Assembly (NCBI GenBank): GCA_947626845.1
Contig: CANQTW010000007.1
Span: 1-64,000 of the forward strand
Direction: 5' to 3'
From: an uncultured Oscillospiraceae bacterium
GTDB taxonomy: Bacteria; Bacillota; Clostridia; Oscillospirales; Oscillospiraceae
Length of the DNA stretch: 64,000 bases
The translations under genes and the position numbers were made by a program. The notes under the pieces were generated by a model that searched no databases, was not told where the DNA came from, and worked only from the letters and a program-made list of their open reading frames with translations. Positions 1-64,000 of the stretch are shown here, piece by piece. Every line of letters starts with the position of its first letter. The first letter of the stretch is position 1.

Positions 1-303
1 CGCGAATACGGCGCCGCCAGAAGCGTGTGTGACGGCTTCTTCGTGGCCGCCGTGCTCCTTCTGGGCATCGGCGGCATACGGGGCGTCCGCAATAAGGGGG
101 CCTTCGACGTCACCGGCTACGGCATCAAAACGGCCCTGGAGACGGCCCTCCCCATTCTCCGCCACAACGGGGAAAAGGAGACCATGGACGAATACCGCCA
201 GCGTAAAGCCTCCGAACGCAAGGGCGCCGGGAGCCTGCTCCTGGCCGGCGCGGTCTATTTCCTCCTCTCCCTGATCGCCTACCTCGTCTACCAGGCGGTT
301 TAG
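1..303 (+). CDS. C-terminal part of a small membrane protein (DUF3899-like), cut by the window edge
   Basis: The reading frame is open from the first base, so the true start lies outside the window. The visible 100 residues carry two hydrophobic segments: one near residues 12-29 (FFVAAVLLLGIGGIRGV) and one at the C-terminus (SLLLAGAVYFLLSLIAYLVY), separated by a charged loop containing MDEYRQRKASERK. This two-helix layout with a short polar linker resembles the DUF3899 family of small Firmicutes membrane proteins, but that is a pattern impression only. No catalytic motif is visible. The gene ends just before a strong hairpin, so it is probably the last gene of its unit. Confidence 0.6.
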   Translation, partial: REYGAARSVCDGFFVAAVLLLGIGGIRGVRNKGAFDVTGYGIKTALETALPILRHNGEKETMDEYRQRKASERKGAGSLLLAGAVYFLLSLIAYLVYQAV

Positions 304-340
304 CGCCCAAATCGCGCACCCCCCAATCCTCCATAAAACT

Positions 341-370
341 GGCCGCCGCGGGAAAAATCCCGCGGCGGCC
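341..370. terminator. Perfect hairpin after the first gene
   Basis: GGCCGCCGCGGGA and its exact reverse complement are separated by AAAA, giving a 13-bp stem about 40 bases after the stop codon of the first gene. There is no long T run, so it is a terminator-like or mRNA-stabilising hairpin rather than a textbook terminator. Confidence 0.6.
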
Positions 371-377
371 TGAGACT

Positions 378-578
378 GTCAGAAAAAGCCCGTCAGGGCT
401 TTTTCTGACAAGGGGGAACGTGCGGGTAATTTTCTCTGAATTTTGCAAAATTCAGAGAAAATTACCCTGCTGTCGCCCTGTGCGCGCCCCGCAGGGGCAC
501 ACTTGAACGACGTAAGGGATTTTTTCCGACGCACATGTCGCCGGAAAAAATATCGAATTTGAGTTTTTTGACAAGCTG
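378..578. repeat. Intergenic three-hairpin repeat R1, copy A (full length)
   Basis: Three inverted repeats follow one another. H1 (378-409) is GTCAGAAAAAGCCC paired with GGGCTTTTTCTGAC. H2 (424-467) has a perfect 21-bp stem with a 2-base loop. H3 (519-551) pairs ATTTTTTCCG with CGGAAAAAAT. The ends, CTGTCAGAAAAA and TTTTTTGACAAG, are imperfect inverted repeats of each other. The same arrangement recurs at 49443-49741 and 52393-52585, with fragments elsewhere in this window. It encodes no convincing protein and looks like a MITE or REP-type element. Confidence 0.85.
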
Positions 579-613
579 AGGCCGCCGTTATAAGCAATTT
601 ACTGAAACAGCGG

Positions 614-763
614 ATGGATTGGGTGATCGCCCTGCCTGGGTGTATCGCCATTTGCGCCGCCGCGATCTGGAACGGGAAAAAGAGCGGACAGCTCCACCTA
701 CAGCATCACATCATTCGTATGGCCCTGTCCCTGCTCCTGATCATCGGATTTGCGGTTTTGTGA
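614..763 (+). CDS. Possible 49-residue membrane peptide
   Basis: An ATG at 614 opens a 49-codon frame that begins MDWVIALPGCIAICAAAIW and ends ALSLLLIIGFAVL. Two hydrophobic stretches flank a short basic, polar centre (NGKKSGQLHLQHHIIR), so it could be a two-helix membrane peptide or the remnant of a larger gene. The stop lies 14 bases before the start of the CPBP gene, which suggests co-transcription. There is no strong ribosome site and no family I recognise, and it begins right at the edge of repeat R1. It is reported because the neighbouring gene starts only at 778 and this frame otherwise fills the gap. Confidence 0.35.
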   Translation: MDWVIALPGCIAICAAAIWNGKKSGQLHLQHHIIRMALSLLLIIGFAVL

Positions 764-777
764 GGGGAGCAGAGGAA

Positions 778-1446
778 ATGGAGCGCGGTATCTCCATCGG
801 CGAGGGCGCTTTGTGGGTCCTCGCGTGGTTCGGCGTTATGATATTCTATACCCTTTTGGATGTAGCGGTATGGAGAAGAATAGCGCCCCGTCACGCCAGA
901 CTCTTGAATTTGATCTCAGTCGCGCTCTGTATGGGCGGCTTTTTGCTTCTGTTGAAAGCAAAAGGCCGTTTTCAGCCTGACCTGGCCTACGGCGTCACGC
1001 TTCAAGGCATGCTCCTGGCGGCAGGCTGTGCGGCTGCGCTGTACTTTCTTCTGGACAGGTTTTTAGACCCCCTATTTGAGGGAATTCTTCCGGGAAGCGA
1101 GGAACGTTATCAGGAGACTCTCAGGTCACTGCGCGAAGCGCCGGTGAGCAGCTTCCTTCAGGTCTGTATCCTTGCGCCGTTCATGGAGGAGCTGCTGATG
1201 AGGGGCTTTTTGCTCGGCGGGTTAACGGGCAGCTGCGGAAAAGTGACCGCGCTTGTCCTGTCCTCGGCGGCTTTCGCGCTGCTCCATTTCAACATGGTCC
1301 AAACGCTCTCCGCGCTGATCTGCGGCGTTGTCTTAGGCTTGCTGTACATACGGACAGGTTCAGTCGCCTGTTGCATCACAGCCCACGCGGGGTATAATAT
1401 GATCTCCTATTTTACAATGATCTTCCCGCTCTTCAAAAAACCGTGA
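778..1446 (+). CDS. CPBP-family intramembrane metalloprotease
   Basis: A 222-residue integral membrane protein with about six hydrophobic segments and the three CPBP (Abi) signatures: EELLMRG (glutamates plus arginine) near residue 139, FALLHFN in the middle, and HAGYN near the C-terminus. In this family these residues form a metal-dependent intramembrane protease; members process prenylated proteins or act in bacteriocin immunity. The substrate cannot be told here. The ATG at 778 is chosen because GGGGAGCAGAGGAA precedes it; the frame is open further upstream, but that part has no ribosome site and overlaps the small ORF. Codon use is less GC-rich than in the housekeeping genes, which fits an accessory, possibly transferred, cluster running to 2.9 kb. 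Confidence 0.85.
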   Translation: MERGISIGEGALWVLAWFGVMIFYTLLDVAVWRRIAPRHARLLNLISVALCMGGFLLLLKAKGRFQPDLAYGVTLQGMLLAAGCAAALYFLLDRFLDPLFEGILPGSEERYQETLRSLREAPVSSFLQVCILAPFMEELLMRGFLLGGLTGSCGKVTALVLSSAAFALLHFNMVQTLSALICGVVLGLLYIRTGSVACCITAHAGYNMISYFTMIFPLFKKP

Positions 1447-1467
1447 AAAATGGGATACGATTACGCC

Positions 1468-1498
1468 GAGCGGACACCTGTTCGCCAGATCGGCGTCT
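1468..1498 (+). repeat. 31-bp duplicated motif, copy 1
   Basis: This stretch contains CGGACACCTGTT and matches 2319-2349 at 27 of 31 positions; all four differences are transitions. It lies directly upstream of the ribosome site of the next ORF, as the second copy does for the GNAT gene. Confidence 0.7.
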
Positions 1499-1513
1499 GT
1501 GAAGGGCGCCAAA

Positions 1514-1792
1514 ATGAGAAAAGCCTTTATGTGCAGCTTATGCCGCGACGGAATATTAGGCGGCGGATTGTATTTGGATGGGCCTTCTGTCACCTATAGG
1601 ACGCAAAAACTTACAGCGAATGAACAATATAAAAATCTTGTCTTGCCATGGAATGAGATTGAAAAAATAACCTGGAAGTGGATCGTATTCCCTGTCGCGG
1701 CATTTCACATGAAAAACGGGGAGCAGTACACTCTGAAATTCAAAAAGCATCCCTCGCTTCACGTATTACCCTGTCAGGCAAGACTGAAATAG
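1514..1792 (+). CDS. Small hypothetical protein, PH/GRAM-like
   Basis: A 92-residue protein starting MRKAFMCSLCRDGILGGGL. The pattern GGLYLDGPSVTYRTQKL, followed by LPWNEIEKITWKW and FHMKNGEQYTLKF, alternates strands in the way of small bacterial PH/GRAM-like domains (a 'display, compare, switch on at the wall' beta fold), but no catalytic residues are evident. The ATG at 1514 is preferred over the GTG at 1499 because GAAGGG lies about seven bases before it. It sits inside the accessory cluster, 29 bases before the NTF2-like gene, so the two are probably co-transcribed. The function is unknown. Confidence 0.6.
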   Translation: MRKAFMCSLCRDGILGGGLYLDGPSVTYRTQKLTANEQYKNLVLPWNEIEKITWKWIVFPVAAFHMKNGEQYTLKFKKHPSLHVLPCQARLK

Positions 1793-1821
1793 AAATCAGA
1801 TTTTCGAGTTGGAGACACTTT

Positions 1822-2187
1822 ATGATAGAGCAATTTTGGAAAGCGGTTTTAGAACAGGATGAAGATAGTATAAGGAAATACTTTTGGGATGACGCCTATG
1901 TGAACTGGCACTGCACGAATGAACACTTCACTGTTGACGAGTTTGTCCGAGCGAATTGCGAATACCCCGGCAAATGGGACGGGGAGATCGAGCGCATTGA
2001 AACCACCGGAGACACTACGATCACAGTCGTGCGGGTTTATCCAAAAGACCGCTCAATGTCATTTCATGTTGTTTCTTTTATTCGCATACAGGAGGAAAAA
2101 ATCGTATCCGTTGACGAGTACTGGGCTGACGATGGCGTACCCCCACATTGGCGGCGGGAATTGAACATCGGCAGTTCTATCAAATGA
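1822..2187 (+). CDS. NTF2-like (SnoaL-type) small protein
   Basis: A 121-residue protein beginning MIEQFWKAVLEQDEDSIRKYF. Its layout is that of the NTF2/SnoaL cone fold: an N-terminal helix pair, YVNWHCTNEHFTVDEFVRAN, then strands (TTITVVRVYP, FHVVSFIRIQEEKIVSVDEYW). The ending VSVDEYWADDG is typical of nuclear-transport-factor-2-like proteins of unknown substrate in clostridia. GGAG lies seven bases before the ATG, which decides this start over the longer open frame. Family members range from small hydrolases or isomerases to ligand-binding proteins; nothing here identifies a substrate. Confidence 0.75.
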   Translation: MIEQFWKAVLEQDEDSIRKYFWDDAYVNWHCTNEHFTVDEFVRANCEYPGKWDGEIERIETTGDTTITVVRVYPKDRSMSFHVVSFIRIQEEKIVSVDEYWADDGVPPHWRRELNIGSSIK

Positions 2188-2318
2188 ATCCCTGCTTGTT
2201 ATTAGATAAAATGACATCAAAACTGCATACCGAGCGATTGACCGCCCACGCACCGGCTTCTTTGGTGAAACGCCGGCGGCTGAACCGTGTCAGCTTTGGG
2301 TGATAAAGGGTACTTTTC
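2188..2318. other. Gene-free spacer between NTF2-like and GNAT genes
   Basis: About 130 bases without a supported ORF or hairpin. It leads into the second copy of the 31-bp motif and may carry the promoter of the GNAT gene, but no convincing -35/-10 pair was seen. Confidence 0.4.
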
Positions 2319-2349
2319 GGGCGGACACCTGTTTGCCAGGTCGGCGTTT
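2319..2349 (+). repeat. 31-bp duplicated motif, copy 2
   Basis: The second copy of the motif at 1468-1498. It contains ACCTG-TTTGC-CAGGT, a small perfect hairpin, and runs into AAGGAG, the ribosome site of the GNAT gene. Confidence 0.7.
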
Positions 2350-2363
2350 AAGGAGATACGGGC

Positions 2364-2888
2364 ATGGTCTATTATAATAAAGATGGAATTGTCATTCGAG
2401 ATTTGCGGCAGAGCGACGCCCAGATCATTACAGAGGAAGAAATCGCGCAGGGCTGGGATGCGACAGTCGATAAATATGAAATGCGGCTGAGACACCAGGC
2501 CGAGGGCAAATCGATTGCGTTGGTTGCCGAATGGAATGGCAGCGTCGCCGGATATGTTAACGTTTATCCCGATGCCAAGAGCGGCGCGTTCGCAAATCGG
2601 GGCTATGCGGAGATCGTTGACTTCGGCGTTCTGGAGAAATACCGGCGCAGAGGCATTGGCAGTAAGCTCATGGACCTTGCGGAACAGATCGCGTTCTCTT
2701 ATTCGGACGTGGTATACCTGGGAGTGGGACTGCACAGCGGATACGGAAGCGCCCAGAGAATGTACGTCAAGCGGGGATACATTCCGGACGGGAGCGGTGT
2801 CTGGTATAAAGATCAGATCTGTGCGCCGTATCGTGACTGCTGTAATGACGATGATCTCGTATTGTATTTATCGAAACATAGAAAGTAA
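2364..2888 (+). CDS. GNAT-family N-acetyltransferase
   Basis: A 174-residue protein with the GNAT fold: beta strands IALVAEWNGSVAGYVNVY, then VDFGVLEKYRRRGIGSKLM, in which RRRGIG is the acetyl-CoA pyrophosphate loop (motif A), followed by the C-terminal SAQRMYVKRGY (motif B). The family transfers an acetyl group from acetyl-CoA to an amine; the acceptor cannot be predicted. AAGGAG precedes the ATG at a good distance. It is the last gene of the accessory cluster and converges on rpsT, with a shared bidirectional terminator between them. Confidence 0.85.
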   Translation: MVYYNKDGIVIRDLRQSDAQIITEEEIAQGWDATVDKYEMRLRHQAEGKSIALVAEWNGSVAGYVNVYPDAKSGAFANRGYAEIVDFGVLEKYRRRGIGSKLMDLAEQIAFSYSDVVYLGVGLHSGYGSAQRMYVKRGYIPDGSGVWYKDQICAPYRDCCNDDDLVLYLSKHRK

Positions 2889-2960
2889 ATTCCCGCTTTT
2901 CAAGACGCTGCAAAACCCGTTAGGAACTAAATGCTTCTATTTATAATGCGCAAACACAAA

Positions 2961-3009
2961 CAGATATAAAAATCCGCTTCGGGTTTTCCGAAGCGGATTT
3001 TTATATCTG
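2961..3009. terminator. Bidirectional terminator between the GNAT gene and rpsT
   Basis: A near-perfect palindrome with AAAAATCCGCTTCGG on the left arm and CCGAAGCGGATTTTT on the right, extended by CAGATAT/ATATCTG, with loop GTTTT. A-tracts and T-tracts flank the GC core, so it can end transcription from both sides. Confidence 0.9.
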
Positions 3010-3010
3010 T

Positions 3011-3271
3011 TCAGAGGGTCGCGAGCTTTGTGTCAAGGCTGCTCTTTTTGTGAGCCGCGTTGTTCTTGTGGATCAGACCCTTGGCTGCCGCCTTGTCCAC
3101 TGCCTTGACCGCGACTTTATAGGCGCTCTCGGCCTCGCCGCGGCTTCCGCCGGCCACTGCTGCGTCAAACTTCTTCAGAACGGTCTTCAGTTCGGACTTG
3201 TCGGCTTTATTGCGGGCGTTGTTCACCTTGCCGACCAGAACGCGCTTCTTCGCTGACTTGATATTGGGCAT
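3011..3271 (-). CDS. rpsT: 30S ribosomal protein S20
   Basis: An 86-residue, Lys/Ala-rich protein starting MPNIKSAKKRVLVGKVNNAR, the usual S20 start and length. S20 binds 16S rRNA early in small-subunit assembly. AGGAGGAGG lies just before the ATG on the minus strand. It is a single-gene unit facing the GNAT gene and sits back to back with gpr, a common rpsT-gpr neighbourhood in clostridia. Confidence 0.97.
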   Translation of the reverse strand: MPNIKSAKKRVLVGKVNNARNKADKSELKTVLKKFDAAVAGGSRGEAESAYKVAVKAVDKAAAKGLIHKNNAAHKKSSLDTKLATL

Positions 3272-3457
3272 ATCTGGCCACCTCCTCCTATAAAGTCACG
3301 GCGATCCGAATGTGATTTCGTCACCCGTGCGGAAGTGTATTTTACCATTCTTTTTGAAAAATTTCAAGCCCTTTTTAAAAATTTTTATGACAATCACGCA
3401 CTTTTTTTGTTTTTGTGGAAATACTACTCTCAACGCACAAGATATGGGGGTATTTCC

Positions 3458-4351
3458 ATGCTTTCACGCCGCTCCGATCTGGCCATGGAGGCCAGACGCA
3501 TCTGGAATGAGGACAATTTCGCCGAGCTGGAGGGCGCCGAGGAGAAGAGCGAGTCCCGTCGGGGCTTCCCCGTCACCTCCGTCCGCATCTTCGGCGATAA
3601 AGCGGCAGATGAATTATGTAAACCAAAAGGGCGGTACATCACCGTGGAGCTGGGCCGGTTCCTGCGTCGGGAGGATGACTCCTTCGAGGCCGGGGCCCAG
3701 GTCATCGCCGAGATCCTGCGGGAGCTTCTGGGGCAGGTGGAGGGCGGTGTCCTGGTGGTGGGGCTGGGGAATCCCGCCATCACCCCTGACGCGGTGGGCC
3801 ACCTGGTCGTGGGCAGTACCCTGGTCACCCGCCACCTGAAGCGGCAGATGGGGGAGGCCTTCGCCCAGTTCGGCGACCTGGCGGCCCTGGAACCGGGGGT
3901 ACTGGGCACCACCGGCGTGGAGAGCGTTGACGTGGTGGGCGCCTTGGTTCGGGAGATCCGGCCCGCCGCCCTTATCGCCGTGGACGCCCTGGCCTCCCGG
4001 AGCATGGACCGTGTCTGCCGGACGGTACAGATCGCCGACTCCGGCATCGTCCCCGGCTCCGGCGTGGGCAACGCCCGCGGGGCGCTGTCCAAAGATTCCC
4101 TGGGCGTGCCGGTCATCGCCCTGGGCGTCCCCACGGTGGTGGATGCCGCCACCCTGACCTTGGACGTGGCCCGTCAGGCCGGCGTGGAGCTGGACGCCGC
4201 CGCCCTCCGGGAGCGGAGCGGCGGGATGATCGTAACGCCGCGGGAGATCGACTCCCAGGTGCGCAACATCTCCCGACTCATGGCCTACGGCATCAACCTG
4301 GCCGTCCACTCCGGCCTGACGGTCAGCGACGTGGACATGTTTCTGGGCTGA
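3458..4351 (+). CDS. gpr: Germination protease GPR
   Basis: A 297-residue aspartic-type protease (family A25) that degrades small acid-soluble spore proteins when spores germinate. The N-terminus MLSRRSDLAMEARRIW is the classic GPR propeptide region. VVGLGNPAITPDAVGHLVV, GTTGVESVDVV and IAVDALASRSMDRVCRTVQ follow in family order, and GVPTVVDAATLT lies near the end. The ATG at 3458 is preceded by GGGGG at a suitable distance; the open frame further upstream is AT-rich non-coding sequence. GPR is normally made in the forespore under a sporulation sigma factor, but no promoter of that type could be read with confidence. Confidence 0.95.
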   Translation: MLSRRSDLAMEARRIWNEDNFAELEGAEEKSESRRGFPVTSVRIFGDKAADELCKPKGRYITVELGRFLRREDDSFEAGAQVIAEILRELLGQVEGGVLVVGLGNPAITPDAVGHLVVGSTLVTRHLKRQMGEAFAQFGDLAALEPGVLGTTGVESVDVVGALVREIRPAALIAVDALASRSMDRVCRTVQIADSGIVPGSGVGNARGALSKDSLGVPVIALGVPTVVDAATLTLDVARQAGVELDAAALRERSGGMIVTPREIDSQVRNISRLMAYGINLAVHSGLTVSDVDMFLG

Positions 4352-4367
4352 CCCCGCCTCCGGCCCT

Positions 4368-4399
4368 GCCCGCAATGTTTCACGTGAAACATTGCGGGC
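4368..4399. promoter_or_regulatory. parS: parS site 1 inside a longer palindrome
   Basis: TGTTTCACGTGAAACA (4376-4391) is the canonical 16-bp ParB binding site. It is extended by GCCCGCAA on the left and its complement on the right, making a 32-bp perfect palindrome. It lies directly upstream of soj-parB. Confidence 0.95.
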
Positions 4400-4414
4400 G
4401 TCCCGCCGGATAGA

Positions 4415-4446
4415 CCATCCAATGTTTCACGTGAAACATTGGATGG
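4415..4446. promoter_or_regulatory. parS: parS site 2 inside a longer palindrome
   Basis: A second exact TGTTTCACGTGAAACA at 4423-4438, centred 47 bp after the first. It is extended by CCATCCAA and its complement to a 32-bp palindrome whose outer arms differ from those of site 1. The right arm ends seven bases before the -35 box of the soj promoter. Confidence 0.95.
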
Positions 4447-4452
4447 AAACTC

Positions 4453-4481
4453 TTGAAATATACGGTGACATAGAGTATAAT
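4453..4481 (+). promoter_or_regulatory. Sigma-A promoter of soj-parB
   Basis: TTGAAA and TATAAT are separated by exactly 17 bases. Placement immediately after parS site 2 suggests that ParB spreading from parS could repress its own operon. Confidence 0.85.
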
Positions 4482-4539
4482 AACCACAAAGGCAAAGCCT
4501 GATTCCAATTTCAGGCCGTACAGATCATCGGAGGGGAAC

Positions 4540-5307
4540 ATGGGAAAAGTCATCGCGGTGGCAAATCAGAAGGGCGGGGTAGGGAAGACCACCACCTCGG
4601 TCAATCTGACTTGCGCCCTGCACCTGCAAAAGAAGAAAGTCTTGCTGGTAGACGCGGACCCCCAGGGCAACGCCACCTCCGCCATGGGCGTGGACAAAAA
4701 CAAGGTCAAGACGGGCACCTACGAGGTGCTGATCGGGACGGAGCCGGCGGAGGCCGTGGTAAAGACCAGGTACGGGGACCTGATGCCCTCCAACCGGGCG
4801 CTGTCCGGCGCGCTTATCGAGCTGGTGGACCTGCCGGAGCGGGAATACATATTAAAGCGGGCCATGGAAAAAATACGGGACAACTACGACTATGTGATCA
4901 TCGACTGCCCGCCGTCCCTGGAGCTGTTGACACTCAACGCCCTGGTGGCCGCCCAGACGGTTTTAGTGCCGGTGCAATGCGAGTATTTCGCCCTGGAGGG
5001 GCTGTCGGACCTGACGAGCACCATGCGGCTCATCCGGAAGAAGCTGAATCCGCAGTTAGAGATCGAAGCGGTAGTCCTGACCATGTTCGACTCCCGAACC
5101 AATCTCAGTATGCAGGTGGCCGCGGAGGTCAAAAAGTATTTTAAGGACAAGGTGACAAGGACGGTCATCCCGCGGGCGGTGCGCCTTTCCGAGGCGCCAA
5201 GCCACGGTAAGCCGGTGATGGCCTACGATTACGCCTCCAAGGGTTCCCAGGCCTATTTGAGCCTGGCCAGGGAGCTTATGGAGAGGAACGAGAGAGGAGA
5301 GAAGTGA
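4540..5307 (+). CDS. soj: Chromosome-partitioning ATPase Soj/ParA
   Basis: A 255-residue ParA-family ATPase. It has the deviant Walker A box [13 protein letters not shown] at residues 11-23, the Walker A' segment [13 protein letters not shown], and Walker [10 protein letters not shown]. ParA-type ATPases form a DNA-bound gradient that moves or separates the ParB-parS complexes of sister origins; in Bacillus, Soj also acts on DnaA. GGAGGGGAAC precedes the ATG. The gene has a clear promoter and two parS sites upstream, and its stop overlaps the parB start, so the two are translationally coupled. Confidence 0.96.
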
Positions 5308-6191
5308 TGGCAAAGGGTCTGGGAAAAGGCATGGGCGCCCTCTTTGGCGAGGAGACCATGCGGGAGGAGCCGGCCTCCCAGCAGAAGCTGGCGATCACGA
5401 AGATCGAACCGCGGCGGGGACAGCCGCGGGAGAAATTCGACCAGGAGAAGCTTCAGGAGCTGGCGGAATCCATACGGGAGCACGGGATGATCCAGCCCAT
5501 AACGGTACGGCCCATGGAAAAGGGCTTTTACCAGATCATCGCCGGAGAACGGCGGTGGCGGGCGGCCAGACTGGCGGGGCTGACGGAGGTGCCGGTATCC
5601 ATCATAGAGGCGGACGAGCAGACGGCCTCGGAGCTGGCCCTCATTGAAAACCTCCAGCGGGAGGACCTGAACCCCTTGGAGGAGGCGAAGGGATACAAAA
5701 AGCTCATGGATCACTTCAACCTGACCCAGGAGCAGGTGGCCGAGCGGGTGGGAAAATCAAGGCCCGCCGTGACCAACGCCATGCGGCTTTTGAAGCTTTC
5801 CGACGGAGCCGCCGTGCTGGTGGAGTCGGGGGAGCTGTCCCTGAGCCACGCCAGGGCCATTTTGGAGGTATCCAATCCCCAGGCCCAGACGAGCCTGGCC
5901 CTGCTGGCTGTGAGAGACGGGCTGTCCGTCCGGCAGGTGACGGACCTGGCGAAGAAAATGAACGCCAAGCCCAGGAAACCGCGGGAGAAGAAAAACCCGC
6001 GTCTGGGGGAGGACGGCATCGACTACATGACCGAGCTGGAAGCGGAGCTGAGCCGCCGCCTGGGGCGGCGGGTGCGCATCGACGCGGGCCAGGACGACGG
6101 CTGTGTAAAATTAGACTATTACAGCAGAGACGATTTTGAGCGGCTCATCCAGATGCTCAGATCGCTCAGAGAGGTGCGGGAATGGATTTAA
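5307..6191 (+). CDS. parB: Chromosome-partitioning protein ParB/Spo0J
   Basis: A 294-residue ParB CTPase and DNA-binding protein. The N-terminus [16 protein letters not shown] is the typical lead-in. The ParB nuclease-like domain contains QPREKFDQEKLQELAESI and IIAGERRWRAA (GERRxR CTP-binding motif), then the ENLQREDLNPLEEA motif, a helix-turn-helix around LTQEQVAERVGKSRPAVTN, and a C-terminal dimerisation segment. The ATG at 5307 overlaps the soj stop (TGATG) and follows GAGAGGAGAGA; the GTG one codon earlier is less likely. The end of the gene overlaps the next gene by 10 bases. Confidence 0.96.
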   Translation: MAKGLGKGMGALFGEETMREEPASQQKLAITKIEPRRGQPREKFDQEKLQELAESIREHGMIQPITVRPMEKGFYQIIAGERRWRAARLAGLTEVPVSIIEADEQTASELALIENLQREDLNPLEEAKGYKKLMDHFNLTQEQVAERVGKSRPAVTNAMRLLKLSDGAAVLVESGELSLSHARAILEVSNPQAQTSLALLAVRDGLSVRQVTDLAKKMNAKPRKPREKKNPRLGEDGIDYMTELEAELSRRLGRRVRIDAGQDDGCVKLDYYSRDDFERLIQMLRSLREVREWI

Positions 6192-6796
6192 AAAGACGAG
6201 ATTCCACCGAGGGCGTCCCGCAGGACGCCGGCACGGCCCAGCCGCCAAAGCCGGAGGAGAAAAACCCCAAGGTACTGAAAAAGCGGGAGATATCCGTATT
6301 CATTTACACCACGGTGCTGTTTGTTGTGGCGCTGCTGCTGATTTTGATCACCTACTTCATCCAGGAGCACAGGAACTCGGCCCTGGCGGACCTGACCACC
6401 CAGCACGGGGAGCTGACCGCCCAGGTCCTGCAGAATATAGAGGAGCTTCAAAGCAGGAACGAGAAGCTTCGGGACGAGCTGGACCAGAAGGAGGACGACT
6501 TGGAGGCCCTTCAGGAGGACCTGGACGCCGCCAACCGGAGCATCGAGACCATGCTGGCGGAGCAGGCGGGACTGGAGCAGGCCAACGAGGCCGCCAAACT
6601 GGAAAAGGAAACCCTGGAAAAGGAGCTTCAGACCCAGCGGAACAAGACGGAGGCCCTGGGCCTTCTGGCGGCGCTTCTGTCGTCCACGGAGGGGGACGAC
6701 GTCAGCGGCATCCTGGCTCAGTTAGAGGTACAAAAGGCCAATCTGGACACGGCGTATCTAAACATCTACAACGCCTACGTTGAAAACATGAAATAA
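6182..6796 (+). CDS. Membrane-anchored coiled-coil protein of unknown function
   Basis: A 204-residue protein. The first 35 residues are polar and Pro-rich. One transmembrane helix (YTTVLFVVALLLILITYFI) spans roughly residues 40-60. A long heptad-rich coiled coil follows (ELQSRNEKLRDELDQKED, LEALQEDLDAANRSIETML, and so on) to about residue 160, then a short C-terminal domain. The topology implied is cytoplasmic N-terminus, extracellular coiled coil. It overlaps parB by 10 bases and precedes serS by 15, so it is in the soj-parB transcript. No family name is recognised; the context suggests a cell-envelope or division role, but that is inference. Confidence 0.8.
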   Translation: MDLKRRDSTEGVPQDAGTAQPPKPEEKNPKVLKKREISVFIYTTVLFVVALLLILITYFIQEHRNSALADLTTQHGELTAQVLQNIEELQSRNEKLRDELDQKEDDLEALQEDLDAANRSIETMLAEQAGLEQANEAAKLEKETLEKELQTQRNKTEALGLLAALLSSTEGDDVSGILAQLEVQKANLDTAYLNIYNAYVENMK

Positions 6797-6811
6797 AGAG
6801 GGAAGCGCGAC

Positions 6812-8122
6812 ATGATCGACATTCGACTTATCCGAGAAAATCCCGACCTGGTGCGGGAAAATATCAAAAAGAAGTTCCAGGAGCAAAAGCTCCCCCTGGT
6901 GGACGAGGCGGCGCGGCTGGACAAGTTGAACCGTTCAGCCATCAACGAGGCCAGCGAGCTGAGGGCCAGGCGGAACCAGCTCTCCAAGCAGATCGGGATG
7001 CTGATGGGCCAGGCCAAAAAGGACCCGTCCAAGGCCGCCGAGGCCGAGCAGATCAAGGCCGAGGTAAAGGCGGACGGGGAGCGGCTTGCGGAGTTAGAGG
7101 CCTTAGAGGACAAATACAAGGCGGAGCTGCGGGCGGTGATGATGCAGATCCCCCAGATCATCGACCCCTCCGTTCCCATCGGCCCCGACGACAGCGCCAA
7201 CGTGGAGGTCCAGCGGTTCGGAGAACCCGCCGTGCCGGATTTTGAGGTCCCCTACCATACGGAGATCATGGAGCGCTTCGGGGGCATCGACCTGGATTCC
7301 GCCAGGGAGGTGGCCGGAAGCGGGTTTTACTACCTCATCGGCGACATCGCCCGCCTCCACGAGGCCGTCCTGGCTTACGCCAGGGACTTTATGATCGGCA
7401 AGGGCTTCACCTATATGATCCCGCCCTTTATGATGCACGGCGCTATCGTGGAGGGCGTCATGAGCCAGACGGACATGGACGCCATGATGTACAAGATTGA
7501 GGGGGAGGACCTGTACCTTATCGGCACCAGCGAGCACTCCATGATCGGGCGGTACATCGACAGGATCATCCCCGCCGAGACGCTTCCCCACACCCTCACC
7601 AGCTATTCCCCCTGCTTCCGCAAGGAGAAGGGCTCCCACGGGCTGGAGGAGCGGGGCGTTTACCGCATCCACCAGTTTGAGAAGCAGGAGATGATCGTCG
7701 TCTGCCGGCCGGAGGAGTCCATGGACTGGTACGAAAGGCTGTGGCGGTACTCCGTGGAGCTGTTCAGGAGCCTGGATATCCCCGTGCGGCAGTTGGAGTG
7801 CTGTTCCGGCGACCTGGCCGATCTGAAGGTCAAGTCCTGCGACATCGAGGCCTGGAGCCCCCGACAGAAGAAATATTTCGAGGTCTGTTCCTGCTCCAAC
7901 CTGGGGGACGCCCAGGCGCGCCGGCTCAATATCCGCTTTAAGGACGCGGACGGGAAGATCACCCTGGCCCACACCCTGAACAACACCGTGGTGGCCCCGC
8001 CCCGTATGCTCATCGCCCTCCTGGAGAACAACCTGCAGGCCGACGGCAGCGTCACCATCCCCGCCGTCCTGCGCCCCTACATGGGCGGAAAAGAGAAGCT
8101 GGAGAAGGCCAGGGCGGTATAA
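6812..8122 (+). CDS. serS: Seryl-tRNA synthetase, divergent class II type
   Basis: A 436-residue class II synthetase that charges tRNA-Ser. The N-terminal helical arm (residues 1-110, MIDIRLIRENPDLVRENI) is a tRNA-binding coiled coil. The catalytic core has motif 2 around SPCFRKEKGSHGLEERG and IHQFEKQEM, and motif 3 around TIPAVLRPYMGG. The signature between them reads FEVCSCSNLGDAQARRLNIR then AHTLNNTVVAPPRMLIALLE. Common bacterial SerRS has a TLNGS-type motif there, so the HTLNNT form belongs to a divergent group also seen in archaeal-style sequences. GAGGG precedes the ATG. Confidence 0.95.
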   Translation: MIDIRLIRENPDLVRENIKKKFQEQKLPLVDEAARLDKLNRSAINEASELRARRNQLSKQIGMLMGQAKKDPSKAAEAEQIKAEVKADGERLAELEALEDKYKAELRAVMMQIPQIIDPSVPIGPDDSANVEVQRFGEPAVPDFEVPYHTEIMERFGGIDLDSAREVAGSGFYYLIGDIARLHEAVLAYARDFMIGKGFTYMIPPFMMHGAIVEGVMSQTDMDAMMYKIEGEDLYLIGTSEHSMIGRYIDRIIPAETLPHTLTSYSPCFRKEKGSHGLEERGVYRIHQFEKQEMIVVCRPEESMDWYERLWRYSVELFRSLDIPVRQLECCSGDLADLKVKSCDIEAWSPRQKKYFEVCSCSNLGDAQARRLNIRFKDADGKITLAHTLNNTVVAPPRMLIALLENNLQADGSVTIPAVLRPYMGGKEKLEKARAV

Positions 8123-8167
8123 AAATTAGTCCATTAAATAATTAAATTATATTAGGAGGAAAACAAC

Positions 8168-8503
8168 ATGAAAGCAATCTGGAAGATCCTCATCGGCACG
8201 GCGGCGGTGGCGGCTGTGGCGCCCTATCAGGTGAAGAAGGATCAGGAGACCGGCACCGTCACCCTCAAGGCGGCCACCTGGGCCGGTACCTACGTGAAAA
8301 ACGGCGAGGGCGGGAATCTCACCCTGAAGCTCCTGCCCGGCCTCCTCAAGGACAAGGCCGCGGACGAGGAGGCGTGCTGCTGTGAGGAGGACTGCTGCTG
8401 CGAAAGCCAGGAGGAGCCGGAGGACGAGGGCGGCATCACCATCGAAGTGACCGTGGATAAGGACGAGCCGGAAGCGGACGCGCCCAAGCCCGAAGAGGCG
8501 TAA
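8168..8503 (+). CDS. Small acidic protein with a cysteine cluster
   Basis: A 111-residue protein. Residues 1-20 (MKAIWKILIGTAAVAAVAPY) are hydrophobic with one early Lys, like an uncleaved anchor. The middle (TGTVTLKAATWAGTYVKNG) is beta-rich. The last third holds CCCEEDCCCES, six cysteines in two triplets, within a very acidic tail. The double CCC could bind metal or an iron-sulfur cluster, but no family is recognised. AGGAGGA lies eight bases upstream of the ATG. It has its own AT-rich leader, and mscL follows 29 bases downstream. Confidence 0.75.
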   Translation: MKAIWKILIGTAAVAAVAPYQVKKDQETGTVTLKAATWAGTYVKNGEGGNLTLKLLPGLLKDKAADEEACCCEEDCCCESQEEPEDEGGITIEVTVDKDEPEADAPKPEEA

Positions 8504-8532
8504 GTCCCCTCTGTCAGAAAGGAGTACATACC

Positions 8533-8973
8533 ATGAAGAAGTTTTTCGCGGAATTCAGGGCCTTTATCAACAAGGGCAACGTGCTGGGCCTGGCCGTAGG
8601 CGTTATCATCGGCGGCGCCTTCAGCACCATCACCACCTCCCTTACCAACGACATCATCATGCCCATCGTGTCCATCTTCCTGGGGGGCGTGGATTTCTCC
8701 TCCATGACCCTGAAGCTCCCCACCTTCTATAAGGTGGCGGCGGACGCGGCTCCCAACACCCTCAATTACGGCAACTTCATCTCCGCCGTCATCAACTTTA
8801 TCATCCTGGCCCTGGTGGTGTTCTGCATCATGAAGGCCTTCAACTCCGCCTCCGACAGGCTGAAGAAGAAGCAGGAGGCCGAGGAGGCCGCCGCCCCCGC
8901 CGCGCCTCCCGAACCCAGCAACGAGGAGAAGCTTCTCACCGAGATCCGCGACCTGCTGGCCCAGAAGAAATAA
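8533..8973 (+). CDS. mscL: Large-conductance mechanosensitive channel MscL
   Basis: A 146-residue MscL. The first transmembrane helix contains NKGNVLGLAVGVIIGGAFS, the family's Gly/Ala-rich pore helix, and the second is AVINFIILALVVFCIMKAF. A Lys/Glu/Ala/Pro-rich C-terminal tail ends in the EEKLLTEIRDLLAQKK helix that forms the cytoplasmic bundle. MscL opens under membrane tension to release solutes during osmotic downshock. AGAAAGGAG lies upstream of the ATG. The stop is two bases before the rsmG start, so these two are one transcript. Confidence 0.96.
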   Translation: MKKFFAEFRAFINKGNVLGLAVGVIIGGAFSTITTSLTNDIIMPIVSIFLGGVDFSSMTLKLPTFYKVAADAAPNTLNYGNFISAVINFIILALVVFCIMKAFNSASDRLKKKQEAEEAAAPAAPPEPSNEEKLLTEIRDLLAQKK

Positions 8974-8974
8974 G

Positions 8975-9682
8975 ATGCTGGAAGAGATCCTTGCCGGGGG
9001 CGCAAAAGCCCTCGGCATCTCCCTGCCTGAAAACGCCCTGCCCCTCTACCGGACCTACTACACGGCGCTGACGGAGGCCAACCGGCAGTTCAACCTCACC
9101 GCCATCGAGGGGGAGGACCAGGCGGCGCGGCTCCACTTCCTGGACAGCCTGGCCGTCCTGGGCCGGACAAAGCTGGCGGGAAAAACCGTCATCGACGTGG
9201 GCACCGGCGGCGGGATACCGGGGCTGGCGCTGAAAATCGCCGAACCGTCCCTGCGGCTGACGCTCCTGGACGCCACGGAGAAGAAAACGGCGTTTTTATC
9301 GGCCCTGACGGAGAAGCTGGGCCTCCCCTGCGCCTGCCTCACCGGCAGGGCGGAGGAGCTGGGCCGCGAGAGCGCCCACCGGGAGGCCTATGACGTGGCG
9401 GTGGCGCGGGCGGTGGCGGAGACCCGCGTTTTGGCGGAAATCTGCCTGCCCTTCGTGAAGGTGGGCGGGAGGCTCCTGGCCCTGAAATCCGCCGACACCG
9501 ACGAAGAGCTGAAGGCCGCCGAAAGCACCGTCAAGGCCCTGGGCGGCGTTTTCACCGAAATCCACGATTACACCCTCCCCGGCACGGACATCCCCCGACG
9601 GATCGCGGTCATCGAAAAGACCGCCCCCACGCCGGAGAGATACCCCAGAAGATGGGCGGCCATCCAGAAAAGGCCCCTCTGA
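8975..9682 (+). CDS. rsmG: 16S rRNA (guanine-N7) methyltransferase RsmG
   Basis: A 235-residue Rossmann-fold, SAM-dependent methyltransferase. The SAM-binding loop reads VIDVGTGGGIPGLALKIA (residues 73-90). FNLTAIEGEDQAARLHFLDSL before it and VAVARAVAETRVLAEICLPF after it are family signatures. RsmG methylates G527 of 16S rRNA (E. coli numbering). In Bacillus it is part of the origin cluster mnmG-rsmG-noc/soj-parB; here it lies downstream of soj-parB and serS, a rearranged version of that neighbourhood. The ATG begins one base after the mscL stop codon. Confidence 0.95.
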   Translation: MLEEILAGGAKALGISLPENALPLYRTYYTALTEANRQFNLTAIEGEDQAARLHFLDSLAVLGRTKLAGKTVIDVGTGGGIPGLALKIAEPSLRLTLLDATEKKTAFLSALTEKLGLPCACLTGRAEELGRESAHREAYDVAVARAVAETRVLAEICLPFVKVGGRLLALKSADTDEELKAAESTVKALGGVFTEIHDYTLPGTDIPRRIAVIEKTAPTPERYPRRWAAIQKRPL

Positions 9683-9699
9683 ACCCGCGGCGGCGAAGG

Positions 9700-9815
9700 A
9701 CGAGCGGGTTAAAACTCGCCCGCCGAATTTCCAATAATTTACCCTAAAACGCCGTAAGGGCCGCCGCCCACGGCGGCTCACGAATGAAATACGCGGCAGA
9801 GCCGCAACCTTTTTT
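9700..9815. repeat. Intergenic palindromic repeats (R2 and R3 types)
   Basis: GCGGGTTAAAACTCGCCCGC is a partial hairpin; GCCGCCGCCCACGGCGGC follows (R2), then AATACGCGGCAGAGCCGCAA with the adjoining CCTTTT (R3). R2 and R3 recur at 44.63-44.70 kb, where R3 is in the opposite orientation. The 9683-9862 gap has no supported gene. Confidence 0.6.
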
Positions 9816-9862
9816 GGGAGGGCGGCATTGGAATTCGATAGGTAAGTACGGAGAAAGCGAAC

Positions 9863-10300
9863 ATGGGAGATTGGAAACGGATAGAGACGCAAAACGACAT
9901 TGATGCGCTGATGCGACTCGTGCGCGGATTCCACGACACCTGCCTCGTATCGGCAAGCTTCAAAACAGGCCAATATGTGGACGCCTCCGGAGCGATGGCT
10001 TTAAGCTACGAGCCGGAGACCTATGAGCTGACAATAACCCTCCACAGCCAGTGGACGAAAATGCCCTTGGAGCTGCGCTTTACCGGCGTGCACAAGGCGA
10101 GCCTCACGGGATACGACCAGCGGGATGACGGCATCATCTACGACGCGCACCTGGCTTTTCATGAGGACGTGCCGGGGACGGAGGGAAAGAGGCTCATCGT
10201 CTGGGCGGACTGGGCAGATTTCTCGCCGGGAAAGAGCGGCATAGACGACCTTACAAGCTTTGTGTACGCGGAAAGTCTGAGCTGGCGGGAGACAGAATAA
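9863..10300 (+). CDS. Conserved hypothetical protein
   Basis: A 145-residue soluble protein starting MGDWKRIETQNDIDALMRLV. It reads as an alpha-beta protein: a helix at residues 9-20, RGFHDTCLVSASFKTGQYV, then strands (YELTITLHSQ, LELRFTGVHKASLTGY, IYDAHLAFHED, RLIVWADWADF) and a C-terminal DDLTSFVYAESLSW segment. No signal peptide, membrane helix or catalytic motif was found, and the family is not recognised. AGAAAGC precedes the ATG. It stands alone between the 9.7 kb repeats and a hairpin before mfd. Confidence 0.6.
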   Translation: MGDWKRIETQNDIDALMRLVRGFHDTCLVSASFKTGQYVDASGAMALSYEPETYELTITLHSQWTKMPLELRFTGVHKASLTGYDQRDDGIIYDAHLAFHEDVPGTEGKRLIVWADWADFSPGKSGIDDLTSFVYAESLSWRETE

Positions 10301-10321
10301 TCTGAAAATACCGTCGAATCC

Positions 10322-10342
10322 CCCCGATGCGGCGCATCGGGG
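10322..10342 (+). terminator. Hairpin before mfd
   Basis: CCCCGATGC, GGC, GCATCGGGG form a 9-bp perfect stem. It lacks a clean T-tract (CCTTTCGG follows), so termination is plausible but weak. Confidence 0.5.
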
Positions 10343-10372
10343 CCTTTCGGCGTGGCAGGAAAAGGCTATAAA

Positions 10373-13300
10373 ATGGAAATTCTTACTAAATCTATCGTCA
10401 ATGAGGAGTCGGTACAGCGAATCCTGGGCGCGCTGGAGGCCGGCAGGTGTCCGGCGCTGCTCAGCGGCGCCGGGGCGCTGCCCCGCGCCCACGCGGCGGC
10501 GGCGGTGTATCTGGAGACGGGCAGGCCCCTGGTGGCGCTGTGCGCCGACGAGGGCGAGGCCAGGCGCATGGCGGAGGACCTTTACGGCTTTACGGGGGTG
10601 TCCCCGGCCATCCTCACCGGACGGGACCTGAGCTTTTACAACGCGGAGGGCGTGTCCAGGGACGGCGAGCGGGCGCGGATCGCCGCCCTTCACAGGCTGG
10701 CGTCGGAGGAGGGGGTCATCGCGGTGGCCACCCCCGACGCGCTGATGCTGAGGACCATGCCGCCGGACGTGCTGGAGTCGCTGACGGTGGAGCTGAAAAC
10801 CGGCGGCAGCTTCGAGCTTTCAAAGCTCACCGAGACGCTGGTCAAGGCCGGCTACCAGCGCACCGAGCAGGTGGAGGGGGCGGGGCAGTTTGCCCTGCGC
10901 GGCGGCATCCTGGACGTCTTTTCCCCGGCGATGGAGTACCCTGTCCGGTGCGAGTTCTGGGGGGACGACATCGACTCCATGGGGATCTTCGACGTGTCCA
11001 GCCAGCGGCGGATCGAGAACCTGAACGCCTGCCTCCTGCTGCCGGCCAGGGAGGCGCCGGTGACGGCGGCCAAGGGCGGGCCGGAGGGCCTGGTCCAGCG
11101 CATGGACGCCTACGGGAAGCGCCTCATGAAGAAAAAGAGCGTCAAGCGGGAGCTTTTGGAGGCGGTGCTGGCGGACCTGAACCGGATCAAGGAGGGCCGG
11201 GGACTTCCGGCCACGGACCGGTATCTGGACCTGATGTTCGAGCCGGCCACGGCGCTGGACTACATCCCCCAGGACGCGGTGGTGGTGATGTGCGAGCCCT
11301 CGCGGCTCTCCGAGCGGGCGAAGAATTTCACCTGGCAGCTGGGGCAGGACCTGACGAGCCTGAAGGACGCCAACGTCATGGACGGCGGGCCGGAGCGGCT
11401 CATGGAGGCGTGGGAGTCCGTCACCGAGCGGCTGTCGGATTTTCCGGTGGTGATGATGGCCTCCTTTACCGCCAGCCAGTACCCGCTCCGGCCCAGGACG
11501 CTGGCGTCCCTCACCGCCAAGCAGCTGCCCAGCTACGGCGGGAGCCTGGAGACGGCGGCCAGCGACATCGCCCACTATAAAAATACCGGCTACTCCGTCC
11601 TGGTCCTGACGCGGGACCGGCGGCGGGGGGAGATTTTGCACGAGTTCCTGGCGAAGAAGGGCGTCAGCTCCGCCTATGATTTCGACCTGACGGCCCTGCC
11701 CCAGAGGGGCCAGTGCGTCATCGCCGTGGGGGCGCTCAGCGCGGGGCTGGAGTACCCCGGCATGAAGCTGGCGGTGATCACCGAGGGCCAGCTGAGCCAG
11801 GGGCTTTTCCGGCGGAAGGCCAAAAAGAAGCTGCCCTCCAACCGGCAGAGGCTGGACAGCTTTACCGACCTCTCGCCCGGAGACCTGGTGGTCCACGAGG
11901 CCTACGGCATCGGGCGCTTCGCCGGGATGGTGAAGCGGGAGATCGACGGGGCCATGAAGGACTATATCAAGATCGCCTACGCGGGCACGGACAGCCTCTA
12001 TATCCCCGCCACGCAGCTGGACGTGGTGTCCAAATACATCGGCGCCGGGGAGGACGCGCCGGTGAAGCTCTCCAAGCTGGGCGGCACCGACTGGGCGCGG
12101 GCCAAGACCAAGGCCAAGGCGGCGGTGAAGGACCTGGCGGACGGGCTTTTGAAGCTCCAGGCCGAGCGCCAGAAGGCCACGGGCTACGCCTTCTCCCCGG
12201 ACACCCCCTGGCAGAGGGAATTTGAGGACAATTTTGAGTATCAGGAGACGGACGACCAGCTGCGGGCCATTCGGGAGATCAAGGCGGACATGGAAAACCC
12301 CGTGCCCATGGACCGGCTGCTGTGCGGGGACGTGGGCTACGGCAAGACGGAGGTGGCCCTGCGGGCCGTGATGAAGTGCGTCATGGACGGCAAGCAGGCG
12401 GCGATCCTGGTGCCCACCACGGTCCTGGCCCAACAGCACTACCAGACGGCGGCGCGCCGCTTTGACGGGTTCCCCGTCAGCATCGAGGTGCTGAGCCGCT
12501 TCCGCTCCGCCGCCCAGACGAAAAAAGCCCTCCAGGGACTGGAGGACGGCACGGTGGATATCGTCATCGGCACCCACAAGCTTTTACAGAAGGACGTGCG
12601 GTTCAAAAAGCTGGGGCTTTTGGTGGTGGACGAGGAGCAGCGCTTCGGCGTCCAGCACAAGGAGCGGCTGAAGGAGATCGCCCGAAAGGTGGACGTGCTG
12701 ACCCTGTCGGCCACGCCCATCCCGCGCACGCTGAATATGGCCCTTTCGGGGGTGCGGGATATGTCCACCATCGAGGAGCCGCCCTCGGACCGCCAGCCGG
12801 TGCAGACCTATGTGATGGAGCACGACTGGGGCGTCCTGGCCGACGCCATCCGGCGGGAGATAGGCCGGGGCGGGCAGGTCTACTACCTCCACAACCGGGT
12901 GGACAACATCGAGCGCACGGCCATGAGGATCAGGGAGCTGGTGGAGGGCGTGAACATCGCCGTGGCCCACGGGAAGATGGACGAGGAGCAGCTGGGCGCG
13001 GTGATGGAGGCCATGCAGGCCGGAGATATCCAGGTGCTTGTCTGCACCACCATTATCGAGACGGGCATCGACATCCCCAACGTGAACACGCTGATCATCG
13101 AGGACGCGGACAAAATGGGCCTGGCGCAGCTCCACCAGATACGGGGCCGGGTAGGCCGGTCCAGCCGCCGCGCCTTCGCCTATTTCACCTTCAGGCGGGA
13201 CAAGGTGCTGACGGAGGTGGCGGAAAAGCGCCTCACGGCCATACGGGAGTTCGCGGAGTTCAACTCCGGCTTCAAGATCGCCATGCGCGACCTGGAGATA

Positions 13301-13864
13301 CGGGGCGCGGGGAACATCCTGGGCGCGGAGCAGTCCGGCCACATGATGAGCGTGGGGTACGATATGTACCTGAAGCTCTTAGAGGAGGCCGTACAGGAGG
13401 AGAAGGGCGAGAAGGTCCCGGAAAAGCCGGAGTGCTCCGCCGATCTGGCGGTGTCCGCCAACATCCCGGAAAAATACGTCCAGAGCGCGGAACAGCGCAT
13501 GGACCTGTACCGGCGCATCGCCCACATCCGCACCGAGGAGGACGCCGACGACATGACCGACGAGCTGATTGACCGGTTCGGCGACCCGCCTCCGGAGGTC
13601 AATTCCCTGATCCACATCGCCCTTTTGCGGGGCGAGGCGGCGGACACGGGCATCAGCGAGATCAGCCAGAAGCAGGGGCGGCTCATTTTCGCCATTAAGG
13701 ATTTTGAAATGGAGCGGGTGAGCCGGCTCTACGCGCTGCCCTTCTACAAGGGGCGCATCAAAATCGAGGCGGGGCTGAAGCCCGCCATCTCCCTGAAGCT
13801 CCGGGAGGGGGAGCGGCCCCTGGGCGCCGCCGTGACCTTCGTCAGGGACTATAAATCGGCATAA
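10373..13864 (+). CDS. mfd: Transcription-repair coupling factor Mfd
   Basis: An 1163-residue SF2 translocase that removes stalled RNA polymerase from damaged DNA and recruits the UvrA excision machinery. Order: an N-terminal UvrB-like part; the RNA polymerase interaction domain starting near LSPGDLVVHEAYGIGRFAG; helicase motifs GDVGYGKTEVALRAVMK (Walker A), DEEQRFGVQHKERL (Walker B), LSATPIPRTLNMAL; a second RecA lobe with TTIIETGIDIPNVN and QIRGRVGRSSRR; and a C-terminal regulatory domain (AEQRMDLYRRI). The length is normal. The ATG at 10373 is chosen because AGGAAAAGG lies just before it; an in-frame GTG at 10352 would give a slightly longer form. A terminator follows at 13889. Confidence 0.97.
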   Translation: MEILTKSIVNEESVQRILGALEAGRCPALLSGAGALPRAHAAAAVYLETGRPLVALCADEGEARRMAEDLYGFTGVSPAILTGRDLSFYNAEGVSRDGERARIAALHRLASEEGVIAVATPDALMLRTMPPDVLESLTVELKTGGSFELSKLTETLVKAGYQRTEQVEGAGQFALRGGILDVFSPAMEYPVRCEFWGDDIDSMGIFDVSSQRRIENLNACLLLPAREAPVTAAKGGPEGLVQRMDAYGKRLMKKKSVKRELLEAVLADLNRIKEGRGLPATDRYLDLMFEPATALDYIPQDAVVVMCEPSRLSERAKNFTWQLGQDLTSLKDANVMDGGPERLMEAWESVTERLSDFPVVMMASFTASQYPLRPRTLASLTAKQLPSYGGSLETAASDIAHYKNTGYSVLVLTRDRRRGEILHEFLAKKGVSSAYDFDLTALPQRGQCVIAVGALSAGLEYPGMKLAVITEGQLSQGLFRRKAKKKLPSNRQRLDSFTDLSPGDLVVHEAYGIGRFAGMVKREIDGAMKDYIKIAYAGTDSLYIPATQLDVVSKYIGAGEDAPVKLSKLGGTDWARAKTKAKAAVKDLADGLLKLQAERQKATGYAFSPDTPWQREFEDNFEYQETDDQLRAIREIKADMENPVPMDRLLCGDVGYGKTEVALRAVMKCVMDGKQAAILVPTTVLAQQHYQTAARRFDGFPVSIEVLSRFRSAAQTKKALQGLEDGTVDIVIGTHKLLQKDVRFKKLGLLVVDEEQRFGVQHKERLKEIARKVDVLTLSATPIPRTLNMALSGVRDMSTIEEPPSDRQPVQTYVMEHDWGVLADAIRREIGRGGQVYYLHNRVDNIERTAMRIRELVEGVNIAVAHGKMDEEQLGAVMEAMQAGDIQVLVCTTIIETGIDIPNVNTLIIEDADKMGLAQLHQIRGRVGRSSRRAFAYFTFRRDKVLTEVAEKRLTAIREFAEFNSGFKIAMRDLEIRGAGNILGAEQSGHMMSVGYDMYLKLLEEAVQEEKGEKVPEKPECSADLAVSANIPEKYVQSAEQRMDLYRRIAHIRTEEDADDMTDELIDRFGDPPPEVNSLIHIALLRGEAADTGISEISQKQGRLIFAIKDFEMERVSRLYALPFYKGRIKIEAGLKPAISLKLREGERPLGAAVTFVRDYKSA

Positions 13865-13888
13865 GGTCCGCGGCCTTGCGGACAGGCA

Positions 13889-13920
13889 AAAATCGGGACA
13901 GCCGAAGCTGTCCCGATTTT
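13889..13920 (+). terminator. Rho-independent terminator after mfd
   Basis: AAAATCGGGACAGC, loop CGAA, GCTGTCCCGATTTT, then GTTTTG: a 14-bp stem with a T-rich 3' arm. Confidence 0.9.
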
Positions 13921-13925
13921 GTTTT

Positions 13926-14000
13926 GTCAAAAAACTCAAATGCGATTTTTTCCGGCGACATGCGCGTCGGAAAAAATCCCTTTTGTCGCGCAAGTGTGCC
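13926..14000. repeat. Repeat R1, right half only, inverted
   Basis: The reverse complement of the H3 end of R1: it starts TGTCAAAAAACTCAAA, then ATTTTTTCCGGCG and CGTCGGAAAAAAT, and ends in CAAGTGTGCC. H1 and H2 are missing, so this is a truncated copy. Confidence 0.75.
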
Positions 14001-14088
14001 GCTTTGCCAACCGTAACGGTAATTGCAAGAATTGTAAGGCGCTGGCAGCCGGAAACGGGAATTTTGGGGCAGAGAGGGCGGGGCGGAC

Positions 14089-14658
14089 CTATTTTTCCGA
14101 CACCTCCCCCCGGTAGACCTCCGGGGCGGAGGGGTTAAACAGGACGGTCTCCGTCCCGCGGGTGTGGGTGCCGTCGGGGAGGGGCACGTCGGAGACGGCA
14201 AAGAACCGAAAGCCCAGCTTCCTATGCAGGGCGGCGGAGGGGCCGTTGAAGTCAAAGTAGCCGCTGACGATGTAGTCCACGCCACGGCTCTCGAACAGGT
14301 AGCCGATCAGCGCCCGAAGGGCCTCGGCGGCGTACCCCCGCCGCTGGTAAGCGCGGGAGACGCAAAAGCTGAGCACCCGACCCGTCTTCCCCGCAAGCTC
14401 CGGCCTGACGGCCTCCTCCGGGTAATTTTGCACCTCGATGTCGCCGATGACCTTGTTCTCCTCCCGCAGGACGATGGCGTAAAAGCGCTTTTCGTTAAAC
14501 AGCAGCCACTGGAAGGCCTCCAGCGCCTCCTTTCGGGAATGGAGGGGATAGGTGCCCATCATCCGGCACCGCTCCGGGTCGGGGGCGTATTCATAAAAAT
14601 CCTCAAAATCCTCCGCGGTCATTCTCCTCAGAATGAGCCTTTCGGTCTCAAGATACAT
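14089..14658 (-). CDS. RimJ/RimL-type GNAT acetyltransferase
   Basis: A 189-residue protein with the RimJ/RimL arrangement: MYLETERLILRRMTAEDFED at the N-terminus (strand 1 and helix 1), ENKVIGDIEVQN in the middle, VSRAYQRRGYAAEALRALIG with the acetyl-CoA loop QRRGYA, and GPSAALHRKLGFRF in motif B. This subfamily acetylates N-terminal amines of ribosomal proteins or small molecules; the substrate here is not predictable. It is transcribed from the minus strand, away from the germination operon. Confidence 0.85.
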   Translation of the reverse strand: MYLETERLILRRMTAEDFEDFYEYAPDPERCRMMGTYPLHSRKEALEAFQWLLFNEKRFYAIVLREENKVIGDIEVQNYPEEAVRPELAGKTGRVLSFCVSRAYQRRGYAAEALRALIGYLFESRGVDYIVSGYFDFNGPSAALHRKLGFRFFAVSDVPLPDGTHTRGTETVLFNPSAPEVYRGEVSEK

Positions 14659-14829
14659 GCCAACTCCACCTTTGATCCGTCTTTTAATTCATCTTTCGCA
14701 TGATTTTATCATTTAATGTGATGCGTGTCAATGGATTTCCGTTCGTTCATGAAAATATTACAAAATTATTTGTTTCACCATCCGGTCAAAATAGGGAGGA
14801 AAAGACGATTTTGACGGGAGGGCGGTTCG
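14659..14829. other. AT-rich divergent spacer before the germination operon
   Basis: About 170 bases between the minus-strand GNAT gene and gerA, clearly AT-rich against this genome. It must contain the promoters for both sides. No canonical sigma-A pair or clear sporulation sigma motif could be fixed by eye. Confidence 0.5.
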
Positions 14830-16335
14830 ATGCTCAAAGGAAAGGCCAAGACCCCCGCGCCGCCGGAGCCGGAGAGCGGCGCGCCTGTGTCCGCGGCGGC
14901 GCTGGAGACGGTGTTTGAGGGGTGCTATGATTTTGAGGCCAGGGACGTACACATCGGCGGGGACACGGCGCGGTTGGCGCGGCTGTGCTTCATCGACGGG
15001 CTGGTGTCCGGTTCCGACGTGGCGGAGCAGGTCATCCGGCCCCTGACGGACCCGAAGCGCTTCGGAGCGGTGACGGACATCAAGGCCGTCGTCTCCATGC
15101 TCCTGGGCGGGTCGGTGTACGTCTACACCGCCAAGCGGCGGGACAAGCTGGGAGAGCTGGCGGGGGACCTTTTGAACGGCTTCTGCGCCCTTGTTTTCGA
15201 CGGGGAGAAGACGGCGGTGACCTTCGAGGTGAAAAGCCCCCAGCGCCGGAGCGTGGACGCCCCCAAGGAGGAGAAGGTCATCAAGGGGGCCAAGGACGCC
15301 TTTGTGGAGACCATGAAGATCAACACCACCTTAGTGCGCCGGAAGGTGCGCAACGCCCATCTTAAAATCAAGGAGTTCCACCTGGGACAGCGGGCGGATA
15401 CGGCGGCGGCGCTGATCTATATCGACGGCTTCACCAACGAGGGGATCGTGGCCGAGGCCTCCCGCAGACTGGAGCGGATCAGGGCCGAGGGGGTCCTGAC
15501 AAGCGCCGTCATCGAGGAAAATATCGTGGACAACTACCGCTCCCCCTTTCCCCAGGTCATCAGCACCGAGCGGTCAGACAAGTTCTGCATGAACCTCTTA
15601 GAGGGGCGGGTGGGTATCCTGGTGGACGGCCTGCCCCTGGGGTTTTTGGTGCCGGGGACCTTTTCCCAGTTCATGAAGGTGCCGGAGGACCACTCCGGCC
15701 ACTTCATCGTGGCCTCCGCCCTGACGCTCCTGCGGTATCTGGCCGTGTTCCTGACGCTCCTGGCGCCGGCCTTTTACGTGGCGGTGGCCATGTACCATCA
15801 GGAGATGATCCCCACCCGTCTGATGCAGTCCATGATCGAGGCCCGCTCCTCGGTACCCTTCCCCACGGCGGTGGAGGTCATCCTGATGCTCCTGGCCTTC
15901 GAGCTCCTGCAGGAGGCGGGGATACGCCTGCCAAGCCCCATCGGCGAGACGGTGAGCATCATCGGCGCGCTGATCGTGGGCCAGTCGGCGGTGGAGGCCA
16001 GCGTCGTCTCCCCGGTTGTGGTGGTGGTCATCGCCCTGGCCGGCATCGCCGGGTACACCATGCCCAATCAGGACATGGGCTCGGCCCTGCGCCTCTGCCG
16101 GTTTTTGCTGGTGCTGGCGGCCATCGCCCTGGGGATGTTCGGCGTGGCTACGGCCTCGGCGATCCTCGTCTACCATCTGGCCAGCCTGGAGAGCTACGGC
16201 GTGCCCTATATGTCGCCCTTCGCCGGCAGCGAGGGCCGGCACCTGAGCCGGGCCCTTTTCCGCAGGAGCATGACCGTGAAGCGTGACCGGGAGCCGGAGC
16301 TGAAAACCGGCGGCGGAGGGGAGGCAAAGCTGTGA
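14830..16335 (+). CDS. Spore germinant receptor subunit A (GerA/GerK family)
   Basis: A 501-residue GerA-type protein. The cytoplasmic N-terminal half begins with a variable Pro/Ala-rich stretch, then carries the conserved run FIDGLVSGSDVAEQVIRPL, VSMLLGGSVYVYTAKRRD and VKSPQRRSVDAPKEEKVIKG. Membrane helices start near residue 290 (LTLLRYLAVFLTLLAPAFYV) and include the family segment VEVILMLLAFELLQEAGIRL and a conserved PIGETVSIIGALIVGQ loop. Germinant receptors sit in the spore inner membrane and start germination on binding amino acids or sugars. GGGAGG precedes the ATG. It overlaps the next gene by 4 bases. Confidence 0.94.
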   Translation: MLKGKAKTPAPPEPESGAPVSAAALETVFEGCYDFEARDVHIGGDTARLARLCFIDGLVSGSDVAEQVIRPLTDPKRFGAVTDIKAVVSMLLGGSVYVYTAKRRDKLGELAGDLLNGFCALVFDGEKTAVTFEVKSPQRRSVDAPKEEKVIKGAKDAFVETMKINTTLVRRKVRNAHLKIKEFHLGQRADTAAALIYIDGFTNEGIVAEASRRLERIRAEGVLTSAVIEENIVDNYRSPFPQVISTERSDKFCMNLLEGRVGILVDGLPLGFLVPGTFSQFMKVPEDHSGHFIVASALTLLRYLAVFLTLLAPAFYVAVAMYHQEMIPTRLMQSMIEARSSVPFPTAVEVILMLLAFELLQEAGIRLPSPIGETVSIIGALIVGQSAVEASVVSPVVVVVIALAGIAGYTMPNQDMGSALRLCRFLLVLAAIALGMFGVATASAILVYHLASLESYGVPYMSPFAGSEGRHLSRALFRRSMTVKRDREPELKTGGGGEAKL

Positions 16336-17537
16336 AAAAGGCGATCTGCGCGCTTTTGGCCGTGGGCCTCGCCCTTACGGCCACAAGCTGTTCGGGACTC
16401 ACCCTGTTTTCAAATTACCGGCGGCTGGAGAACATCGAGCTTGTGCGCACGGTGACGGCGGACCGGGATGGCGACGGGGTGAATGTGTCCGTCTACGGCA
16501 CCGCCGGGGAGCAGTCCGAGGCCCGTATGTATGAACGGTCCGGCCCCTCCGTGGGCGTGGCCATGGGGAAGCTCATCCTCATGCCCCTGGGCCGGGAGGC
16601 CATCCTCTCCCACACCGAGACCATGCTCATCGGCGAGGAGCTGGCCGAGATCAGCATACGGGAGTGCCTTGACTACGTGGAGCGCTTCTCCGAGATGCGC
16701 CTGGACACCGGCATACTCATCGTCCGGGACGGCACGGCCAGGGACCTGCTGGCGGGCCTGTCGGGCTCCGATACGCCGGCCTCGGACACCATCGCCGGCC
16801 TCAGCCTGAACATCGCCAAGGTGGGAGAGGGGTATTTTTTCACCGCCAGGGAGATCGCCTCGTCCATGGCGGACAACGGCTGCGCCCTGATCCAGTGCGT
16901 CCGGGGCGTGAAGGAGGAGAAGCTCTTTGAGGCCAGGGGGGACCTGAATCTGGAGCCCGCGGGCTTCGCCGTGGTGAAGGACGGGGCGGTCTGCCAGTAC
17001 CTTACGGACGAGGAGACCCTGGGCGTCATCCTGCTTTTGGGCAAATACAAGTCCCGCAACGTGGACCTGGCGCTCCCCGACGCCGCCGTGACCGTGTCGG
17101 TGGACCTGGCGGAAACGGACATGAAGCCGGTCTTTGACCAAGACGGGCGTCTCGCGGAGCTGCGCGTCAAGCTCAGCCTCCGGGCCAACGTCATCAATAT
17201 CGCCGGAGAGGCGGACATCACCGACGAGGCCGTAAGGCGGGAGTGCGAGCGGGAGCTTACGGAGATCATGACCGGCGCGGTACGGGCCGCCGTCCGGCGC
17301 AGCCAGGAGCTGAAGCTGGACTACCTGGACCTGGAGGGCGTGATCCGGCGCTCCTCGCCCCTGAAATTTGAGGATATGCCCGACGCCTGGGAGGACGTTT
17401 TTCCCGATCTTCCCGTGACCGTGGAGGGGAGCGGCGTCCTGGCCAGGACCTACGATATCGCCGACCCGCCGGAGCTATCCGGGAAGGAGGACAAAAACCC
17501 GTGGGAAAAACTGATCGAATCACTGAAAGGCAGCTGA
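16332..17537 (+). CDS. Spore germinant receptor subunit C (lipoprotein)
   Basis: A 401-residue GerC-type lipoprotein. The signal peptide ends in a lipobox, LTATSC, with Cys at residue 20. GerAC proteins are diacylglycerol-anchored on the outer face of the spore inner membrane and are part of the receptor. Family features include VVKDGAVCQYLTDEETLGVI and the late segment ERELTEIMTGAVRAAVRRSQ. The order A-C-B is common in clostridia. The 3' end overlaps the GerB-type gene by 37 bases. Confidence 0.92.
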   Translation: MKKAICALLAVGLALTATSCSGLTLFSNYRRLENIELVRTVTADRDGDGVNVSVYGTAGEQSEARMYERSGPSVGVAMGKLILMPLGREAILSHTETMLIGEELAEISIRECLDYVERFSEMRLDTGILIVRDGTARDLLAGLSGSDTPASDTIAGLSLNIAKVGEGYFFTAREIASSMADNGCALIQCVRGVKEEKLFEARGDLNLEPAGFAVVKDGAVCQYLTDEETLGVILLLGKYKSRNVDLALPDAAVTVSVDLAETDMKPVFDQDGRLAELRVKLSLRANVINIAGEADITDEAVRRECERELTEIMTGAVRAAVRRSQELKLDYLDLEGVIRRSSPLKFEDMPDAWEDVFPDLPVTVEGSGVLARTYDIADPPELSGKEDKNPWEKLIESLKGS

Positions 17538-18589
17538 GCGTGCTCATCTTTGTGAGCCTCCTGTCGCCCATGATCCGCATACTGCCCGCCTCGGCGGTGC
17601 TGTTCGCGGGCCGGTCCGCGTGGCTGTCCACGGCGCTGGCCCTCCCGGCGGGGGCGGCCCTGGTGGCCTTCACCCGCTGGACCCGTAAAAACGCCCCGGA
17701 GGACATGGGCCTGGCGGATATGGCCGTGGCGGGGCTGGGCCCGGTGGTGGGACGGTTCTTCGATATCCTATGCGCGCTGTGGCTTACCTTTTACGGCGGC
17801 TTCATCGCCCGCTCCGCCGCGGAGCGGCTCCTGGCCACCGTCTATCCCAACGGCAACACGCCGATCTTCGTCGCCGTCATGCTGGCGGTGGCGCTTTTCA
17901 CCGCTTCGGGCCTGACGAAGACCCTGTCCCGGACGGCGGAGATAATGATGCCCATTCTGGTGGCGGTGATCGCCGTGGTGCTCCTGTCGGCCCTGCCGGA
18001 CGTGTCCGCCGCCCACCTGCTCCCGGTGACCTACCGGGACTTGAAGGGGATGGCCTATGGGGCCCTGCCGATCTTTGACGTGATGGCGGCCTCCGCCTAC
18101 TTCCTCTTCCTGGCGGGGCGCGTCCGGCGGCCCAAGTCCCAGCGGCCCAACCGGTTCCCCTGGCTTATCATGCTGGCCCTGGTGGCCTTCGGCGTGACCT
18201 TCTTCACCCTGGGGACCCTGGGGGAGAAGCTGGCCGTCGCCATGGAGAACGCCTTTTTCATGGTCATCCGCAACATCAAGGTCCTGGGCGTCGTGGAGCG
18301 GGTGGAGGCCGTGGTGGTGACCATATGGATCGTCACCGATTTTATTTTCCTGGCGGCGGTGCTGATGATCGTGGCGGAGATATGGAGGACGGTCACCGGC
18401 GTGAAAAAACGCGCCGTCTTTGTGGTCCCCAGCGCGGCCCTCTCCGGCGCGTCGGCCTTCCTCATCGCAGGGAACGCCTTCGCCTTTCAGCGCTGGTCGG
18501 ATTTTATCGTCCCCGCTGTCAATCTCTTGCTGGCCGCGATACTCATTCCCGCGGTCATGGCCGTGGGGAAGCTGAGAAGGAGGTACTGA
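17501..18589 (+). CDS. Spore germinant receptor subunit B (permease-like)
   Basis: A 362-residue protein with about ten transmembrane segments, of the GerAB/endospore germination permease family (amino-acid/polyamine/organocation superfamily). The N-terminus ITERQLSVLIFVSLLSPMI is typical. In model receptors this subunit binds the amino-acid germinant. The start is a GTG at 17501 (MGKTDRITERQ) inside the end of the GerC gene, an overlap of 37 bases that implies coupled translation. The stop is followed one base later by the sleB ATG. Confidence 0.92.
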   Translation: MGKTDRITERQLSVLIFVSLLSPMIRILPASAVLFAGRSAWLSTALALPAGAALVAFTRWTRKNAPEDMGLADMAVAGLGPVVGRFFDILCALWLTFYGGFIARSAAERLLATVYPNGNTPIFVAVMLAVALFTASGLTKTLSRTAEIMMPILVAVIAVVLLSALPDVSAAHLLPVTYRDLKGMAYGALPIFDVMAASAYFLFLAGRVRRPKSQRPNRFPWLIMLALVAFGVTFFTLGTLGEKLAVAMENAFFMVIRNIKVLGVVERVEAVVVTIWIVTDFIFLAAVLMIVAEIWRTVTGVKKRAVFVVPSAALSGASAFLIAGNAFAFQRWSDFIVPAVNLLLAAILIPAVMAVGKLRRRY

Positions 18590-18590
18590 T

Positions 18591-19265
18591 ATGGAAAAAA
18601 GAAAGCTCCTCTGGGGGCTGGCCGTGCTCTTCGCCCTGAATATCGCCCTCATCGGGCTCCTTCAGACGGCCCCGGAAGCCGGAGCGGAGAGCTATAAGAA
18701 GGGCGCCTCCGGCGAGACGGTGAAAAAGCTCCAGCAGCGCCTGTCCGACTGGGGCTATTACGCCGGCGCTGTGGACGGCGTCTACGGCTCCGGCACCGAG
18801 GCGGCGGTGAAGAAATTTCAAAAGGCCAACGGCCTGACCCCCGACGGGGTGGCCGGCCCCGCTACCCTGGCGGCCATCGGCCTGCCCTCCGGCGCGTCCG
18901 GCTCCTCCGGGGGGAGCGCCGACGTGAACCTGCTGGCGCGGCTCATCTCCGCCGAGGCCAGGGGCGAACCCTACAGCGGCCAGGTGGCGGTGGGGGCGGT
19001 GGTCCTGAACCGCATGGAGCACCCCTCCTTCCCCTCCACCATGTCCGGCGTCATCTACCAGCGGGGGGCCTTCTCCTGCCTGGACGACGGCCAGTTCAAC
19101 CAGCCTGTGGCGGAAAGCGCCTACCGGGCCGCCCGCGACGCCCTCAACGGCTGGGACCCCTCCGGCGGCGCTATCTACTACTTCAACCCCGCCACGGCCA
19201 CCAGCAAGTGGATTTGGTCAAGGCCGTACCTGCTGACCATCGGAAAACACCGGTTTTGCAAATAG
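18591..19265 (+). CDS. sleB: Spore cortex-lytic enzyme SleB
   Basis: A 224-residue enzyme that cleaves spore cortex peptidoglycan during germination. An N-terminal hydrophobic segment (LLWGLAVLFALNIALIGLL) acts as signal or anchor. A peptidoglycan-binding domain spans about residues 35-95 (GASGETVKKLQQRLSDWGYY, VKKFQKANGLTPDGVAGPAT). The catalytic lytic-transglycosylase-like domain follows, with LISAEARGEPYSGQVAVGAV containing the active-site Glu, and ends in YFNPATATSKWIWSRPY. AAGGAGG in the end of the GerB gene serves as ribosome site. In Bacillus sleB pairs with ypeB; no ypeB is present here, and instead the gene is the last of the germinant receptor operon. Confidence 0.94.
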   Translation: MEKRKLLWGLAVLFALNIALIGLLQTAPEAGAESYKKGASGETVKKLQQRLSDWGYYAGAVDGVYGSGTEAAVKKFQKANGLTPDGVAGPATLAAIGLPSGASGSSGGSADVNLLARLISAEARGEPYSGQVAVGAVVLNRMEHPSFPSTMSGVIYQRGAFSCLDDGQFNQPVAESAYRAARDALNGWDPSGGAIYYFNPATATSKWIWSRPYLLTIGKHRFCK

Positions 19266-19277
19266 AAACACAAAAGC

Positions 19278-19316
19278 AATCGCCTCTATGGTTTGGAGTA
19301 TACCACAGAGGCGATT
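19278..19316. terminator. Hairpin between sleB and cysK
   Basis: AATCGCCTCTATGGT pairs with ACCACAGAGGCGATT (one mismatch) between two convergent genes. It is followed by an AT-rich stretch; the element can serve both strands. Confidence 0.75.
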
Positions 19317-19377
19317 ACTTGTCAAGTAAAAATATAATAAAAATAATTAATTTTTTTGTGAACATTACGAAATCTTT

Positions 19378-20307
19378 TTACGCGAAAAGCTCCGTGGAGA
19401 GATACCGGTCTCCGGTATCCGGCAGGAGGACCACCACGGTCTTCCCGTCGTTTTCGGGCTTTTTGGCCTCCTCAATGGCGGCGTGAAGGGCCGCGCCGGA
19501 GGAGATGCCCGTCAGGACGCCCTCGGTCCTGCCCAGAAGCCGGCCCGCGGCGAAGGCGTCGGCGGCGCTGACGGGGACGATCTCGTCGTAGACCTTCGTA
19601 TTCAGCACCTCCGGCACAAAGCCGGCGCCGATGCCCTGTATCTTGTGGGGACCGGCCTTGCCGCCGGAGAGCACCGGGGAGGTGTCCGGTTCCACGGCCA
19701 CCACCTTGAGGCCGGGCTTTTTCTCCTTGAGATATTCGCCCACGCCGGTGACGGTGCCGCCGGTGCCTACGCCGGCCACAAAGACGTCCACCTGGCCGTC
19801 AGTGTCCGCCCAGATTTCCGGACCCGTAGTGGCCCTGTGGGCGGCGGGGTTGGCCGGGTTCACGAACTGGCCGGGGATAAAGGCGTTGGGGGTCTCCCGC
19901 GCCAGCTCATCGGCCTTGGCGATGGCGCCTTTCATGCCCTTGGCGCCCTCGGTCAGCACCAGCTCGGCCCCGTAGGCCCGCATCAGCTGCCGGCGCTCCA
20001 CGCTCATGGTCTCCGGCATGACGATGATGATCCGGTAGCCCCTGGCCGCCGCCACCATGGCCAGGCCGATGCCGGTGTTGCCGGAGGTGGGCTCGATGAT
20101 GACGGAGTCCGGTTTCAGGACGCCGCTCTTCTCCGCCTCGTCGATCATGGCTTTGGCGATCCGGTCCTTCACCGAGCCGGCGGGGTTGAAATACTCAAGC
20201 TTGCCCAACAGTCTGGCCTTCAGGCCCAGCTTCTTTTCGATGTGGGAAAGCTCCAAAAGCGGGGTGCCGCCGATCAGCTGGTCGGCGGAGGTGTAGATGT
20301 TTGCCAT
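19378..20307 (-). CDS. cysK: Cysteine synthase (O-acetylserine sulfhydrylase)
   Basis: A 309-residue PLP enzyme making cysteine from O-acetylserine and sulfide. [15 protein letters not shown] carries the PLP lysine, [19 protein letters not shown] is the substrate loop, [19 protein letters not shown] binds the PLP phosphate, and GISSGAA lies near the end. The start is placed at [10 protein letters not shown] because AGGAGG then lies eight bases upstream; the ATG two codons earlier is too close to that site. It is divergent from an Rrf2 regulator gene, with a perfect sigma-A promoter and an inverted repeat over the start site. Confidence 0.96.
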
Positions 20308-20350
20308 TTTCATACCCTCCTGAGAGAAAATCAACAATTGAATGTGTATT

Positions 20351-20369
20351 ACCTACTTCTTCAATAGGT
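20351..20369. promoter_or_regulatory. Candidate operator over the cysK transcription start
   Basis: ACCTA, nine bases, TAGGT: a 5-bp inverted repeat lying nine bases downstream of the cysK -10 box. It is placed where a bound repressor would block initiation, and the divergent gene encodes an Rrf2 regulator, the family of CymR, which controls cysteine genes. Confidence 0.5.
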
Positions 20370-20377
20370 TTATTGGG

Positions 20378-20406
20378 ATTATACCCCCATGCCCGCCGTT
20401 TGTCAA
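20378..20406 (-). promoter_or_regulatory. Sigma-A promoter of cysK
   Basis: On the minus strand, TTGACA (20406-20401) and TATAAT (20383-20378) with a 17-base spacer: a perfect consensus pair. Confidence 0.92.
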
Positions 20407-20478
20407 GGGGTTTTTTATAGGGACCGAAAAATAAATGGCGGCGCGGCGGTTTGTCCGGCGGTCCCTGAGATTTTTTGA

Positions 20479-20507
20479 TTGAAAAACCATCAACCCTGTT
20501 GTATAAT
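20479..20507 (+). promoter_or_regulatory. Sigma-A promoter of the Rrf2 regulator gene
   Basis: TTGAAA and TATAAT with 17 bases between them, about 25 bases before the GTG start codon. Confidence 0.85.
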
Positions 20508-20531
20508 GGGGTTACTAAAGGGGGGAGGCCT

Positions 20532-20966
20532 GTGGCTATCATTTCCACCAAGGGGCGGTACGCCCTGCGGGTCATGATCGATATGGCGGAGCACCGGCGG
20601 GAAGGATACATCCCGCTGAAGGAGATCGCCCAACGGCAGGGGATCTCCGAAAAGTATCTGGAGAGCATCTTAAAGACGCTGGTGCGGGCCCGACTCCTGA
20701 CGGGTCTGCGGGGCAAGGGCGGCGGGTATAAGCTGACCCGCGAGCCGTCCCTCTACACGGTGGGGGAGATTTTGCGCCTGACGGAGGATTCCCTGGCCCC
20801 GGTGGCGTGTCTGGAGGAGGGCGCCGCCGTCTGTCCCCGCGCCGGGGAGTGCCGGACGCTGAAGCTCTGGAAGGGGCTGAACGACGTGCTGAACGGGTAT
20901 TTTAACTCCGTCACCGTGGCCGACCTGATGGCCCCGGCCCAGGCGGGGAACGATTACATCATTTAA
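20532..20966 (+). CDS. Rrf2-family regulator with an IscR-like cysteine triad
   Basis: A 144-residue winged-helix regulator. The DNA-binding part contains STKGRYALRVMIDMAEHR, then IPLKEIAQRQGISEKYLESI and a wing (LRGKGGGYKLTREP). The C-terminal segment has three cysteines, ACLEEGAAVCPRAGEC, spaced like the [2Fe-2S] ligands of IscR (first gap one or two residues longer). CymR, the cysteine repressor of the same family, lacks this triad, so this protein could sense Fe-S status, cysteine, or both. The GTG at 20532 is chosen because GGGGGAGG lies just upstream. It is divergent from cysK, which makes cysK a likely target. Confidence 0.85.
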   Translation: MAIISTKGRYALRVMIDMAEHRREGYIPLKEIAQRQGISEKYLESILKTLVRARLLTGLRGKGGGYKLTREPSLYTVGEILRLTEDSLAPVACLEEGAAVCPRAGECRTLKLWKGLNDVLNGYFNSVTVADLMAPAQAGNDYII

Positions 20967-21024
20967 CTAAAAAGACTTCCGGAAAAGGGGCCGGCCCCTT
21001 TTCCGGGAAGAAAGAAGGGATTCC

Positions 21025-21573
21025 ATGGCTCTGAATCTATATGAGATCGGCATTCTGGACTGGATACAGACGCTCCGCACCGGCTTTGGCGACGTCTTTT
21101 TCCCGCTGATCACAAAGTTAGGGGACGCCGGCATCTTCTGGATCGTCCTGACCCTGGCGCTTCTGATTTTTCCCAAGACCCGACGGCTGGGGCTCACCTG
21201 CGCGGTGGCGCTTCTGATCGACGTGGCCCTGGTCAACGGGCTCATCAAAAACCTGGCGGCGCGAACGCGGCCCTATGTGGTGAATCCCGACATACAGCTT
21301 TTGGTGCCCAAGCCCGGCGAGTACTCCTTCCCCTCCGGCCACGCGGCGGCCTCCTTCTCCTTTGTGGGGGCGCTCTTTTTCAGCAAATGCCGCTGGTGGG
21401 TCCCCGCGGGGGTACTGGCCGTGGTCATCGGCGTGTCGCGCCTCTATCTTTACGTCCACTACCCCACCGACGTGATCTGCGGCGCCCTGCTGGGCATCCT
21501 CTTCGGGTTCCTGGCCGCGCTGATCGTCAGAAAGGTCTCCGCATATCTGCAAAAAAGGAGGAAAACGGAATGA
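21025..21573 (+). CDS. PAP2-family membrane phosphatase
   Basis: A 182-residue integral membrane phosphatase, probably acting on undecaprenyl pyrophosphate or phosphatidic lipids. The three PAP2 motifs are present in order: KNLAARTRP (motif 1), SFPSGHAAASF (motif 2, PSGH), and SRLYLYVHYPTDV (motif 3). About five hydrophobic helices surround them. The gene follows the Rrf2 regulator by 58 bases and its stop overlaps the next start (ATGA), so it leads a coupled group with the HD-domain and mnmA genes. Confidence 0.9.
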   Translation: MALNLYEIGILDWIQTLRTGFGDVFFPLITKLGDAGIFWIVLTLALLIFPKTRRLGLTCAVALLIDVALVNGLIKNLAARTRPYVVNPDIQLLVPKPGEYSFPSGHAAASFSFVGALFFSKCRWWVPAGVLAVVIGVSRLYLYVHYPTDVICGALLGILFGFLAALIVRKVSAYLQKRRKTE

Positions 21574-22127
21574 TCCCCACCCCTGCGCAAGCTTATGAGA
21601 TCACAAAAAAATACAACCAGGGCGAGTTCCACCTGACCCACGCCCGCGTCGTGGGCGACGTGATGGCGTGGTACGCCAAGGCCCTGGGATTTGAGGCCGA
21701 GGCCGATTATTGGAAGGCCGTGGGGCTTCTCCATGACGTGGATTTTGAGCTCTATCCGGATCAGCACTGCCAAAAGGCGCCGGAGCTCCTGCGGGAAAAC
21801 GGCGTGGACGAGTCCGTCATCCGCTCGGTGGTGAGTCACGGCTACGGCATCTGCTCGGACGTGAAGCCGGAGCATATGATGGAGAAGGTGCTGTTCGCCG
21901 CCGACGAGCTGACGGGCCTTATCGGCGCCGTGGCCATCATGCGGCCCTCCAAGAGCGTGGACGATTTGGAGGTCAAGAGCGTCAAGAAGAAATTCAAGGA
22001 CAAGAAATTCGCCGCCGGGTGTGACCGGGACGTGATCGCCCGCGGGGCGGAGGCCCTGGGCTGGGAGCTGGACGAGCTCATCGAAAAAACGATCCTGGCC
22101 ATGCGGGAAAGCCCCAACGTGGCATGA
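21570..22127 (+). CDS. HD-domain metal-dependent hydrolase
   Basis: A 185-residue soluble HD-domain protein. Metal ligands are LTHARVVGD (His), GLLHDVDFEL (His-Asp) and FAADELTGL (Asp), the HDIG-type pattern of phosphohydrolases. The substrate is unknown; neighbours (mnmA, yfbR) hint at nucleotide or tRNA metabolism. The ATG at 21570 overlaps the PAP2 stop by 4 bases with AAGGAGG upstream, and its own stop overlaps the mnmA start in the same way. Confidence 0.85.
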   Translation: MIPTPAQAYEITKKYNQGEFHLTHARVVGDVMAWYAKALGFEAEADYWKAVGLLHDVDFELYPDQHCQKAPELLRENGVDESVIRSVVSHGYGICSDVKPEHMMEKVLFAADELTGLIGAVAIMRPSKSVDDLEVKSVKKKFKDKKFAAGCDRDVIARGAEALGWELDELIEKTILAMRESPNVA

Positions 22128-23203
22128 ACAACCGCGTCTTAGTCGCCATGAGCGGGGGGGTGGACTCCTCCGTGGCGGCGTATCTGCTCAAAGCCCAGGG
22201 CTTTGACTGCGTGGGCGTCACCATGCGGCTTTTCGACAACGCCCTTTTGGACCTGGCCGGGGAGAGCACCTGCTGCAGCGTGGAGGACGTGCAGGACGCC
22301 GCCTCCGTCTGCGCGCGGCTGGATATCCCCCATGTGGCCCTGGACCTGTCAAAGGACTTCCGGGCGCTGGTCATCGACAAATTTGCCGGCGAGTACCGGC
22401 GGGGCCGGACGCCCAATCCCTGTATCGACTGCAACCGGTATATGAAGTTCTCCCGCCTGCTGGACTACGCCCGTCAGATCGGCTGTGACCGCGTCGCCAC
22501 CGGCCATTACGTCCGGCGGGTGGAGACGGACAACGGTCCGGCGCTTATGAAGGCCGCCGACCTTACCAAGGATCAGAGCTACGTGCTGGCCTGTCTCACC
22601 CAGGAGCAGCTGCGCCGCGCGCTCTTTCCCCTGGGGGAGCTGACCAAGGAGGAGGTCCGCCAAATCGCCGCCCGCGAGGGCTTCCTCAACGCCCGCAAAA
22701 AGGACAGTCAGGATATCTGCTTTGTCCCCGACGGGGATTATCTCTCGTTTTTGGAGCGCTATACCGGTCAAAAAAGCCAGCCGGGGGCGCTTCTGGACGA
22801 GGCCGGCCGCGTCCTGGGCGTCCACCGGGGCGCCGCGGGCTATACCGTGGGCCAGCGGCACGGCCTGGGCATCGCCGCGGAAAGGCCGCTCTATGTGAAA
22901 AGCAAGGATATGGAAAAGAACACCGTCACCGTCTCCTTCGCCGAGGGGCTCTACGCCCGCTCCTGCCTGGTGACGGAGTTCAACTGGATCACCAAGCCCC
23001 CCTGTCTGCCCGTAAGAGGCGCGGCCAGGACCCGTTACCGCCAGGCGGAGCAGCTCTGCACGGCGGAGCGCTGTGACGGCGGCGTCCGCCTCACCTTCGA
23101 CGCGCCCCAGCGGGCCATGACCCCCGGTCAGGCCGCTGTCCTCTACGACGGGGCGCTGGTGCTGGGCGGGGGAACCATCGACGCGGTTTTTGAGGAGGTG
23201 TAG
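22124..23203 (+). CDS. mnmA: tRNA-specific 2-thiouridylase MnmA
   Basis: A 359-residue PP-loop enzyme that inserts sulfur at U34 of tRNAs for Lys, Glu and Gln. The ATP-binding loop is VAMSGGVDSSVAAYLL at the N-terminus. The catalytic cysteines are in NPCIDCNRYMKF (about residue 103) and in SQDICFVPDGDY (about residue 200), followed by the YTVGQRHGLGI adenylation segment and a C-terminal beta barrel. Length and motifs are normal. It is coupled to the HD gene upstream by a 4-base overlap and precedes yfbR by 3 bases. Confidence 0.97.
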   Translation: MNNRVLVAMSGGVDSSVAAYLLKAQGFDCVGVTMRLFDNALLDLAGESTCCSVEDVQDAASVCARLDIPHVALDLSKDFRALVIDKFAGEYRRGRTPNPCIDCNRYMKFSRLLDYARQIGCDRVATGHYVRRVETDNGPALMKAADLTKDQSYVLACLTQEQLRRALFPLGELTKEEVRQIAAREGFLNARKKDSQDICFVPDGDYLSFLERYTGQKSQPGALLDEAGRVLGVHRGAAGYTVGQRHGLGIAAERPLYVKSKDMEKNTVTVSFAEGLYARSCLVTEFNWITKPPCLPVRGAARTRYRQAEQLCTAERCDGGVRLTFDAPQRAMTPGQAAVLYDGALVLGGGTIDAVFEEV

Positions 23204-23206
23204 CGT

Positions 23207-23782
23207 ATGACCTACAATTTTTTCGCCCTGATCTCCCGTATGAAGAACATTGACCGGTGGGCGCTGATGCGCAACGCTGACCGGGAGAACGTGATGGAGC
23301 ACAGCCACATGGTCGCGGTGCTGGCCCACGCCCTGGCGGTGATCCGCCGGGACGTGATGGGCGTGCCCTGTTCCCCGGACAGGTGCGCCGCCGCGGCCCT
23401 TTTCCACGACGCGCCGGAGATCTTCACCGGCGACATGCCCACCCCGGTAAAATACCACGACCCGGAGATGCAGGCCGCCTACAAGCGGGTGGAGGAAGGC
23501 GCCATCGAAAAGCTGGTCAGCGGCCTGCCCGCCGAAATGCGGTCCGAATACGACCTGCTTCTGCGGGACGAGGGCGGCGTCCGGGACATCGTCAAGGCCG
23601 CCGACAAGCTCTCGGCCTACATAAAATGCGTGGAGGAGCTGAAGACCGGCAACCTGGAGTTCAAATCCGCCGCCTCGTCCACCCTTTTGAAGCTGCGGGC
23701 CATGCACATGCCTGAGGTGGACTATTTTCTGGACACCTTCATGGACGCCTTTGAAAAGACCATCGACGAGCTGAGCGTATAG
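23207..23782 (+). CDS. yfbR: 5'-deoxynucleotidase, YfbR type
   Basis: A 191-residue HD-domain nucleotidase. The YfbR signature is strong: NIDRWALMRNADRENVMEHS at the N-terminus (a basic and aromatic substrate pocket), then LFHDAPEIFTGDMPTPVKYH with the HD pair, and VKAADKLSAYIKCVEEL with the distal Asp. In E. coli YfbR removes phosphate from deoxynucleoside monophosphates. GAGGTG precedes the ATG, and it probably shares the mnmA transcript. An R1 fragment forms the 3' end. Confidence 0.9.
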   Translation: MTYNFFALISRMKNIDRWALMRNADRENVMEHSHMVAVLAHALAVIRRDVMGVPCSPDRCAAAALFHDAPEIFTGDMPTPVKYHDPEMQAAYKRVEEGAIEKLVSGLPAEMRSEYDLLLRDEGGVRDIVKAADKLSAYIKCVEELKTGNLEFKSAASSTLLKLRAMHMPEVDYFLDTFMDAFEKTIDELSV

Positions 23783-23788
23783 GAAACC

Positions 23789-23866
23789 TGTCGGAAAAAG
23801 CCCGTCTGGGCCTTTTCCGACGCGCATGTCGCCGGAAAAATATTGAATTTGAATTTTTAACAAATC
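23789..23866. repeat. Repeat R1 with internal deletion
   Basis: H1-like TGTCGGAAAAAGCCC and GGGCCTTTTCCGA fused directly to the H3 right arm CGCCGGAAAAATATTGAATT, ending TTTTTAACAA. The middle of the element (H2) is missing. It likely doubles as terminator for yfbR. Confidence 0.7.
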
Positions 23867-23887
23867 GGTTAGGGAGGAACATCATCT

Positions 23888-24157
23888 ATGAAAGCCATCG
23901 TGACCGTTATCGGCAAGGACACCGTGGGCATCATCGCCAACGTGTGCTCCCTTCTGGCCCAGAACGGCGTGAACGTGCTGGACATCAGCCAGACCGTCAT
24001 GCGGGAATATTTCACCATGATCATGCTGGTGGATACCGCCGGGTGCAAGGTGGATTTCGCCGCCCTGGCGGACATCCTCAAAAAGGACGGCCAGGAGCAC
24101 GGGCTGGACATACGCATCCAGCGCGAGGATATTTTTGAGGCCATGCACCGCATCTGA
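23888..24157 (+). CDS. ACT-domain protein, UPF0237 type
   Basis: An 89-residue single ACT domain: KAIVTVIGKDTVGIIANVCS (strand and first helix), LAQNGVNVLDISQTVM, then YFTMIMLVDTA and the second helix. ACT domains bind amino acids and regulate. This small family is nearly always encoded next to the PFL-like DUF711 gene, as here (9 bases apart), so the two probably act together, but no substrate is known. GGAGG lies upstream of the ATG. Confidence 0.9.
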   Translation: MKAIVTVIGKDTVGIIANVCSLLAQNGVNVLDISQTVMREYFTMIMLVDTAGCKVDFAALADILKKDGQEHGLDIRIQREDIFEAMHRI

Positions 24158-24166
24158 GGTATTGCC

Positions 24167-25516
24167 ATGATAACGACAAGTGAAATTCTTGAGACCATCG
24201 AGATGATCAGCCAGCAGCATCTGGACATCCGCACCGTCACCATGGGCATCTCCCTGCGGGACTGCGGACATCCGGAGCTGAAAACCTGCTGCGACAGGAT
24301 ATACGACAAGATCACCCGCCGCGCCGAAAAGCTGGTGAAAACCGGCGAGGACATCGAGCGGGAGTTCGGCATCCCCATCGTCAACAAGCGCGTCTCCGTG
24401 ACGCCCATCGCCATCGCCTGCGAGTGCTGTGAGACCGAGGATTACGTCCCTTTCGCCCAGACGCTGGACCGGGCCGCCAAAACCGTGGGGGTCAACTTCA
24501 TCGGCGGCTTCTCCGCCCTGGTGCAGAAGGGCTTCACCCAGGGGGACCGTAAGCTCATCCGCGCCATCCCGGAGGCCCTGCGCGTCACCGAGCGGGTCTG
24601 CTCCAGCGTCAACGTGGGCTCCACCCGAACCGGCATCAACATGGACGCCGTGGCCCTGATGGGGCGGATCGTCAAGGAGACCGCGGACATTAGCCAGGGG
24701 CAGGGCTGCGCCAAGCTGGTGGTGTTCTGCAACGCGGTGGAGGACAACCCCTTTATGGCCGGGGCCTTCCACGGCGTAGGCGAGCCGGAGTGCGTCATCA
24801 ACGTGGGCGTATCCGGCCCCGGCGTGGTCCACTCGGCCCTGAAAAAATGCGCCGGCCAGCCCCTGAACGTGGCGGCGGAGGTCATCAAAAAGACGGCCTT
24901 TCGGGTGACGCGCATGGGCGAGCTGGTGGCGCAGGAGGCCAGCCGGCGGCTGGGCGTCCCCTTCGGCATCGTGGACCTGAGCCTGGCCCCCACCCCCGCC
25001 GTGGGGGACTCGGTGGCGGATATCCTGGAGGAGCTGGGCCTGGAGAGCGTGGGCGCCCCCGGCACCACGGCGGCCCTGGCGATGCTCAACGACGCGGTGA
25101 AAAAGGGCGGCGTCATGGCCTCCTCCAACGTGGGCGGCCTGTCCGGCGCCTTTATCCCCGTCTCCGAGGACGCCGGCATGATCCGCGCCGCGGCGGCGGG
25201 CAAGCTGACCATCGAGAAGTTGGAGGCCATGACCTGCGTCTGCTCCGTGGGCCTGGACATGATCGCTCTCCCAGGCGATACCTCCGCCGAGACTATCGCC
25301 GCCATCATCGCCGACGAGGCGGCCATCGGCATGATCAACCAGAAGACCACCGCCGTCAGGGTCATCCCCGTGCCGGGGAAGACCGTAGGCGACTTCGTGG
25401 ATTTCGGCGGCCTTCTGGGCCGCGCGCCCATCATGCGGGTCAATCCCGCCTCCCCCGCCGTGTTCATAGGCCGCGGCGGCAGGATACCCGCGCCTGTCAA
25501 CTCCCTGAAAAACTGA
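24167..25516 (+). CDS. PFL-like protein of the UPF0210/DUF711 family
   Basis: A 449-residue protein of the DUF711 family, a distant relative of pyruvate formate-lyase by fold. Conserved runs include [60 protein letters not shown] and [17 protein letters not shown]. Its biochemical role is unestablished. It follows the ACT-domain gene by 9 bases in a two-gene operon, an arrangement widely kept in Firmicutes. A strong terminator follows. Confidence 0.9.
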
Positions 25517-25531
25517 TACGCGATCCCTTTT

Positions 25532-25560
25532 TCCCCGGCTTTCCGCCGGGGATTTTCTTT
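25532..25560 (+). terminator. Terminator after the PFL-like gene
   Basis: CCCCGGC, a five-base loop, GCCGGGG, then ATTTTCTTTT continuing into more T. A clean Rho-independent terminator. Confidence 0.92.
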
Positions 25561-25604
25561 TTTACACAAATTCTGATTTTGACCGTTGTATTCGCTAAAT
25601 AAGC

Positions 25605-25633
25605 TTGCAATCCAGGCCGTTTTTTGCTATAAT
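25605..25633 (+). promoter_or_regulatory. Sigma-A promoter of dnaA
   Basis: TTGCAA and TATAAT with a 17-base spacer, about 80 bases upstream of dnaA. No DnaA box was seen near the -35 region. Confidence 0.9.
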
Positions 25634-25713
25634 AGAGGGTACTGTATGATGCCGGGAAATCGCCATTTTGGCTCCGCGGGGCGGGGAAAAGCGGCGAGAA
25701 AGGTTGGATAGAT

Positions 25714-27021
25714 ATGAACTCATTAGACGAAATCTGGGCGGGCGTTTTAGAGCTGATGGGGCAGGAGCTCACGTCCGTGGCCATCAGCACCTGGTTTGGG
25801 GACTGCCGGCCCGTGGGCTTTTCCGAGGCGGGCCTGACGCTTTGCGTCCCCTCGGAATTCAAGCGCAGCGTCATCTTTGCCCGCTTCATGGAGCCGCTGA
25901 AGGCCGCCCTGAGCCAGATTTTCTCCGGGGATATGGAGGTCACGCTGGTGGGGGAGGAGGCCGCCCAGGAGCAGGAGACGAAAAAGACGGACGAGGCGGA
26001 TTCCGAGGAGTACACCTTCGAGCGCTTCGTGGTGGGCCCCTCCAACAAGTTCGCCCACGCCGCCAGCTTGGCCGTGGCCAAGGGGGAGACCCGCAGCTAC
26101 AACCCCCTCTTCATCTACGGCGACTCCGGCCTCGGCAAGACCCATCTCCTCTACGCCATCCGCCATGAGGTGATGCTCCGGCACCCGGAATATTACGTGG
26201 TCTTTGTACGGGGCGAGGACTTCATGAACGAGCTTATCGCCGCCATCCAGACCGGCAAGAACGTGGAATTTCGGGAGAAATACCGCAGCGCCGATTTTCT
26301 GCTGATCGATGACATCCAGATCGTGGCCGGCAAGGCCTCCACTCAGGATGAGATGTTCCACACCTTCAACACCCTCTACGAGGCCAAGAAGCAGATGGTC
26401 TTCACCTCGGACCGGCCCCCCTCCGACATGCCCAACCTGACCGAACGCCTCCAGTCCAGGCTCGGCATGGGCCTGCAGGCGGATATCCAGCCGCCGGATT
26501 TTGAGACCCGCGCCGCCATCGTGAGAAACAAGTCCATGTCCCTGGGACTGGCTCTCTCCAGCGACGTGGTCAACTACATCGCCGAGAACATGACCTCCAA
26601 CGTACGCCAGCTGGAGGGCGCGGTCTTGAAGATACGGGCCCAGAGCGACCTGATGAACGTCCAGCTGACCGTCTCCGAGGTGGCCAAGCTCCTGAAGGAT
26701 ATGTTCCGCCAGAAGTCCGCTTATGTGCCCACCCCGGAGGATATCATACGGGAGACGGCCAAATATTTCTCCCTGTCCCCCGAAGACCTGAAGGGCCAGC
26801 GCAGGACACGCAACACCGCCCTGGCGCGGCAGATCGCCATGTACGAGATCCGCAAGCTGACGAATCTGTCCCTGCAGGACATCGGCGCCATCTTCGAGGG
26901 ACGGGACCACACCACCGTCCTGTCCAGCATCCAGAAGATAGAGAAAAACGTTGAATCCGACAGCGAGTTCGCCCAGCAGGTGAAGGATATCACCTCCAAC
27001 ATCAACGCCCATAACCTGTAA
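25714..27021 (+). CDS. dnaA: Replication initiator DnaA
   Basis: A 435-residue AAA+ initiator. Domain I is the N-terminal MNSLDEIWAGVLELMGQELT part, followed by an acidic linker (about residues 85-105). Domain III starts at YTFERFVVGPSNKFAHAASL, with Walker A GDSGLGKTHLL, Walker B FLLIDDIQI, and a Ser-rich sensor region (FTSDRPPSDMPNLTERL). Domain IV ends with a helix-turn-helix and the box-binding signature GRDHTTVLSSI. GAGAAAGG precedes the ATG. The gene sits directly before the candidate oriC and dnaN. Confidence 0.98.
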   Translation: MNSLDEIWAGVLELMGQELTSVAISTWFGDCRPVGFSEAGLTLCVPSEFKRSVIFARFMEPLKAALSQIFSGDMEVTLVGEEAAQEQETKKTDEADSEEYTFERFVVGPSNKFAHAASLAVAKGETRSYNPLFIYGDSGLGKTHLLYAIRHEVMLRHPEYYVVFVRGEDFMNELIAAIQTGKNVEFREKYRSADFLLIDDIQIVAGKASTQDEMFHTFNTLYEAKKQMVFTSDRPPSDMPNLTERLQSRLGMGLQADIQPPDFETRAAIVRNKSMSLGLALSSDVVNYIAENMTSNVRQLEGAVLKIRAQSDLMNVQLTVSEVAKLLKDMFRQKSAYVPTPEDIIRETAKYFSLSPEDLKGQRRTRNTALARQIAMYEIRKLTNLSLQDIGAIFEGRDHTTVLSSIQKIEKNVESDSEFAQQVKDITSNINAHNL

Positions 27022-27283
27022 CGCTTTCAACAGTTTCCCCCTGTTTCCACAGCGCGGTCTTTCCCCCTTCGGTTGAAAATTCCGAGCTTCTCTTTTTTCT
27101 GTTTAAAACCGTCACGCTTTTCCACAGCCGCTTTTTTCGATTTTTCTTACGGTTTACGCCCCTTTTCGCCGCTTTCCACAGAATCCCCCGTACTACGGCG
27201 GCTACTGCTGAGATATAAATATATTCTTTCTTTCTGTATTCTATTCCATATTTTTTTCATTACCACTCAAGGAGGAACGGACA
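27022..27283. other. oriC: Probable replication origin (oriC) between dnaA and dnaN
   Basis: A 262-bp gap without ORFs. Three DnaA-box-like sites on the same strand: GTTTCCACA (27043-27051), TTTTCCACA (27118-27126) and CTTTCCACA (27172-27180), each near the TTATCCACA consensus. They are followed by an AT-rich stretch (about 27210-27272) suited to duplex unwinding. Position between dnaA and dnaN is standard for Firmicutes. The boxes are imperfect, so the origin assignment is likely but unproven. Confidence 0.7.
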
Positions 27284-28399
27284 ATGAAATTTTCCTGCGA
27301 AAAGGAACTGCTTGCCAACGCCGTGACCATCGCCTCCCGCGCCGCCGCCACCAAGAGCGCGGTACCCAGCATGGAGGGCCTTCTCATCGAGGCCGCTTCG
27401 GACCTGACCGTCTGGGGCTACAACCAGAAAACAGGCATCCGCTCCACCGTCGCCGCCGACGTGACGGAGCCAGGTTCCATCGTCATCAACGCCCGCCTCT
27501 TCGGCGACATCATCCGACGTCTCCCCGATGACGTGGTGTATATCACCGTCAACGAGAAGTGCATGATCAACATCCGTTGCGCCATGAGCGAGTACAATCT
27601 CTCCGGCCTGTCCGCCGATGAATACCCGGAGCTGCCGGTAACGGACTATCAGAACTCCATCTATATGAAGGAGCGGGACATCAAGTCCATGATCGCCGAG
27701 ACCAACTTCGCCGTTATGGACAACGAGGCCCGTCCCATCTACACCGGCGCCCTCTTCGAGGTGGATAACGACATCCTCACGGTGGTGGCCGTAGACGGCT
27801 TCCGGCTGGCGCTGAGACGGGAGCGGGTGGCCAAGACCGAGGTAGGCAAGATATCCTTCGTGGTCCCCGGCGCGGCCCTCACCGAGGTGGAGCGCATCGC
27901 GGGAGAGTCCGACGAGCTTGTGAAGATCACCCTCGGTTCCTCCCACGTGATGTTCACCCTGGGCAGTAATCTGCTCATCGCCCGCCGGCTGGAGGGGGAG
28001 TTCATGAATTACCGCAACTCCATCCCCCAGACAGGCAAATACAGCATCGGCGCCAACCGCCGGGACGTTATCGACACCGTGGAGCGGGTGTCCCTGATCA
28101 TCAGCGACAAATTCAAGAGCCCCGTGCGGTGCGAGTTTTCCGACGGAAAGCTGCGTGTCTCCACCGCCACCACCCTGGGAAAGGCCTCCGATGAGTGCGC
28201 CGTGGACGGGGACGGCGAGGGGCTGGAGATCGGCTTCAACAACCGCTACATCCTGGACGCCCTGAAGGCCGCTCCGGCGGACAATATCCGTTTCCAGCTG
28301 TCCACCAGCGTCTCCCCCTGCGTCATCACCCCCGCCGAGGGGGAGAAGAACTTCCTCTATATGATCCTTCCCGTGAGGCTGAGAACAAATGAGGGTTAA
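27284..28399 (+). CDS. dnaN: DNA polymerase III beta sliding clamp
   Basis: A 371-residue ring-forming clamp that tethers the replicase. Typical parts are the N-terminal [20 protein letters not shown], then [57 protein letters not shown], and a C-terminal MILPVRL that lines the partner-binding pocket. Three similar domains of about 120 residues each fit the length. CAAGGAGG precedes the ATG. Its 3' end overlaps the S4-domain gene by 11 bases. Confidence 0.97.
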
Positions 28400-28649
28400 G
28401 GTCAGGGCCAGGATAAAGCGCCCGGAGGCGGAGGACATCCCCATCACCACGGAGACGATCAAGCTGGACTCCTTTCTGAAGCTGGCCAACGCCGTGGAAT
28501 CCGGCGGTGCGGCAAAGAACCTCATCGCCGAGGAGGCGGTAAAGGTCAACAGCGAAGTCTGTACCCAGCGGGGAAAGAAGCTGCGTCCCGGCGACAGGGT
28601 GGAGTTGGAGGGACAGGTGTTCCAGGTCACGGAGGCGCCATGTATTTAG
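28389..28649 (+). CDS. yaaA: S4-domain RNA-binding protein YaaA
   Basis: An 86-residue S4-type protein between dnaN and recF, the usual place of yaaA/rlbA. The core is [20 protein letters not shown], then [20 protein letters not shown] and a C-terminal strand ([13 protein letters not shown]). The N-terminal extension of about 15 residues ([17 protein letters not shown]) is longer than in Bacillus YaaA, but no other start with a ribosome site is visible. It overlaps dnaN by 11 and recF by 10 bases, so it is translationally coupled on both sides. Confidence 0.9.
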
Positions 28650-29743
28650 ACCGCGTAGAGCTGCGGGGCTTTCGCAACTACGCCGATTCCTCCGCCGGCT
28701 TTTCCAGGGAAATCAACGTTATCTCCGGCCTCAACGCCCAGGGAAAGACAAATCTTTTGGAGGCCATCTACCTGCTCTGCACCGGCAGGAGCTTCCGCAC
28801 CAGGTCGGACAGGGAGCTTTTGGGCTTTGACCGGGACGAGGCCCGACTGTACGCCCAGGGCTTCAGCGGCGGGCGGGAGCATAAGATCGAGCTCCTTCTC
28901 CACCGGGGCCGCCGGCGGGAGATGCTGGTCAACGGCGTCAAGCAGAAAACGGCCCAGTCCTTCTCCGGCTTTTTTTCCGCGGTGCTGTTCTGCCCGGAGG
29001 ACCTGGAGCTGATCCGCGGCGGGGCCGCGGAGAGGCGCCGGCTCATGGATGACTGCATCAGCCAGCTGCGGCCCCGCTACGCCGCGGCGTTGAATGAGTT
29101 CAACAGGGCCTACGAGGGGAAAACGAGAATTTTGCGGGACTATGAGGAAAAGCCCTCCCTCCTGCCCCTTTTGGACGAGTATGACGTCCGGCTGGCCAAA
29201 ATGAGCGCTGAGCTTATCCACATGCGGGCGCAGTTCGCCAGGGCCCTGGCGCCGGAGTGCCGGCGCATCCACGGGGAATTTTCCGGCGGCGAGGAGCTGT
29301 CTTTGCGCTACACCACCGTCAAAACCGTGGATGACCCGACCCGTCCCGCGGACGAGCTGCTGCCCATGATCTTAGAGCACCAGCGCCGCCACCGGGAGGC
29401 GGAGCTGGCGTCGGGCCTGTGTCTCACCGGCGCCCATAAGGACGATCTGGAGATCGAGATCAACGGCGCTCCCGCCAGGGCCTTCGCCTCCCAGGGACAG
29501 GCCCGCACCGCGGCGCTGTCCGTCAAGCTCTCGGAGCTGGAGCTCCACAAGAGGGTTCGGGGCGAGTACCCGCTGCTTTTGCTGGACGACGTGCTCTCGG
29601 AGCTGGACGAGACCAGGCAGGATTTTATTTTGAACCGCATCGGCGGCGGACAGGTGTTCATCACCTGCTGTGAGGATGAGAAGATCGCCGCCCGCACAGG
29701 CGGCAGGGTGCTGACCGTGGAAAACGGCGCCATCCTTTCATAG
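28640..29743 (+). CDS. recF: DNA repair ATPase RecF
   Basis: A 367-residue SMC-like ATPase that helps load RecA at gapped DNA. Walker A is [17 protein letters not shown] at residues 31-47, the signature motif is in the [19 protein letters not shown] run, and Walker B is [20 protein letters not shown]. The N-terminus [16 protein letters not shown] is typical. It is coupled to yaaA by overlap, within the dnaA-gyrA block. Confidence 0.96.
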
Positions 29744-29780
29744 GGACCGGTCACCCGTCCCGCTCCGGAGGTCACCGTAT

Positions 29781-30041
29781 ATGTATCTGCATTTAGGCCA
29801 GGACTGCGTGGTCCGGGAGAAAACCGTCATCGGCATCTTTGATCTGGACAACACCTCCACCTCAAAGATCACCCGTGAATTTTTGAACCGCGCCCAGCGG
29901 GAGGGGAACGCCGAGACCGTAGCGGATGACCTGCCAAAGGCGTTCACCGTCACCAGCGAAAACGGAAAAAACAAAGTGTATCTGACACAGCTTTCCTCCC
30001 AGACCCTCTTCAAACGGGCGGCGGACGAGGAATTTATTTAA
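29781..30041 (+). CDS. remB: RemA/RemB-family protein (DUF370)
   Basis: An 86-residue DUF370 protein at the conserved place between recF and gyrB (yaaB/remB of Bacillus). The segment REKTVIGIFDLDNTSTSKIT, then FLNRAQREG and NKVYLTQLSSQTLFKRA, fits the family. RemA of Bacillus is a DNA-binding regulator of matrix genes; RemB function is less clear. GGAGG lies about seven bases before the ATG. Confidence 0.88.
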   Translation: MYLHLGQDCVVREKTVIGIFDLDNTSTSKITREFLNRAQREGNAETVADDLPKAFTVTSENGKNKVYLTQLSSQTLFKRAADEEFI

Positions 30042-30070
30042 GTATAGTGCGACTATAAGGAGGCATTTTT

Positions 30071-30499
30071 ATGGCTAAAATCAAAATGGACCCCATTGAA
30101 AAGACGTGGCAGGACAGAAAGCGCGTCCTGGGAATGCCCCTGACCTTTACCAAGTACAGCCTGTCCGAGGACAGGATATTTTTGGAAAAAGGCTTTCTCA
30201 ACATCAAGAGCGAGGAGGTCCTGCTGTACAGGATCAGGGATATCGACCTGAAAATGAATCTGGGCCAGCGGATGATGGGCGTGGGGACCGTGTGCATCTA
30301 CTCCTCCGACGCCTCTTGCCCCCATCTGGACATAGAGAACGTAAAGAACCCCAGGGAGGTCAAGGAGCTTATCCACAAGGCCGTGGAGGCGGCCAAGGAC
30401 AAGCGCCGTATCCGTCCCATGGAGGTCATGGGCGACGATCCCTTTGACGATCCCCACAGCGACGGGGACCTCGATCCCGACGATATCCTTAACGACTGA
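30071..30499 (+). CDS. PH-domain (YdbT-like) protein
   Basis: A 142-residue cytosolic protein with one bacterial PH domain: RVLGMPLTFTKYSLSEDRIF, LNIKSEEVLLYRIRDIDLKM, VGTVCIYSSDAS, then IENVKNPREVKELIHKAVE, followed by an acidic tail ending DPDDILND. No membrane helix is present, so it is the soluble half of the YdbS/YdbT type. AGGAGG lies before the ATG. It is inserted between remB and gyrB, 21 bases before gyrB, so it is probably co-expressed with gyrase; a role there is not known. Confidence 0.85.
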   Translation: MAKIKMDPIEKTWQDRKRVLGMPLTFTKYSLSEDRIFLEKGFLNIKSEEVLLYRIRDIDLKMNLGQRMMGVGTVCIYSSDASCPHLDIENVKNPREVKELIHKAVEAAKDKRRIRPMEVMGDDPFDDPHSDGDLDPDDILND

Positions 30500-30520
30500 T
30501 TTTTTGGAGGCATATTTCCC

Positions 30521-32470
30521 ATGGCAGAACTCACCGAAGCCACAGGCATCACAGGCAAGATCACCGAGGAATACGACGCCAGTCAAATCCAGGTGCTGGA
30601 GGGACTGGAGGCCGTTCGCAAGCGTCCGGGCATGTACATCGGCTCCACCAGTTCCTCCGGACTTCACCACCTGGTCTATGAGATCGTGGACAACGCCATC
30701 GACGAGGCGCTGGCCGGCTGCTGCGACCACATCAAGGTGACCATCAACCCCGGCAACACCATCACCGTGGTGGACAACGGACGCGGCATCCCCGTGGATA
30801 TCCAGCAGCAGACGGGCAAGAGCGCCTTAGAGGTGGTCTTCACCGTCCTCCACGCCGGCGGAAAATTCGGCGGCGGCGGCTACAAGGTCTCCGGCGGCCT
30901 CCACGGCGTAGGCGCCAGCGTGGTCAACGCCCTCTCCGAGTGGCTGGAGGTCCAGGTCCACAAGGACGGGAAAATCTACGAGATGAAATTTTCAAGGGGC
31001 GACATCACCGAGCCTCTGACCGTGGTGGGAAAGACCGATCACACCGGCACCACCGTCACCTTCAAGCCCGACCCCGAAATGTTCGACGACACGGTATACG
31101 ACTACGAGATCCTCCACAAGCGTATGCAGGAGCAGGCGTTTTTGAATGCCGGCCTGCGCATCCGCATCGAGGACAACCGGTCCGAGGAGCTCATCTTCGA
31201 CGATATGCACTACGAAGGGGGTATCCGGCAGTTCGTGGAGTATCTGAACCTCCACAAGACGCCCCTCTCCGAGGATGTGGTCTACATGTCCGGCGGCAAG
31301 GAGGACTCCATCGCCGAGATCGCCTTCCAGTATAACGACGGCTACAACGAGATGCTCGTCTCCTTCGCCAACAATATCCACACCCCTGAGGGCGGTATGC
31401 ACGAGACCGGCTTCAAGACGGCCCTCACAAGGGTGCTCAACGCCTACGCCGCCAAGATCGGGCAGCTGAAGGGGGATGACAAGCTCTCCGGCGAGGACTG
31501 CCGGGAGGGCCTCACCGCCGTCATCTCCGTCAAGCTCACCAACGCCCAGTTCGAGGGCCAGACCAAGGCCAAGCTGGGCAACGCGGACATCCGCTCCTTG
31601 GTGGACTCCATCGTCTCCGAGCAGCTGGAGATATACCTGGAGGAGAATCCGGCCTTCGGGAAGACGGTCATCGAAAAAGCCCTTACCGCCAACCGGGCCC
31701 GTGAGGCCGCCAAGAAGGCCCGCGAGTCCGTGCGCCGCAAGACGGGGCTGGAGTCCGGCCAGATGCCCGATAAGCTCCAGGACTGCAACGAGCGGGACCC
31801 CTCCCTCTGCGAGATATACATCGTGGAGGGCGACTCCGCCGCGGGCTCGGCCATCCAGGGCCGGGACAGCCGGTTCCAGGCGATTTTGGCCATGTGGGGC
31901 AAGATGCTGAACGTGGAGAAGGCCAGGGCCGATAAAATCTACGGCAACGACAAGCTCTACCCCCTCATCGTGGCCCTGGGGGCCGGCATTGGGGACGAGT
32001 TCAACATCGACAAGCTCCGCTATCACAAGATCATCATCATGGCCGATGCCGATGTGGACGGCGCCCATATCCGCACGCTCCTGCTGACCTTCTTCTTCCG
32101 CTATATGCGCCCCCTCATCGAAAACGGCTATGTGTACTCCGCCGTGCCGCCCCTCTATAAGCTGACCCGCGGCAAACAGCAGCGGGTGGCCTATTCCGAC
32201 CCGGAGCGGGATCAGATCTCCGCCGAGATGCGGGCCGACAACCCCAACGCCAAGGTGGATATCAACCGCTACAAGGGCCTGGGCGAGATGGACCCCCACG
32301 AACTGTGGGAGACCACCATGGACCCGGAGAAGCGCACTCTCCGGCGCATCACCTTAGACGATGCCGTGGCGGCGGATCAGATTTTCACCGTCCTGATGGG
32401 CGAGGAAGTGGAGCCCCGCAAGGCGTGGATCGAGGAGAACGCCCAGTACGCGGTGAATCTGGACTACTAA
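30521..32470 (+). CDS. gyrB: DNA gyrase subunit B
   Basis: A 649-residue ATPase subunit of gyrase. The GHKL ATPase motifs are [29 protein letters not shown] and [15 protein letters not shown]. The transducer part holds QTKAKLGN. The TOPRIM domain has [12 protein letters not shown] and [35 protein letters not shown] has Trp where E. coli has Lys447. The C-terminal [20 protein letters not shown] ends the subunit normally. TTTGGAGG precedes the ATG. It is followed 10 bases later by gyrA. Confidence 0.98.
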
Positions 32471-32480
32471 GAGGTACTAT

Positions 32481-35057
32481 ATGGCACATAACAGAGATTA
32501 CAAGCCGGAGGACATCCTGTTCCCGGATCAGGTCATCACCCAATCAGAGCTTGTCCACGAGATGCAGGAGAGCTACAAGATGTACGCCATGTCGGTGATC
32601 ATCGGCAGGGCGCTCCCCGACGTGCGGGACGGGCTTAAACCGGTCCACCGCCGCATACTCTATTCCATGTACGAGGGCGGTCTGACCCATCAGAACCCCT
32701 ATAAGAAGTGCGCCACCGCCGTAGGCGACGTGCTGGGCCACTACCACCCCCACGGCGACGCCTCCGTCTACGACGCGCTGGTCAGGATGGCCCAGGACTT
32801 CTCCATGCGGGCGCCCCTCATCGACGGCCACGGCAACTTCGGCTCCGTGGACGGCGACCCCCCGGCGGCCTACCGGTATACCGAGGCCAGAATGTCCCGC
32901 ATCGCCGACGAGATGCTGCGGGACATCGACAAGGACACCGTCGACTGGGACCCCAACTTTGATGAGACGAGAAAGGAACCCAAGGTCCTGCCCAGCCGCT
33001 TCCCCAATCTTTTGGTGAACGGCTCCTCCGGCATCGCCGTGGGTATGGCCACCAATATCCCGCCCCACAACCTCACCGAGGTCATCAACGCCTGCGTGTG
33101 TCTCCTGGATAACCCGGACGCCACCTTCTCTGACCTCATGGAGCACATCACGGGGCCGGACTTCCCCACCCGCGGCATCATCATGGGGCGGGGCGGCATC
33201 CGCCAGGCCTACGCCACGGGCCGCGGGAAGATCGTCATTCGGGCGCGGACGGAGTTTGAGGAGTACGGGAAGGATCACCGCACCCGCATCATCGTCTCCG
33301 AGCTGCCCTACCAGGTGAACAAGCGCCAGCTGATCAAGACCATCGCCGACCAGGTGAAGGACAAACGCCTGGAGGGCATCTCCGATATCCGGGACGAGAC
33401 GGACCGGAACGGTATGCGGGTGGTCATCGAGCTGAAGCGTGACGCCAACGCCCAGGTGGTCCTCAATAAGCTTTTCACCCAGACCGCCATGCAGTCGGGC
33501 TACTCCATCATCATGCTGGCCCTCACCGACGACCAGACACAGCCCAAGATACTGCCCCTGCGGAATATCCTCACCGAGTACCTGACCTTCCAGGAGGAGG
33601 TCATCACCCGCAGGACCCGCTACGACCTGCGAAAAGCCCAGGAGCGGGCGCACCTTTTGGAGGGCCTGCTCATCGCCCAGGACAACATCGACGAGGTCAT
33701 CCGCATCATCCGCACAAGCTACGACAACGCCAAGGAGAACCTGATGGCCAGGTTCGGCCTGGACGACATTCAGGCCCAGGCCATTCTGGACATGCGCCTG
33801 CGCGCCCTTCAGGGCCTTGACCGGGAAAAGCTTCAGGCGGAGTATAACGAGATCGAGGATAAGATCGCCTATTATCAGGACCTTTTGGCCCATGAGGACA
33901 AGATACGGGGCGTTTTGAAGGAGGAGCTCATCGCCATCCGCGACAGGTACGGCTCGGAGCGGCTCACCGAGATCCAGGACGTGGAGGAGGAGATCGACTT
34001 AGAGGACCTCATCGCCCAGGAGGACTGCGCCTTCACCCTCAGCAACGCCGGCTACATCAAGCGGATGCCCGTCACCGAGTACAAGGCCCAGAACCGCGGC
34101 GGCAAGGGCATAAAGGCCCAGACCCTGCGGGACGAGGACTTCGTCCACACCGTCTTTACCTGCTCCACCCACGACTATATCCTGTTCTTCACCAGCGCGG
34201 GACGGGTCTACCGGAAGAAGGGCTACAACATCCCCCAGGCCGGACGGGCCAGCCGCGGCACCAACATCGTCAACGTCCTGCCGCTGGAGGCCGGCGAGCG
34301 GGTCACGGCCATGATCCACACCTCCGACATCGAGACCAATGACCGCTATCTGGTGATGGTGACGCTGAACGGCACCGCCAAGCGGCTGGACGGCGAGGCG
34401 CTGAAAAATATCCGCGCCAGCGGCATTCGGGCCATCACCCTGGACGAGGGGGACACCCTCATCGCCGTGTGCGAGACCCACGGGGACGACAATATCCTCA
34501 TCGCCACCCACGACGGGATGGCCATCTGCTTCAACGAGAACGACGTGCGCTCCATGGGCCGTACCGCCGTGGGCGTTCGGGGCATCCGGCTCCGGGAGGG
34601 AGATTTCGTGGTGGGGGCGGTGAACGCCTCCGAGGGCGGGATGCTCCTGACCATCACCGAAAACGGCTACGGCAAGCGCACCCCCATCGACGAGTATGTC
34701 CGCGGCGCGGACGGCACGCCCCAGAAGCGCGGCGGCATGGGCCTTAAAAACTACAACGTCACCGAAAAGACCGGCCCCATCGCCGGCATCAAGGTGGTTC
34801 GGGACACCGACGACGTCCTGCTCCTGGCGGAGGACGGCACCATGATCCGCACAGGCGCGGAGACCATCTCCGTGCTGGGCCGCGCCACCCAGGGCGTCCG
34901 CCTCATGCGGGTGTCCGAGGGCGCCAGGCTCCTCTCCGTGGCCACCACCGAGAAGGCCGAGGAGACCGGCGACGAGGACGCGGATACGGACGCGGGCGCC
35001 GCCGAATCCGGCGCCGTGCCGGAGACGGAGGCTGAAAACGGGGCGTTGGATGGATAA
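32481..35057 (+). CDS. gyrA: DNA gyrase subunit A
   Basis: An 858-residue gyrase subunit that cuts and rejoins DNA. The active-site tyrosine lies in [18 protein letters not shown]. The quinolone-resistance region reads [17 protein letters not shown]: the residue equal to Ser83 of E. coli is Ala (codon 94) and the residue equal to Asp87 is kept. The C-terminal beta-pinwheel contains the GyrA box [10 protein letters not shown]. An acidic Glu/Asp/Ala tail closes the protein. The end overlaps rnhA by 8 bases. Length is normal for a clostridial GyrA. Confidence 0.98.
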
Positions 35058-35493
35058 GGTCACCATCTACACCGACGGGGCCTGTTCGGGCAATCCCGGC
35101 CCCGGCGGCTGGGCGGCGGTACTCCTCTCCGGAACTCACCGGAAGGAGATCGCCGGCGGCGAGGCGTCCACCACCAACAACCGGATGGAGCTTTTAGGCG
35201 TCATAAACGCCCTGGAGCTGTTGAAGCGCCCCTGTCAGGTGACGCTTTACACCGACTCGCAATATATTGAAAGGGCCGTCAATGAGGGCTGGCTGCGCGC
35301 TTGGAGGGCCAGGGGCTGGCGGCGAAAGGACGGGGAGCTGAAAAACAGCGAGCTTTGGCAGCGGCTGGATGAGCTTCTGGCCGCCCACACCGTCACCTTC
35401 CGCTGGGTGAAGGGCCACGCCGAAAACGACCTGAACAACCGCTGCGACGCCCTGGCGGTGGCGGAGCGGGACAGATACTCAAAAAAGCCTTGA
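35050..35493 (+). CDS. rnhA: Ribonuclease HI
   Basis: A 147-residue RNase H that cuts RNA in RNA-DNA hybrids. The catalytic acids are visible: [12 protein letters not shown] (Asp1), [14 protein letters not shown] (Glu), LYTDSQYI (Asp), and the last Asp in NNRCDALAV; the conserved His is in VKGHAEN. It starts inside the end of gyrA, an 8-base overlap that couples it to the gyrase transcript. An A/T hairpin (35479-35504) after the stop is the likely terminator. Confidence 0.95.
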
Positions 35494-35504
35494 CAGGCTT
35501 TTGA
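35479..35504 (+). terminator. Short hairpin after rnhA
   Basis: TCAAAAAAGCCT and AGGCTTTTGA around TGAC. It overlaps the rnhA stop region and leads into an R1 fragment. Confidence 0.6.
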
Positions 35505-35555
35505 GGCTGTCGGAAAAAGCCCCGGTGAGCTTTTTCGACGCGCGTGTCATCGGAA
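35505..35555. repeat. Repeat R1, degenerate short fragment
   Basis: CTGTCGGAAAAAGCCCC and GAGCTTTTTCGACGCG, then CGTGTCATCGGAAA: the H1 hairpin plus a damaged piece of H3. It lies directly upstream of the dapA ribosome site. Confidence 0.6.
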
Positions 35556-35577
35556 ACTATCTTTTGGAGGTATGACC

Positions 35578-36462
35578 ATGGAAAGGGAAATATTCAGAGG
35601 CATCGGCACGGCGCTGGTGACGCCCATGAACGAGTCCGGCGTGGACTATGACGCGCTGGCCAGGCTGCTGGATTTTCAGCTGGAGGGCGGCGTCGACGCC
35701 CTGATCGTCTGCGCCACCACCGGCGAGGCGCCCACGCTGACGGACGAGGAGCATATAGACGTCATCGAGTACTGCGTGGACCGGGTGGCCGGGCGCGTCC
35801 CCGTCATCGCCGGCACCGGCTCCAACTACACCGACCATGCGGTGGAGATGAGCGTAAAGGCTCAAAAGGTGGGCGCGGACGCCCTTTTGTGCGTGACGCC
35901 CTATTACAACAAGTGCACCCAGAAGGGCCTTGTCCAGAGCTTCTATAAGATCGCCGACGCCACGGACCTGCCTATGATCGTCTACTCCGTCCCCGGCAGG
36001 ACGGGGATGAAGATCATGCCCGACACCTGCGTAGAGCTGGCAAAGCACCCGAAGATCGCGGGCATCAAGGAGGCCACCGGCGATATGGCCACGGTGGTGG
36101 AGATCCGCGCCAAATGCGGGGACAGCTTCGCCATATGGTCCGGCAACGACGACATCACCGTCCCCATGATGGCCATGGGCGGCAGCGGGTGCATCTCGGT
36201 CCTGTCCAACATCATGCCCCGTCAGGCCGTGGAGATGACGCGGAAATTCGACGCCGGCGACATCCGTGGCGCGGCGGAGCTTCAGTGCCGGTATAAGGCG
36301 CTGATCGACGCCCTCTTCTCCGAGGTCAACCCCATCCCGGTGAAGGCCGCCCTGGCGGAAATGGGGATCATCGAGGACTACCTCAGACTGCCCCTGACCC
36401 CCATGGAGCCGGAGCACCGGGCAAAGCTTGTGGCGCTGATGCGCAGTCACGGCCTGATGTGA
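35578..36462 (+). CDS. dapA: 4-hydroxy-tetrahydrodipicolinate synthase
   Basis: A 294-residue TIM-barrel lyase that condenses pyruvate and aspartate semialdehyde in lysine/diaminopimelate synthesis. TTGEAPTLTDEEH is the substrate-binding loop, CVTPYYNKCTQKGL has the catalytic Tyr, and GIKEATGD has the Schiff-base lysine. Two ATGs lie six bases apart; the second (35578) is chosen because TTTTGGAGG is then at normal spacing. It is followed by dapB after 55 bases, an operon for diaminopimelate needed for wall and for spore dipicolinate. Confidence 0.95.
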   Translation: MEREIFRGIGTALVTPMNESGVDYDALARLLDFQLEGGVDALIVCATTGEAPTLTDEEHIDVIEYCVDRVAGRVPVIAGTGSNYTDHAVEMSVKAQKVGADALLCVTPYYNKCTQKGLVQSFYKIADATDLPMIVYSVPGRTGMKIMPDTCVELAKHPKIAGIKEATGDMATVVEIRAKCGDSFAIWSGNDDITVPMMAMGGSGCISVLSNIMPRQAVEMTRKFDAGDIRGAAELQCRYKALIDALFSEVNPIPVKAALAEMGIIEDYLRLPLTPMEPEHRAKLVALMRSHGLM

Positions 36463-36517
36463 CCGGAGCGGCGAACAGAAAAGAGAAAAGCGCGTAAACG
36501 CACATAGGAGGACCGAC

Positions 36518-37258
36518 ATGATAAACGTACTGGTCTATGGCGCCCTGGGACGCATGGGGAGCATCGTCATCAACCGGGTGGAGCAGGCCGAGGATATGGC
36601 CGTGGCCGCCGGGGTGGACGTCTATTCACAGGGCGGCGCGGTGTACAGCCGCCTGGAGGAAGTGAAGGAAACGGCGGATGTGGTCATTGATTTCTCCCAC
36701 CACACCCTGACGCCGGCGCTTCTTGCCTGGTGCGTCTCCAAAAACGTCCCCGTCGTGCTCTGCACCACCGGCCACGACGAGGCGGAAAAGGCCGCCATCA
36801 CCGGCGCGGCCCAAAAAATCCCCGTCTTTTTCTCCGCTAACATGTCCATGGGCATCGCCCTGCTGGCCGACTTGGCAAAGCGCGCCGCGGCCCTGTTCCC
36901 AGAGGCGGATATCGAGATCGTGGAGGCCCACCACAACCGCAAGCTGGACGCCCCCTCCGGCACCGCCCTGATGCTGGGCCGCGCCATCCAGGAGGTTCGG
37001 CCCGACGCCGTGCTGAACACAGGCCGGTCAGGCATGGCCAAGCGGGCGAAAAACGAGATCGGCATCCAGGCCGTCCGCATGGGCAACCTGCCGGGCACGC
37101 ACGTTGTCTGCATCGCCACCGACAGCCAGACCATCGAGCTGAAGCACGAGGCCCATGACCGCTCCCTCTTCGCCGACGGGGCCCTCACCGCCGCCAGATT
37201 CCTGGTGGGCAAGCCCGCGGGCCTGTACGATATGCGGGGGATCATCGCCGGAGCGTGA
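36518..37258 (+). CDS. dapB: 4-hydroxy-tetrahydrodipicolinate reductase
   Basis: A 246-residue NAD(P)H reductase, the next step after DapA. The Rossmann start is MINVLVYGALGRMGSIV, the substrate loop is EIVEAHHNRKLDAPSGTALM (with HHNRK), and the C-terminus is RFLVGKPAGLYDMRGII. TAGGAGG lies before the ATG. The product feeds diaminopimelate and, in spores, dipicolinic acid. Confidence 0.95.
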   Translation: MINVLVYGALGRMGSIVINRVEQAEDMAVAAGVDVYSQGGAVYSRLEEVKETADVVIDFSHHTLTPALLAWCVSKNVPVVLCTTGHDEAEKAAITGAAQKIPVFFSANMSMGIALLADLAKRAAALFPEADIEIVEAHHNRKLDAPSGTALMLGRAIQEVRPDAVLNTGRSGMAKRAKNEIGIQAVRMGNLPGTHVVCIATDSQTIELKHEAHDRSLFADGALTAARFLVGKPAGLYDMRGIIAGA

Positions 37259-37362
37259 CCGGCACTTCGGGAATATACGTATTATACCACAAACATAAGC
37301 ATTTGTCAAGCATTATTTTTAAGTATTTAAAAATATTTTTTGACGACCCTCAAAACGTCCAA

Positions 37363-37397
37363 AAAGCCCCGCCGGAAAAGCGTTCCGGCGGGGCTTT
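37363..37397. terminator. Bidirectional terminator after dapB
   Basis: AAAGCCCCGCCGGA and TCCGGCGGGGCTTT form a 14-bp stem around a seven-base loop. It sits between dapB and the convergent minus-strand DUF1622 gene. Confidence 0.88.
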
Positions 37398-37420
37398 ATA
37401 CTGTCACGAGGCGGGCATTT

Positions 37421-37789
37421 TTATTCGCCGGAGGCTGGCGGCGGAGTTTCGGCGTTCTTCTCCTCCAGCGTTTCCGTCTGCTCCATGTGCTTGATCTCCC
37501 AGTGGATCAGGAAGGTGAGGGCGGAGCGCAGGAGGATGATGCAGGCCACGATGGCGATCTCCTGGAAGGTCTGGACGATGACGGTGCGCAGGATCTCGCC
37601 GCCCAGCTTGAAGGACAGGGCGGTGGCCATGCCCTGGGCCAGGTTCAGGCGCATACCGGGGTCCCGCTTGATATAGGCGATGATGCCCTGTATGCCGTCG
37701 ATGATGAGGACGATGACGCCCACATACTCAAAGAGCAGGATACCGTAGCTGATGATATAGTGCAGGATATTTTCCAGGGTATGTACCAT
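37421..37789 (-). CDS. DUF1622-family small membrane protein
   Basis: A 122-residue protein with hydrophobic helices at about residues 14-38 (YGILLFEYVGVIVLIIDGIQ) and 72-94, and an amphipathic stretch rich in conserved Gly/Arg (RLNLAQGMATALSFKLGGEI). This is the pattern of DUF1622 membrane proteins. The tail is acidic and Pro-rich. Their role is not known. Encoded just downstream of an mscS-type gene on the same strand, so the two may work in the same membrane stress response. Confidence 0.85.
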   Translation of the reverse strand: MVHTLENILHYIISYGILLFEYVGVIVLIIDGIQGIIAYIKRDPGMRLNLAQGMATALSFKLGGEILRTVIVQTFQEIAIVACIILLRSALTFLIHWEIKHMEQTETLEEKNAETPPPASGE

Positions 37790-37841
37790 GGGTGTGCCTC
37801 CTTCTCTGGTTTGTCCCCGCGGGGGGCGGCGGAGCGGTTCT

Positions 37842-38651
37842 TTATTTGTCCAGGTGGACGTTCAGGTGCGGGTAGGTCATGGTGACGCCCGTCTCGGTAA
37901 AGGCCTCGCGGATGTTCTCCGTCAGGGCGCACTTGGCGGCGAACCATTTGGAGGTCTCGGCCCACACCAGCACCATGTAGGTGATGGCGGAGTCGTCGTA
38001 GCTCTTGACGGCGATGATGGGCGCGGGCTCCAGCACAAGGCCCTCCGTCCGGTCGATGGCCCGCCGGACGGCGATCCGGACGGACTCGGTCTCGTCGTTA
38101 TAGGAGGCGGAGACCTCCAGGTCCACCCGTCGCTTGTCGTGGGCGGTGAAGTTCTCCACCTTGGAGTCCGCCACTGTGGAGTTGGGGATATGTACCTCCC
38201 GCCCGTCGGGCATGGCCAGGATGGTGTAGAAAAGGCCCACGTTTTTCACGGTGCCGGCGGTGCCGCCGATGTCCACCCAGTCCCCGGCGGAGAAGGGGTG
38301 CGTCCCCAGGATGGTGATGCCGGAGAAGAGATTGGTCAGGATGTTCTGCACCGACAGGGAGAGGGCCAGGGAGACCACCGAGAGGATGGCCACAAGGCTG
38401 GTCATGGGGATGCCCAGCTTGTCGGCCACGATGAGGAAGGTGAGAATCCACAGCACCACCCCGGCGGCGGAGCGGATGAAGCCCTTGATGGCGCTGTCCA
38501 GCCGGCTTTTGGCCAGGGCCCTGTCCGTCAGCTTCAGCAGTACCCGCCGGATGAGGACGCAGACGATCAGGAGCAGGACCGTCCCCAGCAGGAGACCCAG
38601 GGTCATGCCGCCGAAGTGGACCTTGTCCAGCGTATCGAAAAATTTGTCCAT
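37842..38651 (-). CDS. Small-conductance mechanosensitive channel (MscS family)
   Basis: A 269-residue MscS-type channel with three N-terminal membrane helices; the third (LSVVSLALSLSVQNILTNLF) is the pore helix. HPFSAGDWVDIGGTAGTVKN forms the beta domain entrance, and VHIPNSTVADSKVENFT is the conserved loop. MscS channels open under tension to release solutes. It is minus strand, 52 bases before the DUF1622 gene and 13 bases after metA, so the three genes can be one transcript. Confidence 0.93.
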   Translation of the reverse strand: MDKFFDTLDKVHFGGMTLGLLLGTVLLLIVCVLIRRVLLKLTDRALAKSRLDSAIKGFIRSAAGVVLWILTFLIVADKLGIPMTSLVAILSVVSLALSLSVQNILTNLFSGITILGTHPFSAGDWVDIGGTAGTVKNVGLFYTILAMPDGREVHIPNSTVADSKVENFTAHDKRRVDLEVSASYNDETESVRIAVRRAIDRTEGLVLEPAPIIAVKSYDDSAITYMVLVWAETSKWFAAKCALTENIREAFTETGVTMTYPHLNVHLDK

Positions 38652-38664
38652 GATAAGCCCCCTG

Positions 38665-39582
38665 TCACTTGATGTCCATCAGGTCATAGGGTGTTCCCTG
38701 ATAGACAAAATGGTTGATCCAGTTGGAGTAGAGCAGGTTCGCGTGGCCCCGCCAGCGGACGATGGGCTCGCGGGTGGGGTCATCGTCGGGGAAGTAGTTT
38801 TTGGGCACCTCGATGGGCAGGCCCTGGTTGAGGTCCCGGAAATACTCGTTTTTCAGCGTGTCCGGGTCGTATTCCGAGTGGCCGGTGACGAAGATCTGCC
38901 GCCCGCCGCGGGTGGACATCACATAGACCCCCGCCTCCTTGGAGGAGGCCAAAATCTTAACGCCGGGAATGCTCTCCACGTCCTCCCGCCGGATGGTGGT
39001 GTGGCGGGAGTGGGGGGCGTAAAACACGTCGTCAAAGCCCCGCATCAGGATGGAGCGCTTGTACTCCACCTCATGGGGAAAGACGCCGAAGAGCTTCTTT
39101 TCCAGCGGGTATTTTTTCACGCCGTAGTGGTAGTAGAGGGCCGCCTGGGCGCCCCAGCAGATGTGGAAGGTGGAGTAGACGTTCTTTTTGCTCCACTCCA
39201 TGATCTGGCACAGCTCCTCCCAGTAGTCCACCTCCTCAAACGCCAGCTTCTCCACCGGCGCGCCGGTGATCACCAGGCCGTCGTAGCGCTGATCGCGCAC
39301 CTCGTCGAAGGTCTTGTAGAAGGCGATCATATGGTCCTGGGCGGTGTGCATGGCCTTGTGGGTGCTGGTCTGCAACAGCTCCAGCTCCACCTGTAGAGGG
39401 GTGTTGCCCAAAAGCCGCGCCATCTGCGTCTCGGTGGCGATCTTGGTGGGCATCAGGTTCAAAAGAGCGATCCGCAGGGGGCGGATGTCCTGGGTCACGG
39501 CCCTGGTCTCAGGGATCACGAAGATGTTCTCGTCGTGGAGGGTCTGGGCCGCGGGCAGCTCGTTGGGGATCTTGATGGGCAT
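38665..39582 (-). CDS. metA: Homoserine O-acetyltransferase, MetA type
   Basis: A 305-residue acyltransferase at the first committed step of methionine synthesis. The catalytic Cys is in [11 protein letters not shown], and the His and Glu are in [12 protein letters not shown]. The specificity loop reads [17 protein letters not shown]: Glu replaces the Gly of E. coli MetA, the change known to make the enzyme prefer acetyl-CoA over succinyl-CoA. The name should therefore be acetyltransferase despite metA homology. A consensus promoter lies about 36 bases upstream, with no SAM riboswitch between. Confidence 0.94.
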
Positions 39583-39617
39583 GATCTTTACCTCGCAAAA
39601 AAGGAATCCGTCTTTTT

Positions 39618-39646
39618 ATTATAGGCCATTTATCCCCTTTTTGCAA
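39618..39646 (-). promoter_or_regulatory. Sigma-A promoter of metA
   Basis: On the minus strand TTGCAA (39646-39641), a 17-base spacer, TATAAT (39623-39618). The leader is only about 30 bases, too short for a SAM riboswitch. Confidence 0.88.
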
Positions 39647-39810
39647 GTGCCGGCGAAAAATGCGTTATCCTGTAAAATTGGAAAAAGCTAAATCGCCAAA
39701 GTATTCCAAAAAAATGCCGGAAAATTTGAAAAATCCCCCAAAACCGGCCTCGGATTGATACAATTTTTGAGTTTTTTGCGTATTTTTTGGAAAAATATCT
39801 GGAAAATCGG

Positions 39811-39838
39811 TTGACAAATACCGATAAAATGTTACAAT
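39811..39838 (+). promoter_or_regulatory. Sigma-A promoter of the AbrB-like gene
   Basis: TTGACA and TACAAT with a 16-base spacer. The transcript would have a GC-rich leader of about 150 bases that can fold (GCGCGCCGG... GGCGGGGCGCG), which may be regulatory. No other feature is seen in the 39.65-39.99 kb gap. Confidence 0.75.
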
Positions 39839-39998
39839 AAATGCAAGGGAAATTCTGAATAAAGCGAAAAAGGTGTCCTGTGGGATCGCGCGCCGGTTAT
39901 TGCTTCGGCGGGGCGCGGCTGTGGGGCGCCCTGTGGGCGCATACTCGGAAAATCCCAAAAAGGAATAAGCCGGCGAACTATTTATGGAGGGGATCAGC

Positions 39999-40241
39999 AT
40001 GAAATCTACCGGCATTGTTAGAAAGGTTGACGAACTCGGAAGGATCGTCATCCCCATCGAGCTGCGCAGGACCCTGGACATCGCTGAGAAGGATTCACTG
40101 GAAATCTATGTGGAAGGCGAGCGGATCATCCTTGCCAAGCATGAGGACTCCTGCATCTTCTGCGGGAAGACCAGAAATCTCAGCCAGCACAAGGGGAAGA
40201 ACATCTGCGACGCCTGCTTTGAGGAGCTTCGTCACGCATAA
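39999..40241 (+). CDS. AbrB-like transition-state regulator with a zinc-knuckle tail
   Basis: An 80-residue protein. The first 50 residues form the AbrB/SpoVT swapped-hairpin DNA-binding domain: MKSTGIVRKVDELGRIVIP, ELRRTLDIAEKDSLEIYVEG. The tail carries CIFCGKTRNLSQHKGKNIC and CDAC, a CxxC...CxxC pattern that can hold zinc. Bacillus AbrB proteins act as growth-phase repressors. GGAGGGGAT precedes the ATG at 39999; the ATG at 39984 has none. A terminator follows the gene. Confidence 0.92.
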   Translation: MKSTGIVRKVDELGRIVIPIELRRTLDIAEKDSLEIYVEGERIILAKHEDSCIFCGKTRNLSQHKGKNICDACFEELRHA

Positions 40242-40246
40242 GCAAA

Positions 40247-40278
40247 AGCGCCCGCCGTTTGGCGGGCCGCTTTTTTTG
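40247..40278 (+). terminator. Terminator after the AbrB-like gene
   Basis: AGCGCCCGCC, GTTT, GGCGGGCCGCT, then TTTTTT: a strong stem with a T-tract. Confidence 0.92.
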
Positions 40279-40310
40279 CTGTCGGAAAAAGGCCTGCGGC
40301 CTTTTCCGGC
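40279..40310. repeat. R1-type H1 hairpin alone
   Basis: CTGTCGGAAAAAGGCC, TGC, GGCCTTTTCCGGCG. The same hairpin type as H1 in the full element; it can also act as a terminator for the convergent gph gene. Confidence 0.6.
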
Positions 40311-40327
40311 GCTTTTTTTATCTGTTA

Positions 40328-40972
40328 CTACACTAACTTCAGCAGCTCCGACGGGCTGGAGATGATGGTCCTGGCGCCGCATTCCGTGAGGAGCTCGCGG
40401 GTGCGGAAGCCCCAGGCGACGCTGATGCAGTCGATGCCGGCGGCGCGGGCGGTCTTGAGGTCCACATCCGAGTCCCCCACATAGACCGTCTCGTAGGGAT
40501 AGCTCCACAGCTCCCGCATGGCGGCCTTCACCGTGTCCGGGGCGGGCTTGCGGGCGATGCCGGGGCGCTCGCCGATGGCCACGGAGACCCAGGGGCCGAA
40601 AAATTTCCGCACCAGGGCCTTGGTGTTGGCGTCGGGCTTGTTGGAGACCACGGCCAGCTTGTGCTCGCTGGCCGCCAGGGCGCGGAGGGTGTCGGCGACG
40701 CCCTCGTAGGGCGCCGTTTTGATGGCGTTGTGGGCCTCGTACCAGGCGACATACTCCTCCAGGAGCCCGTCAAAGTTGGGCGTATCCCGCCCCTGGGGGA
40801 GGGATTTTTCCAGCAGGACGCCGGAGCCGTTGCCCACGGCCCGCCGGATCTGCTCGATGGAGCGGGGCTCAAAGCCGTACTTGGTCAGGATATGGTTGAC
40901 GCTGGCGCGGATGTCCTCAAGGGTGTTGAGGAGCGTCCCGTCCAGGTCAAAGATGACGGTGGTGTATCTCAT
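40328..40972 (-). CDS. HAD phosphatase of the phosphoglycolate phosphatase type
   Basis: A 214-residue HAD-superfamily phosphatase. Motif I is VIFDLDGTLLNTL at the N-terminus, motif II is LAVVSNKPDAN, motif III is IARKPAPDT, and motif IV is VYVGDSDVDLKTA. The cap domain lies between residues 15 and 80. The family removes phosphate from phosphoglycolate or other small phosphosugars and nucleotides; the exact substrate is not clear. Encoded as the last gene of a three-gene minus-strand group, overlapping the small gene before it by 4 bases. Confidence 0.88.
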   Translation of the reverse strand: MRYTTVIFDLDGTLLNTLEDIRASVNHILTKYGFEPRSIEQIRRAVGNGSGVLLEKSLPQGRDTPNFDGLLEEYVAWYEAHNAIKTAPYEGVADTLRALAASEHKLAVVSNKPDANTKALVRKFFGPWVSVAIGERPGIARKPAPDTVKAAMRELWSYPYETVYVGDSDVDLKTARAAGIDCISVAWGFRTRELLTECGARTIISSPSELLKLV

Positions 40973-41214
40973 TCGGCAACGTCTATCCCCCAGTCGTCCA
41001 TCACGCGGTTCAAAAGCTTCGTCAGGGCCACCAGGCCGTCGCGGGTGATGAGGACGCTGGCCACCTCGTCGGCCACCTGGGCGGACACGTCGGTGAGGGT
41101 CCCCTGCTTCATGGAGAAGTTGTGGTCGGTGTAGATGTGGGCGAAGGACAGCGCCACCTCCGCCTTGCCCTTGTTGTGGGTGACGTTGAAGGTGTTGGCA
41201 AAGACAGGCCTCAT
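40969..41214 (-). CDS. Small conserved hypothetical protein
   Basis: An 81-residue protein: MRPVFANTFNVTHNKGKAEV, LSFAHIYTDHNFS, then VSAQVADEVASVLITRDGLV and LTKLLNRVMDDWG. The alternation of polar and hydrophobic residues resembles the DUF3467-like beta-sandwich, but this is a guess. It overlaps the HAD gene by 4 bases and the TSCPD gene by 4 bases. I do not recognise the function. Confidence 0.7.
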   Translation of the reverse strand: MRPVFANTFNVTHNKGKAEVALSFAHIYTDHNFSMKQGTLTDVSAQVADEVASVLITRDGLVALTKLLNRVMDDWGIDVAE

Positions 41215-41471
41215 GCGCCCGCCTCCTCCTGCAGGGCCTCCTGGAGGGCGATGGCGATCTGATCCGGACAGGAGGTGCCGCGCAGACCGCACTGGGTCCC
41301 CCGGAGCTTGGGGATCACGTCCTCGGCCCGCTGGCCCCGGAGCAGGGCGCAGATGCCCTTGAGGTTGCCGTTGCAGCCGCCCTCGACGGTGATATTCTGT
41401 ATGACGCCGTCCTCTAAGATGATGTCGTACCGGCGGGAGCAGACGCCGTGGGGAATGAATACCTTTTCCAT
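41211..41471 (-). CDS. TSCPD-domain protein (TIGR03905 type)
   Basis: An 86-residue protein whose C-terminal half contains the TSCPD signature: GLRGTSCPDQIAIALQEAL, with GGCNGNLKGICALLRGQ before it. TSCPD domains occur at the C-terminus of ribonucleotide reductases and as free small proteins such as this one; their cysteines may bind metal. The N-terminus MEKVFIPHGVCSRRYDII is typical of the stand-alone form. GAAAGGAAGAG precedes the start on the minus strand. First gene of a three-gene unit. Confidence 0.88.
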   Translation of the reverse strand: MEKVFIPHGVCSRRYDIILEDGVIQNITVEGGCNGNLKGICALLRGQRAEDVIPKLRGTQCGLRGTSCPDQIAIALQEALQEEAGA

Positions 41472-41601
41472 GGTTCTCTTCCTTTCTTTTGCGTTTCGCT
41501 GTCTCTATTATAAACCAGCGGGGCGCGGCTTGCAATCATAATTTCACGTCTTCGCGCATAGTCTTCCCCAGCGAGTCGATACCAATGAGGAGGCCTGGGG
41601 A

Positions 41602-42813
41602 ATGAGGAGACCGGCGAAGAGGATCAGTCCCGGCACGGTGGCGGCGCGGCTTGCCGCCGTGCTGGCGGTTTGTCTTGCCCTTCGGGGCATAGCGGAGCTT
41701 GGCGGCGGCGCGCGGGCCCTGCCGGAGGGCATTGGCGCGGGAGTGCTGGCCCTGGCCCTGCCAGGGGCGTCCCTGGCCTTGCCGGACGCCGGGACGCTGG
41801 CGCTGCGCGCCGCCCTGCCGGGCTGTTCCGCGGCGGAGGACACAGAGGCCCCGCCGGAGGACACCGCCGACGGGAGCGGCCTTTTCTGGAGCGCTCCCGC
41901 CTCCGGAGGCGGGCCGGAGGACACGGACACCTCCGCCCCGTCCCCGCCGGATACCGCGGCGGAGGACACGGCGGCCCCGCCGGACACATCGCCGGAGGGC
42001 GATACCGGCTCCTCGCCCGCCCCGGAGATACCGGAGCGGGACGCCATCGGCACCACCATCCTGGGCAAGGGCAGCGGGTATCTGGACGCCGGGAACGGGA
42101 TCTATGTGAAGAACAAGTCCAAATACACGCCGGATTTTCAGACCCTTTTGGAGACGCCGCTGAAATTTTCCGCCGCCACGGGGGCGGCTGTGCTGATCAT
42201 CCACACCCACGGCTCCGAGGCCTATAACCCGGCGGGGGAGGATATCTACGTGGCCTCGGACCCCTCCCGCACCGAGGACACCCGCTTCAACGTGGTGCGG
42301 GTGGGGGATGAGCTGGAGCGGGTGCTGACGGAGCGGGGCGTCACCGTCATCCATGACCGGGAGCTTTACGACTACCCCAGCTACAACGGCTCCTATGACC
42401 GCTCTCTGGCCTCCATCAAGGCGCATCTCAAGGAGAACCCGGAGATAAAGGTGGTCATCGACCTCCACCGGGACGCCCTGGAGGGGGACGGGAAGCTCTA
42501 CAAGACCGTGGCCGGCGTGGGGGAGGAGCCCTGCGCCCAGGTGATGCTCATCTGCGGCTCCGACTCCTCTGGCCTGAACCACCCCAACTGGCGGGAGAAC
42601 CTGACCTTCGCCCTGAAGATACAGCATAAGATGGTGACGGACTATCCCACGCTGGCGCGGCCCCTGAAGATCTCCCAGTACCGCTATAACCAGCACGCCA
42701 CCACCGGGTCGCTGATCGCGGAGATCGGCACCAACGGCAACACCCTCAAGGAGGCCCTCACCGCCGTGCGGTATTTCGGCGCGTGCCTGGCGGACGTGCT
42801 GACGGAGGCGTAG
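41602..42813 (+). CDS. spoIIP: Stage II sporulation protein P
   Basis: A 403-residue SpoIIP-type amidase/endopeptidase that cuts peptidoglycan during engulfment. An N-terminal signal-anchor (AARLAAVLAVCLALRGIAEL) is followed by a low-complexity Pro/Glu/Asp/Thr-rich linker (about residues 80-150), then the catalytic domain: VLIIHTHGSEAYNPAG (metal ligands), RVGDELERVLTERGVTVIHD, KVVIDLHRDAL, and IAEIGTNGNTLKEAL. GAGGAGG precedes the ATG. The linker is much longer than in Bacillus SpoIIP, and the usual gpr neighbour is 37 kb away. Confidence 0.92.
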   Translation: MRRPAKRISPGTVAARLAAVLAVCLALRGIAELGGGARALPEGIGAGVLALALPGASLALPDAGTLALRAALPGCSAAEDTEAPPEDTADGSGLFWSAPASGGGPEDTDTSAPSPPDTAAEDTAAPPDTSPEGDTGSSPAPEIPERDAIGTTILGKGSGYLDAGNGIYVKNKSKYTPDFQTLLETPLKFSAATGAAVLIIHTHGSEAYNPAGEDIYVASDPSRTEDTRFNVVRVGDELERVLTERGVTVIHDRELYDYPSYNGSYDRSLASIKAHLKENPEIKVVIDLHRDALEGDGKLYKTVAGVGEEPCAQVMLICGSDSSGLNHPNWRENLTFALKIQHKMVTDYPTLARPLKISQYRYNQHATTGSLIAEIGTNGNTLKEALTAVRYFGACLADVLTEA

Positions 42814-42856
42814 GCGCCGCGGCGAAAAGAATTTTTCAGGATTTTTCAAAACCCTC

Positions 42857-42885
42857 TTGACAAACTCGATTTAATGTATTAATAT
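42857..42885 (+). promoter_or_regulatory. Sigma-A promoter of the T-box/trpB2 unit
   Basis: TTGACA and TAATAT with a 17-base spacer, about 25 bases before the T-box leader. Confidence 0.88.
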
Positions 42886-42904
42886 GCACCCATAAACCGA
42901 TGAT

Positions 42905-43157
42905 TCAGAGGAGTAACCTCGCACACTTGCTCACAGAGAGCCGCCGGCGGTGGGATGGCGGCAGTAAAGGGCGCGGCGAATGGACTGAGGAGGGCGAAGC
43001 GAAAGCCTTTTGGGCAAGTAGCCGGGACGGATGCCCCCGTTACAGGGCGTGGCCGATGGAAGTTGGCCGTGAGTGGGCGCGAAAGCGTCAATTTGGGTGG
43101 CACCGCAGAGACTTCACGTCTTTGTCCCGAATTTTCCGGGACAAAGACGTTTTTTAT
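42905..43157 (+). promoter_or_regulatory. T-box riboswitch responding to tRNA-Trp
   Basis: A leader with all T-box parts: stem I (42915-42995) in which the specifier loop GCGAATGGACTGAGG holds TGG (42981-42983), the Trp codon; the T-box AATTTGGGTGGCACCGC (43090-43106) with its TGGC bulge that pairs with an uncharged tRNA end ...GCCA; and a terminator (43116-43150, ACGTCTTTGTCCCG paired with CGGGACAAAGACGT, then TTTTTT). Low charged tRNA-Trp would allow read-through into trpB2. Confidence 0.93.
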
Positions 43158-43212
43158 TTGCCCCGGAACAGCCAGACTAAGGTATTGGTAAAATCGGAAA
43201 GGAGCAAAAAAC

Positions 43213-44592
43213 ATGGAAAACCAGAAGATCCCCTACAAAATCTACCTCAACGAGGACGAGATGCCGAAAAACTGGTACAACGTCCGGGCGGACATGAAGG
43301 TCAAGCCCGCGCCGCTGGTGAACCCCGGCACCCTCCAGCCCATGACCGCCGCCGATCTGGCGCCGGTGTTCTGCGACGAGCTCATCGCCCAGGAGCTGGA
43401 CAACGACACCCGCGAGGTGCCCATCCCCGACGAGATTCGGGGCTTTTACAAGATGTACCGCCCCTCGCCCCTGGTGCGGGCCTACTGCCTGGAGGAGAAG
43501 CTCAAAACGCCCGCCCACATCTACTACAAGTTCGAGGGCAACAACACCTCCGGCTCCCATAAGCTGAACTCCGCCATCGCCCAGGCCTATTACGCCAAGA
43601 AGCAGGGCTTAAAGGGCGTCACCACCGAGACCGGCGCCGGCCAGTGGGGCACCGCCCTGAGCATGGCCTGCGCGTACCTGGACCTGGACTGCAAGGTCTA
43701 CATGGTGAAGGTCAGCTACGAGCAGAAGCCCTTCCGCCGGGAGGTCATGCGCACCTACGGCGCCTCCGTCACCCCCAGCCCCTCCATGGAGACAAATGTG
43801 GGCCGGAAGATTTTGGCCGAGCACCCCGGCACCACCGGCTCCCTGGGCTGCGCCATCAGCGAGGCCGTGGAGGTGGCCACCTCCAACCCCGGCTACCGCT
43901 ACGTCCTGGGCTCCGTCCTCAACCAGGTGCTGCTGCACCAGTCCGTCATCGGCCTGGAGACAAAGATCGCCCTGGATAAATACGGCATCGTCCCGGACAT
44001 CATCATCGGCTGCGCCGGCGGCGGCTCCAACCTGGGCGGCCTCATCGCCCCCTTCATGGGCGAGAAGCTTCGGGGCGAGCGGGACTACCGCATCATCGCC
44101 GTGGAGCCGGCCTCCTGCCCCAGCTTCACCCGCGGCAAGTTCGCCTATGACTTCTGCGACACCGGCATGATCTGCCCCCTGGCCAAGATGTACACCCTGG
44201 GCGCCGGCTTCATCCCCTCCCCCAACCACGCCGGAGGCCTCCGGTTCCACGGCATGAGTCCGGTGCTCAGCCAGCTCTACCACGACGGCTACATGGAGGC
44301 CGTCAGCGCGGAGCAGACCGCCGTCTTCGAGGCCGCCGAGTTCTTCGCCCGCACCGAGGGCATCCTCCCCGCCCCGGAGTCCAGCCACGCCATCAAGGCT
44401 GCCATCGACGAGGCCAACAAGTGCCGGGAGACCGGCGAGGCCAAGAACATCGTCTTCGGCCTCACGGGCACCGGCTACTTCGACCTGGTGGCCTACGAGC
44501 AGTTCAACAACGGCACCATGACCGACCATATCCCCACCGACGAGGAGCTGGCCGTGGGCCTCAACGCCCTCCCGCCCCAGCCCACATTCTGA
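43213..44592 (+). CDS. trpB: Tryptophan synthase beta chain, TrpB2 type
   Basis: A 459-residue PLP enzyme making tryptophan from indole and serine. SGSHKLNSAIAQAYYAKKQG carries the PLP lysine and VTTETGAGQWGTALSMACAY follows; GCAGGGSNLGGLIAP binds the PLP phosphate. The extended N-terminus and length (about 60 residues longer than TrpB1) mark the TrpB2 subgroup. No trpA or other trp gene lies nearby, so it probably salvages indole. AAAGGAG precedes the ATG. Under a Trp T-box, which confirms a tryptophan-supply role. Confidence 0.94.
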   Translation: MENQKIPYKIYLNEDEMPKNWYNVRADMKVKPAPLVNPGTLQPMTAADLAPVFCDELIAQELDNDTREVPIPDEIRGFYKMYRPSPLVRAYCLEEKLKTPAHIYYKFEGNNTSGSHKLNSAIAQAYYAKKQGLKGVTTETGAGQWGTALSMACAYLDLDCKVYMVKVSYEQKPFRREVMRTYGASVTPSPSMETNVGRKILAEHPGTTGSLGCAISEAVEVATSNPGYRYVLGSVLNQVLLHQSVIGLETKIALDKYGIVPDIIIGCAGGGSNLGGLIAPFMGEKLRGERDYRIIAVEPASCPSFTRGKFAYDFCDTGMICPLAKMYTLGAGFIPSPNHAGGLRFHGMSPVLSQLYHDGYMEAVSAEQTAVFEAAEFFARTEGILPAPESSHAIKAAIDEANKCRETGEAKNIVFGLTGTGYFDLVAYEQFNNGTMTDHIPTDEELAVGLNALPPQPTF

Positions 44593-45063
44593 TTCCTTCC
44601 TTCCGAAAATCTATTTAAGAAATCGTACGGGCCGCCGCCCACGGCGGCCCATCGAATTTCCGGTGTGCCCCATTCAAAACGGTTGCGGCTCCGCCGCGTA
44701 TTAAAAAATCGGGCCGCCGCGGGCGGGTTTAGAACCCGCCCCTACGGGATGTTTCCCCGCGGGCGCTCCCCTGGGGGGAATCCAGATGGGGGGCTCGCAA
44801 GCCCCCCTCTGGTCGTTTCAAGGGGGCGTCCAGAGGGGGGAAATCGAAATCCCCCCTCTGGTTTCTTTTTCCCTTTTGTTACTTTTCCCTTTTTGGAAAG
44901 CCAAAAAGGGAAAAGTAAATTCCCCCCGCCTTTTAAGGCGGGGATTTTTCAAAAAATATGTATATTTCCTCCCCCGTTGGCCCATACTACCTCCGTAAGG
45001 TGACGGGTCCAACTCCCGCCGCCTTAACAAGAGCGGGCAAACCGCATTTTTGGAGGTAAAACG
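44593..45063. repeat. Palindrome-dense intergenic region (R2, R3, R4 and long hairpins)
   Basis: A 470-base gap without a supported gene. In order: GCCGCCGCCCACGGCGGC (R2); an inverted R3 piece (GGTTGCGGCTCCGCCGCGTA); R4 (GGGCGGGTTTAGAACCCGCC); a hairpin at 44782-44812; another at 44830-44861 whose arms share CCAGAGGGGGG; an 18-bp stem at 44879-44918; and a GC hairpin CCCCGCC-TTTTAA-GGCGGGG ending in ATTTTTC (about 44925-44950). R2, R3 and R4 recur elsewhere in the window. It also holds the promoter and leader of the spoIIQ-like gene. Confidence 0.7.
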
Positions 45064-45912
45064 ATGCACGAGAGGAAGAGCTTTTCGCAGATGGCGGATG
45101 AGTTCCTCAGCGGCAAGGGCTTTTACATAGTCCTTTTCGCGTGCGTCGCCATCATCGGCATCTCGGCGTGGCTGCTGCTTTTCTCGCGGTGGTCGCCCCT
45201 GGCCGGCGGCGATGAGGGGGACTATCTTGACGTTATGGGGGACGTGAGCACAAATCCCCAGGAGAATGACACCACCCGCCCCGCACCGGATACAACCGGG
45301 AACACGGGGACAAAGGACACCGCCCCGGATAGTTCCGGTCAGAAGCCGGACCTCACCCAGGAGCCTAACAAGCCGGAGGACAAGACCGGCGGGAGCGCCG
45401 GTGCGCTGACCGTCACGGATACGCCGGAAAAGGACACCTCCGGCGGCCAGGACGAGCCGGAGCATGAGCCGGATACGGCGGCCAAGACGGTGAAGGACCT
45501 GACCTTCCTGTGGCCCGTCTCCGGCCAGATCATCAAGGGCCATTCCCCGGACAAGCTGGTCTACAGTGAGACCATGGGCGACTGGCGCGTCCACGACGGC
45601 GTGGATATCGCCGCCAAGCTGGGCACGCGGGTGCTGTGCTGCTGCAACGGCACGGTGACAAGCGTGGCCGACTCCGGCGACGGGCGCGGCACCGTCGTCA
45701 CCATCGACCACGGCGCGGGCGTCACCAGCACCTACGCCAATCTGGCGGGGATGCCCACCGTCAAGGTCGGCGACGCCGTGACCATGGGCTCCGTCATCGG
45801 CTCCGTGGGCGCCACCTCCCTCTATGAGACGGCGGAGGACGCGCACCTGCACTTCTCCATGACCGTAGACGGCAAGAGCGTAGACCCCGTCTCCTACCTG
45901 CCCAGGAAATAA
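45064..45912 (+). CDS. spoIIQ: SpoIIQ-like M23 metallopeptidase
   Basis: A 282-residue membrane-anchored protein. A membrane helix (FYIVLFACVAIIGISAWLLL) lies at residues 20-40, followed by a disordered Thr/Pro/Asp-rich linker (about 50-135). The M23/LytM domain (145-282) has HDGVDIAAKLGTRVL with the first His-Asp zinc ligands and EDAHLHFSMTVDG with HLH. SpoIIQ of Bacillus lacks the first His and is inactive, but clostridial SpoIIQ keeps them, as here. It should act with SpoIIIAH during engulfment. TTGGAGG precedes the ATG. Confidence 0.88.
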   Translation: MHERKSFSQMADEFLSGKGFYIVLFACVAIIGISAWLLLFSRWSPLAGGDEGDYLDVMGDVSTNPQENDTTRPAPDTTGNTGTKDTAPDSSGQKPDLTQEPNKPEDKTGGSAGALTVTDTPEKDTSGGQDEPEHEPDTAAKTVKDLTFLWPVSGQIIKGHSPDKLVYSETMGDWRVHDGVDIAAKLGTRVLCCCNGTVTSVADSGDGRGTVVTIDHGAGVTSTYANLAGMPTVKVGDAVTMGSVIGSVGATSLYETAEDAHLHFSMTVDGKSVDPVSYLPRK

Positions 45913-45928
45913 ACTATTGGAAAAACCA

Positions 45929-45956
45929 GGACGGGACAGCTTCGGCTGTCCCGTCC
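45929..45956 (+). terminator. Hairpin after the spoIIQ-like gene
   Basis: GGACGGGACAGC, TTCG, GCTGTCCCGTCC: a perfect 12-bp stem with the stable UUCG loop. The downstream sequence is T-rich only in part. Confidence 0.8.
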
Positions 45957-46051
45957 GCTTATTTATGCAATTTTCGCAATAATCAAAAATAATGCTTGAC
46001 ACATGCTTAAGATTATATTATAATACGGCTATACGGAAGCAAACGGCCCCT

Positions 46052-46777
46052 TCAGCCCACCTGGACGGTGATGACCACGTAGTTGATCATCATGTGCAAA
46101 AACACCGGCGCCCAGAGGGTCTTGGAGTAGTCGTAGGCCCACCCCAGCACAAGCCCCGCGGGCAGGTATTGCAGCAGGTAGAGCAGCAGCGAGGGGTGGA
46201 AGTCGTAGACCATATAGCTCCACAGGTGGTAGACGGCGAAGAGCAGGGTGGAGACGGCATAGCCTAAGACGGCGTTTTTCCGCCGCAGGGAGCCGAACAC
46301 CACGCCCCGGAACAGCGTCTCCTCCACCATGGGCGCCAGCAGGACGCCGATGACCAGCATCTTGTTGGGGTTGAGCTTTGTGGAGGCGTTGACGGCGGCG
46401 GAATTGGGGTTGGTCAGGTTCTCCAGGAAGAACTGGAGGCCCAGGCTGACCAGGTTCGACAGGAACACATAGGCGATAAAGCCCACCAGCACGGCGATGA
46501 CGGTCCTTCCGAAGTTGGCGCACATATCCGCGAAGGTCTCCCGCAGGTAGTGGAACAGAAAGCCCAGCAGATACGCGAACCCCACGGCGTAGTACAAAAG
46601 GTTGAGCCAGGTTTCCCCCAGGCGGAAGCCCATCAGCGGGAACACATAGGCGTTCAGGGCCGAGAGGATATAGGCCATGGCGAACATGTGGACAAATACA
46701 TATACCCACCCCAGGATCAGCTCCACATAGGTCATGGGGTAGGGGAAGCCTGCGCCGGTATGCTTTTTCGCGCTCAT
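46052..46777 (-). CDS. CPBP-family intramembrane metalloprotease (second copy)
   Basis: A 241-residue integral membrane protein with about seven helices. The signatures are PMVEETLFRGVVFG (Glu-Glu and Arg), FAVYHLWSYM and LHMMINYVV. The family includes proteases and bacteriocin-immunity proteins; the substrate here is unknown. It is minus strand and overlaps the mutS stop by 4 bases, so it is translated from the mutS transcript. It is unrelated in detail to the CPBP gene at 0.8 kb. Confidence 0.88.
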   Translation of the reverse strand: MSAKKHTGAGFPYPMTYVELILGWVYVFVHMFAMAYILSALNAYVFPLMGFRLGETWLNLLYYAVGFAYLLGFLFHYLRETFADMCANFGRTVIAVLVGFIAYVFLSNLVSLGLQFFLENLTNPNSAAVNASTKLNPNKMLVIGVLLAPMVEETLFRGVVFGSLRRKNAVLGYAVSTLLFAVYHLWSYMVYDFHPSLLLYLLQYLPAGLVLGWAYDYSKTLWAPVFLHMMINYVVITVQVG

Positions 46778-49377
46778 GATCTCACCTTCCTGATCAGTTT
46801 ATCCAGAATGCCCTGGCACTCCAGGGGCGTCAGCGTATTGATGTCCAGGTTCCGCAGCTCCTCCGTCACCTGGTCGGACACTAAGGAACCCAGGGAAATT
46901 TGGTCCGGCCCGGTCTCCGGGAGGGCCATGCGGGCCGGGACGGCGGAGGCCCTGCCCGCGGTCAGGTCCGCCAGCACGGCCTTGGCCCGCCGGATCACGG
47001 CGTCCGGCACGCCGGCCAGCTTGGCCACCTCCACGCCGTAGCTGTCGTCGGCGCCGCCGGGGACGATCTTCCGCAGGAAAATCAGCTCGTCGCCCCGCTT
47101 TTTGGCGGAGATGTTGTAGTTTTTCACGCCCTCCACCTGCCCCTCCAGGGCCGTCAGCTCGTGGTAGTGGGTGGCGAACATGGTGCGGGCGCCAAGCCGG
47201 CGCTTGTCGGCGCAGTACTCCAGCACCGCCCTGGCGATGGCCATGCCGTCGTAGGTGGAGGTGCCCCGGCCTATCTCGTCCAGCAGGATGAGGGAGCGGG
47301 ACGTGGCGGCCTTCAGGATGGAGGCCACCTCGCTCATCTCCACCATGAAGGTGGACATGCCCCCCGCCAGGTCATCGGAGGCGCCGATGCGGGTGAACAC
47401 CCGGTCCAGAAGGCCCACGCGGGCCGTCCTGGCCGGGACGAAGGAGCCGATCTGCGCCATGAGGCAGATGAGGGCGGTCTGGCGCATGTAGGTGGATTTA
47501 CCGGCCATATTGGGGCCGGTGATGATGGCGGTATCGGCCCCCAGGGGGCTCAGATGGGTGTCGTTGGGGACGAACAGCGTGTCCTTCTGGGTCAGCTCCA
47601 CCACCGGATGGCGTCCGTCCACGATGTCGATGCCGCCCTCGGCGGTGACCTCCGGCATACACCAGTTGTAGTCGGCGGCGCACTGGGCGAAGGAGCACAG
47701 CACGTCCAGGCTGGCCAGCTCCTGGGCGGTGGACTGGACCCGCAGGACCTGGCCGGCGATGGACCGGCGCAGTCCGGAGAAGATCTTGAACTCCAGCTCG
47801 TTGAGCCGGTCACCGGCGGTGAGCAGCTCCTCCTCCAGGTTTTTCAGCTCCTCGGTGATGAACCGCTCGCAGTTGACCAGGGTCTGCTTTCGTATGTAGT
47901 CCTCCGGCACGTCCTCGGACTGGGCGCGGGGGATCTCGATATAGTAGCCGAACACCTTGTTGTAGCCGATGCGCAGTTTTTTACCTGTGCGGGCCTTCTC
48001 CCTGGCCTCAATCTCGGAGAGGGCGGTCTTGCTGCCCCGAAGCAGGGAGCGCAGGCGGTCCACCTCCGGGTCAAATCCGGCCCGCACCATGCCGCCCTCC
48101 CGGACGGAGACGGGAGGATCGTCGCAGAGGGTCTCGTCGATGCTGTTTTTGATGTCCGCAAGGTCATCCATGGCCCGAATCTCCTGCATCAGGGGGGAGG
48201 TCATGCCCTCTACATGCGCCAGCACCTCCGGGATGCGTGCTATGGAGGCGGAAAGGGCCGTCAGGTCCTTGCAGTTGACGGTGCCGAACACGGTCTTGCC
48301 GATGATGCGCTCCATGTCCCCGATGCCCCGCAGGGCACCGGCCAGCTCGCCGCGGGCCACGCTGTCGGAAGTTAGCTCGTTCACCGCCGCCAGCCTCCGG
48401 CTGATGGGCGCCAAGGACAGCAGGGGACGGGCCACCCAGGAGCGGATCAGGCGGGAGCCCATGGGCGTTTTCGTCTTGTCCATGGCCCAGAGCAGGCTTC
48501 CGCGCTTTTCTCTGGTGCGCATGTTGTAGAGCAGCTCCAGATTCCGCAGGGTCTGCAGGTCCAGCTCCATATACCGCCCGTCGGTGTAGAAATCCAGCTT
48601 GTTGATATAGCTCAGGTCGGCCTTCTGGGTCTCGGTGACGTAGCTAAGCAGGGCCCCGATGGCCCGCACGGCCTGGGTCTCCTGCCCCAGGCCCAGCTCG
48701 TCCAGGGAGTCCACGGCGAACTGGCGGCACACAAGACCGGCGCAGGCGGCGTATTCAAACCGCTCCTCCGCCGTCTGGGAGAGGGTGTGGAACCAGGTGC
48801 TCAGCACCGCCGTCAGGTCCCGACTGGCCGCCGCGCCGGTGTTCAGCACCAGCTCCGAGGGGGCGTAGCGGCCCAGCTCGTTGACGATGCGCGCGGAGGA
48901 GCCGGCGTCAAAGGAGCGGGCGCTGATCTCGCCGGTGGAGATGTCCGCGAAGCAGACGGCGGCGCCGGTGTCCTCGATGCAGATGGCGCCGATGTAGTTG
49001 GAGGCGCCGTCGGTGAGCATGGAGGCGTCGGTGGCGGTGCCGGGGGTGATGATGCGGATGACATCCCGCTCCACCAGGCCCTTTGCCAGGGCCGGGTCCT
49101 CCATCTGCTCGCAGATGGCCACCTTGTAGCCCTTGGCGATCAGGCGGCCTATGTAGGCCTCCGAGGAGTGATAGGGCACGCCGCACATGGGCACCTGCTC
49201 CTCCTTCTCCTTGCCCCGGTCACGGGTGGTGAGGGTCAGGTCCAGCTCCCTGGAGGCCAGGCGGGCGTCCTCGTCGAACATCTCATAGAAATCTCCCAGC
49301 CGGAAGAAAAGGATGCAGTCGCCGTGCTGGGCCTTGATGGCGTTGTACTGCCGCATCATCGGCGTGATCTCAGGCAT
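46774..49377 (-). CDS. mutS: DNA mismatch repair ATPase MutS
   Basis: An 867-residue mismatch sensor. The N-terminal mismatch-binding motif GDFYEMF is present (Phe-x-Glu). Further domains contain RLIRSWVARPLL, ARTGKKLRIGYNKVFGYYIE and the ATPase motifs IITGPNMAGKSTYMRQTALI (Walker A), ILLDEIGRGTSTYDGMAIAR (Walker B) and FATHYHEL. The C-terminal helix-turn-helix region closes the dimer. AGAAGG lies upstream of the ATG on the minus strand. mutL lies on the opposite strand about 3 kb away. Confidence 0.98.
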   Translation of the reverse strand: MPEITPMMRQYNAIKAQHGDCILFFRLGDFYEMFDEDARLASRELDLTLTTRDRGKEKEEQVPMCGVPYHSSEAYIGRLIAKGYKVAICEQMEDPALAKGLVERDVIRIITPGTATDASMLTDGASNYIGAICIEDTGAAVCFADISTGEISARSFDAGSSARIVNELGRYAPSELVLNTGAAASRDLTAVLSTWFHTLSQTAEERFEYAACAGLVCRQFAVDSLDELGLGQETQAVRAIGALLSYVTETQKADLSYINKLDFYTDGRYMELDLQTLRNLELLYNMRTREKRGSLLWAMDKTKTPMGSRLIRSWVARPLLSLAPISRRLAAVNELTSDSVARGELAGALRGIGDMERIIGKTVFGTVNCKDLTALSASIARIPEVLAHVEGMTSPLMQEIRAMDDLADIKNSIDETLCDDPPVSVREGGMVRAGFDPEVDRLRSLLRGSKTALSEIEAREKARTGKKLRIGYNKVFGYYIEIPRAQSEDVPEDYIRKQTLVNCERFITEELKNLEEELLTAGDRLNELEFKIFSGLRRSIAGQVLRVQSTAQELASLDVLCSFAQCAADYNWCMPEVTAEGGIDIVDGRHPVVELTQKDTLFVPNDTHLSPLGADTAIITGPNMAGKSTYMRQTALICLMAQIGSFVPARTARVGLLDRVFTRIGASDDLAGGMSTFMVEMSEVASILKAATSRSLILLDEIGRGTSTYDGMAIARAVLEYCADKRRLGARTMFATHYHELTALEGQVEGVKNYNISAKKRGDELIFLRKIVPGGADDSYGVEVAKLAGVPDAVIRRAKAVLADLTAGRASAVPARMALPETGPDQISLGSLVSDQVTEELRNLDINTLTPLECQGILDKLIRKVRS

Positions 49378-49442
49378 ACGCGGGCCTTCTTTCTTTCATA
49401 GTCTGCGCGAAATATGCGGAAACGGGCAAAGCCCGTCGAGAC

Positions 49443-49741
49443 TGTCGAAAAAGCCCTGAGGGACTTTTTCCGACAAAGGGAACGTGCGGGCATTTTTTCT
49501 GAATTTAGCGAAATTCAGAAAAAATTGCCCTGCCGTCACGCTGCGCGCACCGTCGTTGTCGCGGAAGTCGTGATACCTCACCTCCGCGCCAGCGCGAAGG
49601 CTCAGTCGCGGACTTCGCTCCGCCTTCCCCCACCGGGCAGCGGCCCGGCGGGGGCCCCATTAGCACACTTGCGTGACAAAAGGGATTTTTTCCGACGCGC
49701 ATGTCGCCGGAAAAAATATCGAATTTGAGTTTTTTGACAAG
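49443..49741. repeat. Repeat R1, copy C, with a central insertion
   Basis: H1 (TGTCGAAAAAGCCC, GGACTTTTTCCGACA) and an H2 with GAATTTAGCGAAATTC at its tip, then an extra GC-rich segment (about 49540-49660) not found in copies A and D, then H3 (ATTTTTTCCGACGCG, CGCCGGAAAAAAT) and TTTTTTGACAAGC. The element is flanked on both sides by AACGGGCAAAGCCCG (49421-49435 and 49745-49759), an exact 15-bp direct repeat. Confidence 0.85.
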
Positions 49742-49783
49742 CTGAACGGGCAAAGCCCGGCATAAAGCTTTTCGCTCTCCGTG

Positions 49784-51184
49784 TCACACAAGCTCCCCGA
49801 AGAGCGCCCAGGTGTTGGAGCCGGTGATCCTGACGGTTTGGAACGTGCCGGTGAGGGAGGCGTCCGCCCGCAGGCGCACCAGCCTGCCGCCGGAGGTGCG
49901 GGAGGTGAGATAGTCCCCCTCCTGTCCGTCCACCAGCACCCGAAGGGCGCGGCCCACATAGGCCCGGTGCTTCTCCTCGGAGATCCGGTTCTGAAGGGCC
50001 ACCAGGGCGTCGAACCGGCGCTGTTTTTCCTCCCTGGTGAAGGGGTCGGGCATCCTTGCCGCCGGGGTGCCAGTCCGGGGGGAGAAGATGAAGGTGAAGA
50101 GGGCGTCGAAGCGCACCTCCTCCACGAGGCGCAGGGTGTCCTCAAATTCCTCCTCCGTCTCGCCGGGGAAGCCCACGATCACGTCGGAGGTGAGCACCAC
50201 GTCGGGCATATAGGCGCGGGCCATACGGATGAGGTCGAGATACGCCTCCCGCGTATACCGCCGGTTCATGGCGGAGAGCACCCGGTTCGATCCCGACTGG
50301 AAGGGCAGATGGATATGGCGGGCGCATTTTTCGCAGTTCGCCATGGTGGAAAAGAGCTTTTCACCGGCGTCCTTGGGGTGGCTGGTCATGAAGCGGATGA
50401 GGAAATCGCCGGGGATATCGTTGATACGGGCGATCAGGTCGGAGAAATCCACCCCCTCCGGCAGGTCCTTGCCGTAGGAGTTGACGTTCTGTCCCAGGAG
50501 GGTGATGTCCTTGTACCCCGCCGCCGCCAGGGCGCGGGCCTCCTCCAGCACGTCCTCCGGACGCCTTGACCGCTCCCGTCCCCGTACATAGGGGACGATG
50601 CAGTAGGAGCAGAAGTTGTCGCACCCGTACATGACGGGCAGCCACGCCTTCACGGCGCTGTCCCGCGACGAGGGCAGTCCCTCGGCCACACAGCCGTCGG
50701 AAGGGGCGGTCTCAAAGATGCGCCCTTCCCCCTGGAGCTGGCGCAGAAGAAATTCCGGAAAGCGCCACAGCTCATGGGGGCCGAACACCACACGGACGTG
50801 ACGGTAGGAATTTTTGATCCTGTCCGCCATCCCCGGCTCCTGCATCATACAGCCGCACAGGCAGATGATCTGGCTGGGCCGGGCCTTTTTGGTGTGGGTC
50901 AGGGCGCCCACGTTGCCCAGGACCCGCTGTTCGGCGTGCTCCCGCACGGCGCAGGTATTGATGACGATGACGTCGGCGGCGTATTCGTCCCGCGTCTCCC
51001 CGTAGCCCATGGCCTTCAGCATCCCGCGGAGCTTCTCGCTGTCGGCCTCGTTCTGCTGGCAGCCGTAGGTGTCCACCAGCGCCAGGGGAGGCGGCTCCAG
51101 GCCGGCGTTCAGCTCCGCCACCCGCTCCATGATGTCCCGCTGGCGGGCCAGCTCCTGGGCGGTGATCTCAATTCTCTGCTTCAT
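49784..51184 (-). CDS. miaB: tRNA methylthiotransferase MiaB
   Basis: A 466-residue radical-SAM enzyme that adds the methylthio group at A37 of tRNAs after MiaA. The N-terminal UPF0004 domain has VDTYGCQQNEADSEKLRGML and NTCAVREHAEQRV and CGCM, with three cysteines for one 4Fe-4S cluster. The radical-SAM motif is YGCDNFCSYCIVPYVRGRE (CxxxCxxC). A C-terminal TRAM domain follows (VGRALRVLVDGQEGD). The partner miaA is 3.4 kb away on the other strand. GGAGAA precedes the ATG on the minus strand. Confidence 0.97.
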   Translation of the reverse strand: MKQRIEITAQELARQRDIMERVAELNAGLEPPPLALVDTYGCQQNEADSEKLRGMLKAMGYGETRDEYAADVIVINTCAVREHAEQRVLGNVGALTHTKKARPSQIICLCGCMMQEPGMADRIKNSYRHVRVVFGPHELWRFPEFLLRQLQGEGRIFETAPSDGCVAEGLPSSRDSAVKAWLPVMYGCDNFCSYCIVPYVRGRERSRRPEDVLEEARALAAAGYKDITLLGQNVNSYGKDLPEGVDFSDLIARINDIPGDFLIRFMTSHPKDAGEKLFSTMANCEKCARHIHLPFQSGSNRVLSAMNRRYTREAYLDLIRMARAYMPDVVLTSDVIVGFPGETEEEFEDTLRLVEEVRFDALFTFIFSPRTGTPAARMPDPFTREEKQRRFDALVALQNRISEEKHRAYVGRALRVLVDGQEGDYLTSRTSGGRLVRLRADASLTGTFQTVRITGSNTWALFGELV

Positions 51185-51333
51185 ACGGCAATTTCTCCGG
51201 TATCATTTTATTTGTAATGGTATTTTAACAAAAATAAGTGGAATTTACAAGAACTATCGTGTATAATATCGTGTAGAATAATCAGTAAATTGATCCCTTG
51301 CGCGTTTACCTGATTGACGGGGAGGTTGAACAT

Positions 51334-52389
51334 ATGAAAAATCTTGTCATCGACAAGGCGGCCATCAAATCGAACCTGGACGCGGTGAAGGCCAGGGCCA
51401 GGGGCGTACAGATCTGGGCCGATCTCACCGGCGACGCCTTTGGCCTGGGCCTTGTGGCCACGGCGAAGCTTCTCCGGCAGGAGGGTATCCGCTCCTTTGC
51501 CGTCTCCGATCCCAGGGACGCCAGGGCCCTGCGGGACGCGGGCTTCACCGAGGAGACGCTGATGATGCTCCGCTCCACCGCCGACGAGCAGGAGCTGAGG
51601 GAGCTGATCGACCTGAACGTGGTCTGTACCGTCGGCTCCTATGAGGCCGCCGTGGCCCTGAACGGCATTGCCGAGGAGCACAAGACGGTGGTGGAGGTGC
51701 AGATCAAGATCGACACCGGCCTTGGCCGGTACGGATTCATCGTCTCGGAGACGGACAAGATCGCCAACATCTACCGCTTCATGTCCAATTTGGCGGTGGT
51801 GGGCGTCTTTTCCTCCTATGCCCAGTCCTGGAAGAGCCGCAAGGCCACACTCCAGCAGCTGGAGGCCCTGAAGCAGGTGCTGGAGGTCCTTCATAAGCAG
51901 GGATTTGAGACGGGGATGGCCCACATCTGCGACTCCGCGGCCCTGTTCGCCTATGATTTCGACCTGCTGGACGCGGTGCGGGTGGGTACCGCCTTCTCCG
52001 GGCGCGTGGCCGGAAAGGCCGCCCCCGGCCTGACCAAGGTGGGCTACATAGAGGCCGGCATCGAGGAGGTGGGCTGGTTCCCCAAGGGCCACCGGGTAGG
52101 CGGCCTGGCGCTGAAAAAACCGGCGCGGCTGGCGGTGGTGTCCGTGGGCTATTACCACGGCTTCGGCATGACCCGCCACGAGCAGGGCCAGAGCGTGTGG
52201 GATATGCTGAGGGCCTGGCGGCGGCGCCCCACGGTGAAGCTGGGGAACGCCAAGCTGAGGATCGTAGGCGAGGTGGGCATGACGCACACCATCCTGGACG
52301 TCACCGACGTCAAATGCCGGGTGGGGGACACCGTGACCATGGACGTGGACCCGGTGAACGTGAAGGGCCTGACGAGAATATATAGATAA
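51334..52389 (+). CDS. Alanine-racemase-like protein lacking the catalytic residues
   Basis: A 351-residue alanine-racemase-fold protein. Fold anchors are kept: NLVIDKAAIKSNLDAVKARA, QIKIDTGLGRYGF (structural Lys/Arg), DSAALF, AVRVGTAFSG, and SVGYYHGFG. The PLP lysine is absent: the usual VVKADAYGHG reads WADLTGDAFGLG, with Thr32 (51427-51429) in the Lys position. The second catalytic base, the Tyr of VSYG, is also missing (RVGG). It is therefore likely a non-racemase relative, such as a PLP- or amino-acid-sensing protein. GGGGAGG precedes the ATG at 51334. It is a single gene before an R1 copy and mutL. Confidence 0.85.
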   Translation: MKNLVIDKAAIKSNLDAVKARARGVQIWADLTGDAFGLGLVATAKLLRQEGIRSFAVSDPRDARALRDAGFTEETLMMLRSTADEQELRELIDLNVVCTVGSYEAAVALNGIAEEHKTVVEVQIKIDTGLGRYGFIVSETDKIANIYRFMSNLAVVGVFSSYAQSWKSRKATLQQLEALKQVLEVLHKQGFETGMAHICDSAALFAYDFDLLDAVRVGTAFSGRVAGKAAPGLTKVGYIEAGIEEVGWFPKGHRVGGLALKKPARLAVVSVGYYHGFGMTRHEQGQSVWDMLRAWRRRPTVKLGNAKLRIVGEVGMTHTILDVTDVKCRVGDTVTMDVDPVNVKGLTRIYR

Positions 52390-52392
52390 GAT

Positions 52393-52585
52393 AGCGGAAA
52401 AAGCCTGTTAAGGCTTTTTCCGACAAGGGGAACGTGCGGGCAATTTTCTCTGAATTTTGCGAAATTCAGAGAAAATCACCCTGCTGTCGCTCTGCATGCA
52501 CGCGGAGCGCACACTTGTGCGACAAAAGGGATTTTTTCCGACGCACATGTCGCCGGAAAAAATATTGAATTTGAGTTTTTGACAG
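52393..52585. repeat. Repeat R1, copy D (full length)
   Basis: H1 (GCGGAAAAAGCC, GGCTTTTTCCG), H2 (AATTTTCTCTGAATTTTGCG and its right arm AAATTCAGAGAAAATC) and H3 (ATTTTTTCCGACGCACATGT, CGCCGGAAAAAAT), ending TTGAGTTTTTGACAGC. It matches copy A across its whole length, with small differences, and lies between the Alr-like gene and mutL. Confidence 0.85.
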
Positions 52586-52600
52586 CAGAGAGGAAAGACT

Positions 52601-54562
52601 ATGCCAAAGATACATGAAATGCCGCCCCATCTGGCGGACCTCATCGCCGCCGGGGAGGTGGTGGAGAGGCCGGCCAGCGTGGTCAAGGAGCTGGTGGAGA
52701 ACGCCATAGACGCCGGTGCCGGCGCCGTCACCGTGGAGATACGCTCCGGCGGTATGGCGGAGATCCGCGTCACCGACGACGGCTGCGGCATCGCGGAGGA
52801 GGATGTGGAGACGGCCTTTTTGCGCCACGCCACCTCCAAGCTGCGGACGGAGCGGGACCTGGAGGCCATCGGCACCCTGGGGTTCCGGGGGGAGGCGCTG
52901 GCGGCCATCGCCAGCGTGTCGCGGGTGGAGCTGATTACCTGTGAGCGGGGCGCCGCCGAGGGCACCAGGCTTGTGCTGGAGGGCGGCGTCAAGACCGCCA
53001 AGGGTCCGGCGGGCCACCCGGCGGGGACCACCATCTGCGTTCGGGACCTTTTTTTCAACACCCCGGCGCGGCAGAAATTCATGAAGAACGACAGGGCCGA
53101 GGGCGCCGCCGTCACCACCGCCGTGGTGCGTCTGGCGCTGAGCCATCCGGAGATCTCCCTCCGCTACATCCGGGAGGGCCGGGAGGAGTACCACACCCCC
53201 GGCGACGGGCGGCTCCAGTCCGCCGCCTACTGCACCCTGGGCCGGGAGTTTGCCAGGGGGCTGCTGCCCGTATCCGGCAAGACGGAGGGCATGGAGGTCA
53301 GCGGCTATACGTCCACCCCCGCCGCGGCCAGGGGCAACCGGTCCTGGCAGTTTTTCTTCATCAACGGGCGGTTCGTCAAATCAAAGCTTTTACAGGCGGC
53401 GGTGGAGCAGGCCTATAAAAACGCCCTGTTTACCGGGCGGTTCCCGGTGTGCCTTATCGAGCTGACCATGCCCCTGAACGCCGTGGACGTGAACGTCCAC
53501 CCCACCAAGATGGAGGTGCGCTTTGCCGACGAGCGGGCGGCCTTTGACGCGGTCTACTGGGCTGTCCGGGGCGCTCTGGAGCGGGAGGACAAGCCGGGGG
53601 AGCTGGAGCTGTCCAAGAGCACCGAGGCGGCGCTGCGCTCTCCCGTGGAGGTTCGGGATATCCCCGGCCATCAGGTCTTTGCCCCCGGCGGAGGGAGGAG
53701 ACAGCCCCTCTCCGGCGGCTTTGTGGTAGGCAGGGCCAATGTGAAGTCCGGCGACGAGTTTTATAAGCGGGTCACCGCCGACACCTTCCGCACCGAATAC
53801 GGCGCGCCGGCGGCCTTCAAAACCGCCATCCGGCCCGCCCAGATCGGGCCTCAGACGTCCATGAAAAGGGGCGAGGCGGAGCTGGAGGACGCGGTCACGC
53901 TCCGGGACGCCGTCAGCGAGGCCCAGACCTTCATCCCCCTCCCGGACCCGGAGCCTGTTCAGGAGGCCAATCCCGGCCCGGCGTCCGTTCCCGCGGGGCG
54001 GGACTGGCGGTATGTGGGGGAGGCCCTGGGCACCTATGTGATCGTGGAGCGGGGCGACAGCCTTTTCCTCATCGACAAGCACGCCGCCCATGAGCGGATA
54101 CTGTTTGACAGGCTGAAAAGCCAAAAGCACCAGGCCGCGGGCCAGATGCTCATGACCCCCCTGGTGTGCGACCTGGGGGGCGAGACCGCCGGGACGCTGA
54201 CGGAGAACGAGGCCCTTCTCAATGAGCTGGGCTTTGAGTTCTCCGACTTCGGCGGCGGCAGTGTGGCCCTCCGGCAGGTGCCTATCGACATGGACCTGTC
54301 CGACCCCGCCGGGATGCTGGAGGAGATCGCGGAGAAGCTGAAAACCGGCGGCAGGCGGGACGTGGAGGCCATGCGGGACGACGTGCTCCATACCGTGGCC
54401 TGCAAGGCGGCCATCAAGGCCGGGAAGCGGACGGACCCCAGGGAGCTTACGGGCCTTATCGACGCGGTGCTCTCCGGCGCGGTGCGCTACTGTCCCCACG
54501 GCAGGCCCGTCAGCGTGGAGCTGACGAAAGCGCAGCTGGACAGGAGCTTCAAGCGGGCATGA
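52601..54562 (+). CDS. mutL: DNA mismatch repair protein MutL
   Basis: A 653-residue MutL. The GHKL ATPase part has LADLIAAGEVVERPASVVKE, VENAIDAGAG, TDDGCGIAEEDV and TLGFRGEALAAIASVS. The C-terminal endonuclease part keeps the metal motifs in order: DKHAAHERILFDRL (the DQHA box with Lys), ACKAAIKAGK, and CPHGRPVSVEL, so it should nick DNA itself, as expected without MutH. AGAGGAAAG lies before the ATG. Its stop overlaps miaA by 4 bases. Confidence 0.97.
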   Translation: MPKIHEMPPHLADLIAAGEVVERPASVVKELVENAIDAGAGAVTVEIRSGGMAEIRVTDDGCGIAEEDVETAFLRHATSKLRTERDLEAIGTLGFRGEALAAIASVSRVELITCERGAAEGTRLVLEGGVKTAKGPAGHPAGTTICVRDLFFNTPARQKFMKNDRAEGAAVTTAVVRLALSHPEISLRYIREGREEYHTPGDGRLQSAAYCTLGREFARGLLPVSGKTEGMEVSGYTSTPAAARGNRSWQFFFINGRFVKSKLLQAAVEQAYKNALFTGRFPVCLIELTMPLNAVDVNVHPTKMEVRFADERAAFDAVYWAVRGALEREDKPGELELSKSTEAALRSPVEVRDIPGHQVFAPGGGRRQPLSGGFVVGRANVKSGDEFYKRVTADTFRTEYGAPAAFKTAIRPAQIGPQTSMKRGEAELEDAVTLRDAVSEAQTFIPLPDPEPVQEANPGPASVPAGRDWRYVGEALGTYVIVERGDSLFLIDKHAAHERILFDRLKSQKHQAAGQMLMTPLVCDLGGETAGTLTENEALLNELGFEFSDFGGGSVALRQVPIDMDLSDPAGMLEEIAEKLKTGGRRDVEAMRDDVLHTVACKAAIKAGKRTDPRELTGLIDAVLSGAVRYCPHGRPVSVELTKAQLDRSFKRA

Positions 54563-55491
54563 ACAGGGTGATCGTGATCACGGGGCCTACGGCCACCGGC
54601 AAGACGGCCCTGGGCGTCCGGCTGGCGAAGATTTTGGGCGGCGAGGTGGTCTCCGCCGACTCCATGCAGGTGTATCAGTACATGGACATCGGCACCGCCA
54701 AGCCCACGCCGGAGGAGACGGAGGGCGTGCCCCACCATATGATCGACGTGGTCAGCCCCTTTGAGAGCTACTCCGTGTCCCGCTACGTGGAGGACGCGGC
54801 GGCGGTGTGCCGGGAGCTTCTGGGCCGGGGGAAGGTCCCCGTCATCGTGGGCGGTACGGGCCTTTATATCGAGGCGCTTGTCTCCGGCTGGGACTTTGAG
54901 CGCGGCCCCGGCGACGGCACGCTGCGGCAGGAGCTGTCGGCCATGTACGACGCGCTGGGCGGGGAGCGGATGCTGGAAAAGCTGGCGCTTGCCGATCCGG
55001 AGCGGGCGGGAAAGCTCCATCCCAACGACAAAAAGCGCATCGTTCGGGCGCTGGAGATCGCGGAAAACGGCGGCAATATCTCCCGACATGACCGGGAGAC
55101 GCGGGCCGCGCCGCCGCGGTTCGAGGCGAAAACCGTCGTCCTGGGGTACGCGGACAGGGCCGATCTCTATGACCGCATCGACAGGCGGGTGGACGGTATG
55201 ATGGCGCGGGGGCTTGTGGATGAGGTGAAAAAGCTCCTGGAGATGGGCCTGACCCCGGAGCATACCGCCATGCAGGCCATCGGCTATAAGGAGATCTGCG
55301 CGGCCCTGGCGGGAAAATGCTCCCTGGAGGAGGCCGTGGAGACCGTCAAGCGGGAGTCCCGGCGCTACGCCAAGCGACAGATCAGCTGGTGCAGGCGGTA
55401 TGAGGACAGGCTTGATGTCATTTTTGAAAAAGTGCCGGATTTTGAAAAGGCCGTGTCTCTTTCGACAAATTTCTTGAAGGAGCTGGTATAA
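54559..55491 (+). CDS. miaA: tRNA dimethylallyltransferase MiaA
   Basis: A 310-residue enzyme that prenylates A37 in tRNAs reading UNN codons. The P-loop is ITGPTATGKTALGVRLAK at the N-terminus, then SADSMQVYQYMDIGTAKPT and VPHHMIDVVSP, and the GGTGLYIEALV segment; YAKRQISWCRRY binds the tRNA region near the end. It is coupled to mutL by a 4-base overlap and is followed by a folded RNA leader and hfq, as in many bacteria. Confidence 0.96.
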   Translation: MNRVIVITGPTATGKTALGVRLAKILGGEVVSADSMQVYQYMDIGTAKPTPEETEGVPHHMIDVVSPFESYSVSRYVEDAAAVCRELLGRGKVPVIVGGTGLYIEALVSGWDFERGPGDGTLRQELSAMYDALGGERMLEKLALADPERAGKLHPNDKKRIVRALEIAENGGNISRHDRETRAAPPRFEAKTVVLGYADRADLYDRIDRRVDGMMARGLVDEVKKLLEMGLTPEHTAMQAIGYKEICAALAGKCSLEEAVETVKRESRRYAKRQISWCRRYEDRLDVIFEKVPDFEKAVSLSTNFLKELV

Positions 55492-55495
55492 ACTG

Positions 55496-55578
55496 TAAGC
55501 CGCAGGCCCGGAAGGGCCGAAGGAACACGAGAGGTTCCAAAAATATATAAAGCGCGCAAAGCGCGGAAAGGCGGCTTA
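55496..55578 (+). promoter_or_regulatory. Folded leader before hfq
   Basis: TAAGCCGC (55496-55503) pairs with GCGGCTTA (55571-55578), closing three inner hairpins: GGCCC-GGAA-GGGCC, GGAAC-ACGAGAG-GTTCC and GCGC-GCAAA-GCGC, with an A-rich linker. The right outer arm GGCGG overlaps the hfq ribosome-binding zone, so the fold could hide the start. It resembles a multi-branched regulatory RNA; autoregulation by Hfq is possible. Confidence 0.65.
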
Positions 55579-55581
55579 CAT

Positions 55582-55851
55582 ATGATAAAAGCGTTGAATA
55601 TTCAGGATTCCTTTTTGAACGAGGCCAGGAAAAAGCGGGCGCCGCTGACGGTGTTTTTGGTGAACGGCTTTCAGATGCGCGGGGCGGTGCTGGGCTTTGA
55701 CAGCTTCACGGTGATGCTGGAGAGCGAGGGGAAGCAGCAGATGGTGTATAAGCACGCCATCTCCACCATCGCCCCGGCCAAGTCCCTCAACATCCCGGAG
55801 CTGGAGGAGGAGCCGGAGGTCCTGCCGGAGCGGGAGCCGGCCTTCCGGTAA
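55582..55851 (+). CDS. hfq: RNA chaperone Hfq
   Basis: An 89-residue Hfq. The Sm1 region is [20 protein letters not shown], then [20 protein letters not shown]; the Sm2 motif is [10 protein letters not shown]. The C-terminal tail is short and acidic ([17 protein letters not shown]). Hfq forms hexamers that aid small RNA-mRNA pairing. It lies after miaA as in many bacteria, but with a folded leader of its own. Confidence 0.96.
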
Positions 55852-55865
55852 GCGCGGTTCCGGGT

Positions 55866-55935
55866 TCAGGGAACCTCTGAATAAATCGAAGTGCCGCCGG
55901 GAGCGGCGCGGCGATTGGTTCGGAGGTCCCCTTAG
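55866..55935 (+). other. Structured intergenic RNA candidate after hfq
   Basis: GGGAACCTCTGAA pairs over a distance with TTCGGAGGTCCCC, enclosing a GC hairpin GCCGCCGGGAGCGGC. It is a compact fold of about 70 bases. It is either the 3' end of the hfq transcript or a small RNA; no known family is matched. Confidence 0.45.
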
Positions 55936-55950
55936 TCAGACAAAAAGGGT

Positions 55951-55978
55951 CCAGGAACAGGCCGCGGCCTGTTCCTGG
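55951..55978 (+). terminator. Terminator after hfq
   Basis: CCAGGAACAGGCC, GC, GGCCTGTTCCTGG, then AGTTGTTTTA. A 13-bp stem with a weak T-tract. Confidence 0.78.
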
Positions 55979-56050
55979 AGTTGTTTTATCTCCTTGCCCG
56001 GATGGGAGTTTGCCGCCGGGGGGATTATTTTTAAGATGACATAATATATG

Positions 56051-56080
56051 TTGGACAAATCGAAAAAAGTGTGATATAAT
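56051..56080 (+). promoter_or_regulatory. Sigma-A promoter of the HlyD-like gene
   Basis: TTGGAC and TATAAT with an 18-base spacer; TGGACA gives 17. About 45 bases before the GTG start. Confidence 0.75.
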
Positions 56081-56125
56081 TCAAAGGTTATCAGTGCTTA
56101 TTGAGAGGCGGAAGGAGGCCGGGGC

Positions 56126-57316
56126 GTGGAGCGGAGCGACGCGATCATCAAATTCGTGGCGGTTTTTGTGTTCATCGCCATCATGTGCTACCTGGGAATC
56201 TCCTTCATCTCCAGCTACCGGGACCCGCTGCGGACGGTGACGGCGTCGGGCATGGAGCTCCATGACGGGCTGGAGACGTCGGGATACATCGTCCGGGACG
56301 AGCAGCTTCTGACGGCCTCCGGCTCCAACGTTGCCGTGACGGTGACGGAGGGGGCGAAGCTGGCCAGCGGCGAGACCGTGGCCATCCGCTACTCCGGCTC
56401 CGCGGCGATGGAGCGGGCCCAGCAGATCAGCGAGATACAGATGAAAATACGCCAGCTGACGGCCCTGAAAAACGGCAAAAGCGAGGACGAGCTCTCCAAA
56501 GAGACCATCCTCTCCCTGGCGCGGGCCGTGACGGGCGGGGACTTGAGCGGGCTTTACGAGATCGAGCAGGATGTGGACGCCTACATCATCTACGGCACCG
56601 CCCTGGCCACCGGCAGTGAGGCGGAGGAGATCGCGGCGCTGGAGGAGGAGCTTCACCGGCTGAGCGAGAGTGCCTCGTCGGACACGGGGCGGGTGACGGC
56701 GCCGTTTGCCGGCACCTTCTCCTTTGCCGCCGACGGCTTTGAGAGCGTCACCCCCGACGATATGCGGGAGCTGACCGTGACGCAGTACAAAAACCTGTTT
56801 TCCGGACCCAGAGAGGTGGGCGACAGCGTGGTGGGGCGGCTGATCCGGGGCATCCGGTGGTATTACGCCACCCAGATAGACGAGGAGAGCGCCCGTAAGC
56901 TGACCATCGGCAAAAACGCGCGGCTCGCCTTCTCCCGCACCTACTCCCAGGAGCTGACCATGCTGGTGGAGAGCATAAGTCCAGCGGAGGACGGCGTGTG
57001 CGCCGTGGTCTTCTCCTCGGATAAGTACATGCAGGACGTGGCGGCCCTCCGGGGGGCCACCGCGGAGATCATTTTCGGCACCCTCTCCGGCATCAGCGTA
57101 CCCAGGGAGGCCGTCCATGTGCTCACCGACGGGGACGAGATCGAGAACGTGGTCTATGTGCTCCAGGGCATTTCCGCCGTGGCCGTTCCGGTGAACATCA
57201 TCGCGGAAAACGGCGATTACTACATGGTAGAGGAGGCCCGCGACGGCCTCCGGGTGGGGGATATCATCATCGTCCGGGCAAAAGAGCTTTATTCCGGCGC
57301 AGTCGTGGAGGGATAG
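56126..57316 (+). CDS. HlyD-like membrane protein of the sepF-divIVA neighbourhood
   Basis: A 396-residue protein with one N-terminal membrane helix (FVAVFVFIAIMCYLGISFI) and a long extracellular part: a lipoyl/barrel-type start (HDGLETSGYIVRDEQLL, NVAVTVTEGAKLASGETVAI), a helical hairpin (RAQQISEIQMKIRQLTALK), and a C-terminal beta-barrel. This is the HlyD membrane-fusion fold, yet no ABC exporter or outer-membrane partner is encoded nearby. The gene precedes yggS by 2 bases. It starts with GTG and AAGGAGG. Its place suggests a cell-division or wall role, but that is inference. Confidence 0.75.
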   Translation: MERSDAIIKFVAVFVFIAIMCYLGISFISSYRDPLRTVTASGMELHDGLETSGYIVRDEQLLTASGSNVAVTVTEGAKLASGETVAIRYSGSAAMERAQQISEIQMKIRQLTALKNGKSEDELSKETILSLARAVTGGDLSGLYEIEQDVDAYIIYGTALATGSEAEEIAALEEELHRLSESASSDTGRVTAPFAGTFSFAADGFESVTPDDMRELTVTQYKNLFSGPREVGDSVVGRLIRGIRWYYATQIDEESARKLTIGKNARLAFSRTYSQELTMLVESISPAEDGVCAVVFSSDKYMQDVAALRGATAEIIFGTLSGISVPREAVHVLTDGDEIENVVYVLQGISAVAVPVNIIAENGDYYMVEEARDGLRVGDIIIVRAKELYSGAVVEG

Positions 57317-57318
57317 GC

Positions 57319-58023
57319 GTGGACAGGAGCCTTATGGAGATACGGGACAGCGCCGCGCGGGTCCTGGAGCGGGTAAACGCCGCCGCGCAAAAGGCGGGTC
57401 ACGGGGCCGTGCTGGTGGCGGCCTCCAAGATGAACGGCCCTGAGTGCGTGCGGGCCGCCTATGACGGCGGCGTCCGCCATTTTGGCGAGAACCGGGTCCA
57501 GGAGCTGGAGAGCAAGCTGGCCGCGGACGCCTACGCCGGCGCGACGGCGCATTTTATAGGGCATCTTCAGAAAAATAAGGTGAAGGCTGTGGCGGGCCGG
57601 ACGGCCCTGATCCAGTCGGCGGACTCATCGGCGCTTCTCCGGCTCATAGGAAAGCGGGCCGAAGAGCTGGGAATTACGCAGGACGTGCTTTTAGAGGTGA
57701 ATATTGGCCGGGAGGCGTCAAAGTCCGGCGTACTGCCGGAGGCGCTGGACGGGCTGGCCGCCGAAGCCGCGGAAATCCCTGGGATTTTCGTCCGCGGGCT
57801 GATGGCGATCCCCCCGGCGGGGGAGGAAAAGGAAAAAACTGTCCAATATTTTGAACAAATGCGAAAGCTTTTTATTGACATCGGCGCGAAAAAATACGAT
57901 AATGTCAGTATGCGTATTCTGTCCATGGGGATGAGCGCCGATTTTGAGGAGGCCATCGCCTGCGGAGCCAATATGGTGCGTGTGGGTACGGCCATCTTCG
58001 GACAGCGGTACGTTAAGGGGTAA
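57319..58023 (+). CDS. YggS/YlmE-type PLP homeostasis protein
   Basis: A 234-residue PLP-binding protein. AVLVAASKMNGPECVRAAYD carries the PLP lysine, and HFGENRVQELESKL and HFIGHLQKNKVKAV are family signatures, as is LSMGMSADFEEAIACGANMV near the C-terminus. The family buffers pyridoxal phosphate. It starts GTG at 57319 directly after the HlyD-like gene and belongs to the ylmE-sepF-divIVA division cluster found in Firmicutes. Confidence 0.93.
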   Translation: MDRSLMEIRDSAARVLERVNAAAQKAGHGAVLVAASKMNGPECVRAAYDGGVRHFGENRVQELESKLAADAYAGATAHFIGHLQKNKVKAVAGRTALIQSADSSALLRLIGKRAEELGITQDVLLEVNIGREASKSGVLPEALDGLAAEAAEIPGIFVRGLMAIPPAGEEKEKTVQYFEQMRKLFIDIGAKKYDNVSMRILSMGMSADFEEAIACGANMVRVGTAIFGQRYVKG

Positions 58024-58144
58024 AGCGCCTCTTCGCGGCGGCAGCCGCAAGACCGGCCCAAAAGCGCTCCCGCGATCATCACATCGCCGGAGGCATAAAG
58101 AAATAAGCAATATATAATAAACAAATTTTTTGGAGGCTGTACAA

Positions 58145-58615
58145 ATGGGACTTCTGAACGAGCTCAAGAAACTGACCAAGCCCTATGACGATGAAGAGGA
58201 CGAATTTGAGGACTTTACACCCCGCGCGCCGGAGAAGATCCCTGTGACGCCCCGTACCGCCGCGCCCACGCGCGTGCCCACCGGCAATATGGCGGAGGAC
58301 AGGCGCGACGCCAACAAGGTGGTGAACATCCACGCCACCACCCAGCTGCAGGTGGTGCTGGTGAAGCCCGACAAGTTTGAGAACGCCGCGGAGATCGCCG
58401 AGCATCTCCGGGACAAGCACACCGTTGTGCTGAACCTGGAATCCACCAACAAGGACGTCTCCCGCAGACTTCTGGACTTCCTCTCCGGCGTGGCCTTTGC
58501 CCAGGACGGAAAGATCAAGAAGGTGGCCCAGGGCACCTATCTCATCACGCCCTACAACGTAAACCTCATGGGCGACCTGATCGACGAGCTGGAGAACAAC
58601 GGGCTTTATTTTTAA
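58145..58615 (+). CDS. sepF: Cell-division protein SepF
   Basis: A 156-residue FtsZ-binding protein. The N-terminal membrane-targeting helix is MGLLNELKKLTKP, followed by an acidic/Pro-rich linker, then the SepF domain: QVVLVKPDKFENAAEIAEHL, TVVLNLESTNKDVSRRLLDF, and LSGVAFAQDGKIKKVAQGTY. SepF bundles FtsZ filaments and ties them to the membrane. TTGGAGGC precedes the ATG at 58145; the upstream frame lacks a ribosome site. Confidence 0.95.
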   Translation: MGLLNELKKLTKPYDDEEDEFEDFTPRAPEKIPVTPRTAAPTRVPTGNMAEDRRDANKVVNIHATTQLQVVLVKPDKFENAAEIAEHLRDKHTVVLNLESTNKDVSRRLLDFLSGVAFAQDGKIKKVAQGTYLITPYNVNLMGDLIDELENNGLYF

Positions 58616-58761
58616 ATCAAAATAGAAAACAGAAAAAACCGGACGGCGCGGCTGAGGCCTGACATGTCCGGACAGGCGGCGCGATGCCGGCGAGACGCAG
58701 GGAGTTGTCCCGGAGCGGAGACGGCGGCAGACGCGACGACGACACGAAAGGGTTGATTTGC

Positions 58762-59718
58762 ATGTTGACACCTCAGGATATCGAGAGCAAGGAGCTTCCC
58801 AAGGCTGTATTCGGCGGGTATGATATGACCTCCGTGGACGAGTTCCTGGAACAGCTGGCCGCGGATTACGCCACGCTGTACAAGGACAATATGGTGCTGA
58901 AGGGCAAGCTGAAGGTCCTGGTGGAGAAGGTGGAGGAATACCGCTCCACCGAGGACGCCATGCGCATGGCGCTTTTGACCGCCCAGAAGATGAGCGACGA
59001 TATGATGGCCGAGACAAAGGTGAAATGTGACGAGATGCTGGCCGCCGCCGCCCGCGATTCCGACGAATCCCGCGCCAAGGCGGCCGAGGACATCACCCAT
59101 GAGGATATGAAGCTGGAGGCCGCCAAGGTCAAGACCGCCGCCTTCGTGTCCGCGTCCCGACAGATCCTGGGACAGTATGAGGCGTTTCTGGAGAAGCTTG
59201 ACTCCGTGAACGCCCAGTACGGCGGAGTCGCGTCCGCGCCCGCCGAGCCCGCGGAACCGGCCCATGAGCCTGTTTTCTCCCCGGAGCCGGAGCGTGTCCG
59301 TATGTCCGCCGCCCCTGCCGCCCAGCAGGAGAGCGAGCCGGAGCCGGAGGCCGCCCCGGAGGCGGAGCCCGCGGCCCAGGCGAAGGAAGAGCCTGAACCC
59401 GCGCCGGCGTTTTCCGCCGAGCCCCCGGCGCCCCCGGAGGGCGTGGACCTGGGCGAGGAGCTGGAGCCGGACGAGCCCGCCGAAAAGAGCGGAAGCAAGG
59501 AGGCCGCCGCGGACGATATGACCGCCGCCACCCGCCGCATCGACATCGACGCCGTGCGCCGCTTTTACTCCGGCGACGGCGAGACCAAGCGAATGGCCTG
59601 GGATGAGGAGGACGAGCTGACCACGCCCCGGCCCAAGTTTGATTTTTCCGACCTGCGCTTCGGCGCCAACTACGAGGACGAGGAGCCTAAGAAAAAGGGC
59701 GGAAAAAAGGATAAATAA
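58762..59718 (+). CDS. divIVA: Cell-division/polarity protein DivIVA
   Basis: A 318-residue DivIVA-type coiled-coil protein. The N-terminal lipid-binding domain is MLTPQDIESKELPKAVFGGY, DMTSVDEFLEQLAADY, with a Phe-Gly membrane-inserting site. Coiled coils follow (residues 60-165), then a Glu/Pro/Ala-rich stretch (about 170-270) and a basic C-terminus KKKGGKKDK. DivIVA marks negatively curved membrane at septa and poles. The ATG at 58762 is set by AAAGGG upstream. The long acidic tail is unusual next to Bacillus DivIVA. Confidence 0.93.
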   Translation: MLTPQDIESKELPKAVFGGYDMTSVDEFLEQLAADYATLYKDNMVLKGKLKVLVEKVEEYRSTEDAMRMALLTAQKMSDDMMAETKVKCDEMLAAAARDSDESRAKAAEDITHEDMKLEAAKVKTAAFVSASRQILGQYEAFLEKLDSVNAQYGGVASAPAEPAEPAHEPVFSPEPERVRMSAAPAAQQESEPEPEAAPEAEPAAQAKEEPEPAPAFSAEPPAPPEGVDLGEELEPDEPAEKSGSKEAAADDMTAATRRIDIDAVRRFYSGDGETKRMAWDEEDELTTPRPKFDFSDLRFGANYEDEEPKKKGGKKDK

Positions 59719-59761
59719 CCGTTTATCCAACAATATATCTATTTTCCGGCGGCCTGTACGC

Positions 59762-59789
59762 CGGAAAAAGGCCGTCCGGCCTTTTTCCG
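59762..59789. terminator. Hairpin after divIVA, of R1-H1 type
   Basis: CGGAAAAAGGCC, GTCC, GGCCTTTTTCCG. A 12-bp stem with the same sequence style as H1 of R1; it likely ends the division operon. Confidence 0.7.
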
Positions 59790-59834
59790 CGGCAGCCGTA
59801 AGATAATCAGTCAGGAAATCGAGGAACTCCGAAC

Positions 59835-62645
59835 ATGCCACAGGATTACAACCAGACAGTCAACCTTCCGAAAACGGACTTTCCCATGCGCGCCTCCCTG
59901 CCGGCCAGGGAGCCGGGGATGCTGGAGCGGTGGAACGAGATTGATCTCTATCACGAGATGCTGAAGCGCAACGAGGGTAAGCCCCTCTTTGTGCTCCACG
60001 ACGGCCCGCCCTTCTCCAACGGACATCTGCACATGGGCCACGCCCTCAACAAAGCCATCAAGGACTTCATTGTTCGCTACAAGTCCATGACAGGCTATAA
60101 GACCCCCTTCACCCCCGGCTGGGACAACCACGGGATGCCCATCGAATCGGCCATCATCAAGCAGCAGAAGCTGAACCGCAAGGCCATGAGCGTACCGGAA
60201 TTTCGTTCCGCCTGCCAGGAGTTCGCCCAGAATTTTGTGAACATCCAGCGGGACGAGTTCAAGCGCCTGGGGTATGTGGCCGACTGGGACCGGCCCTACC
60301 TGACCATGGACCCGAAGTTCGAGGCCGAGGAGGTCAAGGTTTTTGGAGAGATGTACCGCAAGGGGTACATCTATAAGGGCAAAAAGCCCGTCTACTGGTG
60401 CCCCCACGACGAGACGGCCCTGGCCGAGGCGGAGATCGAGTACGCCGAGGACCCGGTCACCACGATTTTCGTAAAATTCCGCGTCAAGGACGACCTGGGG
60501 AAGCTCTCGGCTTACGGGCCCCTTGACAACATATATTTCGTCATCTGGACCACCACCACCTGGACCATTCCGGGGAATCTGGCCATCTGCCTGAACCCCG
60601 GCTATGACTACACCCTGACCCGCGCCAGCAACGGCGAGGTGTACATCATGGCGAAAGAGCTTGCCGAGTCCGTCCTCAGAAAGGCCGGCCTTGAAGCTGT
60701 CGAGGTCTTGGCCGAGTTCAAGGGCGCGGAGCTGGAGCTGATGACCGCCCAGCACCCCCTCTTTGACCAGACGAGCCTTGTGATCGTGGGCGACCACGTG
60801 ACCCTGGACGCCGGCACCGGATGCGTACACACCGCCCCGGCCTACGGCGCGGATGACTTCTTTGTCTGCCAGAAATATCCCCAGATCCCCTCCGGGCGCG
60901 ATCTGGTGGTGAATGTGGACGACTCCGGACGCTTCACGGCGGATGCCGGAAAATACGAGGGCCTTGACGTGCTGAAGGCCCACGAGCCCATCTACAATGA
61001 CCTTGTGGCCTGCGGGGCGCTTTTAGCCAGCGAGAACATCACCCACTCCTATCCCCACTGCTGGCGGTGCAAGCACCCCATCATCTTCCGCGCCACCGAC
61101 CAGTGGTTCTGCTCCGTGGACGCCTTCAAGGAGGAGGCAGTCCGCGCCGCCGAGGCCGTCACCTGGCTTCCCGACTGGGGCCGTGACCGCATCAGCTCCA
61201 TGATCCGCGAGCGGGCGGACTGGTGCATCTCCCGTCAGCGCCACTGGGGCCTGCCCATTCCGGTGCTCTACTGCAAGAAGTGCGGTAAGCCCATCTGCAC
61301 CCAGGAGACAATAGAAAAGATTTCCGAGCTGTTCCGGGAGCGCGGCTCCAACGCCTGGTTCGAGCTGGACGCGGACGAGCTGGCGCCGGAGGGCCTTGTG
61401 TGCCCTGAGTGCGGCTGTGACCACTTTGAGAAGGAGACGGACACCTTGGACGGCTGGTTCGACTCCGGCTCCACCCACATCGCCAGTATGGAGCTGGACG
61501 CCCCCCAGTGCTGGCCCGCGGACCTCTACATGGAGGGCGGCGACCAGTACCGCGGCTGGTTCCAGTCCAGCCTCCTCACCGCCGTGGCGGTCAAGGGCGG
61601 CGCGCCCTACAGGACCGTCCTCACCCACGGCTGGACCGTGGACGGCGAGGGCCGGCAGATGCACAAGTCCCTGGGCAACGGCATCTCCCCGGAGGACATC
61701 ATCAAGAAGTACGGCGCGGACCTGGTGCGCCTCTGGGCCGCCAGCGCCGATTACCGCAACGATATGCGCTGCTCGGAGAACATCTTCAAGCAGCTTTCCG
61801 ACAAGTATCTGAAAATCCGCAACACCGCCAGGTACATCCTGGGGAACCTCAACGGCTTTGACCCGGATGAGCTGGTGGCGTTTGACGAGATGCTCCCGCT
61901 GGACAAGTGGGCGATGGTGCAGATGAACGCCCTGGTGGAAAAATGCCTGGCGGCCTATGAGCGCTACGAGTTCCATGCGGTGACCTACGCCGTCCACAAC
62001 TTCTGCGTGGTGGAGATGTCCAGCTTCTATCTGGACATCATCAAGGACAGGCTCTACTGCGACGCAACCGATTCCCTTTCCCGCCGCAGCGCCCAGAGCG
62101 CCATCTACGCCATCCTGGACGCCATGGTGCGGCTCCTGGCCCCCATCCTGGCCTTCACCAGCGACGAAATCTGGCAGGCCATGCCCCACGACAGGAGCGC
62201 CAACGGCCTCCATGTGATGCTCAACGATATGCCCGCCGTTCACCCGGAGTGCCGGTTTGACGAGGCCGAGGCCCGGCGCTGGGATAAGCTCATCGCCCTC
62301 CGGGCCGACGTGCTGAAGGCCCTGGAGCTCAAGCGGGCGGACAAGTCCATCGGCAAGCCCCTGGACGCCCAGGTGACGCTGTACATCGCCCCGGCGGCGA
62401 AGGAGGCTTTTGACGAGCTGGTGGGGATGGACCTGGCGCAGATGTTCATCGTCTCCCGCGTCAACGTGGTATACGGCGAGGGCGCGGGCCTTCCCGGCGA
62501 GAGCTTCCCCGGCGTGACCGTGGAGGTGGCCCCCTGCGACGCGCCCAAGTGCCTGCGCTGCTGGAACAGGGCGGAGACCGTGGGCTGTGACCACGACCAT
62601 CCGGAGCTGTGCCAGAGGTGCGCAGACGTTGTTAAGAATCTCTAA
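59835..62645 (+). CDS. ileS: Isoleucyl-tRNA synthetase
   Basis: A 936-residue class I synthetase that charges tRNA-Ile and edits valine. DGPPFSNGHLHMGHALNKAI carries the HIGH motif (HMGH). TWTIPGNLAI lies in the editing domain. GRQMHKSLGNGISPEDII carries the KMSKS motif (as HKSLG). The C-terminal part ends in a zinc-type motif CLRCWNRAETV with CQRCADVV. This CxxC pair marks the zinc-binding bacterial type. TATAAG and GAGGAAC lie upstream of the ATG. No T-box is present before it. Confidence 0.97.
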   Translation: MPQDYNQTVNLPKTDFPMRASLPAREPGMLERWNEIDLYHEMLKRNEGKPLFVLHDGPPFSNGHLHMGHALNKAIKDFIVRYKSMTGYKTPFTPGWDNHGMPIESAIIKQQKLNRKAMSVPEFRSACQEFAQNFVNIQRDEFKRLGYVADWDRPYLTMDPKFEAEEVKVFGEMYRKGYIYKGKKPVYWCPHDETALAEAEIEYAEDPVTTIFVKFRVKDDLGKLSAYGPLDNIYFVIWTTTTWTIPGNLAICLNPGYDYTLTRASNGEVYIMAKELAESVLRKAGLEAVEVLAEFKGAELELMTAQHPLFDQTSLVIVGDHVTLDAGTGCVHTAPAYGADDFFVCQKYPQIPSGRDLVVNVDDSGRFTADAGKYEGLDVLKAHEPIYNDLVACGALLASENITHSYPHCWRCKHPIIFRATDQWFCSVDAFKEEAVRAAEAVTWLPDWGRDRISSMIRERADWCISRQRHWGLPIPVLYCKKCGKPICTQETIEKISELFRERGSNAWFELDADELAPEGLVCPECGCDHFEKETDTLDGWFDSGSTHIASMELDAPQCWPADLYMEGGDQYRGWFQSSLLTAVAVKGGAPYRTVLTHGWTVDGEGRQMHKSLGNGISPEDIIKKYGADLVRLWAASADYRNDMRCSENIFKQLSDKYLKIRNTARYILGNLNGFDPDELVAFDEMLPLDKWAMVQMNALVEKCLAAYERYEFHAVTYAVHNFCVVEMSSFYLDIIKDRLYCDATDSLSRRSAQSAIYAILDAMVRLLAPILAFTSDEIWQAMPHDRSANGLHVMLNDMPAVHPECRFDEAEARRWDKLIALRADVLKALELKRADKSIGKPLDAQVTLYIAPAAKEAFDELVGMDLAQMFIVSRVNVVYGEGAGLPGESFPGVTVEVAPCDAPKCLRCWNRAETVGCDHDHPELCQRCADVVKNL

Positions 62646-62654
62646 GGCATAATA

Positions 62655-62690
62655 TGATAGACAGCGGGCGGGTTTTTGACCCGCCCCTGT
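62655..62690. repeat. R4-type hairpin before lspA
   Basis: GCGGGCGGGTTTTTGACCCGCC with CCTGTGAG after it. The same style as the R4 element at 44.72 kb; it can serve as a terminator of ileS. Confidence 0.6.
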
Positions 62691-62708
62691 GAGTATAATG
62701 AGGTATGT

Positions 62709-63215
62709 ATGCTTTATCTTCTCATCGCGGCGGCCTGCTGTGCCGCGGACCAGCTTTTTAAATACTGGGTGGTCAGCCATATCCCCCTGGAGGGATATGT
62801 GGAGCTGATACCGGGCGTTCTGGGCCTGACGCATATCCGCAACACCGGTATGGCCTTCTCCATGCTGTCCGGCCACACCTGGGTCCTGGCTGTGGTCTCC
62901 GGCGCTGTGGCGGCGCTGCTGATCTGGCTCCTTTTCAAGGGCAGGTTTACCGGCTGGGAGAAGCTGGGCCTGGCCCTGGTGCTGGGCGGCGACGTGGGGA
63001 ACCTTATCGACCGGGCCTTCCTTGGCTATGTAGTGGATATGCTCAACCCGGAATTTGTGCGCTTCGCGGTGTTCAATCTGGCCGACAGCTTCATCGACGT
63101 GGGCGCGGTGCTGTTCTGCCTGCTGTATATCCTCCGCTCTCTCAGGGAGGAGAAGGCGAAAAAGGCCGCGGCGCTGAAGGAGGCCCGACATGACGGCGAC
63201 ACTGACGGTAACTGA
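62709..63215 (+). CDS. lspA: Lipoprotein signal peptidase LspA
   Basis: A 168-residue aspartic membrane protease that removes signal peptides from prolipoproteins. Four membrane helices; the two catalytic Asp are in GNLIDRAFLGYVVDML and FNLADSFIDVG. HIRNTGMAFSML is another conserved run. The ATG at 62709 is chosen because GAGGT precedes it and the frame upstream runs through the R4 hairpin. It overlaps the RluD-type gene by 26 bases. Confidence 0.95.
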   Translation: MLYLLIAAACCAADQLFKYWVVSHIPLEGYVELIPGVLGLTHIRNTGMAFSMLSGHTWVLAVVSGAVAALLIWLLFKGRFTGWEKLGLALVLGGDVGNLIDRAFLGYVVDMLNPEFVRFAVFNLADSFIDVGAVLFCLLYILRSLREEKAKKAAALKEARHDGDTDGN

Positions 63216-64000
63216 AGCCGGGCGGGTGGACGCCCTGATCGCGGCGGCCATGCCGGAGCTCAGCCGCGCCTTTGTCCAGAGGCTCCTGGAGGAGGGGCGC
63301 GTCCTCTGCCGCGGAAAGGCCGTGAAGAAGAGCTATCGCCCGGAGCCGGGGGAGGTGCTTACGCTGGATATCCCGGAGCCGGAGGCGCCGGAGATCGCGG
63401 CGGAGGATATCCCGCTGGAGATCGTCTACGAGGATAAGGACGTCATTGTGGTCAACAAGCCCAAGGGCATGGTGGTCCATCCCGCCCCCGGCCATGCCGG
63501 CGGGACGCTGGTCAACGCCCTGATGGCCCACTGCGGGAAAGAGCTCAGCGGCATCAACGGCGTTCTGCGACCAGGCATCGTCCATCGGATCGACAAGGAC
63601 ACATCGGGGCTGATCATCGCCGCCAAAAACGACGGGGCGCACAAGTGCCTGGCGGAACAGCTGAAGGATCACACCCTGTCCAGGACCTACGAATGCGTGG
63701 TCATAGGGAATCTGCGGGAGGATACCGGTACCGTGGACGCCCCCATTGGCCGTCACCCCACCGACAGGAAGCGCATGTGCGTGACGGAGAAAAACGCCCG
63801 CCCCGCCGTGACCCACTGGGAGGTGCTGGAGCGTTTTCCGGGCTGTACCCACCTCCGCTGCCGGCTGGAGACGGGGCGCACCCACCAGATCAGGGTGCAC
63901 ATGGCCCACATCGGCCACCCGATCCTGGGGGACACCGTATACGGGGCAAAAAAGCCCGTTCCCGGCCTTCAGGGCCAGTGCCTCCACGCGAAAAAGCTGC
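63190..64000 (+). CDS. RluA/RluD-family pseudouridine synthase, truncated by the window end
   Basis: A frame open to the window end, with 270 residues visible. An N-terminal S4-like RNA-binding part (MTATLTVTEAGRVDALIAAA, LSRAFVQRLLEEGRVLCRGK) is followed by the catalytic domain: NKPKGMVVHPAPGHAGGTLV, GIVHRIDKDTSGLIIAAKND with the catalytic Asp, and ETGRTHQIRVHMAHIGHPIL. The family converts uridine to pseudouridine in 23S rRNA. It starts inside lspA, the common lspA-rluD pair of Firmicutes; the C-terminus is cut off. Confidence 0.93.
   Translation, partial: MTATLTVTEAGRVDALIAAAMPELSRAFVQRLLEEGRVLCRGKAVKKSYRPEPGEVLTLDIPEPEAPEIAAEDIPLEIVYEDKDVIVVNKPKGMVVHPAPGHAGGTLVNALMAHCGKELSGINGVLRPGIVHRIDKDTSGLIIAAKNDGAHKCLAEQLKDHTLSRTYECVVIGNLREDTGTVDAPIGRHPTDRKRMCVTEKNARPAVTHWEVLERFPGCTHLRCRLETGRTHQIRVHMAHIGHPILGDTVYGAKKPVPGLQGQCLHAKKL

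Follow-up and report, generated by a model that had tools for sequence, protein, structure and literature searches.

The locus at positions 51334 to 52389 raises the question of what a protein with the apparent fold of an alanine racemase does once its PLP lysine is gone. The gene, which we call alrX, lies on the forward strand (51334..52389, +) of the window, the whole stretch of 64,000 nucleotides analyzed here; it starts with ATG, encodes a lysine-less protein of 351 amino acids and is preceded by 8 nucleotides by a ribosome-binding site, GGGGAGG, read from the sequence (51319..51325, +). The protein carries the motifs WADLTGDAFGLG (which contains Thr32), KIDTG, DSAAL, VRVG, HRVGG and GYYHG. 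The motifs, the threonine at the PLP lysine, the missing tyrosine, the intact frame and the ribosome site given in a preliminary description are all present in the sequence. Pfam searches recognized both Ala_racemase_N (146.9 bits, cut-off 24.1) and Ala_racemase_C (31 bits, cut-off 25), and judged from the model the full racemase fold, an N-terminal barrel followed by a C-terminal beta domain, is kept. The NCBIfam model TIGR00492 scored 142.9 bits, under its curated cut-off of 168; among relatives it gave 188.2 bits for L048, one of the lysine-bearing sister sequences, and 141.2 bits for L050. The genome has a canonical Alr (G000:C35, L073), a distant homologue of AlrX (53.5 bits).

Residue equivalences were drawn from the alignment of AlrX to this canonical Alr; H166 follows the usual numbering of Alr, in which V37, L85, C311, M312 and D313 count as pocket sites. 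Thr32 (51427..51429, +) stands at the place of the PLP lysine K39 and Gly257 (52102..52104, +) at that of the catalytic Y265, leaving AlrX with neither residue, and Ser161 (51814..51816, +) takes the place of H166. Asp30 (51421..51423, +) is found at the V37 place, Arg132 (51727..51729, +) corresponds to R136, Asp200 and Ser201 (51931..51936, +) to N203 and S204, Arg216 (51979..51981, +) to R219 and Phe36 to Y43, and Cys98 is encoded at 51625-51627. The lost histidine and the new acidic residues Asp30 and Asp200 were absent from the preliminary description. In one account of Alr, catalysis rests on two residues, Lys39 and Tyr265', and Arg136 and Arg219 orient PLP (PMC3485190); in another, the PLP phosphate is held by Tyr43, Ser204, Ile222 and Tyr354, and Arg219 is linked to Tyr265' via a histidine, His168 in that enzyme (PMC3245724). 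AlrX proteins and their sisters alike lack the C-terminal segment with Y354, and in both the CMD motif has mostly given way to other residues.

The loss of the lysine is shared by many relatives. A contig scan gave 566 matches, the best 80 of which were kept, and the counts describe these loci rather than a census; all matches listed were Oscillospiraceae and other Clostridia-type records, with Flavonifractor, Pseudoflavonifractor, Lawsonibacter, Colidextribacter and Intestinimonas among the genera. The pooled set of 150 loci yielded 137 distinct sequences after 13 near-duplicates were dropped. Among the matches listed, the K39 column of these sequences held 54 Thr, 23 Ser, 57 Lys, 1 Asp and 1 Glu and was cut off in one; since 79 of the 137 aligned sequences have a residue other than lysine there, Thr32 is not a product of chance or sequencing error. 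The 57 lysine-bearing sequences were 6 canonical Alr, L050 and 50 sisters. Again among the matches listed, H166 was replaced in all 77 Thr/Ser sequences (34 Q, 28 T, 12 S, 3 R) and Y265 was lost in 76 of them, the tyrosine being kept in L035, and 48 of the 50 sisters kept K39, H166 and Y265, with Gln for the histidine in L063 and L064. The threonine and the missing tyrosine noticed in the window thus hold up among its relatives as a clade-wide loss of catalytic residues (Lys lost in 77/77 and Tyr lost in 76/77 Thr/Ser sequences).

We sorted the Thr/Ser sequences by the residue at H166 into group 1, which is the window's group, group 2, which is the Flavonifractor branch, and a small group 3, so that uniformity at this site within groups is true by definition. 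A tree of 106 rows, from which the catalytic columns were excluded and L069 was dropped because a contig end cuts it, bears out the sorting (S/T in 29/29 group 1 rows and Q in 20/20 group 2 rows). The Thr/Ser rows form one region, with 20 rows of group 2 (support 100/99) and 32 rows of groups 1 and 3 together (99/97), group 1 alone having 29 rows (100/100), and position 32 is Thr or Ser in 52/52 rows of this clade. L050 (7758-8828, -) joins these rows on a long branch (support 82/69) and looks intermediate, with K39 kept, H166Q, Y265G and the FemAB neighbour gone. Two other Alr-like proteins have Asp (L065, 6633-7664, -) and Glu (L070, 3691-4719, -) at the PLP lysine, and L070 keeps the histidine. 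Lysine loss needs two changes on the tree, the second in L065 and L070, which is probably a separate loss; the tree places of L050, L065 and L070, all on long branches, are unsure. On this tree, K39 may have been lost once in the Thr/Ser clade, or once in each of its two branches. Intestinimonas butyriciproducens An565 (L112) has the sister form, and two other genomes labelled Intestinimonas (L090 and L093) have the Thr form.

Concerning selection, dN/dS of alrX against the window copy was 0.035-0.25 in 21 pairs (L005-L025), which agrees with the initial view that the gene is not a decaying pseudogene. The window copy is common to all these pairs, and dS approaches saturation in the more distant comparisons. 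The values were below those of mutL in 20/20 of the L005-L025 pairs with a mutL value and in 25/27 over all pairs with values, the exceptions being L027 (0.18 vs 0.16) and L032 (0.425 vs 0.422); miaB gave values similar to alrX and sometimes lower. No internal stop was found in the alrX match of the 30 loci L004-L033. An orthologue with at least 56% identity is present in 27 of the 33 genomes of the genus, and none was found in G013, G020, G023, G025, G026 and G028, which are 72, 86, 81, 95, 98 and 84% complete, respectively. In G026 and G028 only about 127 bp separate miaB from mutL, the two being arranged back to back with no alrX between them, and in G025 neither mutL nor alrX was found in the 888 bp available before miaB. 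Because alrX is absent from six of 33 genomes, two of them more than 90% complete, and miaB and mutL adjoin in two, the gene appears to be dispensable.

In the window, alrX lies between the divergent miaB (49784..51184, -) and mutL on its 3' side (52601..54562, +), both ORFs named by reading their sequences. Locus comparison revealed a conserved block between miaB and alrX (51221..51267) that ends in TATAAT (51262-51267), read by eye as a putative -10 element of alrX. This hexamer is present in 29 of 30 upstream stretches and invariant in the 28 loci counted, which are 27 of the genus, the window's own included, and L030 of another genus, with L032 and L033 left out. The promoter scan did not list it (its -35 would be weak) and listed other plus-strand matches; there were three sigma-70-like matches in the region vs 0.5 in shuffles, and a consensus match toward miaB, TTGTAA-17-TAAAAT, occupies 51222..51250 (-). 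The block may hold overlapping promoters or an operator. A candidate sporulation-only expression of alrX found no support. Between alrX and mutL there is a 12-bp hairpin (52395..52422; -19.8 kcal/mol, z -4.4, 0/200 shuffles as good) that is likely a terminator; a separate scan listed it on the minus strand only. A second hairpin before mutL (52531-52563) is weak (z -1.6, 13/200 shuffles as good).

The preliminary description had proposed, among other tasks, a structural role near mutL. Among the matches listed, alrX of group 1 diverges from miaB in 37/39 loci and precedes mutL in 38/38, and mutL follows in 3/3 group 3 loci, but the Flavonifractor branch has alrX beside miaB in 13/32 and before mutL in 0/31. 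On this distribution, and with a stable hairpin between the two genes in the window, such a role was rejected.

The sisters sit in a different neighbourhood. Among the matches listed, a FemAB-family gene (assigned by PF02388 in L048) is directly upstream in 46 of the 49 sister loci with enough sequence, and no FemAB gene is adjacent to alrX in the 73 Thr/Ser loci. Near the 50 sister loci there are also genes for a cyclic-di-AMP receptor (24), DNA polymerase III delta' (30) and PSP1 (28). A short Orn/Lys/Arg decarboxylase-like PLP protein is encoded between the AlrX homologue and the cyclic-di-AMP receptor in L048 (L048:6286-7677, -), and such a gene was seen in 12/50 sister loci. L050, L065 and L070 have no adjacent FemAB gene but retain the genes on the downstream side, except that L070 has no decarboxylase, L065 and L070 still preceding the cyclic-di-AMP receptor, HolB and PSP1 genes. 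Since the sisters L055, L057 and L058 keep the catalytic residues without an adjacent FemAB gene, loss of this neighbour is not sufficient for loss of those residues. The window's own genome has two FemAB-family proteins encoded elsewhere (C30, C5) and no match to the cyclic-di-AMP receptor family. A dependence of AlrX on FemAB in the window's genus was rejected: G009, G014 and G031 (99% complete) have AlrX and no FemAB match at this sensitivity.

In group 2 another context appears. Among the matches listed, an ATP-grasp-like ligase gene is directly downstream of alrX on the same strand in 17/30 loci, the stop-to-stop frames being separated by -73 to +205 bp. The next genes encode an Asp/Glu racemase (PF01177) and a MurE-type ligase in 14 of the 17 loci, as in the Flavonifractor/Lawsonibacter-type cluster L105:7122-11276 (+); the sequences of L106 and L117 stop before this point, and L110 has MurE and no racemase. 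The ATP-grasp-like ligase had no Pfam match, nothing useful in PDB and weak carbamoyl-phosphate-synthase-like NCBIfam matches, and we call it D-aspartate-ligase-like by analogy: a 35%-identical Latilactobacillus gene is annotated as carboxylate-amine ligase and lies beside an annotated amino acid racemase, though a Limosilactobacillus match has no racemase beside it, and a review describes aslA and racD of L. lactis as sharing one operon (PMC4155827). The ligase was rejected as a general partner of AlrX for the genus (0/33 genomes, none in the window's own genome); it matched in 10/99 genomes, of which only G052, G054 and G059 have a Thr/Ser AlrX, and it is adjacent only in G059. The sisters and one later context, the group 2 ligase cluster, are read as belonging to peptidoglycan cross-bridge supply. 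A function in the window's genus has to be taken from these kin, because no such adjacent FemAB or ligase gene occurs there.

The pocket itself was altered differently in each branch. In the 40 group 1 sequences, the V37 place is Asp, the N203 place Asp and the R136 place Arg without exception (40/40 each); in the 34 of group 2, R136 is replaced by Phe in 33, N203 by Gly in 33 and K129 by Gln in 31, and V37 remains Val in 32; in group 3, R219 is Cys in 3/3. Fixed replacements, counted at sites conserved in at least 85% of the sisters, fell on 4/11 pocket sites vs 2/51 other sites in group 1 (p 0.007) and on 4/11 vs 1/51 in group 2 (p 0.003); without K39 and H166, which define the groups, the enrichment has p = 0.10 and 0.056, respectively. 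Pocket conservation exceeded the background only slightly in group 1 (p 0.061) and group 2 (p 0.056), and by far more in the sisters (p under 0.0001). As read from these alignments, the pocket has not stayed an intact PLP site, nor is it plainly eroded; in each branch it has a fixed version of its own. Because these versions differ between the two branches, a single shared ligand is less likely.

AlrX is very likely not a racemase and under selection, and it has probably turned from an enzyme of the former type into a protein that binds or regulates. We favor, with somewhat less than even confidence, a pseudoenzyme that acts as a ligand-binding or regulatory protein in the supply of amino acids for the cell wall, because the catalytic residues are gone clade-wide and selection persists, with fold, frame, promoter block and a rebuilt pocket kept. 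The ancestor would have been a PLP-dependent amino-acid racemase, with lysine-bearing sisters encoded next to a FemAB-family peptidoglycan cross-bridge transferase, and the K39, H166 and Y265 machinery would have been lost with or after the break from the FemAB neighbour. Purifying selection would have held AlrX since, the pocket being re-fixed differently in two branches. We infer that the sisters are active and that AlrX is non-catalytic, its pocket binding but not racemising a small ligand, which in the window's group is perhaps an amino acid or similar, held by Arg132 and Arg216 opposite Asp30, Asp200 and Thr32. AlrX may then take part in cell-wall amino-acid supply as a binding protein, a regulator or a scaffold. 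A bolder and doubtful extension is that the fold became, in two branches with two fixed pockets, a sensor or binding protein coupling cross-bridge amino-acid supply to something else in the cell, the supply being FemAB in the ancestor and the D-Asp-ligase-like enzyme, Asp/Glu racemase and MurE in Flavonifractor-type bacteria.

Other explanations were weighed against this one. A re-tooled enzyme, in which Thr/Ser32, Asp30, Asp200 and perhaps Cys98 do PLP-independent chemistry, would explain why pocket residues are re-fixed rather than drifting, why position 32 is Thr or Ser throughout the clade rows and why Cys98 is found in 75/77 Thr/Ser sequences vs 5/50 sisters (Ala in 30 sisters); the branches differ, however, with D30/R132/D200 in one and V/F/G plus Gln at H166 in the other, unlike one shared active site, and we consider it unlikely. 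Retained racemase activity through another lysine or residue is very improbable: the overall fold, R132, S201 and R216 are kept, yet all three catalytic residues are lost, and the only lysines conserved in at least 85% of both large Thr/Ser groups, K19, K142 and K251, offer no suitable replacement, since the model's secondary structure places two in helices and one after strand 238-249 of the C-terminal domain. Another conserved lysine in the PLP pocket would have refuted the preliminary description, and none of these three appears to take over. Least credible is a relic under drift, which the six genomes of the genus without the gene might suggest and which the low dN/dS of the 21 pairs, the 30 stop-free loci and the conserved promoter block contradict.

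Binding of vitamin B6 (PLP/PMP), or a part in its homeostasis, would fit the retention of S204 in 77/77, R219 in 72/77 and G221 in 67/77 Thr/Ser sequences. Against this, neither K39 nor H166 is left, Y43 has drifted (Tyr in 10/77), the Y354 segment is missing (in sisters too), Asp30 enters the pocket in group 1, R136 becomes Phe in 33/34 of group 2 and R219 becomes Cys in group 3, and a YggS-like gene, of a known B6 homeostasis family, stands apart from alrX at 57319-58023. We hold such a role to be improbable, and PLP sensing, an example offered in the preliminary description, is weakened by the Y43, Y354, V37 and R136 changes. Equally improbable is an inactive subunit that pairs with canonical Alr, spoiling or tuning it. 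Every racemase site is built from two subunits, one supplying Lys and the second Tyr; one account places the Alr sites at the interface of the dimer (PMC3485190), inactive homologues of ornithine decarboxylase, of the same fold class, give a precedent (PMC6738921), and all 27 AlrX-bearing genomes of the genus have at least one further Alr-like match, in the window's genome the Alr at C35. That Alr, however, is distant (53.5 bits) and encoded elsewhere. The non-catalytic, ligand-binding or regulatory protein remains our preferred reading.

By known chemistry, genes of the alrX type cannot be racemases, and in gut genomes they are presumably named 'alanine racemase'; no report of a lysine-less bacterial alanine racemase appeared among the papers listed by searches of the open PMC literature. 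The clade offers a clean test case for the passage from PLP enzyme to pseudoenzyme: its sisters still bear the lysine, the tree can place the loss of the catalytic residues, and the pocket was rebuilt in two different ways. Its kin point toward the supply of cell-wall cross-bridges in common gut bacteria.

Among known systems, the YggS/COG0325 family shares PF01168 with AlrX; its members consist of this single domain with the PLP lysine, whereas AlrX has a C-terminal beta domain and no lysine. Alanine racemase (Alr, EC 5.1.1.1, TIGR00492) shares the two-domain fold (PF01168 + PF00842) and the equivalents of R136, S204 and R219; unlike it, AlrX has no PLP lysine, catalytic tyrosine, H166 or Y354 segment and scores below the TIGR00492 cut-off. 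Antizyme inhibitors, as described in one source (PMC6738921), likewise belong to this fold class, are homologous to a PLP enzyme without being active and were kept for another task, but they are animal proteins derived from ornithine decarboxylase that act through antizyme and serve as a precedent only. The closest relatives of AlrX by tree and sequence, among the matches listed, are the FemAB-linked Alr homologues of the same order (e.g. L048), which share with it the loss of the Y354 segment and, in most cases, of the CMD motif and differ from it in keeping K39, H166 (48/50) and Y265 and in having FemAB directly upstream (46/49).
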